Shown: positions 1 to 64,000 of the stretch, in pieces
How the letters are laid out: every line of letters starts with the position of its first letter
How positions within the stretch are numbered: the stretch's first letter is position 1
Assembly (NCBI GenBank): GCA_033065855.1
Contig: JAVXUO010000644.1
Location: forward strand, 682,001-746,000
Origin: Escallonia rubra
Lineage: Eukaryota; Streptophyta; Magnoliopsida; Escalloniales; Escalloniaceae
Direction: 5' to 3'
DNA length: 64,000 bases
The notes under the pieces: generated by a model
Databases searched by the model: none
What the model saw: only the letters and a program-made list of their open reading frames with translations
Told to the model about the DNA's origin: nothing
Position numbers and translations under genes: made by a program

Positions 1-799
1 CATGAAGAAGAAGAGTCTGTCGACTGCGGACATGTCGCTGATGTCCAACATCAAGGCAGAAAATGCCTGGCAATATTCCCGGACCGATCTGGTGTTCTTG
101 CATTCCAACAAAGCTTTCCTCGTGTTGAATACGGTGTTCTCTGGGAAAAACTGGCTCTTTAGCTCGCGTTTGAGCATATCCCATGTGTTTATGACGCAAG
201 ACCCATTTTCGATCTCTGCGTACTTCTTCTGCCACCATAACTTGGCATCTCCAACCAAGTACATGGCAGCCATCGACACCTTCGTCGCTTCCGAGTCTAC
301 TCTGATGGCTCGAAAGTATTGTTCTATATCGAAAAGGAAGTTTTCTAATTCCTTGGCATCACGGGCTCCCCCGTAACTCTTGGGCTTTGGCACTCGTGGC
401 CTCGATGAGTGCTCCGCACCCCCTGCGGGTGTGTTAACCACTGCACGACTAAGAAGCTCCACTCGATCTTGGAGCTCTTGAAATTTAGACTCCCAGTCTA
501 TACATTCAGTATGCCGTGTATGGTGCTCCACTCGATCATGAAGCTCCTGAAACTTGCCCTCCCAATCCATGTTCTCAGCATAGCGGGCATTATCAGTGGC
601 TTCAAGATTCACTTCCAACGCGTCCAGGCGAAGGGAGAATTGCTTCAGGATGCCTGAAGCATCCTGGTCGCACTTGAACATGCTCTGTATCTGTGCTTCC
701 AAAGCATCGATTCTCTCTTTCGTGTTGACCATATTTTTTCTCAACAAACTATCCCACACTATTCTCTTAGCTGAAGCCACGGTCCCTTGGGCAACCGCG

Positions 800-811
800 G
801 CTCTGATACCA
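800..811 (-). other. Retrotransposon primer-binding site (initiator Met tRNA)
   Basis: The minus strand reads TGGTATCAGAGC, the classical complement of the 3' end of plant initiator methionine tRNA used to prime LTR retrotransposon reverse transcription. It fixes the element's orientation and the inner LTR border. Confidence 0.85.
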
Positions 812-813
812 CC

Positions 814-1432
814 TGACACACGGTGGCCTTTGATGGCACAAAGAAAACCGTGTGTGGCACTCGACTTGCCTCTTGCAAGAAGAGTCCGCTAACAAATCCA
901 AACAATCTACAGCAAGCAGTGCATCAACATTGCATAAAACAGTGCACAAAGAAGTAAATTTCAACACAAGGGCAAAACGGTCACAAATATTCTCATTACT
1001 TCAAAATCATCGTTACAACTTACAAAAGGCTTTGTTTGCATCCACAGTGTGCAATCTAGCTAAACAGGCAAGCTAAAACAAAGCAAGGGACTCTCGGGTA
1101 TGGGTGTACATGTACTCCCCATATACTACCACTAAGAGGATTTTCCTAAGTGACAGTAGTAGACGTTACTATGTGCGAGAAGTCATAGTGCCCCTTTTTA
1201 GAGAAATACAACTCGGAATGACTTGAAATTTTACAGGAAAACTTAAATATATACAAGAGTGATCTCCACCAAAATTGAGCAAAAACGCACGCCTGGATCT
1301 TCACGGTTGGATTTTGACGTGCACGGGCACTATAGTTGGGCGCGCGGGCGCTGTGCTTGACAGGCGCATGGGCGCGTGCAGGATGGGTGCGGGGGCGCGG
1401 TGCTAGGCGGGTGCAAGGGGCAGCCCGTGACA
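814..1432 (-). repeat. 5' LTR of the Ty3/gypsy element
   Basis: On the minus strand this stretch begins TGTCACGGGCTG and ends GTGTGTCA, the TG...CA ends expected of an LTR, and it stops two bases before the primer-binding site. A TATA-like run (TATATATT) near 1245-1255 sits where an LTR promoter would be. The inner end is firm because of the primer site. The outer end is an inference, since the partner LTR is outside the window. Confidence 0.55.
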
Positions 1433-2730
1433 CGTCGCCATGGATTCTGACTGCGTGGTTATTGCTCTCTTCTGCTTGCTCATCTGCGTCAAAGTGGTGG
1501 CTCCCTCGGCAACATTGAAACCCAGAGTTGAAGGCTAGAGCTCTGGTGGTGGTGGCAGCACATATTCGGACAGGAAAACAGAGGCTGTGTGGCATTCACC
1601 AGGACAAAATGATGGTGATGATGTTTAATAAGTTCTACCACCGGCGGTGTGTGAAGTGGTTGTGGTGCGACCGTTGTAGTCTCGTTGCAAACGTCGAGCA
1701 ATAATGGTGGTGATGCGCCGACTGGCACTATTGCCAGTCGCGGTGGTGATGGCACCGATTGGCGCTACGTTAATCGTCGTGGTTGTTCCAATCAAAGTAC
1801 TTCTTAATTTGGTTGTTAGAATTACATAAAAATTGGTATTGGGTTGTTCACCGGCGGTGGTGGGTCAACTGGTGATTGTGGATCTGGCGGCACCACTCCT
1901 GTCTATACTTTTTTTTTTGGTGGCATCGCGGTGGTGAAACTCTACGGCGAACTTTCCATGAGAATCCCATGGTAGTGGGCCCATGGGCATTTTCAACGGT
2001 GATGACATTGAACGCTGGTGGGGCTCTTTGGTGGCTAACCTTGATTGCTACTGCAGCATCAATGGCTGCCTGATTGCTATGTGCACAGGGTCATTTTTAC
2101 TGGCAATTAAGCTTTTACAGAGAAAAGACCATTTTGCCCCTGAAAAACTAACGGACGTCTGGTCAATAGGCATTTTGACCGTCATCTGGTGTTGAAAACC
2201 AAGATTTTCAAAATTTTGGTGCTGGGTGCCAAAATTAGAATCATGAGGTGCTGGGTGCAACTGACCCCTAAGTATAAGGTGTAGCGTAAAATTAACCCGA
2301 AAAGTAATTACACGTGACAAGAATTGGATTATCCAAAAATTAGATTATTACTCGTCTTTAGGGTTAACTACACTCGCCTTTATTAGAGCCAGTTCTTCTT
2401 ATCTATTAAAATTACACTAAGTTATACTATTTTTTATAAGCTCACAATCCCTCACATAGTTAACAGAGTTAGTGAAAAGACGGTGATACCTCTCATACAA
2501 AGATAAATGTACCCAACCCACCACAGTCGAGATCTAACCAGTTTACTACCATTATACCAGCTATATCATATTGCTCCCTATCGCTATTGCTAGATGGCGC
2601 TACACTTAGCAACCATTGCCCCCGCGACCAACATTGAAAATCAATCCACCACTGCCGATCTATATCACAACCACCATTGCCCAATACATAAAGCAAACTC
2701 ATCATTGCCGATCTACACCACCACCACCAC
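1433..2730. other. Gene-free stretch with GGT/CCA-rich low complexity
   Basis: No supported gene. The left half (about 1490-2080) is rich in GGTGGT runs. Around 2180-2300 there is sequence with the style of a Mutator-like terminal region (two copies of GGTGCTGGGTGC), but I found no inverted partner. At 2640-2730 the sequence becomes CCA-rich and ends in the CACCACCAC run into which the CACTA element inserted. Confidence 0.5.
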
Positions 2731-3170
2731 CACTACAAGAAAACACGTTTTTTGCGACGGAGTTTTACCGACGGATAACAATCCGTCGGTAAAAACGAGT
2801 TTAACCGACGGATACCATCGTCGGTAAAATTCCGTCGTTAAAAACTTATTACCGACGAAGTTACCGTCGGCGAAAGTTGTTGCCGACAATTTTTTTGCGG
2901 CGGTCTTTTAGCGACGGAATTACCGTCGCTAAAACGTTTTTATAAAATTAATTTTTTCGAGGGTTTTATAAAATTGTTTTAGGGACGGAAGGAATCCGTT
3001 GCCAAAACTACCGTCGATAGATATCGTGATTTACCGACGGACTTTTAGCGACGGGCCCAATCCGTCGCTAAAAGTCCTCGATTAAATCAACCAGATCTGC
3101 CTTTCTTTCTCTTCCCCCGTTTCTCTCTCTGAAAATTCTCCCACCGCTGTTCTGCTCCGGCGACCAACCT

Positions 3171-3243
3171 CCACGGTGACCCACTTTCGGCGATCCCCTT
3201 ACACGGTGACCCACCTCCGGCAATCCCGCTCCACGGTGACCCC
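3171..3243 (+). repeat. Short tandem repeat, about 30-bp unit, inside the CACTA element
   Basis: Two and a half copies of a unit starting CACGGTGACCCAC and continuing CGGC-AT-CC. The stretch is CT-rich, lies upstream of a GTAAGT splice-donor-like site, and resembles a plant 5' untranslated region, consistent with it being part of the captured host sequence. Confidence 0.6.
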
Positions 3244-3772
3244 TCCCTCCACTGCTGCCGCGTGAAAAGACTACCACCGTCGTCGCGCCACTGACGCCGC
3301 CGCCCTCCACTGCCGCCGGCTATTGTGCCTTAAGGTAAGTTCCCAATGCCAGTTTTTAGGTTTTCCTTGTTAAAGACTATTGCCATGTAAACGTTGATGG
3401 GTTCCTGAAAAGTTTTGGCGGTTGGATTGAATTGGAATTGGCAGGGAAAATTTCAGAGCTTTGGTATTACCTTAAGTGTTGAGTGGATGTGTTTTGTTTC
3501 TACTATAGAAATTTACTTGAATGACTAGGTTTCTAATTCGTTAGATCATTTCCCGCTATTGTACAAGTATTGGTTTACTATCATAAAAGTTCTAGGCTAT
3601 GAGCTCTGATATTGGAACTCCGTGTTTCAGGTAGTTGATTAGCACCCACATTATTTCTGAGGTGGAAGTTGATTAAATAGAAGGATGACTAGCAACAGTG
3701 CGTGAATGGGATTCTCATGTTTGGGTTGTAATTGCTGGTGTGAAACTGGTTCAGCAGTATACCTAATGAGGC

Positions 3773-3976
3773 ATGTTGGGGTCATGGCCTGTTAAATTGA
3801 AGAAGAAGGTTGGCCAAGAGGAACTTTGCTTCGAAGAGGGTTGGAACGAATTCGTGCAGCAGCATGACCTTTATCTAGGAGACTTTGTAATCTTTGAACA
3901 CATGGGGCAAATGCGTTTTCAAGTGCTAGTGTTTGATCACAGCACTTGTGAAAAAATTGATTTCCCCCAATGTTGA
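3773..3976 (+). pseudogene. Captured B3 DNA-binding-domain fragment (REM type) in CACTA element
   Basis: The 67-residue open frame contains WPVKLKKK, then ELCFEEGWNEFVQQHDL, YLGDFVIFEH and RFQVLVFDHSTCEK. This is the second half of a plant B3 domain: the tryptophan strand, the GW.EF turn, the L..GD.(L/V)FE strand and the closing F.V..FD strand. B3 domains are about 100 residues and bind DNA in ARF, RAV and REM factors. The match to REM-type B3 is by pattern recall. The first half of the domain, the upstream exons and the rest of the protein are missing, and the fragment lies wholly inside the transposon, so I read it as a captured piece rather than a working gene. The ATG at 3773 is simply the first in frame. 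Confidence 0.75.
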
Positions 3977-4553
3977 ACTCTGAGCAGTAATTAGACAATA
4001 TTTTAAATTAATCGCATCAGATATGTAAATTTTGAACAATTTTGTGTTATTTGAACATTGACTATTTGTTTGATAATTTTAGGTTGTTAATTGTGATTAT
4101 TGATCGATGATTTTAGGTTGTTAATTGATGATTTTAGATTGTTAATCGTGCGTTTGAGATATTGAGATTGTTGACGGAGGATGAGACCCAATTGGTTTGA
4201 GTTTTTTATTACAGGTTTAGGAATTAAAAAATTAAAAAAATGACTTTAAGCGACGGATTAATTCCGTCGCTAAAAGTTTTATCCGTCGCTAATTTCTTTA
4301 AAAAAGAAAATAAATTAAAAAACGTAAATATAATTAGCGACGGATATTCGGTCGCTAATTTAGAAATAAATCCGTCGCCGAACTTTCTATATTAGACGAC
4401 GGATTTTATAATTCCGTCGCAAAACTTTTAGTAACGGCCTTTTATACGAGGGATTTTTAGCGACGGGTATTCCGTCGCTAAATCTTTTAGCGACGGAATA
4501 TAGGCTTTTAGCGACGGATTTGCCCGTCGCTAAAAGCCTTATTCCTTGTAGTG

Positions 4554-5330
4554 CACCACCGCCAATCTTCATCACAACCATCACTGCCCACCACCGCCAC
4601 CACCACCACCACTGATTTTCATCACTACCACCAAGCCCACCATACAAACCGAACTATAACCACCACGACCACACGAAAAGGGGGGCAAGGGAGCCCAGAT
4701 CTCTATGTGTCTTGTGGGGGGGGGGGTTGGTAAAAGGCAACAGGGAACGCTGATATCAGCGGCAACATGCGCCGGTTGAGGGGGAAAAGGGAGCTAGAGG
4801 GTGACGATGGGTGGGTTTCGATGGATAATACTAATTTTGGGTTTGGGTGTGGGTATGTGGTAACAGCCATATAACGATGGTGATGGACAGTGTGTGATAG
4901 GCAGTGTATGTTGCCGAGGTGTGGGTGTGTGATGGGGTAGTATGTGTGTGTGTGATGGGCAGCTTGTGTGCGTCGTTGGTGTGTGTACACGTATGTGTGT
5001 GCATGATGGGCAGTGAGTGGGAAGTGGAATGGGTTTGGATAGGTGGTGGTCGCTGTAATGGGCAAAAGGAAGCCTTCGGCGGGGGTGCCTTGAGTCGGCG
5101 GTGGCGACTGGGCGTTCATTGGCGTGGAAGAAACCTAAGGGCATTTTTTGGTAAAACATAATAAATGTATGGTACCCTAATTTTTCTTCACGGTTCCATA
5201 ATAGTAGTGGGTGTTATGTAACACCATGACAAACCACAGGGAGCGGGATGTAATAAATATAGATATAGGGAGCGGTATGTATTTTTAGGTAAACCTCGTA
5301 AATGCCTTGTCTAATTAATCCTTTTGTCCG
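4554..5330. other. Gene-free stretch: CCA-repeat flank, GTGTG-rich region, possible transposon end
   Basis: 4554-4640 continues the CCACCACCA-rich target sequence of the CACTA element. 4716-4729 is a short G tract. 4900-5010 is rich in GTGTGTG with repeated TGATGGGCAG. At 5220-5320 two near-copies of a segment containing GGGAGCGG(G/T)ATGTA look like a transposon terminal region, but no inverted partner was found. Open frames here are low-complexity. Confidence 0.45.
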
Positions 5331-8300
5331 AGAAAAAAGTTTTGCTACAACCCTAGTTTTCTGAATAACCTATAACCCCATGTGGCGATAGCTATTATCG
5401 TTAAATATACTTAGTAAATTTTAATTATGATGCTAAAAAGTGGTGTTATACACGTAAGGTCACTAACAATATTTAGCAAAAAATAATGGTCAGTGTAGTG
5501 TTTAGGGGTTGTAATTAAGCGGCCAAAATCTTGACTGTCTGCTATATTTCAACACAAACAAACATGTTTACATCAGCGTAATTATTGGGTCAAAAGCAAC
5601 CCCTGTGCTGTTTTCTCAGCAGCAGCATATGAGTTAGACAGCTCCCTTTCGTTTAACCAAAGATTTATGGGTCCAACGGGACCACACCAATTATGAAACC
5701 ACACTACTACAACTGACAATTTCATTTTATTGGGCAAAGTATAAGATTCCTAGGTCTTTGGGCTCACCCTAAAAACACCCCCCCTATATGGCTAATGGTA
5801 CCCTACTACCAAGTCGTCTGAACTTTTTTGGTCCTGTCATGGCTGAACTGGATACCTACTAATTTCAGTGCTCCAGCATCGCAGTATGGATCCATGTCCT
5901 TTGCTCAGAACGCTCTTACAGTGTCTTCCAAGGTCCCTTTTTATGAGTTCAAAGCCATCATTTTGCTGGCTACTTTTCTCAGCTTTTAGGCAAATGTATA
6001 CGTTCTTAGGTTTATCAGTCACAGGTCATTGTGGCCATCCAAGATCCAGCTTCCGACTTAAAAACTTCCATGCCGACGGACTACGACGCCAAGAGAAGCT
6101 GGGGAAACAATTTGGAGGTAAACCAATCTCAACCCTTCCCAAGTTGGTGAGTACTGTATGTAAGTAGTACAGTACACATTCATGTCCTACTAGCTTAATC
6201 ATACTTAGGTCTGTGTAGGCTGCATGTTATGTCTAGAGGAGCTTAATTCATTAGCCTGCATATTACCTATTAATTAGTTACGTAGCGTTATGTCTTCCAT
6301 CCTGGCAAGAGACAAATGAAGACCATTCAATTCTTTCTTTGAATGTGTTTTCTTATCAGAAAAGAGAATTTTAATTTGGAGATGAAGTATGGTGCGCAGC
6401 AGTAAGCCTTTCGATCCAAATGAATCTCTCCTTTTGTTGCTCGAGGTAAGGTGAAGACAAAGTAATTTTATGAAAAACATGAGGTGAATGTCTCGAGTAC
6501 TTTAGAACTGCTAGGATTTGGAAATGGGGAAGAACAGAAACCCTTATTAGATAAGTAATATTATTAGGAAGATCTTATTAATTAGAGAACTCCTCCGTAT
6601 ATATTATAAGATGTTGGCAAGCAAGTAAAACCGAGATACAAGAATTGCAAGTTATAGCGCGTTGTGGGAATAATCTGCTTATTGATCAGGTCATATCGCT
6701 CGCCGTTTGCATTCGCCGCAATCATGGAGTTCTTTTTGCTGCTTTTATTATCTTCAAATGGGAAAATAGTAAAAGACATTCTTTAAATGTTTATGGAATA
6801 TCATCAAAAGTACTGCTTTCTTTTTTTATTTGGGAAAGTTAATAATTAAGGAACTAGATCATATCATGAGCTTTAGCTGTCCTGAACTGACTCCCAATTA
6901 AATGAAACATCGTCGAGGGAAGAACAATGGAAGGCATTTAACAGTAGGATGAAAGAAAAAGGGCCTCAGGGATGGGACCATGTTAGCAGCCTCGTGCTTC
7001 TAAGACACAAACTGCAGTAGATCTGTTAACATTTGGCACTTGAAATAGACAATAAATACGTCCGTCCTAGTGCCAGATCCTTGTTCATATTTCAGAACCA
7101 AAGAATACCACCAAATTAAAGGTAGAGAAAACATAGGGAAGCATGCCAAAAAAAAAAGAAAAAATCACTCTTAAGCATGCTATTATCATCTTTCGATTAA
7201 CTCTCTCTTCAACATTAAAAGTCAAGCTACTCCTCCCAAGATCGGCCCGAGCATAGCCCAAGCTCGATTACATATGAGAGCTCGAAAAGTATTTTGACAT
7301 GCTTGAACAACCCTAAGCTCGTTCGGCTGCATCCTTTCACAGCCCTAAACCTACGAAGCACATGACCTGAATTTATTGCACTCACCAGTGCTTTCAGCTC
7401 TACAACATGGGGGCAATCCCCTTAAGGTGTGGTTGGTATAAAGGTCGCTTCTACGGCATGCAAGTTCTTTTTATGATCTAGTACCAACACTTGTCCTTTT
7501 CCTAAGAAGTTTTGCAAGAAGTTATAACATGGTTGAAGCATTCACGAGACTATGCTACGTTATGTTATTTTTCCAATTAAAAGGGAAAAAAATAAGAAAA
7601 AAATGTTTAACATCGGAAAAAAGAACAAAAAGCCCTGAACTGAAATAACTGCATACGTTATTCAAGAACTGTATTACCATGGGTGTCCTTTTATTATCTA
7701 ATTTGTCAGTTAATACTGTATTATTCATTTTTACGTGTTTTTTTTTATAAAGTTGAGAATAACATTGATAATAAAACGTTTTTGCAGCGATTACAAGAGA
7801 TGACATACGGCTAAAAATGGTCACGACATTCCCGTGACTCGTTATACATGACCAAAAGGTCGATACAAGCAACGAACTTAATAAACTTAAACACATTACA
7901 ATTGAATTAGAACAGAGTATATCCTACACTTTAATTCAACTTAAAGTAACATGCAAAATTTACAGGTTTAAACGAAACAAAAATGAGAACAAAATAAAAG
8001 GTGGTAACAATAACGCTGACAATCGGGAACCGCATGACACCCAAGTGAGTACACTGTATAAGAGTCGCATCTCACCTCCATGGATCAACAACGCCGCAAT
8101 GTACATCCTTTGACTAACCCATAACAAATCCGAAACAATTTATCGCAATACAGGGCTTAGGAAACACAATTCATCCACGACTTACCATACCAAAGTAGAC
8201 ACACACAGGATGCTCGAACCTAGAAAAGATCCCTAAACCCCCACCCCCCCGACCCTGCACTGATTGCCCAAAAAACCTAAGACAAATATCTTCCCCCCCC

Positions 8301-8880
8301 CCCCCCCGCGAGTCCCGAAACCCCCCAACTTCAACCCAACAGAACTGACCCCACCCCTACCCCCCCTCCCCCGAGACCCTATCCCCCCCCAACCCCCCCT
8401 TCCCTAGACTCCACGGACTCCTAGAAACAACCCCAGAACCCCGCCTAAGCCCTTCTATCCCGAGCCTTCCTACTACTACTAGGACCAAACAACCAACCAC
8501 CAACCCGAACCTCCACCACTGAGGAACAAGAAACATATAAGAACGGAATTTAAAGTCTGAAGGATTATTCAAAAAATGACAATAAAAAAATCCAACAAAA
8601 ATTCGATCGCCGCCGGTGATATTCCGTCCACCTCTAGCGAATGGTGGAAAGAACGTCGATCGAGCAGATCTACACAGATCTACTTAATCCTTTCTATCTG
8701 GAGATCTTATATTATTGAGTAATTGAACGGATACAATACTCGTGAAACGTAAAAAGCAAATTAAGTCAATAAGGCATTAGTTCAACAACTAGGCCTCATC
8801 CCTCCATTTTTGTCATTAGTTAAACAAATCCAGTCCAAGTAGGCACCGCTCCATATTAAAGCGACCATTTCAAAACCAAT
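5331..8880. other. Intergenic, no supported gene
   Basis: Mostly AT-rich non-coding sequence. 5340-5513 may be a small MITE-like element (TACAACCC near one end, GGGTTGTAATTA near the other), without a clear target duplication. 5860-6160 holds short exon-like open stretches with plausible splice signals, but I could not assign them to a protein family. 8220-8420 is a C-rich, degenerate tract with a run of about 17 C at 8291-8307. Confidence 0.4.
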
Positions 8881-8939
8881 TTGACAATGAGAGAAGAGGT
8901 TTACAAGACTTATATATTAAAATATTATTTTTATGTTAT

Positions 8940-9168
8940 TTACCTGATTTGGAATTTATACCCGATGTGGTTTTACATCTCTCTCGATGTATTGAAACCT
9001 CATGTCCAACTTAAAAACATGTTCAAGAGTAGGATCCCACCAGGTATAAAAACTACAATCTAAATCTCGTGTATGGTCGACGTGGGACTTAACACCCACC
9101 TTCACGCGAAGGGTGGAACATGAGATGATCCGTTGAGCCAAGCTCTGATACAAGTCTAGTATCCAACC
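8940..9168. repeat. Dispersed repeat unit, copy A (interrupted by hAT)
   Basis: This stretch contains AACATGTTCAAGAGTA, then AATCTCGTGTATGGTCGACG, and ends CAAGCTCTGATACAAG followed by ATCCAACC. The same blocks recur in the same order just beyond the hAT element at 10425-10525, so the hAT inserted at the junction of two units. Its TATCAGAGC complement resembles a primer-binding site, so the unit may derive from a small LTR or TRIM-like element. That assignment is tentative. Confidence 0.5.
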
Positions 9169-10424
9169 CAGTGTTATTAAAGGCGCAGGTGCACCTAAGG
9201 CGCAAAAAGTCCCTGGAGCCTAGGCGCGCGCCTTTTCGAAGCAAGGCGCAATATTAAAATAAATAAATAACAGTGCATTAAAATAATAAAATTAAATAAA
9301 ATAAATCATGATGGGTCAGAATTGTTGATATTTGGGAAGTGGAGTACTTATTTGGAAAGGGGAAGATGATAATATTTATGCTCTTTTTTGTCTCTAAAAG
9401 TTGTACATGTGATTTTTAAGATTTTTAGCGATAAAAGAGAAATTCAAATATCACTTCCCCTTTTATTTACCTCTTTTTGAGTAGGGCTTTTGTTTAGAAA
9501 ATATGTTATGTCATAACCAATACTTTGAGGCTAAGTTTTTTGCAAGACTGCTACAACTTTTGTTTATATTGTTTTCAAAAACGATAAACAAAAAAATTAC
9601 AGTTAAAAAATTCGGAAACAAAATTAATGGTATTCCGGTTAACTCCCGGTAAATATGACCGTTAATATTTGGTTTTGTGCGTGATAACAGTGCAGTATTC
9701 GGACAAAGCAAACGTCACGAAAGACCAAGAGTCTTTTGTAGACCAACTTCCAAACCTCAAACAACCAAGTACCGACCTTACAGTCCACAGTCCACACCAC
9801 ACCACCGCCGGCTTATGGCTCAAGACGCCACCACCGACCGCCACCTCAAGATCATAGCCGGAGCAGACAGCTTCGGCACGGCCGTCAAGGACGCCGCCGT
9901 CGCCCACCTCCGCTCCCTCCGCATCGACGTCGAGGATCTCGGCACCGACAAGTACTACTCCGTCGCCGAGGAGATCGGCCGCCGCGTAAGCTCCGCCGCC
10001 GGCACCGCCGCAGCCTCCCGCCGCGTAAGCTCCGTCGCCTGCGGCACCGGAGGAGATGGGAGATGCGACGGCGAGCGGAGATAGGAGATGCGACGGCGAT
10101 GGAAGGTCGGGACTCGCGAGGTGACTGTGAGAGATTGAGAGCTTGGGTCGTGACTCGTGAATCAGGAACTGATTTGGGGGTTTTGACTTGGTAAAGACAA
10201 AAAGGAAAAGGAAAATCAACGGCCCATCCCCATGTGAAGAAAATCGAACGGCAACAGTCAAGAAGCGCCCAGCCTTGCGCCTCCACCGCCGCTTCACTAG
10301 GCGCGCCTGGGCGCCTAGGCGCAAGAGGCGCGCGCCTTCTTGAACGCGCTGAGCCTAGCCTAGGCGAGGCGCGTTGTGTGAGCCTATCTGCGCCTTGCGC
10401 CTAGGCGCGCTTTTCATAACACTG
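9169..10424. mobile_element. Non-autonomous hAT transposon with captured DRT102-like exon
   Basis: The element is 1,256 bp with inverted ends CAGTGTTATTAAAGGCGC and, on the other strand, CAGTGTTATGAAAAGCGC. It is flanked by a perfect 8-bp target duplication ATCCAACC (9161-9168 and 10425-10432), diagnostic of hAT. The subterminal regions are packed with GGCGC/GCGCC and CCTAGGCGC motifs. No transposase is present. The centre (about 9780-10090) is much more GC-rich than the surroundings and carries a host gene fragment. The perfect target duplication suggests a fairly recent insertion. Confidence 0.93.
9815..10084 (+). pseudogene. DRT102-like: Captured DRT102-like (RpiB/LacA fold) N-terminal fragment in hAT
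   Basis: The 89-residue frame begins MAQDATTDRHLKIIAGADSF and continues through HLRSLRIDVEDLG and KYYSVAEEIGRRVSSA. This matches my recall of the N-terminus of plant DRT102 (DNA-damage-repair/toleration) proteins, which combine an RpiB/LacA-type sugar-isomerase-like domain with a cupin. After GRRVSS the frame runs through a duplicated RRVSS segment to VACGTG, which resembles the next conserved strand of the family, then is lost. The cupin domain and all later exons are absent. High GC, sharp compositional borders and position inside the hAT element indicate capture of a first-exon region. ATG 9815 matches the expected native start. Confidence 0.78.
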
Positions 10425-10525
10425 ATCCAACCCAAAAAAACATGTTCAAGAGTAAGAGAAGCCCACGAGGTATTAGAACAAATCCAAATCTCGTATATGG
10501 TCGATGTGGGCCTTGACATGACGGT
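10425..10525. repeat. Dispersed repeat unit, copy B (right of hAT)
   Basis: After the second ATCCAACC this stretch repeats AACATGTTCAAGAGTA and AATCTCGTATATGGTCGATG, matching 9018-9090 in order and spacing. It is a second partial unit of the repeat left of the hAT element. Confidence 0.5.
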
Positions 10526-13500
10526 GAGGAACTAATTATTAATTGATGTGTTGTGCTTGGTGACTTGGTATCACAGTCCAAATAAATTGCACAAAATTGC
10601 GACCATAGAGTTTTCATCACCATAGTTGATCCTCGTCAGCATCCATATCCGCCCGCCATCACTTCCCTGTCCCTAACACTATCATTCTGCCACCCATTAT
10701 CACTATCTAATCGGCACCGCTAATCCAACACCACCACCACCTAAATCATAACCATCGCGATTAGATCAGTAACACCACCCAATCGACACTACCATAGCAA
10801 TCACCATCTCCAATACAACACAACCACCCCAAAGTCATGGTTAACACCAGCGAAATCAAAGCCCACCACCAGATGTCGATCACTGACAATTTTCAAAAAG
10901 ACCACACCCCAACCAACTATGCCATGCCGACATGAATTGACTGATGGTCCTTCTCCAACTTAGGAAGCGAGATGGGAATCCATGTCGGATGTTGAAACTC
11001 ATAGCGAGCGAGTCGGTTCGCCATCACGGTCCTGCCTTCGCTCATCAGGAAAAGTGAGACGCGGGACGAGTGCAATGGTGCAATGACGGTTACGAAGCCA
11101 AGGTTGATGTGGATGTTGACTTGGATCCAAGATCGTGACGAGAACTTTGACATGACAATTTTGATTGGACGATGATACCATGTCAGCAATGGTAACATGG
11201 TATCACCATTGTAGTGAAAGTTTTGCTCGCCTTAGATAGGGCGTGAACCAACCCATGGCTGGCTGAGGCCTGGCCTTCCCAAAGCATGTCGAAAACCGCA
11301 TTTACTCGTGAAAGTTTTATGACAAGAACACAAAATAATTTCACTCTGGGCCCTCCAATTCTCGTTCCAAGCTTTTTTCTGTATGTGCTCAAGCTCTTAC
11401 TGATTACTACTAGATACATGTCAACTTATTTGCTCTAACAATCCCGCTTATGCTATCGCCGCACTCCCCTCAACAAAGTGGTGACAAGTACTGAGGTACG
11501 CGTACATCTTTGAAGAGTCATACCTGCCCAAAATCCTTTCCCGTCATTTCTGGCTAAGTTCTTCTTTTGACACTTTTAACTGGTCATAGAGTTAAATAAT
11601 CATAATGCTAACCGGTTGCTACTAAAGAAGGGGACACGCACAAAATACTAATCGGTTGCTGCTAAATAATCGTCGACACTAATCGGTTGCTACCAAATAA
11701 CGTGCCAAGCAGGAGAAAAAAGATGAAAGATGCTATGGAGTAAGTACGCTCTAAGAAAGTATGTATTTGTCTTTTTGAAGCATTTCATCGTATCGATGTA
11801 ACATCGACTTCAGTTTTAATTGAACAATCTAGGGTTTATATGAAGGATAAAAAAACCTAATTAAGAAGTACCAAGGACTCTTCTCCTCGGTCCATGTCCA
11901 ACATGACCATCATATGGCATACATATACAGTTGCTGAAAAAAAAATTGATTCCTAAATGAAGTTCGTATAGGGTAGACTATGAACTCCAATCACAACAGT
12001 TACCTAGAGTTGCATATAGACTTGATTACCTGCTACTTTTCAAAATACAAAAAGTCAGTCATTAATCGGTGGCAACACGACTTTGATAAGTTGGTACATC
12101 CAAGAAATCTACTGCGACTTTGACGATTGGTTCTGAAACTACAAGATGTCTCCTTCACCTCGGGATAGATCCTTGTGAGGTTTTCTAATCTCTTTGCAAA
12201 CCTGGTGATGTTGGTATTCTTGCTCACATTGGAGAAAGCTCACACTGGACGTGCTCACGATATAGTGGTCATGCTACACCTCAATGAGAACCGGCTAGCA
12301 GCCGCACCAAATTTCTGGGCTCTAATTTTCTCTCAGAAGATACGGAGTACTAGTCAATCGCTTATGTAAGTGACTGCAAACTATTCGGAACTCAAGCTTT
12401 TCCTGTAACTTTTCGCCGAACACATGTTAATTGGCTATACACACGCCATGAGCACTTCCCAGTTTCCATAACTTTTTCCTCTCCATGAGGTGTAATATAC
12501 GATGGTCTGATACAAAAATAGCAGCTAGAGATCTGCAGAATGCAACTAAACAACAACTTTTAGCCGCTGCGATCTTATCTGGTTAAACATAACTAGGTAT
12601 AATAATAAGACCACCATTAAAACTCTCAGTTTTGTTCTTCTGATCTATGCATCTTTCAGGTTTGTCTTTGAGGCTACACAGCTTGTGCTTTCCTCTTCTT
12701 ACTTCTTAGGGCATTCTGGTCAGAGGACCACCTTGTAGCCACTTCTCTCTCTCTCTCTCTCCCTCACACGCACAGAGACACAACATTTCGTCTTGTGTGT
12801 AGAGCTTGTACTTACACCTAATACTAGTAGAGAGGAATTAATTAAACCAGTGCATTTCATCAACCCCATATCTGGCAACTCAATCAAGGCCTTCCAGAAA
12901 ACAGAAAAGCAATCCTACACGGGAGAATGTATGTTTCCATGATTTGTCAGGAATGATGAAAAGCCATTCATTGCAGGATACAAGTCCCTGTCTAAAGCAT
13001 GTCATCAAATGCAAATTAAAGATCAGGAAAACCATCTTCATAAGAATAGAAGGGATATTCTCATTGGGAAGTGGGAATGTGTGTAACTTTAGAAGTCATC
13101 CTTAACTCAAGGAGCAGAGAGTAACATGTTATGAGTCGGACTACTCGGCAAAATAAGGAAAACTTCTCAATCTTTCTGTTCCACTCGCAGGAACCATATA
13201 TGCGCACAAAGAGCAAACAATAAAATAGAAAGATACATAATGTGACATTTACACCTAGATATGCATGACATATCTATGTATAGTTCTTGACATATTATAG
13301 CTCAAAAATTATGTCATTGGAGCTGGTACGTAACCACGTCCATTCTAGCGACATCAAAACTTCATCTCTCTCTTCTTCTTCCGTTTATTCAGATGGAATT
13401 AGGATGCATTGAACAAGGGATGCAACATCTTTTGTCCTCCTTTCATGTAAGTCCTGTGCATATATGCATTAATCTCGCGATTCTCCATCCAAGTATGTGA

Positions 13501-14464
13501 TGGGACAAAGCATGTAACACGAAGTAAGTTGCTCAAACTTGACTCGTGTTCGTCAATCTCGCGATATGCATTAATCGGAATTCACACTAAAAACAATAAT
13601 TCAAACTTGAAACCGTGTTGAACTATTGAGCTCGGGTTGATACGTATAAAAATCTATAGAACTTAAATTCGACGCTAAGCTCATCTCCGCTCCGCTCCAT
13701 AGTTAACTATGGAATGGAGTGCAAGAGATTTTATGAGGATCTTGCAAAAAGTCAAGGGAAAAAAAATCAATTAAACAGAAGTAGTAGTTAAGATTGAGCA
13801 ACCCCAAGCTCATCTCCGCTCCACTCCATCATTGACTATCTACGTATGAGTGTACACAACGTACGTACATATACAATTGTGTGTGTGTGTGAGAGAGAGA
13901 GAGATTGCTTTTACCTTTTGAACATTGTTGCATGGTTAGACTCCTTATTGGGAAAGACAAAAAAGAAGATGTTGTCGTTGTTATTGCAGATCGTACAGCC
14001 AAAGAAGCAACAGATTCAAGTCACCATTTCCAACCGACAAGCTTACACGTAAACGGCGGTAAAGAAAAAGCAACTCCGAAGTTCAAACCAAGCAGAAAGC
14101 GTAATGAGATGAACTCAACTCACGAAAAAGAGAAGAAAAGAAAGATAATTAAGCAGGCCATATTATTCTCCTAAAACAAACAAGTAAAACAAGAGAAGAA
14201 AGACGAACACAGCAACATTCTTCATATAAATCTCTCTATGTTAGCAAAAAACATCACCTTTAAATTCCAATGGAGAATCATACTACTAATTGTTGCATCG
14301 AAGTTTGGACCAAAGCCAAACAAACATCATTCCCTCATTTCCTCCTTCGTCTTTAATTATTTCTACTTCAATAGGTGTCAAATTTACTAATACAATATCT
14401 CGTACTGGAAATGAAACTTTGGTATAATGAGAGAAAGAGAGAGAGAGAACTAATCTGGTGTTGT
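10526..14464. other. Intergenic, no supported gene
   Basis: Long non-coding stretch. 10680-10900 is CCA-rich. At 11600-11700 a short block around CTAATCGGTTGCT occurs three times. 12739-12756 is a CT microsatellite, and 13877-13903 is a TG run followed by a GA run. The open frames here (for example about 12175-12369 and 13905-14174) have no recognisable domain. The part nearest 14465 is presumably the 3' flank of the SRS gene. Confidence 0.45.
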
Positions 14465-15924
14465 CTAAGATCTTGGGTTTTGTGGGAAGAATTGCGTACC
14501 AGCCATGAAAGTATTGAAGGGAGGGGGGTAAAGAGTGCTGTCAAGGAAAGGCGCCGCGGATGGCGAAGCCATGGCAGCACCGCCACCGCTAGAGATAGCG
14601 GAGGTGGCGGTTGTAGCGCCAGTAATGAGATTGAGCTGTTGAATCCCGGTGGCGCTGCCGCTTCCACCGCCGGAGGATGTCTCTCCGGCCATGTACTGGC
14701 CTTCGGGTCCTTGGTCATAAAGAATTCCCTTGAAGACATGCCCGCCGATGCTCACAGCCGTCTTGTACGCGTACTGGTCCTCATTCTCATCAATGGAGCT
14801 CACTCGCACACACTGAAACACCGCCGGTGAACTCACCTCTGCTGGGAAATTTGCCACCTCCAACCCTACAAGTTTTCAAAAGAACCCCATTTAGTTTTAC
14901 TAAATTTATAAAGAATGTTTGACAGAGATAAAAGAGACAGCACAAGAGAACAAAAATAGTGTCTTCCCTGTCAATCTAGTCGTCAGTATTACCAAACAAC
15001 AGTGTAGGGAAAGCAAAAGAGTATGAAAAGCTGATGGGTTCTACTATGGAAGTCAAATCCATCACACCCAATAGTTAAATGGTCTTGTTTTTTCTTCCTT
15101 CTTATTCATCCCTTTCTGTTCTACTCCAACATTATTATATTGTTGTTAGTAGTACCACAACTCTTACACATACTCACTCTGAACTCTGAAATTGTGTTAA
15201 TCATTTTCTCTCAGAGTTCAAAGACTATACTAAATCATGTACAAGAATATAGAACAGAAAGCCCAGCTATACCTGATGTGTTAGTTGGTATACGAGTACA
15301 GGCAAGAGAAGAAGAGCCTGGATGCTCTCTAAGCCTCTTTGGATTTTCTCCATGTAACTGATGCAATTGCTGTTGTTGGGTTGGTAGCTGTAAGTGGGAG
15401 AGCTGTTGCTGCCTCTTACGCCGTTCGGCAGCAGGAACCCAAGTGCTCTTGAGATGGGTATGGCACTGAAACCCTCGGCTCTTGCAGCAAGTCCTACATC
15501 TCATGTGCGGGCAATCTTTCTTGGCCTGGTTCCCACAGTCCTGACAGCTGATTCCTCCGCTTCCTCCACTCCTCGTCAGCACAAAAGCCGCCGCGGCCGA
15601 TCTGGACGGCTCGTGATCGGCGGGGTTCCGACTAGGCCCCGCGCCTAGTCGGTCCGACGATGAATAAAAATCCTGTAACGGGTTGTGGTGGCGCTGTTGA
15701 TGTTGCTGAATATGCTCTTGCTGTGGTGGTTGCTGCCACAGCTCGAAGCCCCTATACTGTATGTCTTCATGGCTTCTGTATAAAAACCAGGTTTCCGGAT
15801 TGATCTCGGTTGGGTTATTAGCGTGGTGCTGATGCTGCTCTTGGTTGCTGCTTTGTGTCCCTCTTCCTCCCCCTCCTCCTCCTCCTCCCCCTCCTCGTCC
15901 TCCTAGTTGGAAGAAGCCAGCCAT
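14465..15924 (-). CDS. SRS (SHI/STY1-like): SHI/STY-type SRS zinc-finger transcription factor
   Basis: Plant-specific nuclear transcription factor of the SHI-RELATED SEQUENCE family. Known members activate auxin biosynthesis genes such as YUCCA4 and shape gynoecium, leaf and lateral-root development. Exon 1 runs 15924-15273 and exon 2 14865-14465. The donor (GT at 15272-15271) and acceptor (AG at 14867-14866) rejoin a glycine codon in frame, giving 350 residues. The start is MAGFFQLGG, the usual family N-terminus, followed by a poly-glycine run and the conserved WFLYRS and RGFELWQQ segments. Residues 127-154 form the family's zinc-binding pattern CX2CX7CX4CX2C2X6C without deviation. Exon 2 carries the IGGH region (I257-H260), used for dimerisation in this family. 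The gene looks intact. Low-complexity Gln/His runs are normal for the family. Which paralogue (SHI, STY1, STY2 or LRP1) is not resolved. Confidence 0.95.
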
Positions 15925-16740
15925 TTTTCCAACTTTACGCCTTTCCAAAACCCCGATTGTGACGAACAATCCATAGCAGAAAAAACAAAGCACAAACTTT
16001 CTGATCCGGGATCCCGAAATACGAAAAGGGTAGGTTACCTTCTTTTGCTGATTTGCCTCCGCCGGAAGGATGATTTGGGGTTGTTGAAAGAGTTTTTGTG
16101 TGTGATTCGTAATGGGGGTGTGTGTGCGTTTGAGGGGTTTTTGCAGCTTTTCTTGTGCTGTGGGGGACAGAGATAAGAGATAATCGAGAGGTTTCCTTCA
16201 ATTCTGTGGCTTGGTTGTGACTTGTGAGCATTTAAGGCACGGAATTACAGCTCTGCCACGCCGCCATCGCCAAAAAGCAAACTGCTCTTCTCTGCAACCA
16301 GAATTTAATTCCCTCACTCCCATCCTTCCATATTTTTGCCTCTTTTTGGCCTCCGTAGTTGCAAAAGTGCGATTAATCCCCCCTTAGCCAGCTTATCACC
16401 ATACCACTCGACTCATCGCCACTTATTATTGTGTTGTACTTGTACCCAATTCCAGTACTAGTGTATGGAGTACCTCTGTCTCTCTCGCATCACTCAACTG
16501 GAAGTTGATCATGCGGTGCTACACGACCTCATGCAGATCTTACGGCCCAGCTTCGTGCCATGTGTCCCCCACCAGCACGTCCCTTTGTACCAAAAAGCCC
16601 GCTGCTTTTTCCTTGTACACCTTTGTGATTCATTGTTTTGGTAGCTAACATGCAATCAACTAGTGTTAGTCATCCAAAGCCAACATAATCCTCGTTTTCC
16701 AGTTGTTAAAACCTTTTGTAATCGTCGTGTATTCAATTCA
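15925..16740. other. Upstream region of the SRS gene
   Basis: No separate gene is supported. The first 300 bases are likely 5' untranslated sequence of the SRS gene. A minus-strand ATG at 16231 opens a 98-residue frame that I regard as chance or at most an upstream ORF. I did not find a convincing TATA box by eye. Confidence 0.4.
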
Positions 16741-16744
16741 AAAA

Positions 16745-16999
16745 TTAATTAGTTAGTATAAAAGAAGAGACTTACAAAACTTATATGTTAATGAATTACT
16801 GTATAATTTATTATTTACTCGATTTAAAATTTTATATCTAGTGTAAGATTTGTATCTCTTAACACATCCCCTCGCGTATAACTCAATTAATATTTTAATT
16901 GAATGCTTTAACACAGCGTCAGAGTTGTTCAATCCAAGTTCAGCAGATAATTTAAGCATCCAATTCAAAGTTAATTGGTTATATGGGGAGAGAGACCTA
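16745..16999. repeat. Dispersed repeat interrupted by the Mutator-like element
   Basis: The sequence AGAAGAGACTTACAAAACTT near 16762 resembles AGAAGAGGTTTACAAGACTT near 8891, and TTAACACATCCCCTCGCG at 16859-16876 is of the same kind as the repeat at 8940-9168. After the Mutator-like element, 18617-18640 continues the interrupted sequence. Family uncertain. Confidence 0.35.
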
Positions 17000-17008
17000 T
17001 AAGGATTA

Positions 17009-18616
17009 GGGTTAATTACTCACGGCACCCCTGAGGTTTGCCCTAAATTACACACGGACCCGCCTATCTTTGTAAATTACACTCCGCTCCTAAAATCTAA
17101 CTTTCTTTAACGGTGTTAACATCTGGACATAAAAAGACATTTATGCCCTTCTTATCGTTTAAGGAAATGCAATTTCTAACTTCTTTAAGGAAATGCAATT
17201 TATGCCCTTCTTATTGTTCAAAGATCGATGGCTTCAGCAACACCAGCAGTAGCAAAAGTTGAACGACGACGGAGTGACCAGTGTCCCCAACTCCTCCTCC
17301 AATCGCACGACGCCGGATTCGAGCACTCACCGGCATCAACCGGCGAAGAACAGCCGAAATGCCGGTTCGAGCAAGCCGGAGCGGGTGGGGCCGAAATTTC
17401 AATGCTGAACGAGGGCGACGAGTTGGCTCGCCTTAAGTCGATACCTACGCGCACCCCATCTTTTCGGCCGAATCGCCGGTATCATGAGGTGAGAGACGGC
17501 AGGAGTGCCGAGGTTAGCGAGCGGGAGCTGATGGGAATGCAGATTCAGGACAAACGGAACGAGGCCGATGAGTCGACTCTGCCTAAGTCTTTACCTGCTC
17601 GTGCGTCGCCGTTTCGGTGAAATCAGGCGGTGAGATACGGCAGGAGCGCCGAAGCGAAAGAGCCGGAGGCGGTGGAGACGGAAATGCAAGCTGAGGTGGC
17701 TCAGGACGAACGCAAGACGGACGATTCGAAGAAGAAAATGAACGAGATCGACGAGTCAACTCTACCTAACTCGTTGGCTATCCTCGGCATGTGAGATTGT
17801 ATATGTGTGTTTTGTAGCCCTTGGGAATGGGGATCGGTTGCCGCTGTGGTTGTCGGTGTGCCAGTGTCGGTTGTGGATGGGTATTGGGTGGGCGACTGAT
17901 TTAGGCAGCTGAAGGTGTCGCCTGTAATGGCCCTTGGTGAGGTTGGCGGCCTTGGGTGCGCCGGTGTGGTTGTGGGTGGTCGTAATTTATCTTCGTGGGG
18001 AGGTGGTGGCCAGTGGTGGTGGGTCGTGGTGATGGGGATAGTTGATTGGCAGGGACAGTGGGTGTTGTTGGCGGTGTGGGTCTTGGGTGGGTGGTTTTCG
18101 TTGGGAGGTAGAGGCCGGCGTGGTGGATCGGCGTGATGAGTAGATACGTAAGGGCAGTGGGTGATGCCGGCATGGTCACCGAGATGTCGCCGGAGGTGTG
18201 TCGGAAGGTGTCGCCGACGGTGATGGATGGTGATGTGTGAAATGAGAGCAGCCAGCAACCCCGTTTGTTCCTGCATTATTGGTTGTACAGTGTGAAGTTT
18301 TGGTTGTACAACATGCATTGTTGGCTGTACAACATCACTGTTGGTAAAAGTTAAAAAAAAAGATATATAACAGAAGAAGAAAAGCCTAAAGGGCAAATGA
18401 GGGTTTTATTCAAGAAAGGGAGGGTAGTTTGGGGATGAAAAAATAAAAAAGTAAGGTGTCAGGGAATCTTTCGACGGAGTTAGGGTCCCCGTCAATTTTG
18501 TGGGGCTCCGTGAAATGCGGGTACAAACCTCAGGGGTGCCGTGAGTAATTTACAAAGATAGGCGGGTCCGTGTGTAATTTAGGGCAAACCTCAGGGGTGC
18601 CGTGAGTAATTAACCC
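17009..18616. mobile_element. Young Mutator-like element (MULE), non-autonomous
   Basis: The element is 1,608 bp. Its first 72 bases (17009-17080, starting GGGTTAATTACTCACGG) are, as far as I can read, an exact reverse complement of the last 72 (18545-18616). A perfect 9-bp target duplication, TAAGGATTA, lies at 17000-17008 and 18617-18625. This size of duplication together with long terminal inverted repeats defines a Mutator-like element. On the right, just inside the terminal repeat, a second copy of CAAACCTCAGGGGTGCCGTG (18523-18542) precedes the outer one, so the right end is partly doubled. No MuDR-type transposase is present. The interior is GC-rich and carries an open frame of unknown origin. 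Identical ends and target sites point to recent insertion. Confidence 0.93.
17228..17794 (+). pseudogene. Unrecognised internally repeated frame inside the young MULE
   Basis: From MASATPAVAKVERRR the frame is open for 130 residues to a TGA at 17618-17620, and continues in the same frame to 17794. The product is hydrophilic and basic/acidic mixed. A module recurs: VRDGRSAE...NEADESTLPKSL before the stop and VRYGRSAE...NEIDESTLPNSL after it, with an SFRPNRRY-like piece before both. The repeat suggests a real protein source with duplicated modules. I do not recognise the family. High GC, sharp borders and position inside a MULE make capture of host coding sequence the most likely origin. A chance open frame in GC-rich DNA is less likely because the repeat keeps frame across the stop. 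Confidence 0.45.
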
Positions 18617-18625
18617 TAAGGATTA

Positions 18626-21332
18626 TACATAAAAAAATTGTTTATTGCTCCTCGTAAATGAGATTTTGCTCCCGATCCGAAATTTATCTCTTAACCGTTC
18701 CTAACACATGCAACTTTTGATATGCTTTTTTTGGGATATAGCATTTGTTTTTCATGTATTTACTTTGTAGAAGAACCAAACGAGGGAGGCATGTTCCTAA
18801 ATCAACTAGGCTTAAATCTTTTGCTTCTTTAGTTTCTTCTTCTATTTTTAGATTAGCTTTCGACTGAGACTTAGAAATTTATTGCTCATCTAATTTACTT
18901 AGGGAAATATTTACATTGAGTAAGGTTCGTGGTTGAACTTTTAATTAGTCGATTTAACGTAGATTTAGTTCTTATTCAGCGTGAAATTTATTCTCAGTTG
19001 CAAGGTTTGTGCAATATATTTTGAATAGCTGAAGTGAATAAAAAATATTCAAATCAATTAGCACATGCCGCGGTTTAGATGCTTCGAGCTCTTGTAGCCG
19101 GTATTTTGCGTATACCTCTTGCAAAAAATAACAAAAACCCACTTTCTTAATCTTATTTATTTTTTGTTGGCTAAACAATACTTAGTTGCTTAAACTTTGT
19201 TTTTTTCTTAAAAAAATTAGTCTTACAATTGGAAAAAAGCCCTCCAAGATCCCAAGAAGGATTATAGGTCCAAACTAAAAAACCGAGGTAGATACTTTGA
19301 GTTCTTCTACTTACTAAATCATTTACCGAGGAATATTCAGTTCCTATTGCTTGTCTATTGAATTGGCTAGCTTCTAGTGCTCTTAAAAAAAAAAAAAAAT
19401 AACCGAAATCCCATTCCTAAACTCTTTTTTGTCTTTCACAAAATATTCAACTTTAGAGTTTCACATTGCACAAGTTCTACTTCCAACCCCCACCCCCCTT
19501 CCATCCGCATGCACGGGAAGGGGGACACACACATGCTCATAACTTATATGTAAAACGCGCTTATAGAGTTTGGCAAAGTTAGCCTTAGTACACCGTAGCA
19601 TAGCATAATCGAACTATTCCTAGGAGCCTTTTTGGAAAGGAAAAAAAAATTTCAATGCATCATAAATGCATATACAACGCTTACTAAGATTTGCCGATAA
19701 ACACATTGCATTACTACATATGTACAGTACGACTTGTAATATTTCTCTAAACAAATAAAAATTACAAAATGCCATCTGTTTTTACTTAACAACACAACGT
19801 ACCACACATTCACGGGATCGGAGGACCACATTCTTCCATTTATTTCTTCGGTTCTTTCGGAGCTCCGGGAGAACTTTCAATGGTTTGTTCATTATTAAAG
19901 GGTCATGCAGATTAATAAGTGACTCGGAGGGACCTTATTGTTACGGCACAATAATAATACTAACGAAGCCTTTCTTTCTGGGCTCTGACTATGACAGTAG
20001 AGGGTACATTCGTCTTTTGTTGACTGTTGCTAAAATTCATAAGTATAATCAAGATGACATAAATACGTCTACGGGCTACGCCGGCCTGCAATCCCGGCGA
20101 ATACGGCCCTGTGACAGCGATCCTGATCCGTACATCTTCCAACTTGGACGCCCTTTTTAGCAAAGCCATTATTGTTTGCAAATTATGGAATTATTATTCT
20201 TATAAAGCACCATCCTTGGAATATTAGGGCGTCGAGGTCACTTGCAATCATGTGCAAAAGCGAACATAAACAGTTGCCCTTGGCTAGGGTGACAACAAAA
20301 CATATAATAAGAGAAGGATTAACAGTTTAATGTATTTTAATATATCTTTGCCTCCTCGTTAAGAGAACTCTACGTAACAATCGAATTCGTATGCCGTACT
20401 ACGTCGAAAATTGTGTTTGCAAAGTTTATGTTTGTTTTGACAACAAATACAGTTGACTGTAGTAAACAACGAAAATATTTACTTATTCGCTTCTTTTTAA
20501 AAAGGTTTGTATATGATCATCAGTTTTGTCATTTTAATGTAAGTTATTCTCTTCGCATTGTTAAACGGAAGCATGGTTGGTGTCGTTTTAATGTAAGGTA
20601 GCTTAAGCTTCTATAGTTATAGACTTATAGGTTTGTAATTTAAGCTTCAACAATTGTAGGCTGAATGACTAGCTTGCTTTTGCCATTTGAAAGAACCATG
20701 AGAGTGAGACAAGACAATGTAGTGTCTAACGCTAGTATGTTAGAAAAATGTTGATGGAAGACCAAGATAATCCACGTAGATATATGACCCTGTGGATCAC
20801 TTAATTTGACTTGGTATATTAGTTTTTTTTTTGGGTACAAACTTGGTATATTAGTGTTATTTGCATAAGTTCACGTAAATTTGAACCGAAGTAGACTCCC
20901 AGAGCAAGGTTCAAGTTGGAAACAAAATGAACCATTTGCAACCAGTCACATCGCCGTACGTTGCTCGATGCTCATCATGTGGATGTTAATTCCCTCGGTT
21001 CTCTTCAACCCAAAGGTCAACTGCTGAGTTCGTATTTTACAGAATTACCCTCCACTCCAGTGAGCATAATTTGCCAACTCTTTCCCAAAGTCGAGTTTGC
21101 TTTAGCTTAAAAACGAATGCGACACTTTCTCGAACCATGAATGCATCCGTCAAGCTAGACTTGTATGAATCACAAAGTGTATCAAGAAAATCAGGGACCA
21201 TTCTAGCATAAGCCAGAATCCCTACATGAGCAACCATTTAATTTGCACTTTATATAACTAGTTAGATTGTCAAACGAAATAGGGACCATTGCCATATAAA
21301 CTTCTCGCAGTAACAATCAATATGCAGCGGAC
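18626..21332. other. Intergenic, no supported gene
   Basis: AT-rich sequence with homopolymer runs. Short frames at 19885-20160 (plus) and 19960-20181 (minus) overlap each other and match nothing I know. No repeat pair or transposon end was identified. Confidence 0.4.
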
Positions 21333-22003
21333 GCTAAAATTTATATAGTCCTGAGAATGGTTGTGCTTAGAATTTTACGTAGTTGTCAAGAAGAGACACG
21401 TACTGTATAACAAAATCTCGTTTTTGCAAAACCGATATTGGAAGATGTGCATTTGAATTTGTACATTGTGAAATTAAAATCATTTGCATCATAAATCCAC
21501 TCTAGCACATCTATTGCATTGTCCCGTTCTACAAGATGTTGTTTCTAGTTGTAATACGTGCAGATAAAACAAACTTTAGAAGTAAAAGCCCCAAATTATA
21601 TGCAAAATTTGATAACTGGTGAATCTACTGCATCATATTTATTGGAAAGTGGTATCCCAAGATAAGAGTAATAAGATGCCAATTTATATATGCATTATTT
21701 TTACCATTTCATTTCATGTGTGTATCGTGTTATCTTAAGAAGTTGATCAGAGCAATGGGATTTGAACCGCGCGCGCAAGACTTTACAATTTCTCTTAGTT
21801 ACACTTCACGTACTTGATATTGAAACCGAATGAGAACTAATAATATACTGTAGTAAGATTGATTTGATAAGTGAAACAAGTATAAGAGGCCATGATTAAG
21901 ATCAAAATCTATGAGTTGGAATATCTTACTTGAAAAGTCGGTAAAATGCCGAAGAGACTTAAACTTTGACAATGATATAATAGACCTGCAATGAATGAAT
22001 ATT
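21333..22003. repeat. Tandem duplication, copy 1 (about 671 bp)
   Basis: This starts CTAAAATTTATATAGTCCTG (from 21334) and ends AATGAATGAATATT. It is followed without a gap by a near-identical copy. Differences are scattered single bases and a few small indels, so the duplication is moderately old. Both copies contain GGATTTGAACC (21758-21768 here), the complement of the polymerase III B box GGTTCAAATCC, hinting at a tRNA-derived SINE fragment within the unit. No open reading frame is conserved between copies. Confidence 0.85.
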
Positions 22004-22669
22004 GACTAAAATTTATATGGTCCTGAGAATGGTTATGCTTAGAATTTCATGTAGTTGTCAAGAAGAGACACGTACTGTATAACAAAATCTCGTTTTTGCA
22101 AAACCGATATTGGAAGATGTGCATTTAAATTTGTACATTGTGAAATTAAAATCATTTGCATCATAAATCCACTCTAGCACATTTATTGCATTGTCCCGTT
22201 CTACAAGATGTTGTTTCTAGTTGTAACACGTGCAGATAAAACAAACTTTAGAAGTAAAAGCCCCAAATTATACGCTAAAATTGACAACCGGTGAATCTAC
22301 TGCATCATATGTATTGGAAGTGGTATCCCAAGATAGGAGCAATAAGATGCCAATTTATATATGCATTATTTTTACCATTTCATGTGTGTATCGTGTTATC
22401 TTAAGAAGTTGATCAGAGCAATGGGATTTGAACCGCGCGTGCAAGACTTTACAATTTCTCTTAGTTACACTTCACGTACTTGATATTGAAACCGAATGAG
22501 AACTAATAATATATTGTAGTAAGATTGATTTGATAAGTCAAACAAGTATAAGAGGCCATGATTAAGATCAAAATCTATGAGTTGGAATATCTTACTTGAG
22601 AAGTCGGTAAAATGCCAAAGAGACTTAAACTTTGACAGTGATATAGTAGACCTGCAATGAATGAATATT
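22004..22669. repeat. Tandem duplication, copy 2 (about 666 bp)
   Basis: Direct, adjacent copy of 21333-22003 in the same orientation. The B-box-like sequence recurs at 22424-22434. Beyond 22669 the similarity ends. Confidence 0.85.
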
Positions 22670-23476
22670 TAGGGAACTCTCATTATATTGTAACAATAAT
22701 GTATTATTTTATTTTGTTGTGTCTTTGACTTTTTGTGCTACCGGCTGTCATATTTTTTGTCTTTCTCGTTCCCTTATTCATCTTCATTCTTCCAAATTTC
22801 AAATTTTCAGTTACAAAAAAAAGATCAAAGTTGGTTCTTTTAAATTTTTGCAGTATTTTAACTTATTCGTGATTATTATCCTCGTACAATTAATAATCAT
22901 ATTAGTAATACATATAGACAATAAGAGTTAATTTTTTTATACAAGATTAGTAATTTGTTGTTAACTAATGTTACCAATTTAAGTAAATCAGTATGAATAG
23001 AAAAATTGTATGATTAGTAGTCAAATTGTGCAATCTATTTTACATTTAACGCATCTAATAGTGACGCAATTCTTTTACGGTAGCTGTTAATTTTTTCTTA
23101 TAACTTTTTGGCACCCCCCGATTAAACTTTCTGGATCCGCCCTTACACTGAGGCTATCACATATTTACTTCTGGTCAAAAATTCCACTTGAGGCAAAAAA
23201 CCTTTGGAACAAAATGAGGTTTCATAACTAATAAAGATTCAAGTTTAACATATTCGTTAGGTCTTGATAATATCAGTGAGTGTATAGTTTGCAAAGGTGC
23301 CTTCTCTTTTTTGTTGTCAATGGTCACATAGCCTTTACAAGTAATACTTGTGGTGCTATTGCGGTGAAAATACATTTTTTAAGAGTTCATCACAACTAAT
23401 TTGAAAAATAACAAATTGGGCTTTTTTTGAAAGAGATTTGGTAATTCTGCTTTCTAATTAAACTAGTTCACTACAT
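22670..23476. other. Intergenic, no supported gene
   Basis: Very AT-rich. 23090-23150 contains GGCACCCCCCGATTAAAC and GGATCCGCCC, fragments often seen at old element ends, but nothing that can be classified. Confidence 0.4.
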
Positions 23477-23479
23477 TAA

Positions 23480-24165
23480 GAGGGTGTTTGGGGTTGATTT
23501 TGGGATGGTCAAACCTGATTTAATCTAGATTAAATCAGGTGTGTGAGTGTTTGGCAAACGAGATTATGAGGTTTAATCTGGCTAAAAAAGCTAAAAAAAT
23601 GATTAAATCCATAATCCTGGAAAGTGAGAATTATGAAATAATTACATTTTCCATAATCAGGTTTGACCTTTTAATTTACCATCATATCCCCATGTTTTTC
23701 ACAAAAAGACATTTCATACCCTTTTAACTAATTATTGTGTGTGACTTTTAAGGTAGACTTTATTTATAATTTGGGGAAGTTATCATACTATAAGCACTAA
23801 TGCGAGATTGTTGGTATTTTTAATTAAGAATAAGAAGTAATAACTTTTGTATATGGTTGAAAATAGCTTCTTCAATAATTTTTCCGTATATTGTAGTTAT
23901 TTTCAATTGAAAGTTACGTTAACATTACTTCACTAAATGGATATTAGAAACTTTATTTATGTACTGTCCTTTATGGTCATTTTGTCATATCAAAACTGAT
24001 TTAATCACTTTCGATCCAAACATTTTTTTGTAACTTTAAACTAATTCACAGCTAATTTTACCAAACAACAAGCTGATTCTGTTTAAAGTAGATTAAGTCT
24101 GATTTTGAAAACTGATTCAGATTTAAACTAAAATCTGCTTTTCATAATCAATCTCAAACGGCCTC
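23480..24165. mobile_element. Tourist-like MITE (PIF/Harbinger)
   Basis: The element is 686 bp. The left end starts GAGGGTGTTTGGGGTTGATT; the right end, on the other strand, starts GAGGCCGTTTGAGATTGATT. The 3-bp target duplication TAA is at 23477-23479 and 24166-24168. TGTTTGG-type ends with a TAA/TTA target are characteristic of PIF/Harbinger-derived Tourist elements. There is no coding capacity, and the ends have diverged, so it is not recent. Confidence 0.85.
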
Positions 24166-24996
24166 TAAGACGTTATAGATATAAACAATGACAATTATAA
24201 ATACGTAATAAAAGTCATTTGAAATGAGTTAGTCCAAATTAGGAGTAAGATTATCTTCTCTCTCTTTGCAAAATACTAGTTGTGAGAGGATAAAATCTCA
24301 TTTTCAATGATATTTTGAAGCTACTTTTCGAGACAAAAGAATTGTTATGAATATGATTTTGTCTTCAACTCTTTGTCATTAGATTTGTTGCTAGCTTCTC
24401 TGACGCTAATATTTGTCAAAAGTATTTGAGTTTCACAATGTTTGACAAATCTAATACTTTTATACGTAAGTACAAGTACAACTATGTGACTCTTTAGAAT
24501 CTCATTTTTAAATGTCTTTTATAATGCACATGTACCTCATCATACTCCATATATATTTTGATAACGTTCAGCCTACAAAATACTGTAAAACTATTGGTCA
24601 TGGCAGCTGAAGTTGATCTCAAGATTACTTTAGTAACACAAGTCAAGAAACAACGCTGCACTTTATATATGCGGATGGCAAAAGGATTTTGTCGCTACAG
24701 ACTATTTAGCGGCGATGCTGCTATTTTGAAACGAAACGTAACTTCTACATCTGGTCATGCACACTTCCCCAAAAGTAGCTGTTAAGAAGAGTAAAAGTAA
24801 AGGGAAATGGGGTGATCCTTGGCTGGGGAACAAAGGGAGAGTGAGTGAATGACGTGGGGGGAGTCCCAACAATGGTCGTACAATCACTTTGCCTGTAATG
24901 TTTGTCATTCTCGAGCCTTGTGTTTGTTCCCGGCTGGGTTGACTCCTCCTTTCCGTTCTGGCAACCTTTGTATTATCCTTTTGTGATATACACTGT
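24166..24996. other. Intergenic, no supported gene
   Basis: AT-rich sequence. A plus-strand open stretch at 24558-24785 has no recognisable domain. The stretch ends at the left target duplication of the LINE (24997-25006). Confidence 0.4.
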
Positions 24997-25006
24997 TCAT
25001 ATGGAA

Positions 25007-27279
25007 TTTTTTTTTAATTTTTTTTTTAATAAGAGAATTGCATTCAAATGAAAATAACATTCGACCTTAGAGCCATTACAACAAGGATGACTACATTTGT
25101 CAAACCCTAAAGACACCCTACCCTGCAAAAGTCTATGAACCAGCATCACTTCGAACTATGGTCTAGGCCTATATCCTTACTTTGTCATCAACCCAGTCTT
25201 GGTAGATATCTATACGGGCCTGACATGCAAAAGATGCTAAAAGTCGTGCTTCCGTCAAAAGGTGAGGAGCCGCCCTGTTCATACTAAAGTGATGATAGTC
25301 TATTACACTATAGTAAAAATCATAAATGATGGGTGCCACCGTATCTAAAATATCTTCAGAACCTGTCATCTGATTGAAGAGAAAACAAGATTCAATTAGA
25401 ACCTTGATATGTAGGAAATTATTTTTGAGAGCCCATAAAGATGCAGTATGCAGACCAATGGTTAAAGCACTGTATTTATCAGAGAACAAAGATGAAAAAG
25501 CTATCGAACCACACCTCACACTATTTACATAACAAGATAAACCAATGCCCACCCGAAGGCGATCGCTATCAAAACAAGAAAAGATGACCATGGTAAAGTT
25601 ATAAGAAGTCACACAAGAACAAGGCTAATGACAATTATGAACAATGATCGGATCACAACGAGGAGTGGGGTTATGGTTTTTATAAGGTGAGCAATTCGGT
25701 TGAGGGAGTGAACATGGTCTAGAAGGCAAATGGTTTAAATCAACGTTTATCGAATTTGAACATGTGAGTATTTGTGGGATAATTTCCCACGGGTTAAAGA
25801 GTATGTTACGAAAAACAAAAATGTTTCTATGGATCCAAATAAACCAAAAGGTAAAAAAAATATATATATCGGGGAGATGGAATTTGCAGGTCCAAATTTT
25901 CGGTCAAGCCAAGCAATAAGCCATTCCCTTCCGGTACAACTGATACCTTCACTACGAATACCAAGGGGTAAACCGAACCATATAGGTCTGACGGACGGGC
26001 ATTTTACAAACAGATGGGTGACATCTTCCGTGTGTAAGTCACATAAAGGACAACCATCCCCAAGTTGGAGCCCGAGGTTTTTTAGGTTTGATTGTAAAGG
26101 TAGACGGTCCCATAGAATCTGTCAAACCAAGAACCGTATCTTGAGTGGTATCGGTAATTTCCATAGTTTTTTCCAGATATTCATAGAGAAAATTGTAATT
26201 GGGTAAGGTAGCTTGCTTTGTGAATTCATGTCGTCCGCTTTTGCAAGATATAACATTTTATAAGTCGAAGAGATCGTGAATTCTCCATTTGTCGTTGGCC
26301 CTCAAACAATCTGGTCATCATAGTCAAGTCGTGGAATATGAATGGCAAGAATAGAATTAGCAATAGGAGGAGTGAAGAACGATTCGATCTTTTGTTGGTT
26401 CCACCTGCCATTATGAATTAAATCACACACAAGGTTAGTACTTGTGTCAGGTTGATTAGTCTGAGAATCCGACTTGATAAGAAGTCTTTTGCTTGAAGGA
26501 ATCCAGTTATCGTTCCAAATAGAGATGCTTTTGCCATTGCCTACTTGCCACCTTAGGCCATTTGCGGAGTGTTTTCCGTCCCCAAAGAATGCCACGCCAT
26601 CCATTCGAGAAGTTACCGCTTTCCGAAGAGTTGAGGAAGTTTTGACGAGTGTAATTCTTACCTTGCATTACTCGGGCAAGAAGGGATTTCGGGTTTGCTA
26701 TAATTCTCCATGCAGTTTTGGATAGTAGAGCTTAATTAAACAGCCTAGTATCTTTGAATCCAAGCCCACCAAATTCCAGCGGTCCACATAATGCATGCCA
26801 ATTGATCCAATGCATGCCACGATTGTTCTCATTTCCTGACCACCAAAACCTACCTAGTAAGGAGTCAATCTTGTGGCATATATGAGCGGAAGAAGATATA
26901 CATGCATGTGATAAATTAGTAGAGATTGAAGAACGGATTTGATAAGAGTGGCCCGTCCAGCTTTATTCAGAAGAACCCCTTTTCAGCTTGCACATCAATT
27001 TCTTACTTTGTCAATCAAGTCTCAGAAGATTTCTTTCCTCCGAGTAGTGACATCAAGCGTGGTTCCCAAGTAGGATCCAAAAGTTGTTGTTGATTTGAAT
27101 CCCAAGCTTCGGGTTACATAATCAGCATCAGTCAGAATGGCGTTTGGACTCAAAGTGACGGAGGACTTTGTGAAATTTATTTGTTGGCCTGATTCCGAGT
27201 AATAAAGCTCCAGGGTTGTTTTAATCAAGTCAACAGATTGAGGCGTAATCTTTGTGAATATCATGGCATCATCACGGCA
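25007..27279 (-). mobile_element. 5'-truncated L1-type LINE (non-LTR retrotransposon)
   Basis: Insertion of about 2.27 kb on the minus strand. The plus strand begins with a T-rich run at 25007-25031, which is the poly(A) tail of the LINE. The 10-bp target duplication TCATATGGAA flanks it at 24997-25006 and 27280-27289. From 5' to 3' the minus strand encodes the C-terminal part of reverse transcriptase (27264-27022, with GQQINFTKSSV and GFKSTTTFGSYLGTTL), the zf-RVT segment (26604-26302 with FFGDGKHSANGLRWQVGNGK and SIWNDNW; then about 26110-25990 with CPLCDLHTEDVTHLFVKCP), and an RNase H-like domain (25612-25169). The endonuclease and the reverse transcriptase core with its YADD-type motif are missing by 5' truncation, which is usual for L1 copies. 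The remaining coding sequence is split over several frames by stops and shifts, so it is dead. Confidence 0.92.
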
Positions 27280-27289
27280 TCATATGGAA

Positions 27290-28201
27290 ATATGATTTGT
27301 ATAAGAAAGATTAAAACACTAAACCCAACTTAAGGGTTCATGTTATTACATTCAGCTACCTCAGGTTTGAGTTATTAATTATTACACTCGGGGCAAATAA
27401 AAGATCAAATGATGATGTTGCTCCGATTGAAGTGGTTAATTACATTAAAAAAAATTCTCTTAATCTTCCCTACCTTTATGCGGCTACAGAGGATCCAAAT
27501 CCCAACCCCAACTACCTTTCTCTGTACTCCACCCTCCTCTCTATTTTCCACCCTACCTTTATGACTAACACAATCTTATACAAATAATCTTCCCACTAGG
27601 GTTTTTGTAATAGGTAAGCCGTGATGTCCTTGAGGATAGAGGGAGGGGGGGGGGGGGGGGGGGGTCTGAGGTAATTTACTAGGTAATCTGTTGCGTTGTG
27701 TGGGCGTGTGGGGTGGGATGCTTAGGACCCGATGTTTGGAAGCGGCAGTAGAAGGTTGCGGAACATGAAGTGATAAAGACCCCTAATTTTTTTTTTGTGA
27801 TTTTATAAATGATCGAGTTTACACCTGTTTCGTGCGGTTCTCGATTGTCTTCTCTAGTTGTAATAATGTGTAGTAGTCATGGTATGTCATGACTATACCG
27901 TTATTATTTTGCTCTATTGGATCCATCGGGAGTTACTTGTAAACCTTTAGGGTTTGACATGTTAGTTTAAGTTAAGCTCAAGTGTAGGACATGCTCTACT
28001 TTAGTTTAATTGTAATCTGTAGAGGACCTATTAGATAACTTATTATCTTTTTGACTTTTGCAATCGGTATACATAGAGCAAGGGAATGTCGTGACGTATT
28101 GTCTGTTAGTTCTTCCCTTGGAAGGCTAAAAAAACTCTATAATCTTATTTATCAATGCAATTCTCGTATGAACCCAAAAAATAATATTTGGGGTGTGAAA
28201 G
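27290..28201. other. Intergenic, with a long G tract
   Basis: No supported gene. A run of about 20 G lies at 27644-27664. Around it, CTACCTCAGGTTTGAG (27355-27370) and TCTGAGGTAATTTACTAGG (27665-27683) look like the two sides of a small decayed inverted-repeat element, which is not secure. Confidence 0.4.
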
Positions 28202-28756
28202 TAGGGCTGTAAATGAACAGAATTGTTCATGAAACTACTCGTGGTTCATTCCCCAAAAAACTCATTCATGTTCGTTTGTATAATATACGAACCGAACATG
28301 AACAAAATATTAGAGCTCGTTTATTAAACGAGCAGAGCATGAACATTCTGAAGTGTTCACGAATGTATTCGTGAACATCTCGTTAGAATAATAACTAAAT
28401 TATAATATGTTCCAAACCCAAAAGTTATATAACTTAATTATAGTATAAATCAGTTGAAACTTGGAAGCCCTAAATCAGTTAGACAATTGGATCAAATAAG
28501 GTGTAGTTCTGGTTTGTAAATAATTGTTCTGAACGAGAACACGAGCTTTCAAGTTCGAGTTCGGTTCGTATAAATAAACGAACGAACTCGAGCCAAAGAC
28601 GAATTTTGTGAAACGAACCCCGAACGAGTTCAAACAAAATTGTGAAGATTAAACGAACACGAATACGAATACGAACACGAACACGAACAAGGCCTGGAAC
28701 TAAACAACGAGTTTGAACATGCCTCTGTTCGGCTCAAACTCGGTTCGTATACAGCC
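28202..28756. mobile_element. hAT-like non-autonomous element, probable
   Basis: The stretch starts TAGGGCTGTAAATGAACAG and ends with the complement of GGCTGTATACGAACCGAG. It is full of GTTCG/CGAAC-rich subterminal motifs, including a run of repeated ACGAACACGAAC-type units near 28660-28690. This form (ends with GTAAA.GAAC and abundant CGAAC motifs) is common for plant hAT relatives. I could not find a matching 8-bp target duplication, so the family call is tentative. Confidence 0.5.
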
Positions 28757-31421
28757 TTTCATGTAGTCAAGTGAATAACTTCAAAATTTATGAAGCTCTC
28801 TGTACTTATAAGAAAGTTAATTGAGCTCTTCATTGTATTACTTGAGTTCCACGATGGTGGTTAAAACTACTAAGCTGTCATTACAAGCTTTCAACACTCT
28901 GTCATGTTACAAGCTTTCAAAAGTGCTAAATAAAGTCTAAATAGACATCAAACGACTTCTTTTACTCTTATTTAGCAATTCATTTTTATAAAGGAGAGTG
29001 TTAACCGGAATTGGCTTGCGGAAAACTCTAGAAGATAATTATTTTGTGTACCATAATAGATATATATATATATATACAGATAAGGTGTTTCGCATATAAA
29101 CGGGGAGAGCCAAGTGTCTCATTTTACAATTATAAGCATGATCAACCTCACCTCGTGTTATAGGCTTGACTCTAACGCAAGCATTGAGGAAAAAGTAACA
29201 AGCATGCTGATCACTCAACCAAATCTTGATCACTCAACCAAATCTTGGTGGTAATTTCAACCGATAATTATGAAAGTACTTTGTCAGTTTTATGCACTTA
29301 TGATTGAGTGTCGTGTTTTTAGTAGACCGTTGCTATCACATGACATTAATAAAGTGGTTAACTCCGCACCAAAGAAATTCTCATTTTGAGTAATATATCA
29401 ATTACGAACTTTGTGTGTGTTGTTGATGTTTTACCATAAAAGTGAAGGTTTTGCCTATATTTTCCTCTTCCAACGTGATGAATATGTTTTTGTGGGTCTA
29501 AATTCACTTCATTAAAGTTGTCTGAAATCCGAAAGATGCATCGAGGTAAATTCAGAACATAGCATGTTCTATTATTTAGACAAATAGATGTGGTCATGTG
29601 GACGAACCATAGTAACCAACGTTTCTCTGAGTAAGATAACTTTTTTGTACGATAGATGGCGCATATCAACTTCAAAATTGGAGAGAGAACCTTTACTCTG
29701 GGTGCAAATTTGTCTCTAATAACACATAATTAGTACTTGGATACACTAACAATATCAACACCACATTCGTAAAGTGGATCAAATACAAAATAATACTTTC
29801 TTTCATGACGGAAATATATACATGAAGCTGAAGATAAAAAAAAATGTTGGCCACTGCTTAGCACTTTCTAAGGTCTGCATCCACAACTGACCACTCGAAG
29901 CAAATTTGAACATATATCATCTTATCAACATAGTAAGCTCAACATATTGTACTGCTTAGGAAACCTAAGTCTATAACATCAAGCAATCAAAGCTCACTAC
30001 TTTTGGCCTGAAAACAAAGCGCAAAGACACTAGAGAGGAAAACTTTAGGTAATAAGTCTACTAGCTCTCACAACCTCTCTTACAGTTTTCTCTTTTTTGG
30101 GACACTACTCGCACAACCTGTCACGCGAGACGCACAATCCATGTGGGAAAGATTTTGAGTGCAACCCCGGTTGTAAGATAGCTTACAATTTTTCATACAG
30201 TGATAATTAAATGTCGTTAAATATTGTTAGTGATATTTTGACAGTATCTTTAACAAAATTTCATTATTTTAGGATCACCAATTTAAAACTACTAAAAATA
30301 TTCAGCAAACAGTGTGTGTGAGTGATTGGCCTTGATAGATAAAAGATTTTTAAGTCAATGTAGGCATAAGTAACACTGTGTATTAGAGAGAGTGTGCGCG
30401 CGCGAGGGGGGGGGGGGGGCAGGGGGATTTAAGTCAATGTAAAACGTGCATGGAACGGTGAAGTCAAGAATATGTGCAAAAAGATGTGGTACATCCCCCT
30501 CCAACCAACAGAAGCAGGGCCCGTTTACTTTGTGTGAGAAGTCCTCTAAATTGGGCAATCCAAACCATTTGCAACTTGGAATAAGTTGGAACCTCAATTC
30601 TCATAAGGCCCACCGGCTGCGTCTTCTTCTTGCAAATAGTTATGAGAATGCATACTTGAGCTCATACAAGCTCTACTTTCATCGTTTAAGGCTTGAATTT
30701 AGATGAAATCGTAATTTGTTTAGTTCATTCAGCCAAGCTGAGCCATAAATACGTGCTTGAGCATGAGCTTCAGGTCAAATGCTCAATAGCATTCTCATGC
30801 ATATACGACCTTTTATATTTAAATGATGCCCTTAGAGCCTTTTTCCAATGCATCCCTCTGTGGCCTATGTTAGGATCGGTGCAAAGTTTAGTACATTACG
30901 CTGGCATTACGCATGGCATATTGCGTGGTCCAACGCCTATATCTACCTTTATACGAATCCTTGTGCTAGGCACCCAAACAATGAGTCCGTGACATTAAGC
31001 TTTTAAGCTCGACTCATTTTGTAAAAAAATGAGAGAATCATGAGCTAAACATGAGTTTTTGTTAACATACACGAACTAAAAAATATTTGACCTCCTAACA
31101 AACAAGATCGAGCTCGATCACAAGCATATTTAAACAAACACAAGCTCGAGCAAAGCTAAAAGGTCAGGAACTGGTATCACTTATAGCGTTAGTCTTGCAA
31201 CTATCATTCATAATTGAATTATTCTATTCGAATTACCTTCACTTAATAAAATGGGAGCGCTACTATACACGATGTGCGATTTACATCTAACATAAAAAGT
31301 GTGCTAATCGTCCTTTTAGCAGTATGGGTGTGGGTGGATGATGGGGGTGGTAGTGGATGTAGCAGGGATGGATGATGGGAGTGGTAGTGGATCAGGGTGG
31401 GTTACTGTGGCGGTAGGGATG
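28757..31421. other. Intergenic, no supported gene
   Basis: AT-rich. 29060-29079 is a TA microsatellite and 30408-30419 a G tract. 29216-29245 contains a short direct repeat of TTGATCACTCAACCAAATCT. 30690-31160 has AAGCTCGAGC-type motifs like those at 7250-7330, probably remains of old transposon ends. 31325-31421 is GGTGG-rich and forms the target region of the large hAT. Confidence 0.4.
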
Positions 31422-32073
31422 GATAATAGTAGAGGTGTCAATGAGTCGGGCTTGGGACGGCCCAGCCCGGGCCCAGGTGGGCCTTACGTGAAAACGGGCA
31501 TGGGCCGGGCAAGAAGGGTGGAAAAAAGGCCGGGTCGGGCTAGATTAAGGGGATATATAGGCCCAGTCTAAGCCCTGGCCCTAGGCCTAATATTTAGGGC
31601 CGGGCCGGGCCAGATTAATGAGATATATAGGCCCAGTCCAAGCAATGGCCCTAGGCCTAATATTTAGGGCCGGGCCCGGGCCTTTTTTTTTCTTCTTCCC
31701 AACTTCTTATTATTCAAAGTAAAGATTTGAATTGCGGTAATTTCTTGTTATTATGTAAGCAAATTGTAATTTAGTACTATAACTAGGATTATGTAGTGGA
31801 GTATAAGATCTGTACATTTAGTAATATGTGTGTATGCAAGCAAGTAAAGAAACTAAAAATGTCTAGACACGCACACATATATGTAGTAATATGTGTGTAT
31901 ATAATAATATTTTTAGCATTCAAATATTCTTTTTGATATAGTTAAATTGAAGATAAATTTGTTCATATACCCTCCTCCTTTTATCCGGGCTTAGGATCGC
32001 TGCTTGTAAACAAACAAGCGAAGTTACCTATTTTTTTTATATATATGAAAAAATATCTAACTTGCTTCTAAAA

Positions 32074-32080
<7 letters not shown>

Positions 32081-32132
<52 letters not shown>
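32081..32132. repeat. TA microsatellite, left flank of nested MULE
   Basis: An uninterrupted TATATA run ending at the left end of the nested Mutator-like element. An equivalent run continues at 34226-34285 on the other side, so the element sits inside what was one TA tract. Any 9-bp target duplication is therefore hidden in the repeat. Confidence 0.9.
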
Positions 32133-32135
<3 letters not shown>

Positions 32136-32248
32136 AGCTGATCCGTTGAGAGCGCTAGCAAAATAGGAGATCTTGCAAACGCGATCTGGCCGTCCATCCT
32201 GAAAGATGGACGCCCCAGATCACGCCTTTTTCGAATACTGTCAGTTGT

Positions 32249-32427
32249 CCGCGACACTATATCGCGGATGGACTTTTTTTACCTTTTTGCCCCTCCGCTA
32301 CACTGTATCGCGGACGGTCCAGATCTTTTTTTGAGTTTTTTTTAAGTCTGTCCGCTACATTATGCAACGAACTATTTTTTGACAATAATACTCTCATGTT
32401 CTATCCGCTACATTATGTAGCGGACGA
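32249..32427. repeat. Palindrome array in left terminal repeat of the Pack-MULE
   Basis: Four imperfect palindromes of the form GTCCGC-N(10-12)-GCGGAC, spaced about 45-60 bp: near 32249, 32296, 32345 and 32404. The cores vary, for example GACACTATATC and TACATTATGTA. They match in inverted order the array in the right terminal repeat. Confidence 0.75.
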
Positions 32428-32827
32428 GTAGACAGACACTACTTTTTTTTTTCTCTTTCTCGGTCCTTTCTCTCATTATCCTTCTGACATCTCTCTCTCT
32501 CTCGTTTCTCTCACTGTCCTTTCTCTTTCTCTCCCCCCCCTCTCTCTCTCTCTCGTTTCTCTCACTGTCCTCATTTTCCTGTTCTTCCTCAACCACAGCA
32601 ACAGAGGATGAAGAAGAAGTGGAGGGTTCAATTTCTCTCTCTCCTCTCTCTCTCGAGCATAATCTCATGCCGCTGCACCTCTCCATGATCCAGCCGGCGG
32701 AGATGACGACGGCCTCGTCTCAGATCAGCTCGCCGGACACAATCAAACCATTTGGTCCCTATAAAAGTTGGTGCATCTTCCCTCCCTCCCGCCCGTTCTG
32801 CTTCTACTCTTCCTCTCAAAACCTCTG

Positions 32828-33121
32828 CACTCCATTTTCTGGGTTCCATGGAAAATCCAGCGACACTTCAGGAAACAAGGCGTAGTGGGGCCCAGCTACT
32901 GTCCCATTGTCGGGAACTCGGCGGAGATCAGCGACACTTTAAAACCTCTAAAGGAGCAAAATGACAGAAGTTACGAGGAGCCAAATGACAGAACTTCGAA
33001 CGCCTACACGCCGTGGGTGCTAGATCCGGTCACCGGTTACTACCGGCCAGAGAATCAGGCCAAGGAACTTGACGCCGCCGAGCTACGTGAGTTGCTGTTG
33101 AAGCACAAAATTATACGACAC
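32828..33121 (+). pseudogene. Chimeric captured frame: cytochrome P450 N-terminus joined to LEA5/SAG21 C-terminus
   Basis: One open frame carries two unrelated conserved pieces. The first (about 32828-32929) reads IFWVPWKIQRHFRKQGVVGP then a SYCPIVGNSAEI segment. This is the N-terminal basic and proline-hinge region of a CYP72-clan cytochrome P450, just after its membrane anchor. The second (about 32999-33121) contains WVLDPVTGYYRPEN and ELDAAELRELLLKHK and ends at a natural stop, matching the C-terminus of LEA_3-family (Lea5/SAG21) proteins. About 23 residues of unclear origin join them. The open frame extends upstream to about 32768 but has no ATG. The heme-binding and catalytic parts of the P450 are absent. 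Both fragments share orientation and frame, the signature of a chimera made by a Pack-MULE. Expression is unknown. Confidence 0.72.
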
Positions 33122-33829
33122 TAAATTTGAAATTCAAACACGAATCAAATCTCATTTGCAAACTTGTTCCTACTTAGATCAAGGGTTTCCATAACAGGAA
33201 GCAGCTGCAAGGATTCGTCCATTAACACCAAAACATTACAAGCACATGAAACAAATGACAAACGGTTCCACTGTGGGAGTGCATCCTGAATCAAATCTCA
33301 AAAATTCCAATGTAAATCTGTATCTATGCATACACGAATCAAATCTCCTTCGATTCCCACCGTCCATTCCCATCACCACACACCACTTGATCCCGCTCGC
33401 GTCCCCGCCCCCTTCTTTTTCAACTCCCCTTCTCACCACGACGACGCCGGATCCGATCCCTCCGATTTTTTAGCCTGAATTTTCAGACTCGATCCCCCAG
33501 GAATTCGGTCCCCTGTCTCTTTGACTCCTCTTCTACTGAAATTTTTTTTTCCGTTCAGCTTCGCAGCGTAGTCGTTGCTCTCCGGTGAATGGAGGAGCGG
33601 AACGCGAGTTGATGACGCCGGAATCGCGCTGTGCTACACAGTGATGCCGGCTCGTCTCTGGCGCCGGTTCAAGCAGCTCGAGTCGCTGAAGCTCAATTCG
33701 GTGAGGCAGAGAAAAGAGAGAGGAATGAGAGAGACAGAGTAAGAAGAAAGAGTCATAAATTGATGATAAAGAGAGATAGAGATGTCAGGAAAATTAATGA
33801 CAGAACGAGAAAAAAGGACTGAAAACTTG

Positions 33830-34115
33830 TCCGCTACATAATGTAGCAGACGAAACAGACTGTCATTTCTGTCAGAACATTAATGACAGAAAGAGAAAAA
33901 AGGTCTGAAAACTTGTCCGCTACATAATGTAGCGGAAGGACTCTTTTTAAGTTGGAGGGTATTATTGTCAAAAAATAGTCCGCTACATAATGTAGCGGAC
34001 GGACTTAAAAAAAACTCAAAAAAAATATCTGGACCGTCCGCAATACAGTGTAGCGGACGGGGCGGAGGGGCAAAAAGGTAAAAAAGTCCGTCCGCGATAT
34101 AGTGTCACGGACAAC
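33830..34115. repeat. Palindrome array in right terminal repeat of the Pack-MULE
   Basis: Five imperfect palindromes with GTCCGC/GCGGAC arms near 33830, 33916, 33978, 34037 and 34091. The typical core is TACATAATGTA. The first two lie within a roughly 85-bp tandem duplication that also repeats ATTAATGACAGAA and CTGAAAACTTGTCC. This explains why the right side has one copy more than the left. Confidence 0.75.
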
Positions 34116-34224
34116 TGACAATATTCAAAAAAAGCGCGATCTGGGTCGTCCATCTTTCAGGATGGACGGCCAGATCGCGTTTGTAAGATCTCTTATTTTG
34201 CTAGCGCTCTCAACGGATCAGCTC

Positions 34225-34290
<66 letters not shown>

Positions 34291-34349
34291 AAAACTATAT
34301 TTTGTGAAAAAATTATTCTAAAAACTTGAGAAAAGGAAAATAAAAAAAA

Positions 34350-36615
34350 AATTACCTAATCATCCGGAAGTACTTCAACATCCGAGTCACTGCTCTTCCT
34401 ATCATCAATCGATTTTTATTGCTCGCGATATTTTGCATCAAGATAATCCTTTCAACATACACATAGCTCGAGCGATTCGGGGTTAAGACGACTCCTCATG
34501 TCATCCAAAACCCCTCCGCTCGCTGAAAATGGTGACTCTAAAGCAACTGTGGAGGCTTGCACCAACAGTACATCCTGTGCAATTTGGGATAAAGTTTTAT
34601 ACATGTTTTGATTTTGTTTCAAAAAATTTAACAAATTAAAACTAACATGTTCTTGCATTGATAATTCAGAATAATGATCAGAATTGGAATATACACCAAT
34701 CTAATTAAAAAAGAAAAAAGTAGACGAACATGCCGAATTAGAAGTACCTTCACCTGGTAGTTGTCTTGCTACTAGATGTTCAAAGCCCTTAAGGTATGGC
34801 GCATAATACCTCTTAGCAGTCGATGATGAAGCTCGCTCGCGCACGTTAGTAGAATTACGATAGAGATTGACAGTTCCTCAAATGTCTTGCTCACTTTCGC
34901 TGTGAGTTCGGTTGTGTCCGCTTCTGGGTAGCACATTAATCTCGATATCTCTTGTATCGAGACGTTCACGCCATGCAACTTTAACCTAGGATCTAAACAA
35001 GTAGCCACAGCAAAAACAACATGCAGTTCACTCTAATATTTATTAAACGTTTTATCCATCACTTTTACTATTTCCTGAAAGGGTCCTATATATTTCCATT
35101 TTGTTAACATTGTAGCCATCTTGAGAATTTCTATTACAGCGAGAGGAGATGTGAGATAGTACGTACCAGACAATAAATTGGTAGACGTGTAAAATACCTC
35201 AAAAAATTCAGATAGGTGTGTAGCTATCTGGCATTCCGTGGGAGTTGGCAAGCCGACTGGGAACAAGGTTAGAAGAAAATGCGTATAGACTTTTTTGTAT
35301 GCCAGAATATGTAAAAGCATATGATATGTAGAGTTCCACCTATGGACCACATCTGTAAGTGGTCTCCTGCAAGACATATTATATTGAACACACAACGCTT
35401 TAAATTGTTGTGTTCTCGAACCTGAACTATTAACATACGCTGTCATACCCCTCATTTTGAGAAGAATATCTCCTGCGGCAGTTAAACCATCTTGAATAAT
35501 TAAATTAATTATATGACAAACACAACGAATATGAAATAATTTACCAGAAAGTACAGGTTTGAGGCTTTCCTCTAAAGCATCAATAGCATCTTTATTGTTA
35601 GTAGCATTATTAAAACTAATACTCATAATCTTATCATTTAATTTAAATGTGGTACATGCTTTAAGTATAATAGTAGCAACGTTAATTTCATCATGCGGAA
35701 AAGAAAAGAGTTCGAAAGCGATGATTCTCTTGTTCATAATCCAATCTGCATCAATCCAATGGGCCGTCACACAAGCATAACTAACAAAAGTAAACGGAGA
35801 TTGTCAAATATCAGAAGTAAGACTAACTTTACCGTCAAAATGATCGAAATAATCGATCAGGCGTGCTTTAGCAGCATTATACTGTCGGAGTGCATCAGAT
35901 CTAGTTGTGTTTCTATGAACCTTTTTGTACAAAGGTTGCACGTGGTGTTCACATAAATAGAGTGCTTAGCATTATCGGCAAAACTAAAGGCTTGTTCATC
36001 GTGAATAACAAATTCAGCGAGACCGTCTATTTACTTTTGCTGATTATAAACAAATAATTTACCGTCAAAAGATAACTGCGTTTGGCTAGGTTCGACGTGG
36101 CCTTGTTGAGGTGCACACTGAGGGTAATGCCTGTTAAGATATCCATTATCACTACCAGACGAAAATAATTTAGCACAATACTTACATCGAGCTTTTCAGA
36201 TGCCGTCCACCATAATTTCATCAAAATGATTCCAACACTCGGCTTCATTTTTTTTTTCACCTTTTGGACTTCTGGCTGACTACCGGAAGGACTGCTCGGC
36301 CCTTCTCCATCACGACCGTTCATCGGGTTAACATTATGCCACGGAATAGTAGCTTTGCCAACCGAGCTGCGCGCGTCTTTGACTAAAATGCAAGCTATCT
36401 TGTGAAGGCGTGTATTCAATATCTGGAATGTTTTGATTGAACTCCCAATTGGCTTGGGTATCTATCATACATCCTGTACTCATTCGTTCAGGAACGAATG
36501 GTTGTAGTGGTGCTTGGATTGGTGTTTGTGATGGCCGTGGTGGTGGTGCTTGTGCTGGTGGTGGTGTTTTTCGTGATGATGATCCACGCTTCAATTTCTT
36601 CAGTATTCCAGCCAT
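34350..36615 (-). pseudogene. hAT transposase (zinc-finger BED, RICESLEEPER-like), degenerate
   Basis: From 5' to 3' on the minus strand there are four parts. First is a low-complexity proline-rich N-terminus (36615-36334, MAGILKKLKRGSSS). Second is a BED finger region near 36240-36100 (CKYCAKLF, then LNRHYPQC). Third is the catalytic region 35770-35033 with TAHWIDADW, CHIINLIIQDGL and HRWNSTYHML. Last is the C-terminal hAT dimerisation domain 34658-34452 (LSQIAQDVLLVQASTVALES, FSASGGVLDD). The coding sequence is spread over several frames with at least one in-frame stop in the BED region. Where the family has the catalytic LDNAS motif, this copy has FNNAT, so the second catalytic aspartate is replaced by asparagine. 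The copy cannot encode an active transposase as it stands. Confidence 0.88.
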
Positions 36616-37384
36616 ATTTGATGCTAAACTTTTTACTAGATTGAAAAATAAAACTAGAGCAGTAATATGTAATTAGAAATAATAATTAAAAAAAATTAAA
36701 GAGTAACTAATGAATAAAAGTAATTAGTAATTCAAAATTGGAGAGTTAGTAATTAAAAAGAATTTGGTAATAATAATTAATAAATAAGAATTCACTAATT
36801 ACTAATTAGTAAACAAAATAATTAGAGAGTAACAAATGAATAAGAGGAGTAGCTAGTAATTAGAATTTAGAAAGAGTAGTAATTAGTAAACAAGAGTATT
36901 GATTAACAAGAGTAGTAATTAGTAAGAGTAGTAATTGGAGAGGGAAATAGTAGCAAAACTTGTAGAAATGTAGAATGTTTAGATAAGAGAGAGTAAGAAG
37001 ATTGGTGTAAAAAATTTGAAAGAAAGGGTGTAAATTTATAGATTTTTGAAAGTCTACAAAAAACTAAAATGCCCCTTAAAACTAGCCGTTTATAGTTGTT
37101 GGGAAGGGTAAAAGTGTTTAAAACCTTAAAAGAGTTGGAAAATTTAAGTTGGACCAAATTTTAAAATCCGTAGGGCCAGCCCACTTTAGGGCCAGAAAAC
37201 CAGGCCAAAAGAGGGCCGAAGCCCGGGCCAATTTCGGGCCAAATCGGGCCTGCCCGTTTTTTAGGGCTTGACCCGGGATTTTTTTGGAATTCTTCGGCTT
37301 GGTCCAAAGCCCTAAAATAATGGGCCGCTATTGTTCACCTACAGGGCCGGGCCGTCCGGCCTTTTTGACAACTCTAGATAATAG

Positions 37385-38606
37385 GCACGGCAATGGAGGT
37401 GGGTGGCGACTGTAACGGTGGGAGTGGTTGATAGGGGTGGGTTGTGTTGGAATGGATGGTGGTGGAGAAGGTTGGATTATCATTTAGTGGGTTGTTAGTG
37501 ATTGACTGGAGAGACGAGAGTAACTGTAATCAGCCATGAAAGACAGAGTCTAGTGGAGAAAGAAGTTTGGTATCCACTAAAGTAAATTAAAAGGAACTAT
37601 GAGGGTAATGAGGATTTTAGTAAATATTTTAACTATTTCGTCTTGTGTGCATAACTTCACGCGTAATAGACGTAGGGTTATTAATTTTTTATATTTCAAA
37701 GAATGTAAATCACACATTAAGCACAACAAACAAATGAAGTGCATTTTTCCCAAAATTTTAACCCAAGGTAAGACTTCGCTAGGCATCTTCAACGTTGAGG
37801 GTGACTTTTTTGATCCAAAGTACCTTTAGTTAAAAGTTAATAGTTAAAAGATAAAAGTGTTACAAATATGTCGTCCTCGATCTGGTCCCAAAGTATTTAC
37901 TAAACCCCATTTGAAAAAAAAAATTGATCAAATTTTTTGTGACGAATGAAGTATATACTAAACCCCCATTTTGCCTACTTTTTAAGCTAAGGTAAGATCT
38001 TGCTAGGCATCTCACACGAGGGAAACTTTTCCAATGACACCAAAATTATCTAGCACGATACTCATAGATTCAGTTGCAGCCATAAATAGGACACCTTTGA
38101 TTTCTTGCAGAACAGGATGATGTTGTTTGAAGTTAGATCATTCATATGTTTTCTATCCTTCGATCAGCAGCCACAACTTCTCCACCGGCTTGATTTGGAA
38201 GAATATTTCACACTGCATAACATGACTAACAAAATCAGATGACAAACAGTTCCCATAACTTTAGAAAGAAGCCTAGCCTCTATTTTTTACCCAATGATTA
38301 GGACGTAAAATCTGAATAACATGTAAATTTAGTTTCACATATGAGCGAGTATTATATGTGTAAAAATTTGATTAAAAATACGGGTACCAGTACGTCATTT
38401 TATGTTAAAAACAAGTACCTACTTCGGAATAACATCTATATATAACTATGTTGAAGACATTAATTCACTTGGATTTGGCAGTCCACTTAGTTATATAGGG
38501 CAGAATTTTAATTTTAAATAAATGTTTACGGGTTAATTTAAAGAATACATGCAAAGTCATGTGGCAGACTTTATAAACACAAGGTACATTCTTGAAGTGA
38601 GGTGCG
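37385..38606. other. Intergenic, no supported gene
   Basis: 37385-37480 is GGTGG-rich, the continuation of the hAT target region at 31325-31421. After that the sequence is AT-rich. AAGGTAAGA(C/T)(C/T)T(C/T)GCTAGGCATCT occurs twice (about 37764 and 37990), a short direct repeat of unknown nature. Confidence 0.4.
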
Positions 38607-39231
38607 TAGAGGGTTGTAATTTGGGTTGAATTTTTATGAGGATAACGAACCCAACCAAACATTATGTGCATTTACCCAACTCAATTCACTTAATTATAAA
38701 ATGGTTAGAATGGGTTGAACTGCTGTTATAGTGGGTTAGAATGGATTGGGCTTTTAAACCCATTTGATTAAAAACTCATATTTTGAACCTCCACCAATTG
38801 CCACCGCTGCCATCACACTGTCAGTAGCCACCGCCAAGGCGAAAGGCTAGCGCCTCCGGCTACCGTTGCCACCGTTGCTGTTGTGCGTAGTAGCCAGCTA
38901 GCCTACATAACCGCGGCCACCACAACCACAACATGCAGCCTCTGCCACCGCCACCGCCTGCAGCTCCAACCCTGACACCGCTACTAGCAGCCGGTGCCAC
39001 CTTTGCCATCGGTAGCCACTTTTGGCCACCACCACTTCAATTTCTGTTTAAATAAAAACTGTTTTCACTTAATTTTTATCAACCTATTGAAACCCAAATA
39101 TACATATATCCATCTATCGTCCCAAACCAATCAACTAAATTTTTTCTTGGATTATTGCTCGTGAGGTTTTAAAGCACATGGATTTCTTGGGTTGGGTACA
39201 AACTCAACCCAACCCACCCAAGTTACACCTA
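38607..39231. mobile_element. hAT-like non-autonomous element, tentative
   Basis: The left end TAGAGGGTTGTAATTTGGGT and the right end, on the other strand, TAGGTGTAACTTGGGTGGGT are related. Both subterminal regions are rich in GGGTTG/CAACCC motifs, the style of plant hAT elements. The interior (38790-39030) is GC-rich with CCACCGC runs. No clear 8-bp target duplication was found, so limits and family are uncertain. Confidence 0.4.
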
Positions 39232-40218
39232 TTTAGTGACATAATTGTCAAAATGAAATCTTAATGGATTAGAATATTGATTAGGTAGAGTTTTAGAATG
39301 ATTAATTAGAATTGATTTTTAAATTAAATAAGGCTTACTAATATAGAAATTAATTAATCTTAAAATAAGAAATCTACTCAAGATAATATTGGAGACATTT
39401 AGTGACACTATCTTATTTAGTATATAATGTTTATAAGTCTATTTCAAATAGAAAACATAATGTGATGATGTGTCATGTAAAGAAGCGATGATGTGCTGCT
39501 TAATTAAAGAAGTTATCAGTGTCTTTCTCGCTTAACTTATTATATATTATATAAATATAGATGACAGCCTTACGACAAGTGTGGTCAAGTAAAATTAAAG
39601 TGTTCACAATCTCTGCTAGATTTACAATAGATTTACACACGCACAAAAGCATTCTTGGTACGTATTTTAGATCTTTGTAGGCAAAACATACAAAGTATAT
39701 ACCTTACTATGAAGTGATAACGTAGGTAACTTATTTAAGCTTACGTCGTACATTGTGATAGCCTCGGCATATTAAACTAGTGCTCCAAACCACCGCAGTA
39801 AGCTAAATTGTCGCAAAAAAATTAGTGATTGTCACGAAAATATATTTTTAGCAATCACTAGGAAATTTAAGTAGCATTTTATCAATATTTAGCTCATTTT
39901 TCTTTTATTCATGTACGTGCAATGCAAATGGTTTCCAAACTGCTGCCTAGACAGTGCATGGGAATCTCTAATTCTGCGGCTATTACCAAAAGAGTTCCTT
40001 CTCCGACTCCTTTGGATCTTAAGACATATTCCAACTTGGAATGCTTCACTTCCTCGCCCTCTCTCCACAAACCAAACTGAAAACTCTCCTCGCTACCTTA
40101 CTACCTATAGCTCCATACCAATTTTACTTGCTTCCTCTTTTACCTTCTCATTTTGTCTCTGTCTCTACCTCTCTCTGTGTCTATGTTTGTTTGTTTGAGT
40201 GACTGATTGCGATCCAAG
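39232..40218. other. Upstream region of the PMT27-like gene
   Basis: AT-rich to about 40000. The last 120 bases are CT-rich (TCTCTGTCTCTACCTCTCTC), typical of a plant 5' untranslated region. A small plus-strand open frame at 39911-40198 lies in this presumed leader and has no recognisable domain. No other gene is seen. Confidence 0.45.
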
Positions 40219-43200
40219 ATGGCTCCAGGGAAGGCTCGACATAATAAGCGGTCGTCTGGCAATTCTCATGCATCAACAGTGACAACGGTTGTCTTTGTAG
40301 CACTATGTATTTTGGGTCTCTGGTTGCTAACCCCAAGTTCTTTTATCTCTTCTCCTCGAACCACCACGCGAACCACCACCAACACTCCCGCAGCCCGCTC
40401 TTCCTCCAGCATCGGCTCTCTTAAACCTAGACTTACCAGTAAAATACCAGCTCCAGTTTTCGAGGACAATCCAGGCGATCTCCCGGACGACGCCATCAAA
40501 TCCGATGAGCGCACCACGGACTACCATAATCATAAGTCAAAAGTATCCTCCACCACTGACGGAGAAAGTTCATCAAGTGGGACGGCAAATGAAGCGGAAA
40601 GCAACAATGACGATAAACAAGATTTGGAAACACAAAAAGGTGCAGAAGCAGCAGCTGAGAGTGAAAATAGTGCTAACAAAGAAGAATCAGAACAAGGAAA
40701 AGGTAATGCAGCAGAGAATGACAATGGAAACGATGTACAAGAATCCGAAAAAGAAAATGATGGTGATGATGATAAAAGTAGCGAAGCAAACGTGGAAGAA
40801 CATGTTTCAGTTCGTGAAGAGACTTCGGAGGGTGTACAAGGTAAAGTCTCAGTAGAGGAGCAACAAAAGCACGAGGGACACGAAACTCAAACGTCCGAGG
40901 CAGAGGGTGTACAGGGAAAAGTCTCAGTAGAGGAGCAACAGAAGCACGAAGGGCATGAAACTCAAACGTCCGAGGCTGAGGGTGTACAAGGGAAAGTCGC
41001 AGTAGTGGAGCAACGGAAGCACGAAGGACATGAGAGTCAAACGTCTGAGGAGGATTCTAAGACTCAAAACCAGCAAGTCGAAGAAATCAAAGAAATGACT
41101 GAAAGAGAAGAAAGCCGAAAGGCAAGACGCGATCGTGGAAAGCAAGAGGTTCAAGAAAGTAGGGTGCGACAGGAAAACCATCAAGCAGATAGACAAGTAA
41201 ATGATACCCATGAAAGTTCTGAAGAGTCGACTCAGCAAAATCAGGTATCAGATGAAGAACAAGAACATCGTATGGAACAACAACAACTAGAAGAAGAGAA
41301 CCAAATGAAACAAGAACAACAACAACAAGATGAAGAACAAGATTCACAAGGGAGTCGCGGAGCAATAAGCGACGATCAAATACAACATGACGAGGCCCAA
41401 GTTGAAACGGAAGCTCCACGAAAAGAGAGCGAAGCTGAACGTGAGAGCAACAACACGAAAGAAGATTCATTTCCAGGTGGCGAGAGTTCAAGGATACCAA
41501 AGGAGTCGAAGGAGTCGAAGAAGGCTTGGTCGACTCAGGCAGACCAGTCGGATAACGAGAAAGAGAGACGAAAAGGTACCTCAGAAGGTCAAGATCAGAG
41601 CATATACGGCTACACATGGCAGCTGTGTAACGTCACGGCGGGGCCGGACTACATACCTTGCTTGGACAATGAAAAAGCGCTGAGAAAGCTACATAGTACC
41701 AAGCACTACGAGCATCGGGAGAGGCATTGTCCAGAGGAGGCCCCTACCTGCCTTGTCTCTCTTCCGGAGGGATACAAGACACCTGTTGAGTGGCCTCAGA
41801 GCAGAGAAAAGGTACGATTCCAGAACTCATACTTTATCCACCGGATGCAGGGACAGAAATGTGAAACGTCTGAACTGAATTCGTACATCTAGTGTTCGAT
41901 ATGATGGCCACATGTGACAATCTCAATGTTCACTTGCAAAAAGTTTCATTCACTGCTGCTAAATCTGTTAGAACAATACGTGAAACTCTAAGTTGTCTAT
42001 GCTTTGGGGTTTGTTTTCTGTAATAAGTAGTTGTGGATATTGGCAGATATGGTACCATAATATACCTCACACGAAGCTGGCGGAGGTGAAAGGGCACCAG
42101 AATTGGGTGAAAGTGACTGGAGAGTTTCTTACTTTCCCTGGAGGTGGGACTCAATTTATACATGGTGCGCTACACTACATTGATTTTGTACAAGAGGTAA
42201 AGTTATCCTACGAGTTATATTATGGAAAAGGGGACAACAGAAGCTAGCCCACAAAACAGTTAGTATAATGGAAACGAATAATCATAGAGCAATATTTCTA
42301 CGAAAATGATGCACCTCACTAGATGCGCTATTTAGTTCATTAACAATGTATCAGAAATTGTCATCTAACCTCAAAAGTGTTTCTGATAGCATTTGAGTGG
42401 TCAGTAAAGATGGTCTTTAGCAGCCGTTATAGAACTCAAATGGAGAAACGCAGAGCTAAAATTGTAATGCCCTAGATAAATTGTACACTGGATAGATGCA
42501 GAAGGCTGGGCTGAACATATTAAAGAAAATGAACTGTAAAAAGCGCCATAGTAGAGAGCATTCTTTGCTTTATATTTTCAGGAACTTCAATGTTTTCTGG
42601 GTGCAGGCAGTACCTGAAATTGCATGGGGAAAGCGCACTCGAGTAGTATTGGATGTTGGCTGCGGGGTTGCCAGCTTTGGAGGTTACCTTTTCAACAGAG
42701 ATGTTCTTGCTATGTCTTTTGCTCCCAAAGATGAACATGAAGCCCAAGTTCAGTTTGCCCTTGAAAGGGGAATACCGGCAATATCTGCCGTGATGGGCTC
42801 CAAACGACTGCCATTTCCTAGCAGGGTCTTTGATCTTGTGCACTGCGCACGTTGTAGAGTTCCTTGGCATGCAGAAGGTTTTGATGCCTACCTAGCTATT
42901 TTTCCAAGATTTGCAATCTGAAAGTTTTAGTTTATTAAGAAGTATCACCAGTCAACTTTACCACGTTACATCTTTGCCTTTGCCTTTGCCTTCCACATAA
43001 GATTAATTAACAACTAGAGTTCCCTCTGAAGGTGGTGCTCTTCTTTTGGAACTGAACCGGATGCTCCGACCTGGAGGTTATTTCGTATGGTCAGCAACTC
43101 CTGTCTACCAGACGCTTGAAGAAGATGCGCAGATTTGGAAGGGTACTTGGGACCAAAAGCTACAATAAATTTGTTTTGACAAATTAAGGTAATCTACATT

Positions 43201-44444
43201 CTCCTAGCACTGACGCACCCCTTTCTATTGCAGAGATGTCTGCTCTAACGGTATCAATGTGTTGGGAGCTTGTGACCATCAAGAAGGATAAAGTAAATTC
43301 AATTGGTGCAGCCATCTACCACAAACCAGACTCAAATGAATGCTATGAAGAAAGAAAGCACAACCATCCTCCAATGTGTAAAAGGGATGATGATCCAAAT
43401 GCAGCCTGGTAGGGTTTTTAAGTACCTTAAATTGTCATTTACTAACGTAGTGAACAGATTGAGCATTATACAACCTAACAAATGTCAATTAACTACAAAA
43501 ATACAATCTAACTGTCGTCTTGCCGGAATGGTGATGATGAAAATCCTATGCGGGGTCACATTTTTCAGGTATGTGCCATTGCAGTCATGCATGCACAAGG
43601 TGCCAGTCGATGAGACCCAGAGAGGATCGCAATGGCCGGACGAGTGGCCTCGCCGGCTTCAAACACCTCCATACTGGTTAAACAGATCGCAAATGGGAAT
43701 CTACGGAAAACCAGCTCCTGATGATTTTGCAGCAGACTATGAACACTGGAAGCGGGTGGTGAGCAAGTCCTATCTCAGTGGACTGGGCATCAGCTGGTCC
43801 AATGTCAGAAATATCATGGACATGAGAGCTGTTTATGGCGGGTAATATACAGTATTCATTATCGTTACCACAGCAGTTTTATTCATCAAATAGTACCATG
43901 TAAATAACTAAGAGCTTGATGATCTTGTTATAGATTTGCAGCCGCAATGAAGGACCTAAAAGTATGGGTCTTGAATGTGGTGAACATAGATTCTCCGGAC
44001 ACACTTCCTATAATCTATGAGCGGGGTCTTTTTGGGATATATCATGATTGGTGTGAATCTTTCAGTTCGTATCCTCGGACGTATGATCTCCTGCATGCTG
44101 ATCATCTATTCTCGAGGCTCAAAAAGAGGTAATGCTTTGGATTGTGGCCTTCATCACTAGGACTAGCAATCTACATGTATTTCTATTTTTCCTCAACACT
44201 TCAAGCAATTCAATTGGCATTTTGCAGGTGCAAGATTGCTCCTGTGATGGTAGAGATTGACAGAATAGTCAGACCTGGAGGTAAACTGATCGTTCGTGAT
44301 GAGTCGAGTGCAATTGGGGAAGTCGAAAACTTGTTGAAGTCTCTGCATTGGGAGATTCATATGACGTTCTCCAAAAACCAAGAAGGTATACTCAGTGCCC
44401 AGAAGTCTGATTGGCGACCCGACTCGTATGCAGCGCCTTCCTGA
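40219..44444 (+). CDS. PMT27-like: PMT27-like Golgi methyltransferase (QUA2/TSD2 family, DUF248)
   Basis: Putative S-adenosylmethionine-dependent methyltransferase of the plant Golgi. Family members such as QUA2 act in pectin (homogalacturonan) methylation. Eight exons join in frame: 40219-41811, 42047-42196, 42607-42877, 43032-43142, 43234-43408, 43569-43841, 43934-44128, 44228-44444. All introns are GT-AG, and the product is 994 residues. The ATG at 40219 gives [14 protein letters not shown] followed by a membrane anchor (about residues 20-38), then a long acidic, Glu/Gln-rich stem with three 25-residue repeats (204-278). The catalytic region starts near residue 462 ([20 protein letters not shown]). 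The SAM-binding motif [15 protein letters not shown] lies at 595-609, with [16 protein letters not shown] before it and [13 protein letters not shown] after it. The C-terminus ends RPDSYAAPS. It looks intact. Plain family members have about 600 residues; the acidic stem makes this one long, like Arabidopsis PMT24-27. The PMT27 assignment rests on the N-terminus. Confidence 0.95.
40828..41052 (+). repeat. Three in-frame 75-bp repeats in the acidic stem of the PMT27-like gene
   Basis: Units 40828-40902, 40903-40977 and 40978-41052 encode [20 protein letters not shown] plus QTSEA, with small changes in the third unit (AVVEQR, ES, SEE). The first two are almost identical, which implies recent unequal exchange. 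The repeat adds to a charged linker between the membrane anchor and the catalytic domain. Confidence 0.95.
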
Positions 44445-45724
44445 TTACAAATACCTGACAGCATTTTGATTTGGTTAAACAGAGCTCGGATAGTCTGTAT
44501 GCAGTCAACGTGTTTTAGTTGCATTTTGGTAAACCATAAGTGTAGAATTACTTTGTGAAGTACAGTTAAGTCAGATGAATTCCGCAACATATTGATTACA
44601 TGTAAACACAAGTATGCCATCGATGTGCAAAACTTTCGTTTTTCAGAAGTTTTGAAATGTTAGTACGTAGAACTAGTATGGAGTATCTGGGATTGCCTGT
44701 TAATTAAAGACTTCGGGAGCATTGGCCGAGTTTCCATTTTGACAGGTGCGTGCCAGTCTTTCTACATCCAGTTTTTCTCTCAATATTCCCTTTTTTCCCA
44801 TAGCGTTTAGATATCTGTATCGGAACTCTAATATAGCAAGTCATCGGTTCAAGTCTTATTGCTTACATGATATTAGAGCTCTAATTTAGTAAGTAATGTT
44901 TCAAGGCTTCGCGCTTGCGGTTGGTACCGTCAATGTTCGTGTTCTGTGGAGAAGTTTGTGATATATGTCATGGCCTAGAGTGCATCTTTTGTTCGCCTGT
45001 CGACGTGCAATAGGTGACTTACTTGTAAAGCGTTACACGGGGGGACTTAACTTCAAACTCACTTCCTCTTCCCACTGTATATTGTCACCATGTTACAGAA
45101 CAAAACTGCAACCATGGGTAATAGGTATTTGTTCGTTAGGATACTCGGATGCTTTTCTTTGATCGGAAAATTTCCTCTTCTAATCCTTAGAAAAATCTTT
45201 GAACTAGAAAACATTCAGAATATGAGTTCTTATATCGAAACTGCTGTAACGAACGAAGAACGAAAGATGAAAATACATCATAAGCTTACTCTATAATCGA
45301 TTTAAATGAGTGATATGTATGTATAATTTCTTGATCGACATGATTCAAAATGGTCAAGCTGAAACATGGATACTAACCTAATTACCCTCCCACCCACATC
45401 TACACAGCACCAAATTTTACGGAAGGGCTGACATGATGATTAGCGGAAGGCCGCGTGGTGAGATTAGCATATAGATTTCCTCTCTCATTTGTTCCTTTTG
45501 TTTTGTCTTTCGACAGATTTCGTCCTCAGGTTTAGAAAATAGAGGGCACCATTGATAAGAGAGTGCCCTTCAAACCAGACGTGTAGTTAGTAACAGCCTG
45601 AAATGGGAAGTTTTCTCATGGACAAGTGTCACCATCATAGCAGAGGGACAACAGGAAGAGGCACAATTAGTGGGGACAGAAGATTTGATTGAAGTGCTTT
45701 CTAGCAGAGCAGATGAACATAACG
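44445..45724. other. Downstream of PMT27-like gene, no supported gene
   Basis: 44445 to about 44700 is likely the 3' untranslated region and terminator region of the methyltransferase gene. The remainder has no recognisable coding sequence or repeat pair. Confidence 0.45.
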
Positions 45725-47088
45725 TAGAGATGTCAAAAGGGCCGGGCGGCCCGCGGGCTGGCCCGGCCCGTTTTTGGCCCGGGCTGGCCCGACCCATTTT
45801 TGGGCCCGGACTGGCCCTAACCCTTAGGGCTTGGGCGAGGGCCATGCCGAATTATTTGAGAAACAGGCCCGGGCCCGGCACGGCCCTAAAATGGCCCGTT
45901 TTTGGCCCGGCCCTCCTTTGGCCAAAACTGGCCCCCTTTTGGCTCTAAGGTTGGTCCGATTTCTACCACCACACACTTTTTGGCCCTAAGGTTGACCCTA
46001 TTTCTGGCCCTACAACAGGCCCTTTATATTGTATACACACATTATTATGTATAAGTGTGCGTGTCCAACGATGATCGAATAAGCAATGAAACTGAACATG
46101 AATTATGATGATCGTTCTTCCTTTGTGCAATAATCAAAGATTTGTTTGTTTGACGTAAAACAAGAATTAGATTACAATCGAACTGTGAAAAAATCATGAG
46201 CCTTCTTGAAGAGGCCTTGGCGGTCTTGGTTGGGCTGAACTTATTTGTTAATAAATAAAAAACAGACTAATTCCACCCTCTTACATATAAATTAGTATTG
46301 CAACAGTGAAGAAAAAAATAACTGTTAAAATACATATAAAAAGCTAGTTTTTATATTATTAAATAATAATAACAAAATAGATAGTAAAATAATAATATTA
46401 TTTTCACCTTTTTATGAGTTTTCAATCACTTTAAAAAATAATTGTTATTCTTTCAGCAACGAAAGAAGAAGTAAAATATTAAATAATAGAAATAGCCTCT
46501 TTCAAATAGTAGAAATAGTCTCTAGGGCAATTTAGCGTTGGTACTACTTGCTTGGATAAGGTAAAAAAATTGTGCATATGACTTCAACAGATGTTTATTG
46601 GAAAAAAAAAAAAGAAAGAAGAAGATGCTACTATATTAAAAAAAGAAAGAAAAGCTAAATACTGCGCAAACATTTGCGAAAATTTAAAGAGTTACTGTAT
46701 TAAGTAATTTGATAAATGTAATTGTCATTTTTTATTTACCAAACTTCCGAAAAATACTACTTATAAATTATAATGTTAGTAGGCCAAAAAAGCTTGTCAA
46801 TATTATACCAAATTAACATGTATCAATCTTAACCAATTAATTTGATGTATTCTTGTTGGCCATCGACGCAAATAAATAACAAGGAATTGGGAACCAAAAA
46901 AATAAAATTTGGGCCCGGGCCTAAATATTGGGCCTAGGGCCAGGGCTTGGGCTGGGCCCATATATCCAGATTTAGGCCCGGGCCCGGCCGGTTTTCCAGT
47001 CATCAGGCCCGGCCCCGGCCCGTTTTCTTTAGAGGCCCGTTGGGCTTGGGCTGGGCCAGCCTCAAGCCTGGCCCATTGACATAACTTT
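45725..47088. mobile_element. Deleted hAT relative of the 31-37 kb element, inverted
   Basis: The left end TAGAGATGTCAAAAGGGCCG and the right end, whose complement reads GTTATGTCAATGGGCC, match the TAGAGGTGTCAA ends of the hAT at 31430-37376. The right terminal region (46905-47060) is, read in reverse, clearly homologous to the left end of that element, sharing TATATAGGCCCAG- and GGCCTAATATTTAGG-like blocks. It is therefore the same family in opposite orientation. Length is about 1.36 kb, with an AT-rich interior and no transposase, which makes it a non-autonomous deletion derivative. A clean 8-bp target duplication is not visible, so the ends are approximate. Confidence 0.75.
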
Positions 47089-47711
47089 AGCTTGGTACGG
47101 AAATTGGTTACTTGTAACAGCTCTAAAGTACTTGTAATTCTCAGTTGGCAATGAAATGGTTACCAACAGCAAACCCCACCCCGTGATTTCCTTGGCAAGC
47201 AAACCAGTGCATACCTATATCTAAACCTAAATATTTCTCTGCTTAACCTACTGAAGCAGATCCAACAAGTGATCCTATACCAAAACGTATTCCCGACATG
47301 GCAAATATAGCCTACGCCTAAAGTCTACCACCACAAACTACGCAGAAACATCAGTCCGTCACCTACCTGTATCTGCACCATGTACCAACGCAAATCACAA
47401 CCAGGTAAAACTGTTCTTTGTGATCGTGCTTGCAGCAAATGCTCAGTTTACTAAAATAAGCGCATAATTGCAGGATGTGTCTACATTCACTCCATGATTT
47501 CATTCTGAACACTTACTGTCAATTCTCAGAAGATCTCCATTTTTGCAAAGCCAACAGTAGATGTATATCAACAAGCATTATGATTTCAACTCACTACCAA
47601 TTGCAATTCACCATCCAAACAACATTAGCAAAATCACCGTAGTGACTGCCAATTGTAGCTTCAGCTAAGATGCTTGATTTTCTAACTTTTATGATTCTTT
47701 TTCATCAACCT
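47089..47711. other. Intergenic or 3' flank of the glutaredoxin gene
   Basis: No coding sequence recognised. The part nearest 47711 should include the 3' untranslated region of the GRXC3-like gene, which is transcribed leftwards. Confidence 0.45.
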
Positions 47712-50700
47712 CTACTTAAGAAGGTTCTGCAATTCACCTTTTTGTACAGCAACTTGGAGATCTGGAATTCAAAAGCAAAAATCAGAACATGATAATGCCA
47801 TATAGATGACAAGTTCCATCACAAATTTTATCCAGAAGCAGGACAAATATTACAAGAAAAGAAGTAGAAGGCTAACCATCAGAACCGCCGATATGCTTGC
47901 CATTTACAAAGACTTGAGGGACAGTGCGTCGGCCGACCAGATCCAAGAGAACACTCTGAATTTGGTACCCATCGTCTAGCATCATTATAAGAGAACCATT
48001 TTAAACCAGAATTACAGAATGAAAACTACAGCTAATTTTAGTTTAAATAACTAACAAGTTACCTCGAAGGTCAAGCTCCACAACAAAAGGTTGCTCCTTT
48101 AGTTCACTGAATATGCGCTTGGTACGCATGCAATACCTAAACAATAGGCAAAGAACGCGGATGAAAAGAAAGAGAGTTGTACTCCAACTATATTTGGTTG
48201 CTTCAAATTACTTCCAGCAAATATCATTGACATTTTTTACCTAAGTTTTTATATATGGTTCACCTTTTCACTGTATATTAGCTCGTTACCACTAAAACAG
48301 TGCTGAAAAGGTATCACAAAATAGCTTTTTATAAACCAAGTAGTCGATGCGTGTTTACGCACACAAAACAATCTGCCTTAACCATTTTAAGTTACCATGA
48401 TCGTAGACGCATAGGTTGCATATATATGCAGGAAAGGATCCTGGGACCAATAAAGGCCTCAGGACTTGACCAATCCAATCTCAAGATAAATTGCGTACAT
48501 TAGATATACCCTAGAAAGCACCGACACCTCTTATAGATCAGAGGCATGGTGTCCGACACCTCGATACCTCCAGACACGTGTCCGACACTTCCCAGCGGTG
48601 TCCAAATTTATTTATTTTTTAATTACCGGGTACTGTGTCAGACACCTCTTGAAGAAGTGTCCACGCATATACGGCCAAAACACAATATTTCAAATTTATT
48701 TGAGGGATAAATCTGTGGTTTTTTAGAAATGAACTTTTAGGTCAAACTCTAATCAGATCGACCCAGCAAAATATACCTTCTTCTTTCTTTCTCTATCATC
48801 TCTTTCTCTTTTCCTTCTTTTTATTGCCTAAAGCATCCAAGCTTGCCAGTCTAGAGTAAGATAGGTCAACATCTCTGACCTCATTTACAGACCCACCAGA
48901 CTATATAAAACCTCTCCTTCATGTCTTTGGTCTCATGTCTTTTTTTCCTTCTCTCTTGTTATTGTTGAGACCTAATCTTGATACTGTTAAGACATTCAAC
49001 TGCTTTTTTGTTGCCGACCTTTTTTCTTGATACTGTTGAGACTATTTCATATTACTTGCTTTCTTTCTCATTCGTTTTGAACGAAATTCAGTTGCTCCAA
49101 TTGAGATGTGTGTAAACATACATACACGTGTGTGTGTCTATATGTATGTATGTATATATATATATGTATGTATGTATATATATAAATATATTAAAAAATT
49201 CAGCAGCGTCCAGAATTTGGTTTTTTTAAAATTGCGGTGTCCAGTGTCCTGGTCGGTGTCGAACACGGACACGGTGTTCGTGTCCGTGCTACTTAGCATA
49301 TATCAGGGTAGCATCTCGAGGTGCATTATTTCTCGTGCGTGGGGTATTCAAGTATGCTCAAAGGAGCAATAGCTACTAAAAATGAAGTCGATTAATGGTA
49401 CGGCGTCAGGTCAGGTGAACACTACTTGAAAAGAGAGGTCAATTCTTGGCTCCAGGCTAAAAATCATGATGAGGTATGTCAGGTTTCTCCATACCCTGAG
49501 AAGGAAATACTATCTGAGCAAATCATACCTTAGCTGCAGGAAACTCCTAATATGGTGACATTTCTCTCTCGAAAACTCGCTTTTGCGATCCCAAGTTAGG
49601 AGCTCCATGGGATCTTGTCCCAAGCTAATATGGGAACTCGATCCCGTCAGCTGGACAGAGATGAATGGAACAAGTGAGAGAGTACCTGAAAATCAAGCCC
49701 TTTTCAACTCAATTCCTTGTTTCTCTCTTCCTTCAAGTGCTTAAAGCCTCATGTCTGTTGTTGCTGGCCATGTAAACTATGTAAACTATACTAAACAAAT
49801 GATAATACTCTTTACGCATTTATTTATTCAAGCCGCTCCCAACCTCAGATTCTTCTTGGTGCTTACGCTCCCCCGCCCCTGCTTTGTGCAACTAAGAATC
49901 ATACCTTTAGAGCTAAATAAGAAGATTCTCAGCTGAATAAGGTATGAAAACTGCTTAAGACTGATGGATTAGGAACCTGTACTGAGTGAGTACGATCCTT
50001 ATAGAATCATACTGCAGGCCGTGAAGCGCAGAAAGACGTTCAGGTAATTTAAAAACGATATGGCAATGGAACTTTAGAAGCATCTGCTGAAGTGTTGTGA
50101 CTTGTGAGGATCACGAGCTCCTCTCCGATAGGTTGACATGCATGTCTTCTCTGAGAGACCATGACTTGGCATACGCTTGGTCCACGACCCCTCGAGGATT
50201 TAATGGTGAGTCATGAGTTGAATCCAGAAATGCACAATTATGCCTGCAACGACAACCTCGTGGAGCCTATGAACTCCTGCCTACTTGGGCTCCATTGTCG
50301 GTGCAAAAGATGTTACTTGGTTGGTTGTGCCTATATAATAAAGAGAACATATAAGGAGATTTGCTTATCCCTGTAGAAGTGGATTGCCAGAAAAGTGTCT
50401 AATCTTAACACCTTGCCCCTGCCTGGTTGGAAGGCTTTTCTTCAGGAGCTTGGCAAGGCATCCCTCAACCTAGCAAATCTGTCCTGCCCTAGCACTTTCC
50501 TCAATAAGTATCCTGCTAGTAGGTCCTTCATGGAGCCCTTAACTCTGATGCCTCCTCGGATTGTTGGCTTCATTCCCCATCCATTAAGGACGCCTCCGGT
50601 CAAGCACGCGATTCTGCAAGTAGACCCTTCGTGGAGTCTAATCTGATGCCCCGAGGTGATTGACTTCATGTCTCCCTCGGGTCCCAGCAAATGTTGGATT

Positions 50701-53700
50701 TGTGCCTCCACGGGTCAAGTATAGCATTGAGGTCTTTTGCGTCAAAGTACAACAAAATTAGAACCTCGTGTCATGCACATAGGTGCTGGTTCAAGCATAA
50801 TTTCTAAATTTCAGAAACTGAATTGACTAGAAAATTCAATTGATCAACAAAATGCTTCTCTCCTAATCTCTTTGCCTCTCTACTTCACTATTTTCCTTTC
50901 TTGATCTACTTAATTTAAGGCAATTTCCGTGGACACTATGTGCATAGTTGAGACCCCAGGAAAGATAAGTGGGCCTACAACTCCACCAACTACCTGTTTG
51001 CTCTGCACTAGCATTGAAGAGGGATACCAAAAGAATTATCTACAAAGTGACTCTAAATGATGAGTCTTGATGATGTTCTGATTGTATTCTTTTGCCTTCA
51101 TAGCTAATGTGTTCTAACCTTAGCGGGGGCGGGAACGCGCGGGGAAGGGGGCAGGGGAGAGGGGGGGGGGGACCTGGATGAAGAATCTAGGGTTGGGAGC
51201 AGCTTGAATAAATAAATGATTCTCCTTCCGTCCCACATAAATCGATCGCTTTTTTTGGCACGCAAATTAAGGATTTATGTCATGTATTTTGTGTTTCTCA
51301 TTCTACTTTTCACAGAGAGGAGGGGAAGAAAGCAGGTCAGGAGAGAGAAAATCAGTTAGTGGAGTGTTAAATGTGTGGAGAGAAATAGAATAAAAAAGTG
51401 GGTCAGGAGAGAGAGAATGAGTTGGTTGAGAGTTAAATGTGGAGAGAGAAATTGAACTCTTCCTTAATTTGGAAATAAGCAATTCTTGTGGGACGGCCCA
51501 AAACGAAAATATAATCAATTTATGTGGGATGGAGGGAGTATTTATTTAATATTTCTTACACTTAATTATGGTGTACACACTTTTTTCCTTAAAAATACCA
51601 TAAGCTATAGTAAATTGTTACTTTGTACTAGTTAGATCAAGTGGCTTCCAGCATTCGAAATGATAACAGTAAAAGTTGTTCTGATGTTGCTGTTCTCTTT
51701 CAAGATATTTCTAGGCGGCACGTCTACCATCTGGTATAATTAAACATGGGGAACAAAAATGAATTGAAGAGAGAGAGAGAGCGCACTTATTCGCAAGCTC
51801 TTTTCTCTTGATGAGGGTAGTCAGCCACGGATAAGGAGGCTTTAAGAACTTGAACGAAGAGGGAAGCAAGGAATTGAGTCGAAAAATAGCTTGATTTTCA
51901 GGTACTCTCTCACTTGTTCCATGCATCTCTCTCCAGCTGACGGGATCAAGTTCCCTTGTTAGATTTTGGACACGATCCCATGGAGCTCCTAACTTGGGAC
52001 TGCAAAAGTGAGTGTCCAAAAGAGAAGCATCACTATATGAGGAGTTTCCTGCAACTACGGTTCTAAGTTCTAACTAACTATGCAAGCAATGTCGCTTATC
52101 AATAATACGCCACACCGTAGACATAGTGCTCTGAGATACACACAACATGCTAGTGGAGTCATATGTTTATGGAACAGTGACCTTCTGCTTCTTATGGATT
52201 CATCAGACACTATTATCCAGGATGTATGAAAAAGCCTGGAGTTACCATTGGCTGATGCCACGTGCAACTGTGCTTGCTTGTTTGGGACTAAAGTAACACC
52301 CAAACAACATAGACAAACCTCCTCGTTTTTAGTTAGATAAAGTATATTTGGAAACGTGGTGCAGATATATGTGCAGATGTGATAAAGAAACAACTTAGAC
52401 AAACCTCCTTTCACTATGATCATCTAAGTCTAGCCTCACCCCCTCGAGATGCACCAACTAAGCCGTAATGAATGAGTCCAGTTGATACTTGGTCCTTTTT
52501 TCTTTGTATCTAGACAAAACCTAAAACCATCAACTTCCGAATGGTATAAACACAAAGAAGGAGATTGTTATTTACTTTGTCAACACCAAGCATGGTGCAC
52601 AATGCAATAGAAAACAACCTTTAAGAAATAAGCAATACCCCAAAAAGAAGTACAAAGCCTTCCGCATGGAGCCTGACAATGGCATGGAATCAAATGATGA
52701 ATGCTAAAGCCTTACACTCACTAAGGCTGTTAGCATCAACAGTTCCTTCTACGATCAGGATAGAAAAAGCTCATGCACCAAAAACACCAACTAGAAAAAG
52801 GAAGAGACCACTTTAAATTTATTGAGGCATGTTTCAAAACAAGTCCCTAATGTCCAGGCATCATTTAGCAATCGCTAATGAAGCGAGATGCATAGAAACA
52901 CCTAAAGCAAAGATCAGTACTGTCCACAACCTAGCAAGTTCCGAACATTTAGACATTATATGGGTGCAAAGGTAAGCATTACGGTTGATCTTGTTCATGG
53001 CCCTTCCCATGACCTTTACTAGTAGGAAACTTCTTCCGTGTGGTCAAACGTTATCGAAGTATTAGTACAACAAGTATATTACCATCAAATGGTCAAGCAA
53101 TCTACCATCTGGTTCTTTAACCTTTTCTGTATTTAGCTGTCTATTCAAAATTCTAAACCACCAAAATATCAACCGCATACTATAGCCAAGTTCCGCGGCC
53201 TAAAAAAGGTTGTTCGTGTTTTAATGCAAATACGGAATCAGAGGCTAGGTCAAAATTCGTATGATACAACTAAGGAGCTAATTCTAAAATCAAATAACTC
53301 CATCGCCATGTATAAAATGTTACTCCTCCATTCCATGATGATCGTCTCCTTTGACTTTCTTGCAAAATTCTAGAATAGAATTTGTCTAAGCATCGACTTC
53401 ACTCATTGTTTTAGCCCTGGTTTAACTTGTAATTTGAACTCAGATACTACTTAGCAGATGAAATTAATACGTAGATGTTCAAATCACATCCTAAAAGTTG
53501 GCAATAAGTGAAACGGGGACAAAGTTAAGAAACGGCACGACATAAAGAGAGGAAAATGAAGGGACAGGGAGACTGACGGGCAATAGGATTTGGAAAAGAT
53601 GGCAATCTTGTTGGCGTAGATGACGCTCTGGACGAAGGCCGACGCCGAATTGGAAGCTAGGGCTTCTTTTGGTCCGTTTCCGAGCACCAACAGCAGCACT

Positions 53701-53774
53701 ACCAAAACCAGTACTGGTGATCTGAAATCGGTAAGGTTATATCGCCGAACTTCACGGCTGTACTTCCCCGTCAT
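47712..53774 (-). CDS. GRXC3-like: GRXC3-like CPYC glutaredoxin, secretory-pathway type
   Basis: Dithiol glutaredoxin that uses glutathione to reduce disulfides or mixed glutathione disulfides. Four minus-strand exons: 53774-53578, 48136-48063, 47975-47877, 47761-47712. Every GT-AG junction restores a split codon, giving 139 residues. The start [13 protein letters not shown] is followed by a hydrophobic segment (about 20-31, [12 protein letters not shown]), which is a signal peptide or anchor. The glutaredoxin fold begins at [20 protein letters not shown]. The active site C65-P-Y-C68 is cut by intron 1 between Pro and Tyr. [14 protein letters not shown] (108-121) holds the cis-proline (P110) and the glutathione-binding GG (120-121). 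Length agrees with GRXC3 (about 130 aa), and the [19 protein letters not shown] segment favours GRXC3 over GRXC4. Intron 1 is about 5.4 kb and full of repeats. The gene appears intact. Confidence 0.93.
48509..49295. repeat. Element with GACAC-rich inverted ends
   Basis: The left part (48509-48610) repeats TGTCCGACAC-type motifs. The right part (49235-49295) carries GGTGTCGAACACGGACACGG. Read inward, the outer ends are related (TAGAAAGCACCGACAC and TAAGTAGCACGGACAC). Such CACGGACAC ends are common in plant hAT-like elements. No matching target duplication was found. Confidence 0.45.
49536..49750. repeat. Long inverted repeat, left arm (GRXC3 intron 1)
   Basis: About 215 bp from GCAGGAAACTCCTAATATGG to TTAAAGCCTC. 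Its reverse complement recurs at 51836-52052 with moderate divergence and small indels; shared blocks include TTAGGAGCTCCATGGGATC and GTACCTGAAAATCAAGC in complement. Confidence 0.85.
51222..51538. mobile_element. Stowaway-type MITE (Tc1/mariner)
   Basis: The element is 317 bp, starting CTCCTTCCGTCCCACATAAA and ending with the complement of CTCCCTCCATCCCACATAAA. CTCCCTCCGT-type ends are the Stowaway signature. The right end is followed by TA. The left has TT, probably a decayed TA target. Internal inverted similarity extends well beyond the ends, so the transcript could fold into a hairpin. It lies in GRXC3 intron 1, between the arms of the longer inverted repeat. Confidence 0.85.
51836..52052. 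repeat. Long inverted repeat, right arm (GRXC3 intron 1)
   Basis: Reverse-complement partner of 49536-49750. The two arms enclose about 2.1 kb. Arms of this length are compatible with the terminal repeats of a Mutator-like element, but no 9-bp target duplication was found. Confidence 0.85.
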
Positions 53775-53930
53775 GACGATTTTCTCCTCTATCAATTGCC
53801 ACTGTAGGTTAATCCTGAACAGATAAAGAGACAGGTAGTGACGGTTGGATGAGGCCCCCTGCAACTCTGTTTTTGTTATATATTCTCCGTCACACAAAAG
53901 CATATTTTGGCCTAATGCTCTTACACCGGG
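53775..53930. promoter_or_regulatory. 5' flank of the GRXC3-like gene, shortened by a hAT element
   Basis: Only about 155 bp separate the glutaredoxin start codon from the G tract at 53930-53957 and the hAT element beyond it. Any core promoter must lie here, inside the element's left end, or further away. No TATA box is evident by eye. Confidence 0.35.
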
Positions 53931-54307
53931 GGGGTGGGGGGGGGGGGGGGGGGGGGGGAATTAATTTAATCGTAAAAATTGAATCAACCAATCCAACAAA
54001 TTTCAAACCGATTGTAAAAACAATGGGTTTGGTTTTTTTTTTCACAAACCGCATGTCCGGTTCGGTTTGGTTTTTTTGAAACCGTTCTAAACCGAACCGA
54101 CCGTATACAATATAATATATATATTTTTTTTAAACTAACCCCAGTTAGTTTTAACTGAATTGGGTAGTTAAACTTAACCCTTCATATAAAATATTGGTAA
54201 CCCACCACTAACCCTAAATCCTAATCCATCTTTTCTTCTATCACCGCCCACTCCCAGATCTGCTCCACAAGGACCACAACCTCACACTCCACGCCTCAGC
54301 TCAGCCC

Positions 54308-54587
54308 TCAACTCTCAACTCTCACGGCAGCGCCTCCACCAAGGCAGCGCCTTCTTCAGCATCGTCTCTTCAGCCGCCGCCTTCTCCAATCGCCATCTCA
54401 ACCTCCCACAGCTGCGCATCTGTGTCTCCTCCTGCCGTCAACTCTCAACTCTCAAGGCAGCACCTCCACCACGGCAGCACCTCCACCAAAGGCAGCGCCT
54501 TCTTCAGCGTCGTCTCTTCAGCCGTCGCCTTCTCCTGTTGCCCTCTCGACCTCCCACTGTTGCGCATCTGTATCTCCTCCTGCCGTT
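54308..54587 (+). repeat. Tandem duplication (130-150 bp units) in hAT leader
   Basis: Unit 1 (54308-54437) and unit 2 (54438-54587) both run from TCAACTCTCAACTCTCA through GCAGCGCCTTCTTCAGC to TCTCCTCCTGCCG. Unit 2 has a 20-bp internal extension around GGCAGCACCTCCACCA. The stretch is CT-rich and precedes the leader intron of the transposase gene. Confidence 0.8.
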
Positions 54588-55270
54588 GCCTCCTATTTCC
54601 TCTAGCCTCCAAGGTAATGTCTCCCCTTTTCTAGATTCCTCATTTCTTAGCTCAGTTAAGCTTCCCCATTTCCCCTTCATCTTCTTCCCTGAATCATCAG
54701 AAATTGTAGCATATTCATTTGTACTACAGTGCTACTTTAGACTTTAGAGCCCCCAAAATGACGTGGGTGGGTGATAGGGGAGTTGGTCAAGATTAGTTTT
54801 GGTGATTAACAAGAAAAATTGTCTCAGTTAAGATTGATTTTCAATTAGTGCAAAAATGCAATTGCCCTGTACATGTATATATTAATCATTGTTAATATAT
54901 CCAGAAGTGATTGCAAGTGGTTGGGATGATTGTGCCTGAGAACTGTAGTAGAGCTAGGGCCACCCTTTTGAGAATGACAATGCAAATAAAATGTCACAAA
55001 CTCACAATTGCTTAAAGAGAGTACATATTCTGAAATATTTTGGTTTGAATCAGTACACTTGGAATGTCACAAACTCATAATTGGTTTGATTCAGTATACT
55101 TGTATCAGTATACTTGATTTGAAGGAAATTCTCAATAATTAGTATCATATCAGATGGTTATGATGAAATAATGTTTGTGAAAAAAGTAAGGAGATTTAAT
55201 CTCACAAATTTTTTAGTAACTAGTATACTTGAAGTAGATTTAATGATTTCTTATCATTGTATTGTATCAG

Positions 55271-57422
55271 ATGGTTGATGATGCGGGTGCAATAGGTGCT
55301 GATAACAGCGCATGCCCACTTCCTCCTAGGCCTCCAAAGAGAAAGAAGGAGACAAGTACTAGAGAGCCATCTGAAGTCTAGGATCATTTTCAAAAAATCA
55401 AAGGGAATACACCAGCTGAGCCTGATCCCGAAATTGCAATATGTAAGTATTGTTGTAAGCGTTATGGTTACACCGGGGCAAATGGTACGAGTACTTTATG
55501 GAGCCATATTAGATATAGATGTAAGAAATACAGTTATGAAAAAGGTGGGAATAGTAAAAATGAAACAAAAATCAGGTTTGAACCTAATAGACAGAAAAAT
55601 GGTGGGAATGAGTTAAAGGTGGCTTCGTTTAGTATTGAGGAGTGTAGACTAGCACTTACTGAGATGATTGTTGTTGATGAATTACCTTTTAATATTGTGG
55701 AAAGGCAAGGGTTTAAAAAATTCTGTGGAGTCATGGAACTAAGATTTAATGTTCCATCTCGTTTTACAGTTGCAAGAGATATTCTTAAGTTGTTTCGTAA
55801 AGAGGGAGAGTTGTTAAAGAAGCTTTTGAAATCCGAAAGGGTGTGTCTCACTTCTCACACTTGGACTTCACTACAAAATATCAATTACATGTGTCTTACA
55901 GCCCATTGGATTGATTGTGACTGGAATTTGCAAAAGAGAATTATAGCATTTTGTCAAGTTGAAAATCACAAGGGCAAAACAATTGGTAAAGTGATTGAGA
56001 CTTGCTTGTTGAATTGGAAAATAGATAGTCTTCTTATCGTAACAGTTGATAATGCGAGTTCTAATGATGGTACTATTAATTATCTAAAGAGTAAAACTAA
56101 TAGTTGGAAAAGTACTATCATGGATAATGAGTTCATGCACATGAGGTGTGGCGCTCACATTACCAACCTTATAGTTACTGACGGTATGAAAGAAGTTCAC
56201 GAGTCTATTGTGAAGATTCGGAATGCGGTAAGGTTTGTGAGGTCTTCTCCTTCTAGGCTTTTAAGTTTCAAAAAGTGTGTAGAGAAGGAGAAAATTGAAA
56301 GCAAGAGCCTTGTTTGCCTAGATATTCCAACTAGGTGGAATTCTACGTACTTAATGTTGGAAGCTGCCCAAAAATTTCAGTGTCTTTAAGCGAGGACGAG
56401 GACGAGGACACTGGTGGGAGAGGAAGGGCAACAAATATAGGGCCTCCTTCATTAATAGATTGGGAAAATGTTAAGGTGTTTGTTCAGTTTCTAAAAATTT
56501 TCTATGAGGTTACTTTACGGTTTTCGGGTTCTTTACATGTTACATCCAATGCCTATTTTAATGAAATTATGGCTGTGCGATTGAAATTGGTGCAATTGTG
56601 TAAAAGTGCTGATCCTATGCTGTATATTATGGCTTCTAACATGCTGAAAAAGTTTGAAAAGTGTTGGGGAAATGTGGATAAACTGAATAAGTTGGTGTAT
56701 ATTGCTGTTGTGTTGGACCCTCGTCACAAATTGAAGTATGTTAAGTCTTACTTACGTCAAGTGAATGATTGTGGGGTGGTTAAAGATATTATTGATAAGG
56801 TGAAGGACCACTTGGTTCGCTTGTTTGAGCACTTTGAGCAGGGGGGGTAGTGAAAATAGTGGAAGAAGTCAAGTGTCCAAAGATAATGAGGTTGAGGGAG
56901 AAGAATCTTTGGCGGCACAATATCAGAAGCTTTTAGAGGCAGAAGAGAGTATAGAGAGCAAATCTGAGGTAGAAAGGTATTTGGCTGAGAGTTGTGAAGA
57001 CCCTAGAAAATCCCTTGATATATTAGGGTGGTGGAAGGTGAATAGCAGCAAGTATCATGTCCTCTCTCAGGTAGCGAGGCACATTTTAGCTGTTCCAGTT
57101 TCTACAGTTGCTTCCGAATCAGCTTTTAGCACAGGAGGTCGTATACTTGATCCATTTAGGAGTTCTTTGAATCCAAGGATGGTTGAAACTCTTGTTTGTA
57201 CTCAAAATTGGTTGAAATGTCCCTCATCCCCTATTGATCTTCGACAAGCTATGGACGAGGTTGAGAAGTATGAAGACATCTTTTCAGGTACTTTTTTTGT
57301 TAGTGAAATTGCTTTCAATGAATTCTTTTGCTGAATTTCATTATCTTTGCATTTCAGACAAGGCAACGGGATCAAATACAAGTAGTTCGAGTGATGCATG
57401 TGCATCTATTGTTATTGAGTGA
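55271..57422 (+). pseudogene. hAT transposase with BED zinc finger (RICESLEEPER-like), broken
   Basis: The frame starts MVDDAGAIGADNSACPLPPR with a basic PKRKKE stretch. A BED finger follows (CKYCCKRYG, then LWSHIRYRCKKY). The body carries ECRLALTEMIVVDELPFNIV, TAHWIDCDWN, the intact catalytic VDNASSN, CGAHITNLIVTDG, and RWNSTYLML. The C-terminal dimerisation domain reads SQVARHILAVPVSTVASESA then FSTGGRIL. A last intron (57288-57357) would join to a short terminal exon ending at 57422. Breaks: an in-frame TAG at 55379-55381, where the family has the tryptophan of a WDHF-like motif, and frame changes near 56385 and 56840. The family's first catalytic aspartate in a TSDTW-like motif reads TSHTW here. 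Not active as it stands, but better preserved than the copy at 34350-36615. Confidence 0.88.
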
Positions 57423-58782
57423 GTCACCAAAAGGTAACTAAAGTGCATAGCTTTTTCTTTTTATTTTGGGCAGATTCTATTCTTTACCTATAATGTCAGT
57501 TTGTATGTAATCCTTTGGCCGTTTGTATATAATCTTTGGTTGTTTATATCACACTTTAGTCACCAAAAGGTAACTAAGGTGCATAGTTTTTTATAATGAC
57601 AACTTGTATATAATGACAGTTTCTTTTTATCTGTTGGAAGAGCATTTCTTGCGCGAGGAGTCCAAGTAGAATCTTAAGCCTGTTATGGAATCCTTTGGCT
57701 GTCCTATGTCCATCCAAAACCCAGGTATGACCATTGCATAATGCTTTTCCTTTGCTGTAATGCTGGGGAAGACCTTAAGAAATGTTAATGTCAGCTTACT
57801 TTGGTTACCATAAGAAATGTTAATGATTGATTTTTCTTTCATTGAATTTTTTCAGAAATATAGATTATATGGTGGTTGAACTTCTCATTCCCTTTCACTA
57901 GCTTCCCTGCTTTGTTCTAGCTCGTAACCATGGATCAGCTAAAATAATGTATGCAGAAGTCGGAAAGATAGAAATAGAATGCTTCACTTTCTAGGAAACA
58001 TTGATTTAGAAGTTCCTCCATGCTTAGCATATTTTCACTTTGACAAGGAACAGTGGAAGTGTCCACTTAATAAATTTGATAAGGTACCTAACATAACATT
58101 CTCTTGAGGACTACCAAAATGTTCCACGACCAAATCTTCTGCCATATCTTTGGCATCCTTTATCATCGCCTTGTACCTTTTCCATTGTGTTTTCGCCCTT
58201 TGCGTGACTGATTTTTCTTTCATTGCATTTTTTCAGAAATATAGATTATATGCTGGTTGAAGGTTGATTGGCAATGAAGGTTTTGAAGATGCTTGTTTGG
58301 TTTAAAGACTAAAGAGGGCTTCTTTCTTCTTTAAGTTAATCTGATGGATATATTTGATGTGTGTAATTTGATTTAAAGCTTAACAGATGCTATGTAAGGA
58401 GTTATTTTCTTTTGAATGTTATGTAATTTTCATTAGAATTTTAATAAATGCTATGTAATGATGTGTGTAATGAGTTATTTTCTTTGGATGTTATGTAATC
58501 TAATTAGAATTTTAGTCTTATTAGCTAAGATCCGCTAAATTACTTGAGTTTTGTTACAAATTTTTAGTTGTTTTGGGCCTACAATGGAGTCTAGCCCAAA
58601 CCGATTTGATCCGTTTAAACCGAACCGTTCGATCCATCTAATTCGTTAAAACTGAACCGTTCAACTACGGTTCGATTTATTTTTTTCCAAATCGATGTTG
58701 GTCGGTTCGGTTTGGTATTCAACCTCCAAACCGAACCGTGCTCAGTCCTAGTATATACAGTATCAAATTTCTAATAGGGAAA

Positions 58783-59817
58783 ATTGCGTAAAATACCCCT
58801 GTGGTTTGGGGTAGTTGCAAAAAGACCCCTCCTGATACGAAAATTGCAAATAAACACCTAGGATTGCAAAAGTGTTGCAACCAACGGTTTTCGTAACGAG
58901 ATGAATAAATTGTCCAAAATACCCCTCTATATAAATCAAAGTCTCGAGCAGAGAAGCGGCGCCACTACCCCAGCCACACCGCCGCCGCCTGCCCTTCATC
59001 AACACAAGCCCAAGCCCCATCTCTCTGTCTCATAACCACGCAGCCCCTACCACCATCACCCAGCCATGCTCACAGATCCGATTTACCCAAATTGTAGAGA
59101 ATTTGAGCTCAAAGATTAGGCAATTAGATAAAGGGGTTGTGCGATTTGGGAGGGTTGAAACCCTAGATCTAGGTATTCAAATCGCAATGTGTTATTGAAA
59201 CCCTAGATTTGCAATTTGGGTAAATCAGATCTGGGTTTGGGCGAGGTTGTGCGATTAGGGTTCGTAGTTGGTGGCCGATGACGGGATTGGGGCCGTAGTT
59301 GGTGGCGGCGGGATTGGATGACGCAGATGGTGGCGCCGGTTATGGGTGGCAGACGGGGTGGTAGAGGCGGGATATGAAGTGACTTACATCGACGGTGCAC
59401 GGCGACGGGGCTGGCAACGACGTACGGCGACGGGGCAGGGGGCTGCAGAGAACGGCGCAAGGCTGGGTAGTGGCTGCAGAGAACGGCGCGATGGTGGTGG
59501 ATGGGAATTGGTGATGGTGGCGGCAAGGATTTTGGCTTGAGGGGGCTGATGGCGGCAGGCAGGCAATTGAGGGGAGCAGGCGGCAGGCAGCGGCAGGCAA
59601 TTGGGAGAGAAGAAGAAATATAGGGTATTTTTGTCATTTTTTTGAATTAATATTTACCAAACGCACTCTTGAGGAGCGTGAATATCACGTACCGTTAGTT
59701 TGAACGAATTTTTTGACGGTTGCAACACTTTTGCAATCCTAGGTGTTTATTTGCAATTTTCGTATCAGGAGGGGTATTTTTGCAACTACCCCAAACCACA
59801 GGGATATTTTACGCAAT
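58783..59817. mobile_element. Mutator-like element, non-autonomous, about 1.0 kb
   Basis: The left 105 bases (ATTGCGTAAAATACCCCTGT onward) reappear as a near-perfect reverse complement at the right end, from GTTGCAACACTTTTGCAATC (about 59717) to ACGCAAT. Long, well-matched terminal repeats around a GC-rich, coding-like interior are typical of plant Mutator-like elements. The interior (58960-59600) is low-complexity, CCG/GGCGG-rich, with no recognised protein. I could not find a 9-bp target duplication, so the outermost bases are uncertain. Confidence 0.75.
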
Positions 59818-60494
59818 ATCACCAACCATCTACCAGAGTGGTCATTGTGAATGTGCTACACATGATAAAGGGATTGGGGGATGGGGATTTGGTTGGGGGG
59901 GAGGGTTGCTAGTATGGTGTTATCCACCGTCACATCAACAGCCACCATCGCTTCCAAACGCGGTGATGCATGGATTAATGATGACGTGATGAGGAATAAC
60001 GAGGATCGATGATGAGGTGAAGGAGGCACGATCTAGTGTATTTGTGTGTGTGTGTTTTTTTTTTGGCGGGGAGGGGGGAAGTATAGTATTGAAGGTGAAG
60101 AAGAATGAAGGGAAATGGTGGTTGAGTTGTATGAAAATGAAAGGATGACAATCCGGGTGTGGGTCGATGAGGCGGCAGGACTCCCCGTGCAAATGTGGTG
60201 GTGGTAGCAGACAAGCTGTCCCGAATGGGCTTGGTTTAGAGGAGCTGACATCTAGAGGCGACGACTTGGTGTATGGTTTTGGTAGACGTTGGGGTGTCTA
60301 GGTAGTGGTGGGTGCTGTCCGAAAATAGGAAAAGGGAGGAAGAGATGTCGGCACCAGAGCCGTGTCGATGGGGCTATGACGGCGGGTTCTTAAAGTGGAA
60401 AATGAATGGCATTTGAAGAACTATCTTCCTAACTCATATGAAATATAGTCATTTTGGTCATTTTGTTAATGATGTTATGCATTTTAAAATTTTA
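59818..60494. other. Gene-free, G-rich stretch between elements
   Basis: Contains G-rich and TGTGTG runs (about 60043-60075) and GGTGGTGG. It has the composition of a captured or element interior, but no inverted ends were found. The frames are low-complexity. Confidence 0.4.
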
Positions 60495-60530
60495 CTAGTT
60501 TGATACCCGTGCCTTGCAACGGGTCATTAT
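60495..60530 (-). mobile_element. Helitron 3' end
   Basis: On the minus strand the sequence reads GACCCGTTGCAAGGCACGGG, then TATCAAACTAG, then T. A short CCCGT...ACGGG hairpin about 8 bases before a terminal CTAG followed by T is the classical Helitron 3' terminus. The element would extend rightwards from 60495. I did not find its 5' TC end. Only the terminus is claimed. Confidence 0.6.
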
Positions 60531-61765
60531 ATACTTACAACCATGAAGAATTTTTCTATTCGAGAATATTCGGGTCAAACAGTGAGAAAGAGGGTGATGG
60601 TTGAGAATTATTACCCAAAAAGAAGGAAGTATATTATCATAAAATATATGTCGTCAAAAGAATAATTAAAAGGAAAAAGGAGAAACCTACTGACCTTGAA
60701 AATAAAACACCAATCTATTCGGTACGAACTAACCAAGGCAACATATTTATAAAGATGACATGGAACAATAATGGGGCAAAGACCATTAACATTTAAAATA
60801 CGATTCCAACCACGTCACCTGTATACACAAAATAGAAAATTTTCACGCTAAAAACAAAAAGCTAAAAGTTTCCACGCTGAGAACAAAAAAATATAATCAT
60901 CCAATCTTTCCTACATAAAAAGAACGGAAAGTTTCTTGATAAATAGCCGTGCGAGATATAAAAAGATTGTAAATATCCAAAGATATATATGAAGAACGTA
61001 TAAGTGCTTGATGAACTTACCGGGACATGTCCAACAAAAAGTATGAAGCAAGTGAGATTTATGTGAGAAGGATGAGAGAGTTGTGAGACATATGTTAGGT
61101 CGGAAACATGAAATTTAAAATTTAATAAAAGAGAAAACATGATAATGATGATGAATTTAAAAGAGGAAACGTTTGACATTGTGATTCACATTTATCAAAT
61201 ACTATATTATAGGATTAAGGTTACAAACTATAATATCGAAGTTCACATTTAAGTTTAATGGTAGATGCTAAAGTTTAAGCTTTAAAAGACGTGCATGCAT
61301 TCGAATTTTTAATTTGGATAGTGACATTTTTCCTGAAAAGGATATTGTAATATCAACCTATAATGGCATAATAAAAACTAATGTAAAAAATGAAAATAAA
61401 GAGGATTATCCACATGCACAGATGTAGAAGGAAAGAGAAAGTCCAAGCAAAACCCTAGTTGACAACTTTTTCTTAGTTTGATTTTATAACGAATATATTA
61501 GATTTACAAAATAACCACTCTAATTGATCTAGAAAGATTAATTACATTAATTTTAAGATGCTAGATAGAATTGCAATTAAGGATATAATTGCGTAAATTT
61601 ATATCCTTTCCTCAATTAAATTAGATATTTTAAAAAGGAAAATTTTGAAAAGACATGGCTGAAGATTGAGGAAATGCAAGATTTCAGGAGTAGATAGGGA
61701 AGCTAGGAATGGAAGAGAAAAAATTAAGGGGATGGGGCAAGATTTTAATTAGGGGTAAGATTTTA
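60531..61765. other. AT-rich stretch, possibly Helitron interior
   Basis: No coding sequence recognised. If the Helitron end at 60495 is real, this is its interior and the Mutator-like element at 61766 is nested in it. Confidence 0.35.
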
Positions 61766-62886
61766 GAGTAAAATGCACCAATGACCACCGAACTATGACC
61801 CCTTTTTCATTGAAGTCACCCAACTTTTTTTTGTGCCATTTTGGCCACTGGACTCTGAAATATGTCCAATTTGACCATTCCGTCAGTCACGGTTAAATTT
61901 TCTCCGTTAAGTAGTCACATGATGCACACACGGGGCATCACAAGAGGGGCAAACCAGTCACTTCATTTCTCTCTCTCTCTCACAACAGATCTGGTCTTCC
62001 CTTTTCATTTTAATCACAACAGATCTGGTCTTCCATCTTCCTCATTTTCATAACAAACAGATCTGGGCGTCTTGGAGGTCGGCGTAGGCATGGTGGCAGT
62101 CGTCGTCGCGGGCTTGGGGGATGGGTCGTTGTCGTGTGTTTGGCAGAGCTCCAAGATCTTGTCGTCATCGTCGCAGGCTTGGCAGAGCTCCACAGTCGTT
62201 GTCGCGGGCTTGGAAGAGCTCCAAGGTGGTCGTCGTCGTCGCGGGCTTAAAGGATGGGTCGTCGTCCTCGTCGCGGGCTGGTGGTGTTGTATTGTGGTGG
62301 CAGATGGGATGGTGTTTGCAGCGGGGCTTGGGTGGTTTTGATTGGGGGATGGTGGTGGCAGTTTGATTATGAAATGGTTTGAGGAAGCTTAAACAAGTCA
62401 GCTGCTCCGAGATTGACTACAAACTAGATTGAGGCCAGCCACATGAATCCCTTCTGCTCCGTTCTCCCCCATGCAAAAGAAGTCTTTCTCCTCCAACTCT
62501 TTCTCAGGGTCAGACAACTTCCTTAGGTCAGCAGACATCATATTGATCTCTACTCCTCCGCAAACATGATGCCTCGATTCCCTTTGGTCGGTCTGTGACC
62601 CCTTTTCAATGACGGTGGTGCTTGTCTTGTGGGTACGGCAGATCTGACGGTGGATCTCTGTGTGAGAAGGAAAGAGAGATTTTGTGAGAATTGACAGTTT
62701 TGCCCTTGCTTTGAAAGATTATGTGAGCGGCACATGACCCTTTAAGGGAGAAAACTTAACACCGGCTAACAGAGTGATCAAATCGGACAGATTTAAGACT
62801 CTAGTGGCCAAAATGGCACAAAATAAAGTTGGGCGACTTAAGTGAAAAAAGGGTCATAGTTCAGTGGCCATTGGTGCAATTTACTC
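61766..62886. mobile_element. Mutator-like element, non-autonomous, about 1.1 kb
   Basis: The left end GAGTAAAATGCACCAATGAC and the right end, on the other strand, GAGTAAATTGCACCAATGGC begin inverted repeats of about 145 bp (61766 to about 61910; about 62742 to 62886). The flanks AAGATTTTA (61757-61765) and AAGAATTTA (62887-62895) form a 9-bp target duplication with one mismatch, as expected for a Mutator-like element that is not very recent. The interior (62060-62340) is GC-rich with about 60-bp repeats around GGCAGAGCTCCA and GTCGTCGCGGGCTTG. It has no recognisable protein and no transposase. Confidence 0.87.
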
Positions 62887-63494
62887 AAGAATTTATGGTT
62901 TCAAGCTTAAAAAGAGGAAGAAAGTGTGTGACGAAATTCTGAAATTGATGGTTTAATTAAGAATTTAGGTTTGCCTGTGTGTGTGAGAGAGAGGAAAAAG
63001 ATGAGACTGCCTATTTGAGAGAGGGGGGGGGGGGGGGGAGAAGAGAGAGAGAGAGAGAGAACAACATGTGAGAGGAAAGAAAATTGTGAAACTAAATGTG
63101 TGAGAGAGAGGGTAAAACGAATTGGCTTAAAACATGTAATAAAAATGGTGAATGTTCTATGATTAATTAAATATGACAAAAGTAGAGATATAATTAGATT
63201 TGATTTTGTGCAAATACTATGAAAATAGTTGTGGAATCAAATTTTAATTAGATTAATGAGGAAATGATAATTATAGTAACTTTAGTGAGGTGCTATAATT
63301 GCAAATTACTTTTGAAATTTAAACTCATAAGATAAATTTAAACTGAATGGTGAGAGAGAACCGAATTCAAAAGTAGAAAGTAATAATTGTGAGTAATTAA
63401 AGTTGGTTTCATTTGTCATTAAATAAAATTCACGCGGCAAAATAGGAGAATGTAAACGTAAGCAACGACGTTAGTACATTCTCTCAGTTTCGAC

Positions 63495-63498
<4 letters not shown>
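62887..63498. other. Gene-free stretch with G and GA tracts
   Basis: 63025-63059 is a G run of about 13 bases followed by a GA microsatellite. The rest is AT-rich without recognisable features. Confidence 0.4.

Positions 63499-63533
<35 letters not shown>
63499..63533. repeat. AT microsatellite
   Basis: About 17 uninterrupted AT dinucleotides. Confidence 0.95.
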
Positions 63534-63537
<4 letters not shown>

Positions 63538-63563
63538 GATTTGGTCAACGGTCATTACTGCTA

Positions 63564-63719
63564 TTTGTCAAAACTAATAAAGAAGCGTATAATTTCACCC
63601 CAACCTAGACTTGGGTGCAAGTAACCTCTGTCAAAACTAATAAAGAAGCGTATTTGTCAAAACTAATAAAGAAGCGTATAATTTCACCCCAACCTAGACT
63701 TGGGTGCAAGTAACCTCTG
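63564..63719. repeat. Tandem duplication, 89-bp period
   Basis: A 67-bp block from TTTGTCAAAACTAATAAAGA to AAGTAACCTCTG occurs at 63564-63630 and again, identical, at 63653-63719. A partial third copy of its first part (TCAAAACTAATAAAGAAGCG) lies between them at 63631-63650. Identity indicates a very recent duplication. The remaining sequence to 64000 shows nothing definable. Confidence 0.93.
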
Positions 63720-64000
63720 TGTGAAAGTGCTGTATAGAATAATGAGGAAATTACCTACTTTGGTGGCCAAATGGAGTAGGTCATATTTAGGCAAAGTTTG
63801 CTGGTGAATATTTAGTTAGGAGAAGTGGCCATCTTTAGATGGATTTTGGTAAAATGTTACTTTTATTACGTTTGTTTTTGACAAAAAAAAAAATCCCGTA
63901 TAATGCATGTCTGCAATCAAATTTTTTGGCCTTTTGTCTCAACAGATCTCAACCAAAAAATAAAAATCCCCCGAAATAAATTCTTCAAGATGAACCGAAT

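Follow-up and report, generated by a model that had tools for sequence, protein, structure and literature searches.

Does an open reading frame that runs through pieces of two unrelated genes inside a transposon represent a new chimeric gene, or is it a by-product of the element that carries it? This question is raised by a 64,000-nucleotide stretch of Escallonia rubra DNA (hereafter, the window), in which fragments of a cytochrome P450 gene and a LEA gene share one frame within a Mutator-like element (MULE). A preliminary description of this DNA had read the locus as a Pack-MULE, that is, a MULE carrying host gene fragments, and had proposed the fused frame as a candidate chimeric transcript or as a source of small RNAs directed against its parents. 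Pack-MULEs reportedly go back to the work of Jiang in 2004, and we know of no settled account of how they come to hold pieces of several genes. The explanation that we hold to be very likely is a non-autonomous, TA-microsatellite-targeting Pack-MULE inserted into a TA tract within a hAT transposon, with a cargo from multiple loci and a P450-LEA frame that would be a by-product without a start codon.

The Mutator-like element and its host transposon

The non-autonomous element occupies positions 32134-34226, as delimited by its inverted ends and by the ends of its family. Self-comparison of the window gave 91% complementarity over the outer 159 nt (32134-32292 compared with 34067-34225), and a second inverted block of the same element was 93% complementary over 70 nt; the right end extends to position 34226. 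The left terminal inverted repeat (TIR) lies at 32134-32565 on the plus strand and the right TIR at 33700-34226 on the minus strand, both with approximate inner limits, so that the window element has the long TIRs (~430-530 bp each) that characterize MULEs. Between them we found captured host gene fragments and no transposase, the arrangement that defines a Pack-MULE. Of the three G's with which elements of the family usually terminate, the left end has two. Seven near-palindromes of the type TCCGCTACATAATGTAGCGGA were also observed within both ends (32248-32430 and 33830-34066), and are possible transposase-binding or hairpin sites.

A chance inverted repeat was ruled out, as the terminal 16-mer GGGAGCTGATCCNTTG occurs 3175 times in the genome (1572 forward and 1603 reverse), compared with zero occurrences in either orientation (0 + 0) for a reversed-pattern control. 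Any target duplication of the window copy would be masked by its TA-repeat flanks. In the sister copy L012, which lies outside TA, a 9-bp direct repeat (ATCTTGTTA) is found at both ends, adjoining GGGAGC...GCTCCC.

We searched the genome for the MULE transposase domain (PF10551), scoring the best 150 of 3309 candidates, and compared the matches with the first 100 listed places of the TIR 16-mer, which reach C131:10072 and cover contigs C1-C129. Among the matches listed on these contigs, 8 of 17 were within 10 kb of a TIR 16-mer, and five of the eight (C17, C64 and three on C85) were bracketed by a convergent TIR pair 7.1-9.6 kb apart; the remaining nine had no listed end within 30 kb. All eight near-end matches scored 118.6 bits, seven of them with an open frame of 783 aa and the one on C70 with 577 aa. 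Autonomous members with a MULE transposase and the same ends exist, known here from positions alone, and the family transposase would have been supplied in trans to mobilize the window element. Given the size of the TIR family, the bracketing of transposases and the 9-bp duplication of L012, the element is therefore placed among MULEs by test and not by resemblance.

The family shows a tendency to lie in TA microsatellites. In a sample consisting of the window and 38 loci (L009-L046), which were chosen by cargo similarity and not at random, 58 of 68 distinct termini directly adjoin an alternating TA run of 8 bp or more, compared with 62 of 20,000 random window positions. Pairs of elements stand end to end in six places (L009, L013, L014, L016, L023 and L044), with ~17-79 bp of TA between them. 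As a side observation, the 13-nt end motif AGCTGATCCNTTG has four matches in the window, compared with 0.32 expected; those at 9123-9135 and 57928-57940, each with one mismatch, are possibly remnants of related elements.

The window copy is bordered by TA microsatellites at 32077-32133 and 34227-34286, which lie within a hAT transposon of 5947 bp including the insertion (31430-37376, minus strand). This transposon has the ends TAGAGGTGTCAA and TTGACAACTCTA and identical 8-bp copies of GATAATAG on both sides (31422-31429 and 37377-37384), and its hAT domains are on the minus strand; the 8-bp target duplication, the short inverted ends and a dimerization domain, all characteristic of hAT elements, are thus present. 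A Pfam search of the decayed transposase (34452-35803, minus strand) identified Dimer_Tnp_hAT in 34452-34700 (E = 2.6e-17) and a sub-threshold hAT-like RNase-H in 34772-35032, and no Pfam family in 35033-35803. In MULE-free relatives of the hAT at C3162, C1095 and C2103, the tested halves are 62, 53 and 34 bp apart, respectively, compared with 2214 bp in the window, which indicates that the MULE is an insertion into the hAT. The part of the hAT at 34290-35030 was also found at 39 other places with 91-93% identity among the best 40 of 1163 candidates scored. The TA tract of the host hAT is a ready landing site for MULEs, into which the Pack-MULE very likely inserted. The preliminary description was correct in naming a Pack-MULE, in nesting it within a hAT and in reporting TA flanks on both sides.

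Captured cargo and donor loci

We compared the cargo with donor loci in fetched stretches of 5-10 kb, taken from 566 Mb of searched genome; no TIR match was found in the fetched donor stretches (C933, C1242, C2125 and C1384). The first captured piece (32664-32740, plus strand) is 94.8% identical over 77 nt to a 443-aa ORF at C933, for which Pfam returned no family and which looks DUF1645-like. It overlaps the second piece by three bases (CAC) at their junction. The second piece (32738-32950, plus strand) is a 5' part of a cytochrome P450 gene, most similar to a group of ATG-less tandem copies at C1242, with 96.7% identity over 213 nt to the copy at C1242:56k. No Pfam family was matched by the P450 fragment as translated in the window frame or by the 67-aa frame of this closest donor, and a PDB search with the 119-aa fused frame gave no match. 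Two tandem neighbours of the donor on C1242 matched PF00067 at 9.2e-9 and 8.1e-8, and for one of them a PDB search also gave P450 chains, with a best E of 0.00055. Beside the P450 donor, at L029 3814-4506 on the minus strand, is an ORF of 230 aa that presumably resembles chloroplast ccsA, which suggests either that the nuclear assembly includes plastid DNA or that the contig is mixed.

A linker (32951-33005) lies between the second and third pieces, and the sequence at 32946-32979, which extends into it, is 91% identical over 34 nt to the P450 locus on C1242. The third piece (33006-33126, plus strand) is the 3' end of a LEA_3a gene (PF03242) including its stop codon, with 95.9% identity over 121 nt to an intact gene at C2125; Pfam placed LEA_3a in residues 64-115 of the 119-aa frame (E = 1.2e-16). 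The fourth piece (33155-33297, minus strand) comes from a leucine-rich-repeat (LRR) gene at C1384, with 96.1% identity over 129 columns for 33155-33282 and a further 26 nt for 33272-33297. LRR_4/LRR_8 domains were found in the C1384 donor ORF on the opposite strand, so that this piece is antisense to the first three, and Pfam returned no match for a second ORF of the same donor locus. A probable fifth piece (33342-33702) has candidate donors at C2371:249803 (90%) and C1524:48263 (83%), identified by position alone.

Judged by these similarities, the cargo is drawn from at least four host loci, one of them read antisense, and probably from a fifth. The two host fragments originally reported were therefore an undercount: four are firm and five likely, with two firm pieces and a probable one having been missed. 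The LEA and P450 origins proposed at that time both held, the former by direct family match. For the latter, the segment itself had no Pfam match, and the assignment stands through its donor, with PF00067 detected only in the donor's neighbours; the CYP72 clan named for it then is a candidate label. A single ordinary host gene containing both segments was ruled out, as the non-MULE matches of P450 and LEA are on separate contigs (C1242 and C2125) whose fetched stretches show no TIR match.

Coding potential of the P450-LEA frame

The fused frame (32765-33124, plus strand) has 119 codons, contains no Met and, as initially reported, joins both pieces in a single open frame ending at the LEA stop. 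The block formed by the first piece, P450 and LEA is present at a minimum of 18 places in the genome; this count and that of transposases are lower bounds because only the best candidates were scored (here 40 of 122; for PF10551, 150 of 3309). The window and L009 each have an open frame of 119 codons. In L010 (G000:C2300) the LEA end is lost, and the frame continues beyond the LEA piece into right-hand cargo sequence to a total of 193 codons, a length that is apparently a chance product of the deletion. A Met is absent from the frame in all three copies that are open through both pieces (window, L009 and L010). In the P450 gene at C1242:76k, the ATG is located in a stretch that is missing both from the element and from the 56k and 68k copies, and the start codon was thus probably gone before capture. 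Furthermore, in 15 of the 18 copies with both pieces, found among the best 40 of 122 candidates, a common 1-bp deletion near position 32920 separates the P450 and LEA frames.

We also compared substitutions among copies and with donors. The window and L009 differed with pN 0.022 and pS 0.036 over the whole frame, and with pN 0.036 and pS 0.044 in the P450 part; for the window and L026, the values were 0.014 and 0.022. The LEA piece and its C2125 donor gave pN 0.034 and pS 0.074, corresponding to three and two changes, respectively, which fall partly on the donor's own branch. In the P450 piece compared with its donor, pN was 0.036 and pS 0.022, and the window and L010 differed by seven nonsynonymous and no synonymous changes. 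The comparison of parental divergence that had been recommended thus gave a mixed result, with pN below pS for LEA and above it for P450. These counts are few and mixed, without clear constraint, and would be insufficient alone to decide whether the frame is coding.

A coding chimera was rejected on the basis of the missing start codon together with the common frameshift. The P450-LEA 'fusion protein' very probably does not represent a new gene; as far as the sequences indicate, the fused frame is most likely non-coding cargo and is probably not under protein-level selection, and a host function as a protein most likely does not exist. Two observations count against the non-coding reading, namely that in two copies, those of the window and L009, the frame stays open as far as the LEA stop and that pN is lower than pS for LEA and its donor. 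One could accordingly envisage a new chimeric gene whose start codon is spliced in from upstream, such that P450 and LEA are translated as one protein. The lengths of the open frames in the window, L009 and L010 would agree with this, as would the excess of pS over pN in the LEA-donor, window-L009 (whole frame) and window-L026 comparisons; an ATG frame also starts just upstream, at 32667, in another phase. However, we judge such a gene to be highly improbable, given the lack of Met in every open copy, the absence of the ATG-bearing segment from the P450 copies at C1242:56k and 68k, the 1-bp deletion between the pieces in most copies, and the excess of nonsynonymous change in the window-L010 and P450-donor comparisons. 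The in-frame chimera proposed as a candidate gene was therefore not borne out, and the case serves as a caution: an open frame through two recognizable gene pieces was, on present evidence, no gene.

The second proposal, that the locus is a source of small RNAs, is compatible with the main explanation of a Pack-MULE with a by-product frame. Transcription driven by the TIRs or reading through from outside would produce double-stranded RNA and, from it, siRNAs by which the parental LEA, P450 or LRR genes would be silenced. Such siRNAs are possible because exact 21-mers are common to the element and the intact LEA (42), LRR (39) and ATG-bearing P450 (39) loci; the antisense orientation of the LRR piece would also be favourable. 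In maize, Pack-MULEs are among the siRNA reservoirs that act on donor genes, according to the available part of a 2026 review (PMC13317346). However, common 21-mers are expected from capture alone, and we consider a small-RNA role rather unlikely.

Assembly history and relation to known families

Elements that hold part of the cargo (the first piece; the first piece and P450; LEA, LRR and the fifth piece) each retain donor sequence that is missing from the window copy. In L041-L045, the stretch derived from the piece-1 gene is 266-370 bp long, compared with the 77 bp of it present in the window; further pieces of the window cargo were not found in these elements. L026 combines the first piece and P450 at the same junction as the window, and its P450 donor sequence continues for 51-54 bp beyond the point where it stops in the window. 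L036 contains LEA, extended on both the upstream and the 3' side relative to the piece in the window, followed by LRR and the fifth piece, and has no P450 match; in common with the window, it shows changes at the LEA stop that are absent from the donor, the same one-base LRR deletion and the junction after it. LRR and the fifth piece, with no LEA match, are found in L032-L035. Because such part-assemblies survive in one genome, the order of assembly can be inferred from sequence. On the basis of common junctions and donor remnants, the simplest history is probably a fusion of L026-like and L036-like cargos of older Pack-MULEs, in which an element with the first piece and P450 would have been joined to one with LEA, LRR and the fifth piece.

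Gene capture by MULEs is frequent, and similar donor regions occur in several of the elements; each piece might accordingly have been taken directly from its gene, with the other elements making captures of their own. However, independent captures would not be expected to yield the piece 1-P450 junction that L026 has in common with the window, nor the LEA-stop changes, LRR deletion and following junction that recur in L036, and we regard this alternative as improbable. Returning to the fusion of older cargos, we tentatively suggest, without giving the idea much weight, that TA targeting is its engine. With these MULEs landing end to end in shared TA tracts, adjacent Pack-MULEs would recombine or switch template, merge their pieces and swap ends, and the resulting combinatorial cargos would then be spread by the end type that is currently mobile.

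The window and L009 keep the long form of the cargo, as does L027 apart from internal deletions, and the segment 33073-33476 is missing from L010 and the 15 frame-shifted copies. We used L017 as an example of the latter, L018 and L013 being near-identical to it. Compared with the window, L017 is 96-97% identical in the P450-LEA blocks and 91-94% in the right-hand cargo, and only 72-84% per block in the outer regions, which span ~300 bp at the left end and ~250 bp at the right. L010 matches the window at 96-97% in the first two left blocks counted from the outside but at only 78% in the third; its right side matches at 91-95%. The ends of the frame-shifted copies read GGGAGCTGATCCCTTG where printed, and the first 16 nt of their outer ends match two transposase-bracketing pairs, those on C17 and C64, in which both ends read the same. 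A later lineage would have lost 33073-33476, gained other outer ends, of the type found on these two pairs, and spread. Among the 12 of 15 frame-shifted copies compared over their full length, median identity was 98.3% (66 pairs, range 96.0-99.7), which points to recent spread. Single sites (CGA/CAA near 32933 and CAG/CAA in the first piece) group the copies differently, and this conflict makes gene conversion among copies likely, or else repeated mutation.

Multi-parent Pack-MULEs (PMC4858842) and TA-targeting MULEs (PMC4486113, PMC5907723) are already known from the portions of these papers that were available. In Oryza, 5-10% of MULE-derived putative genes take ORF sequence from at least two parents, and a small proportion are constrained, as stated in the available portion (PMC4858842). 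The Escallonia element resembles these Pack-MULEs in being a non-autonomous MULE with long TIRs and host gene fragments inside; unlike them, as far as that portion describes them, most of the Escallonia members lie in TA microsatellites, and elements with partial cargos survive in the same genome as a record of the order of assembly. The accessible text on MuTAnT of Medicago truncatula (PMC4486113) describes a TA-microsatellite target, an autonomous mudrA-like member, a 9-nt duplication and variable loss of terminal G's, all similar to those seen here. The terminal sequence of MuTAnT is GGGGTTTGCTAGAACA, whereas the Escallonia family ends in GGGAGCTGATCCNTTG; 90% of MuTAnT members are 200-300 bp, and 'captur', 'Pack-MULE' and 'host gene' have no occurrences in that text. 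The SaTar elements of guayule and rice, in the part of the source at hand (PMC5907723), are likewise non-autonomous MULEs; they lie in microsatellites, (TA)n among them, and form un-nested end-to-end arrays, comparable to the six pairs described above. Guayule SaTars are ~400-1700 bp, rice rSaTar1, 3 and 5 are classed as non-Pack-MULEs, and the same part contains no occurrences of 'captur', 'gene fragment', 'gene sequence' or 'coding sequence'.

Microsatellite-targeting and gene-capturing MULEs, which are treated apart in the sections of the literature looked into, are thus linked in this family. In the accessible sections of the MULE literature searched (including PMC4486113, PMC5907723, PMC8903248, PMC8277862, PMC3310237, PMC13317346 and PMC4858842), we found no report of a TA-targeting family with a multi-gene cargo and surviving part-assemblies, although absence from print is unproven. 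A further likeness is to PM-ZIBP of tomato, a tandem-TIR MULE in which, according to the passages available (PMC3310237), a Pack-MULE derivative with altered ends outnumbers the original (13 copies compared with 1). The TIR is duplicated in PM-ZIBP, whereas in Escallonia both TIRs differ in their outer part, as though it had been replaced by that of a related subfamily.
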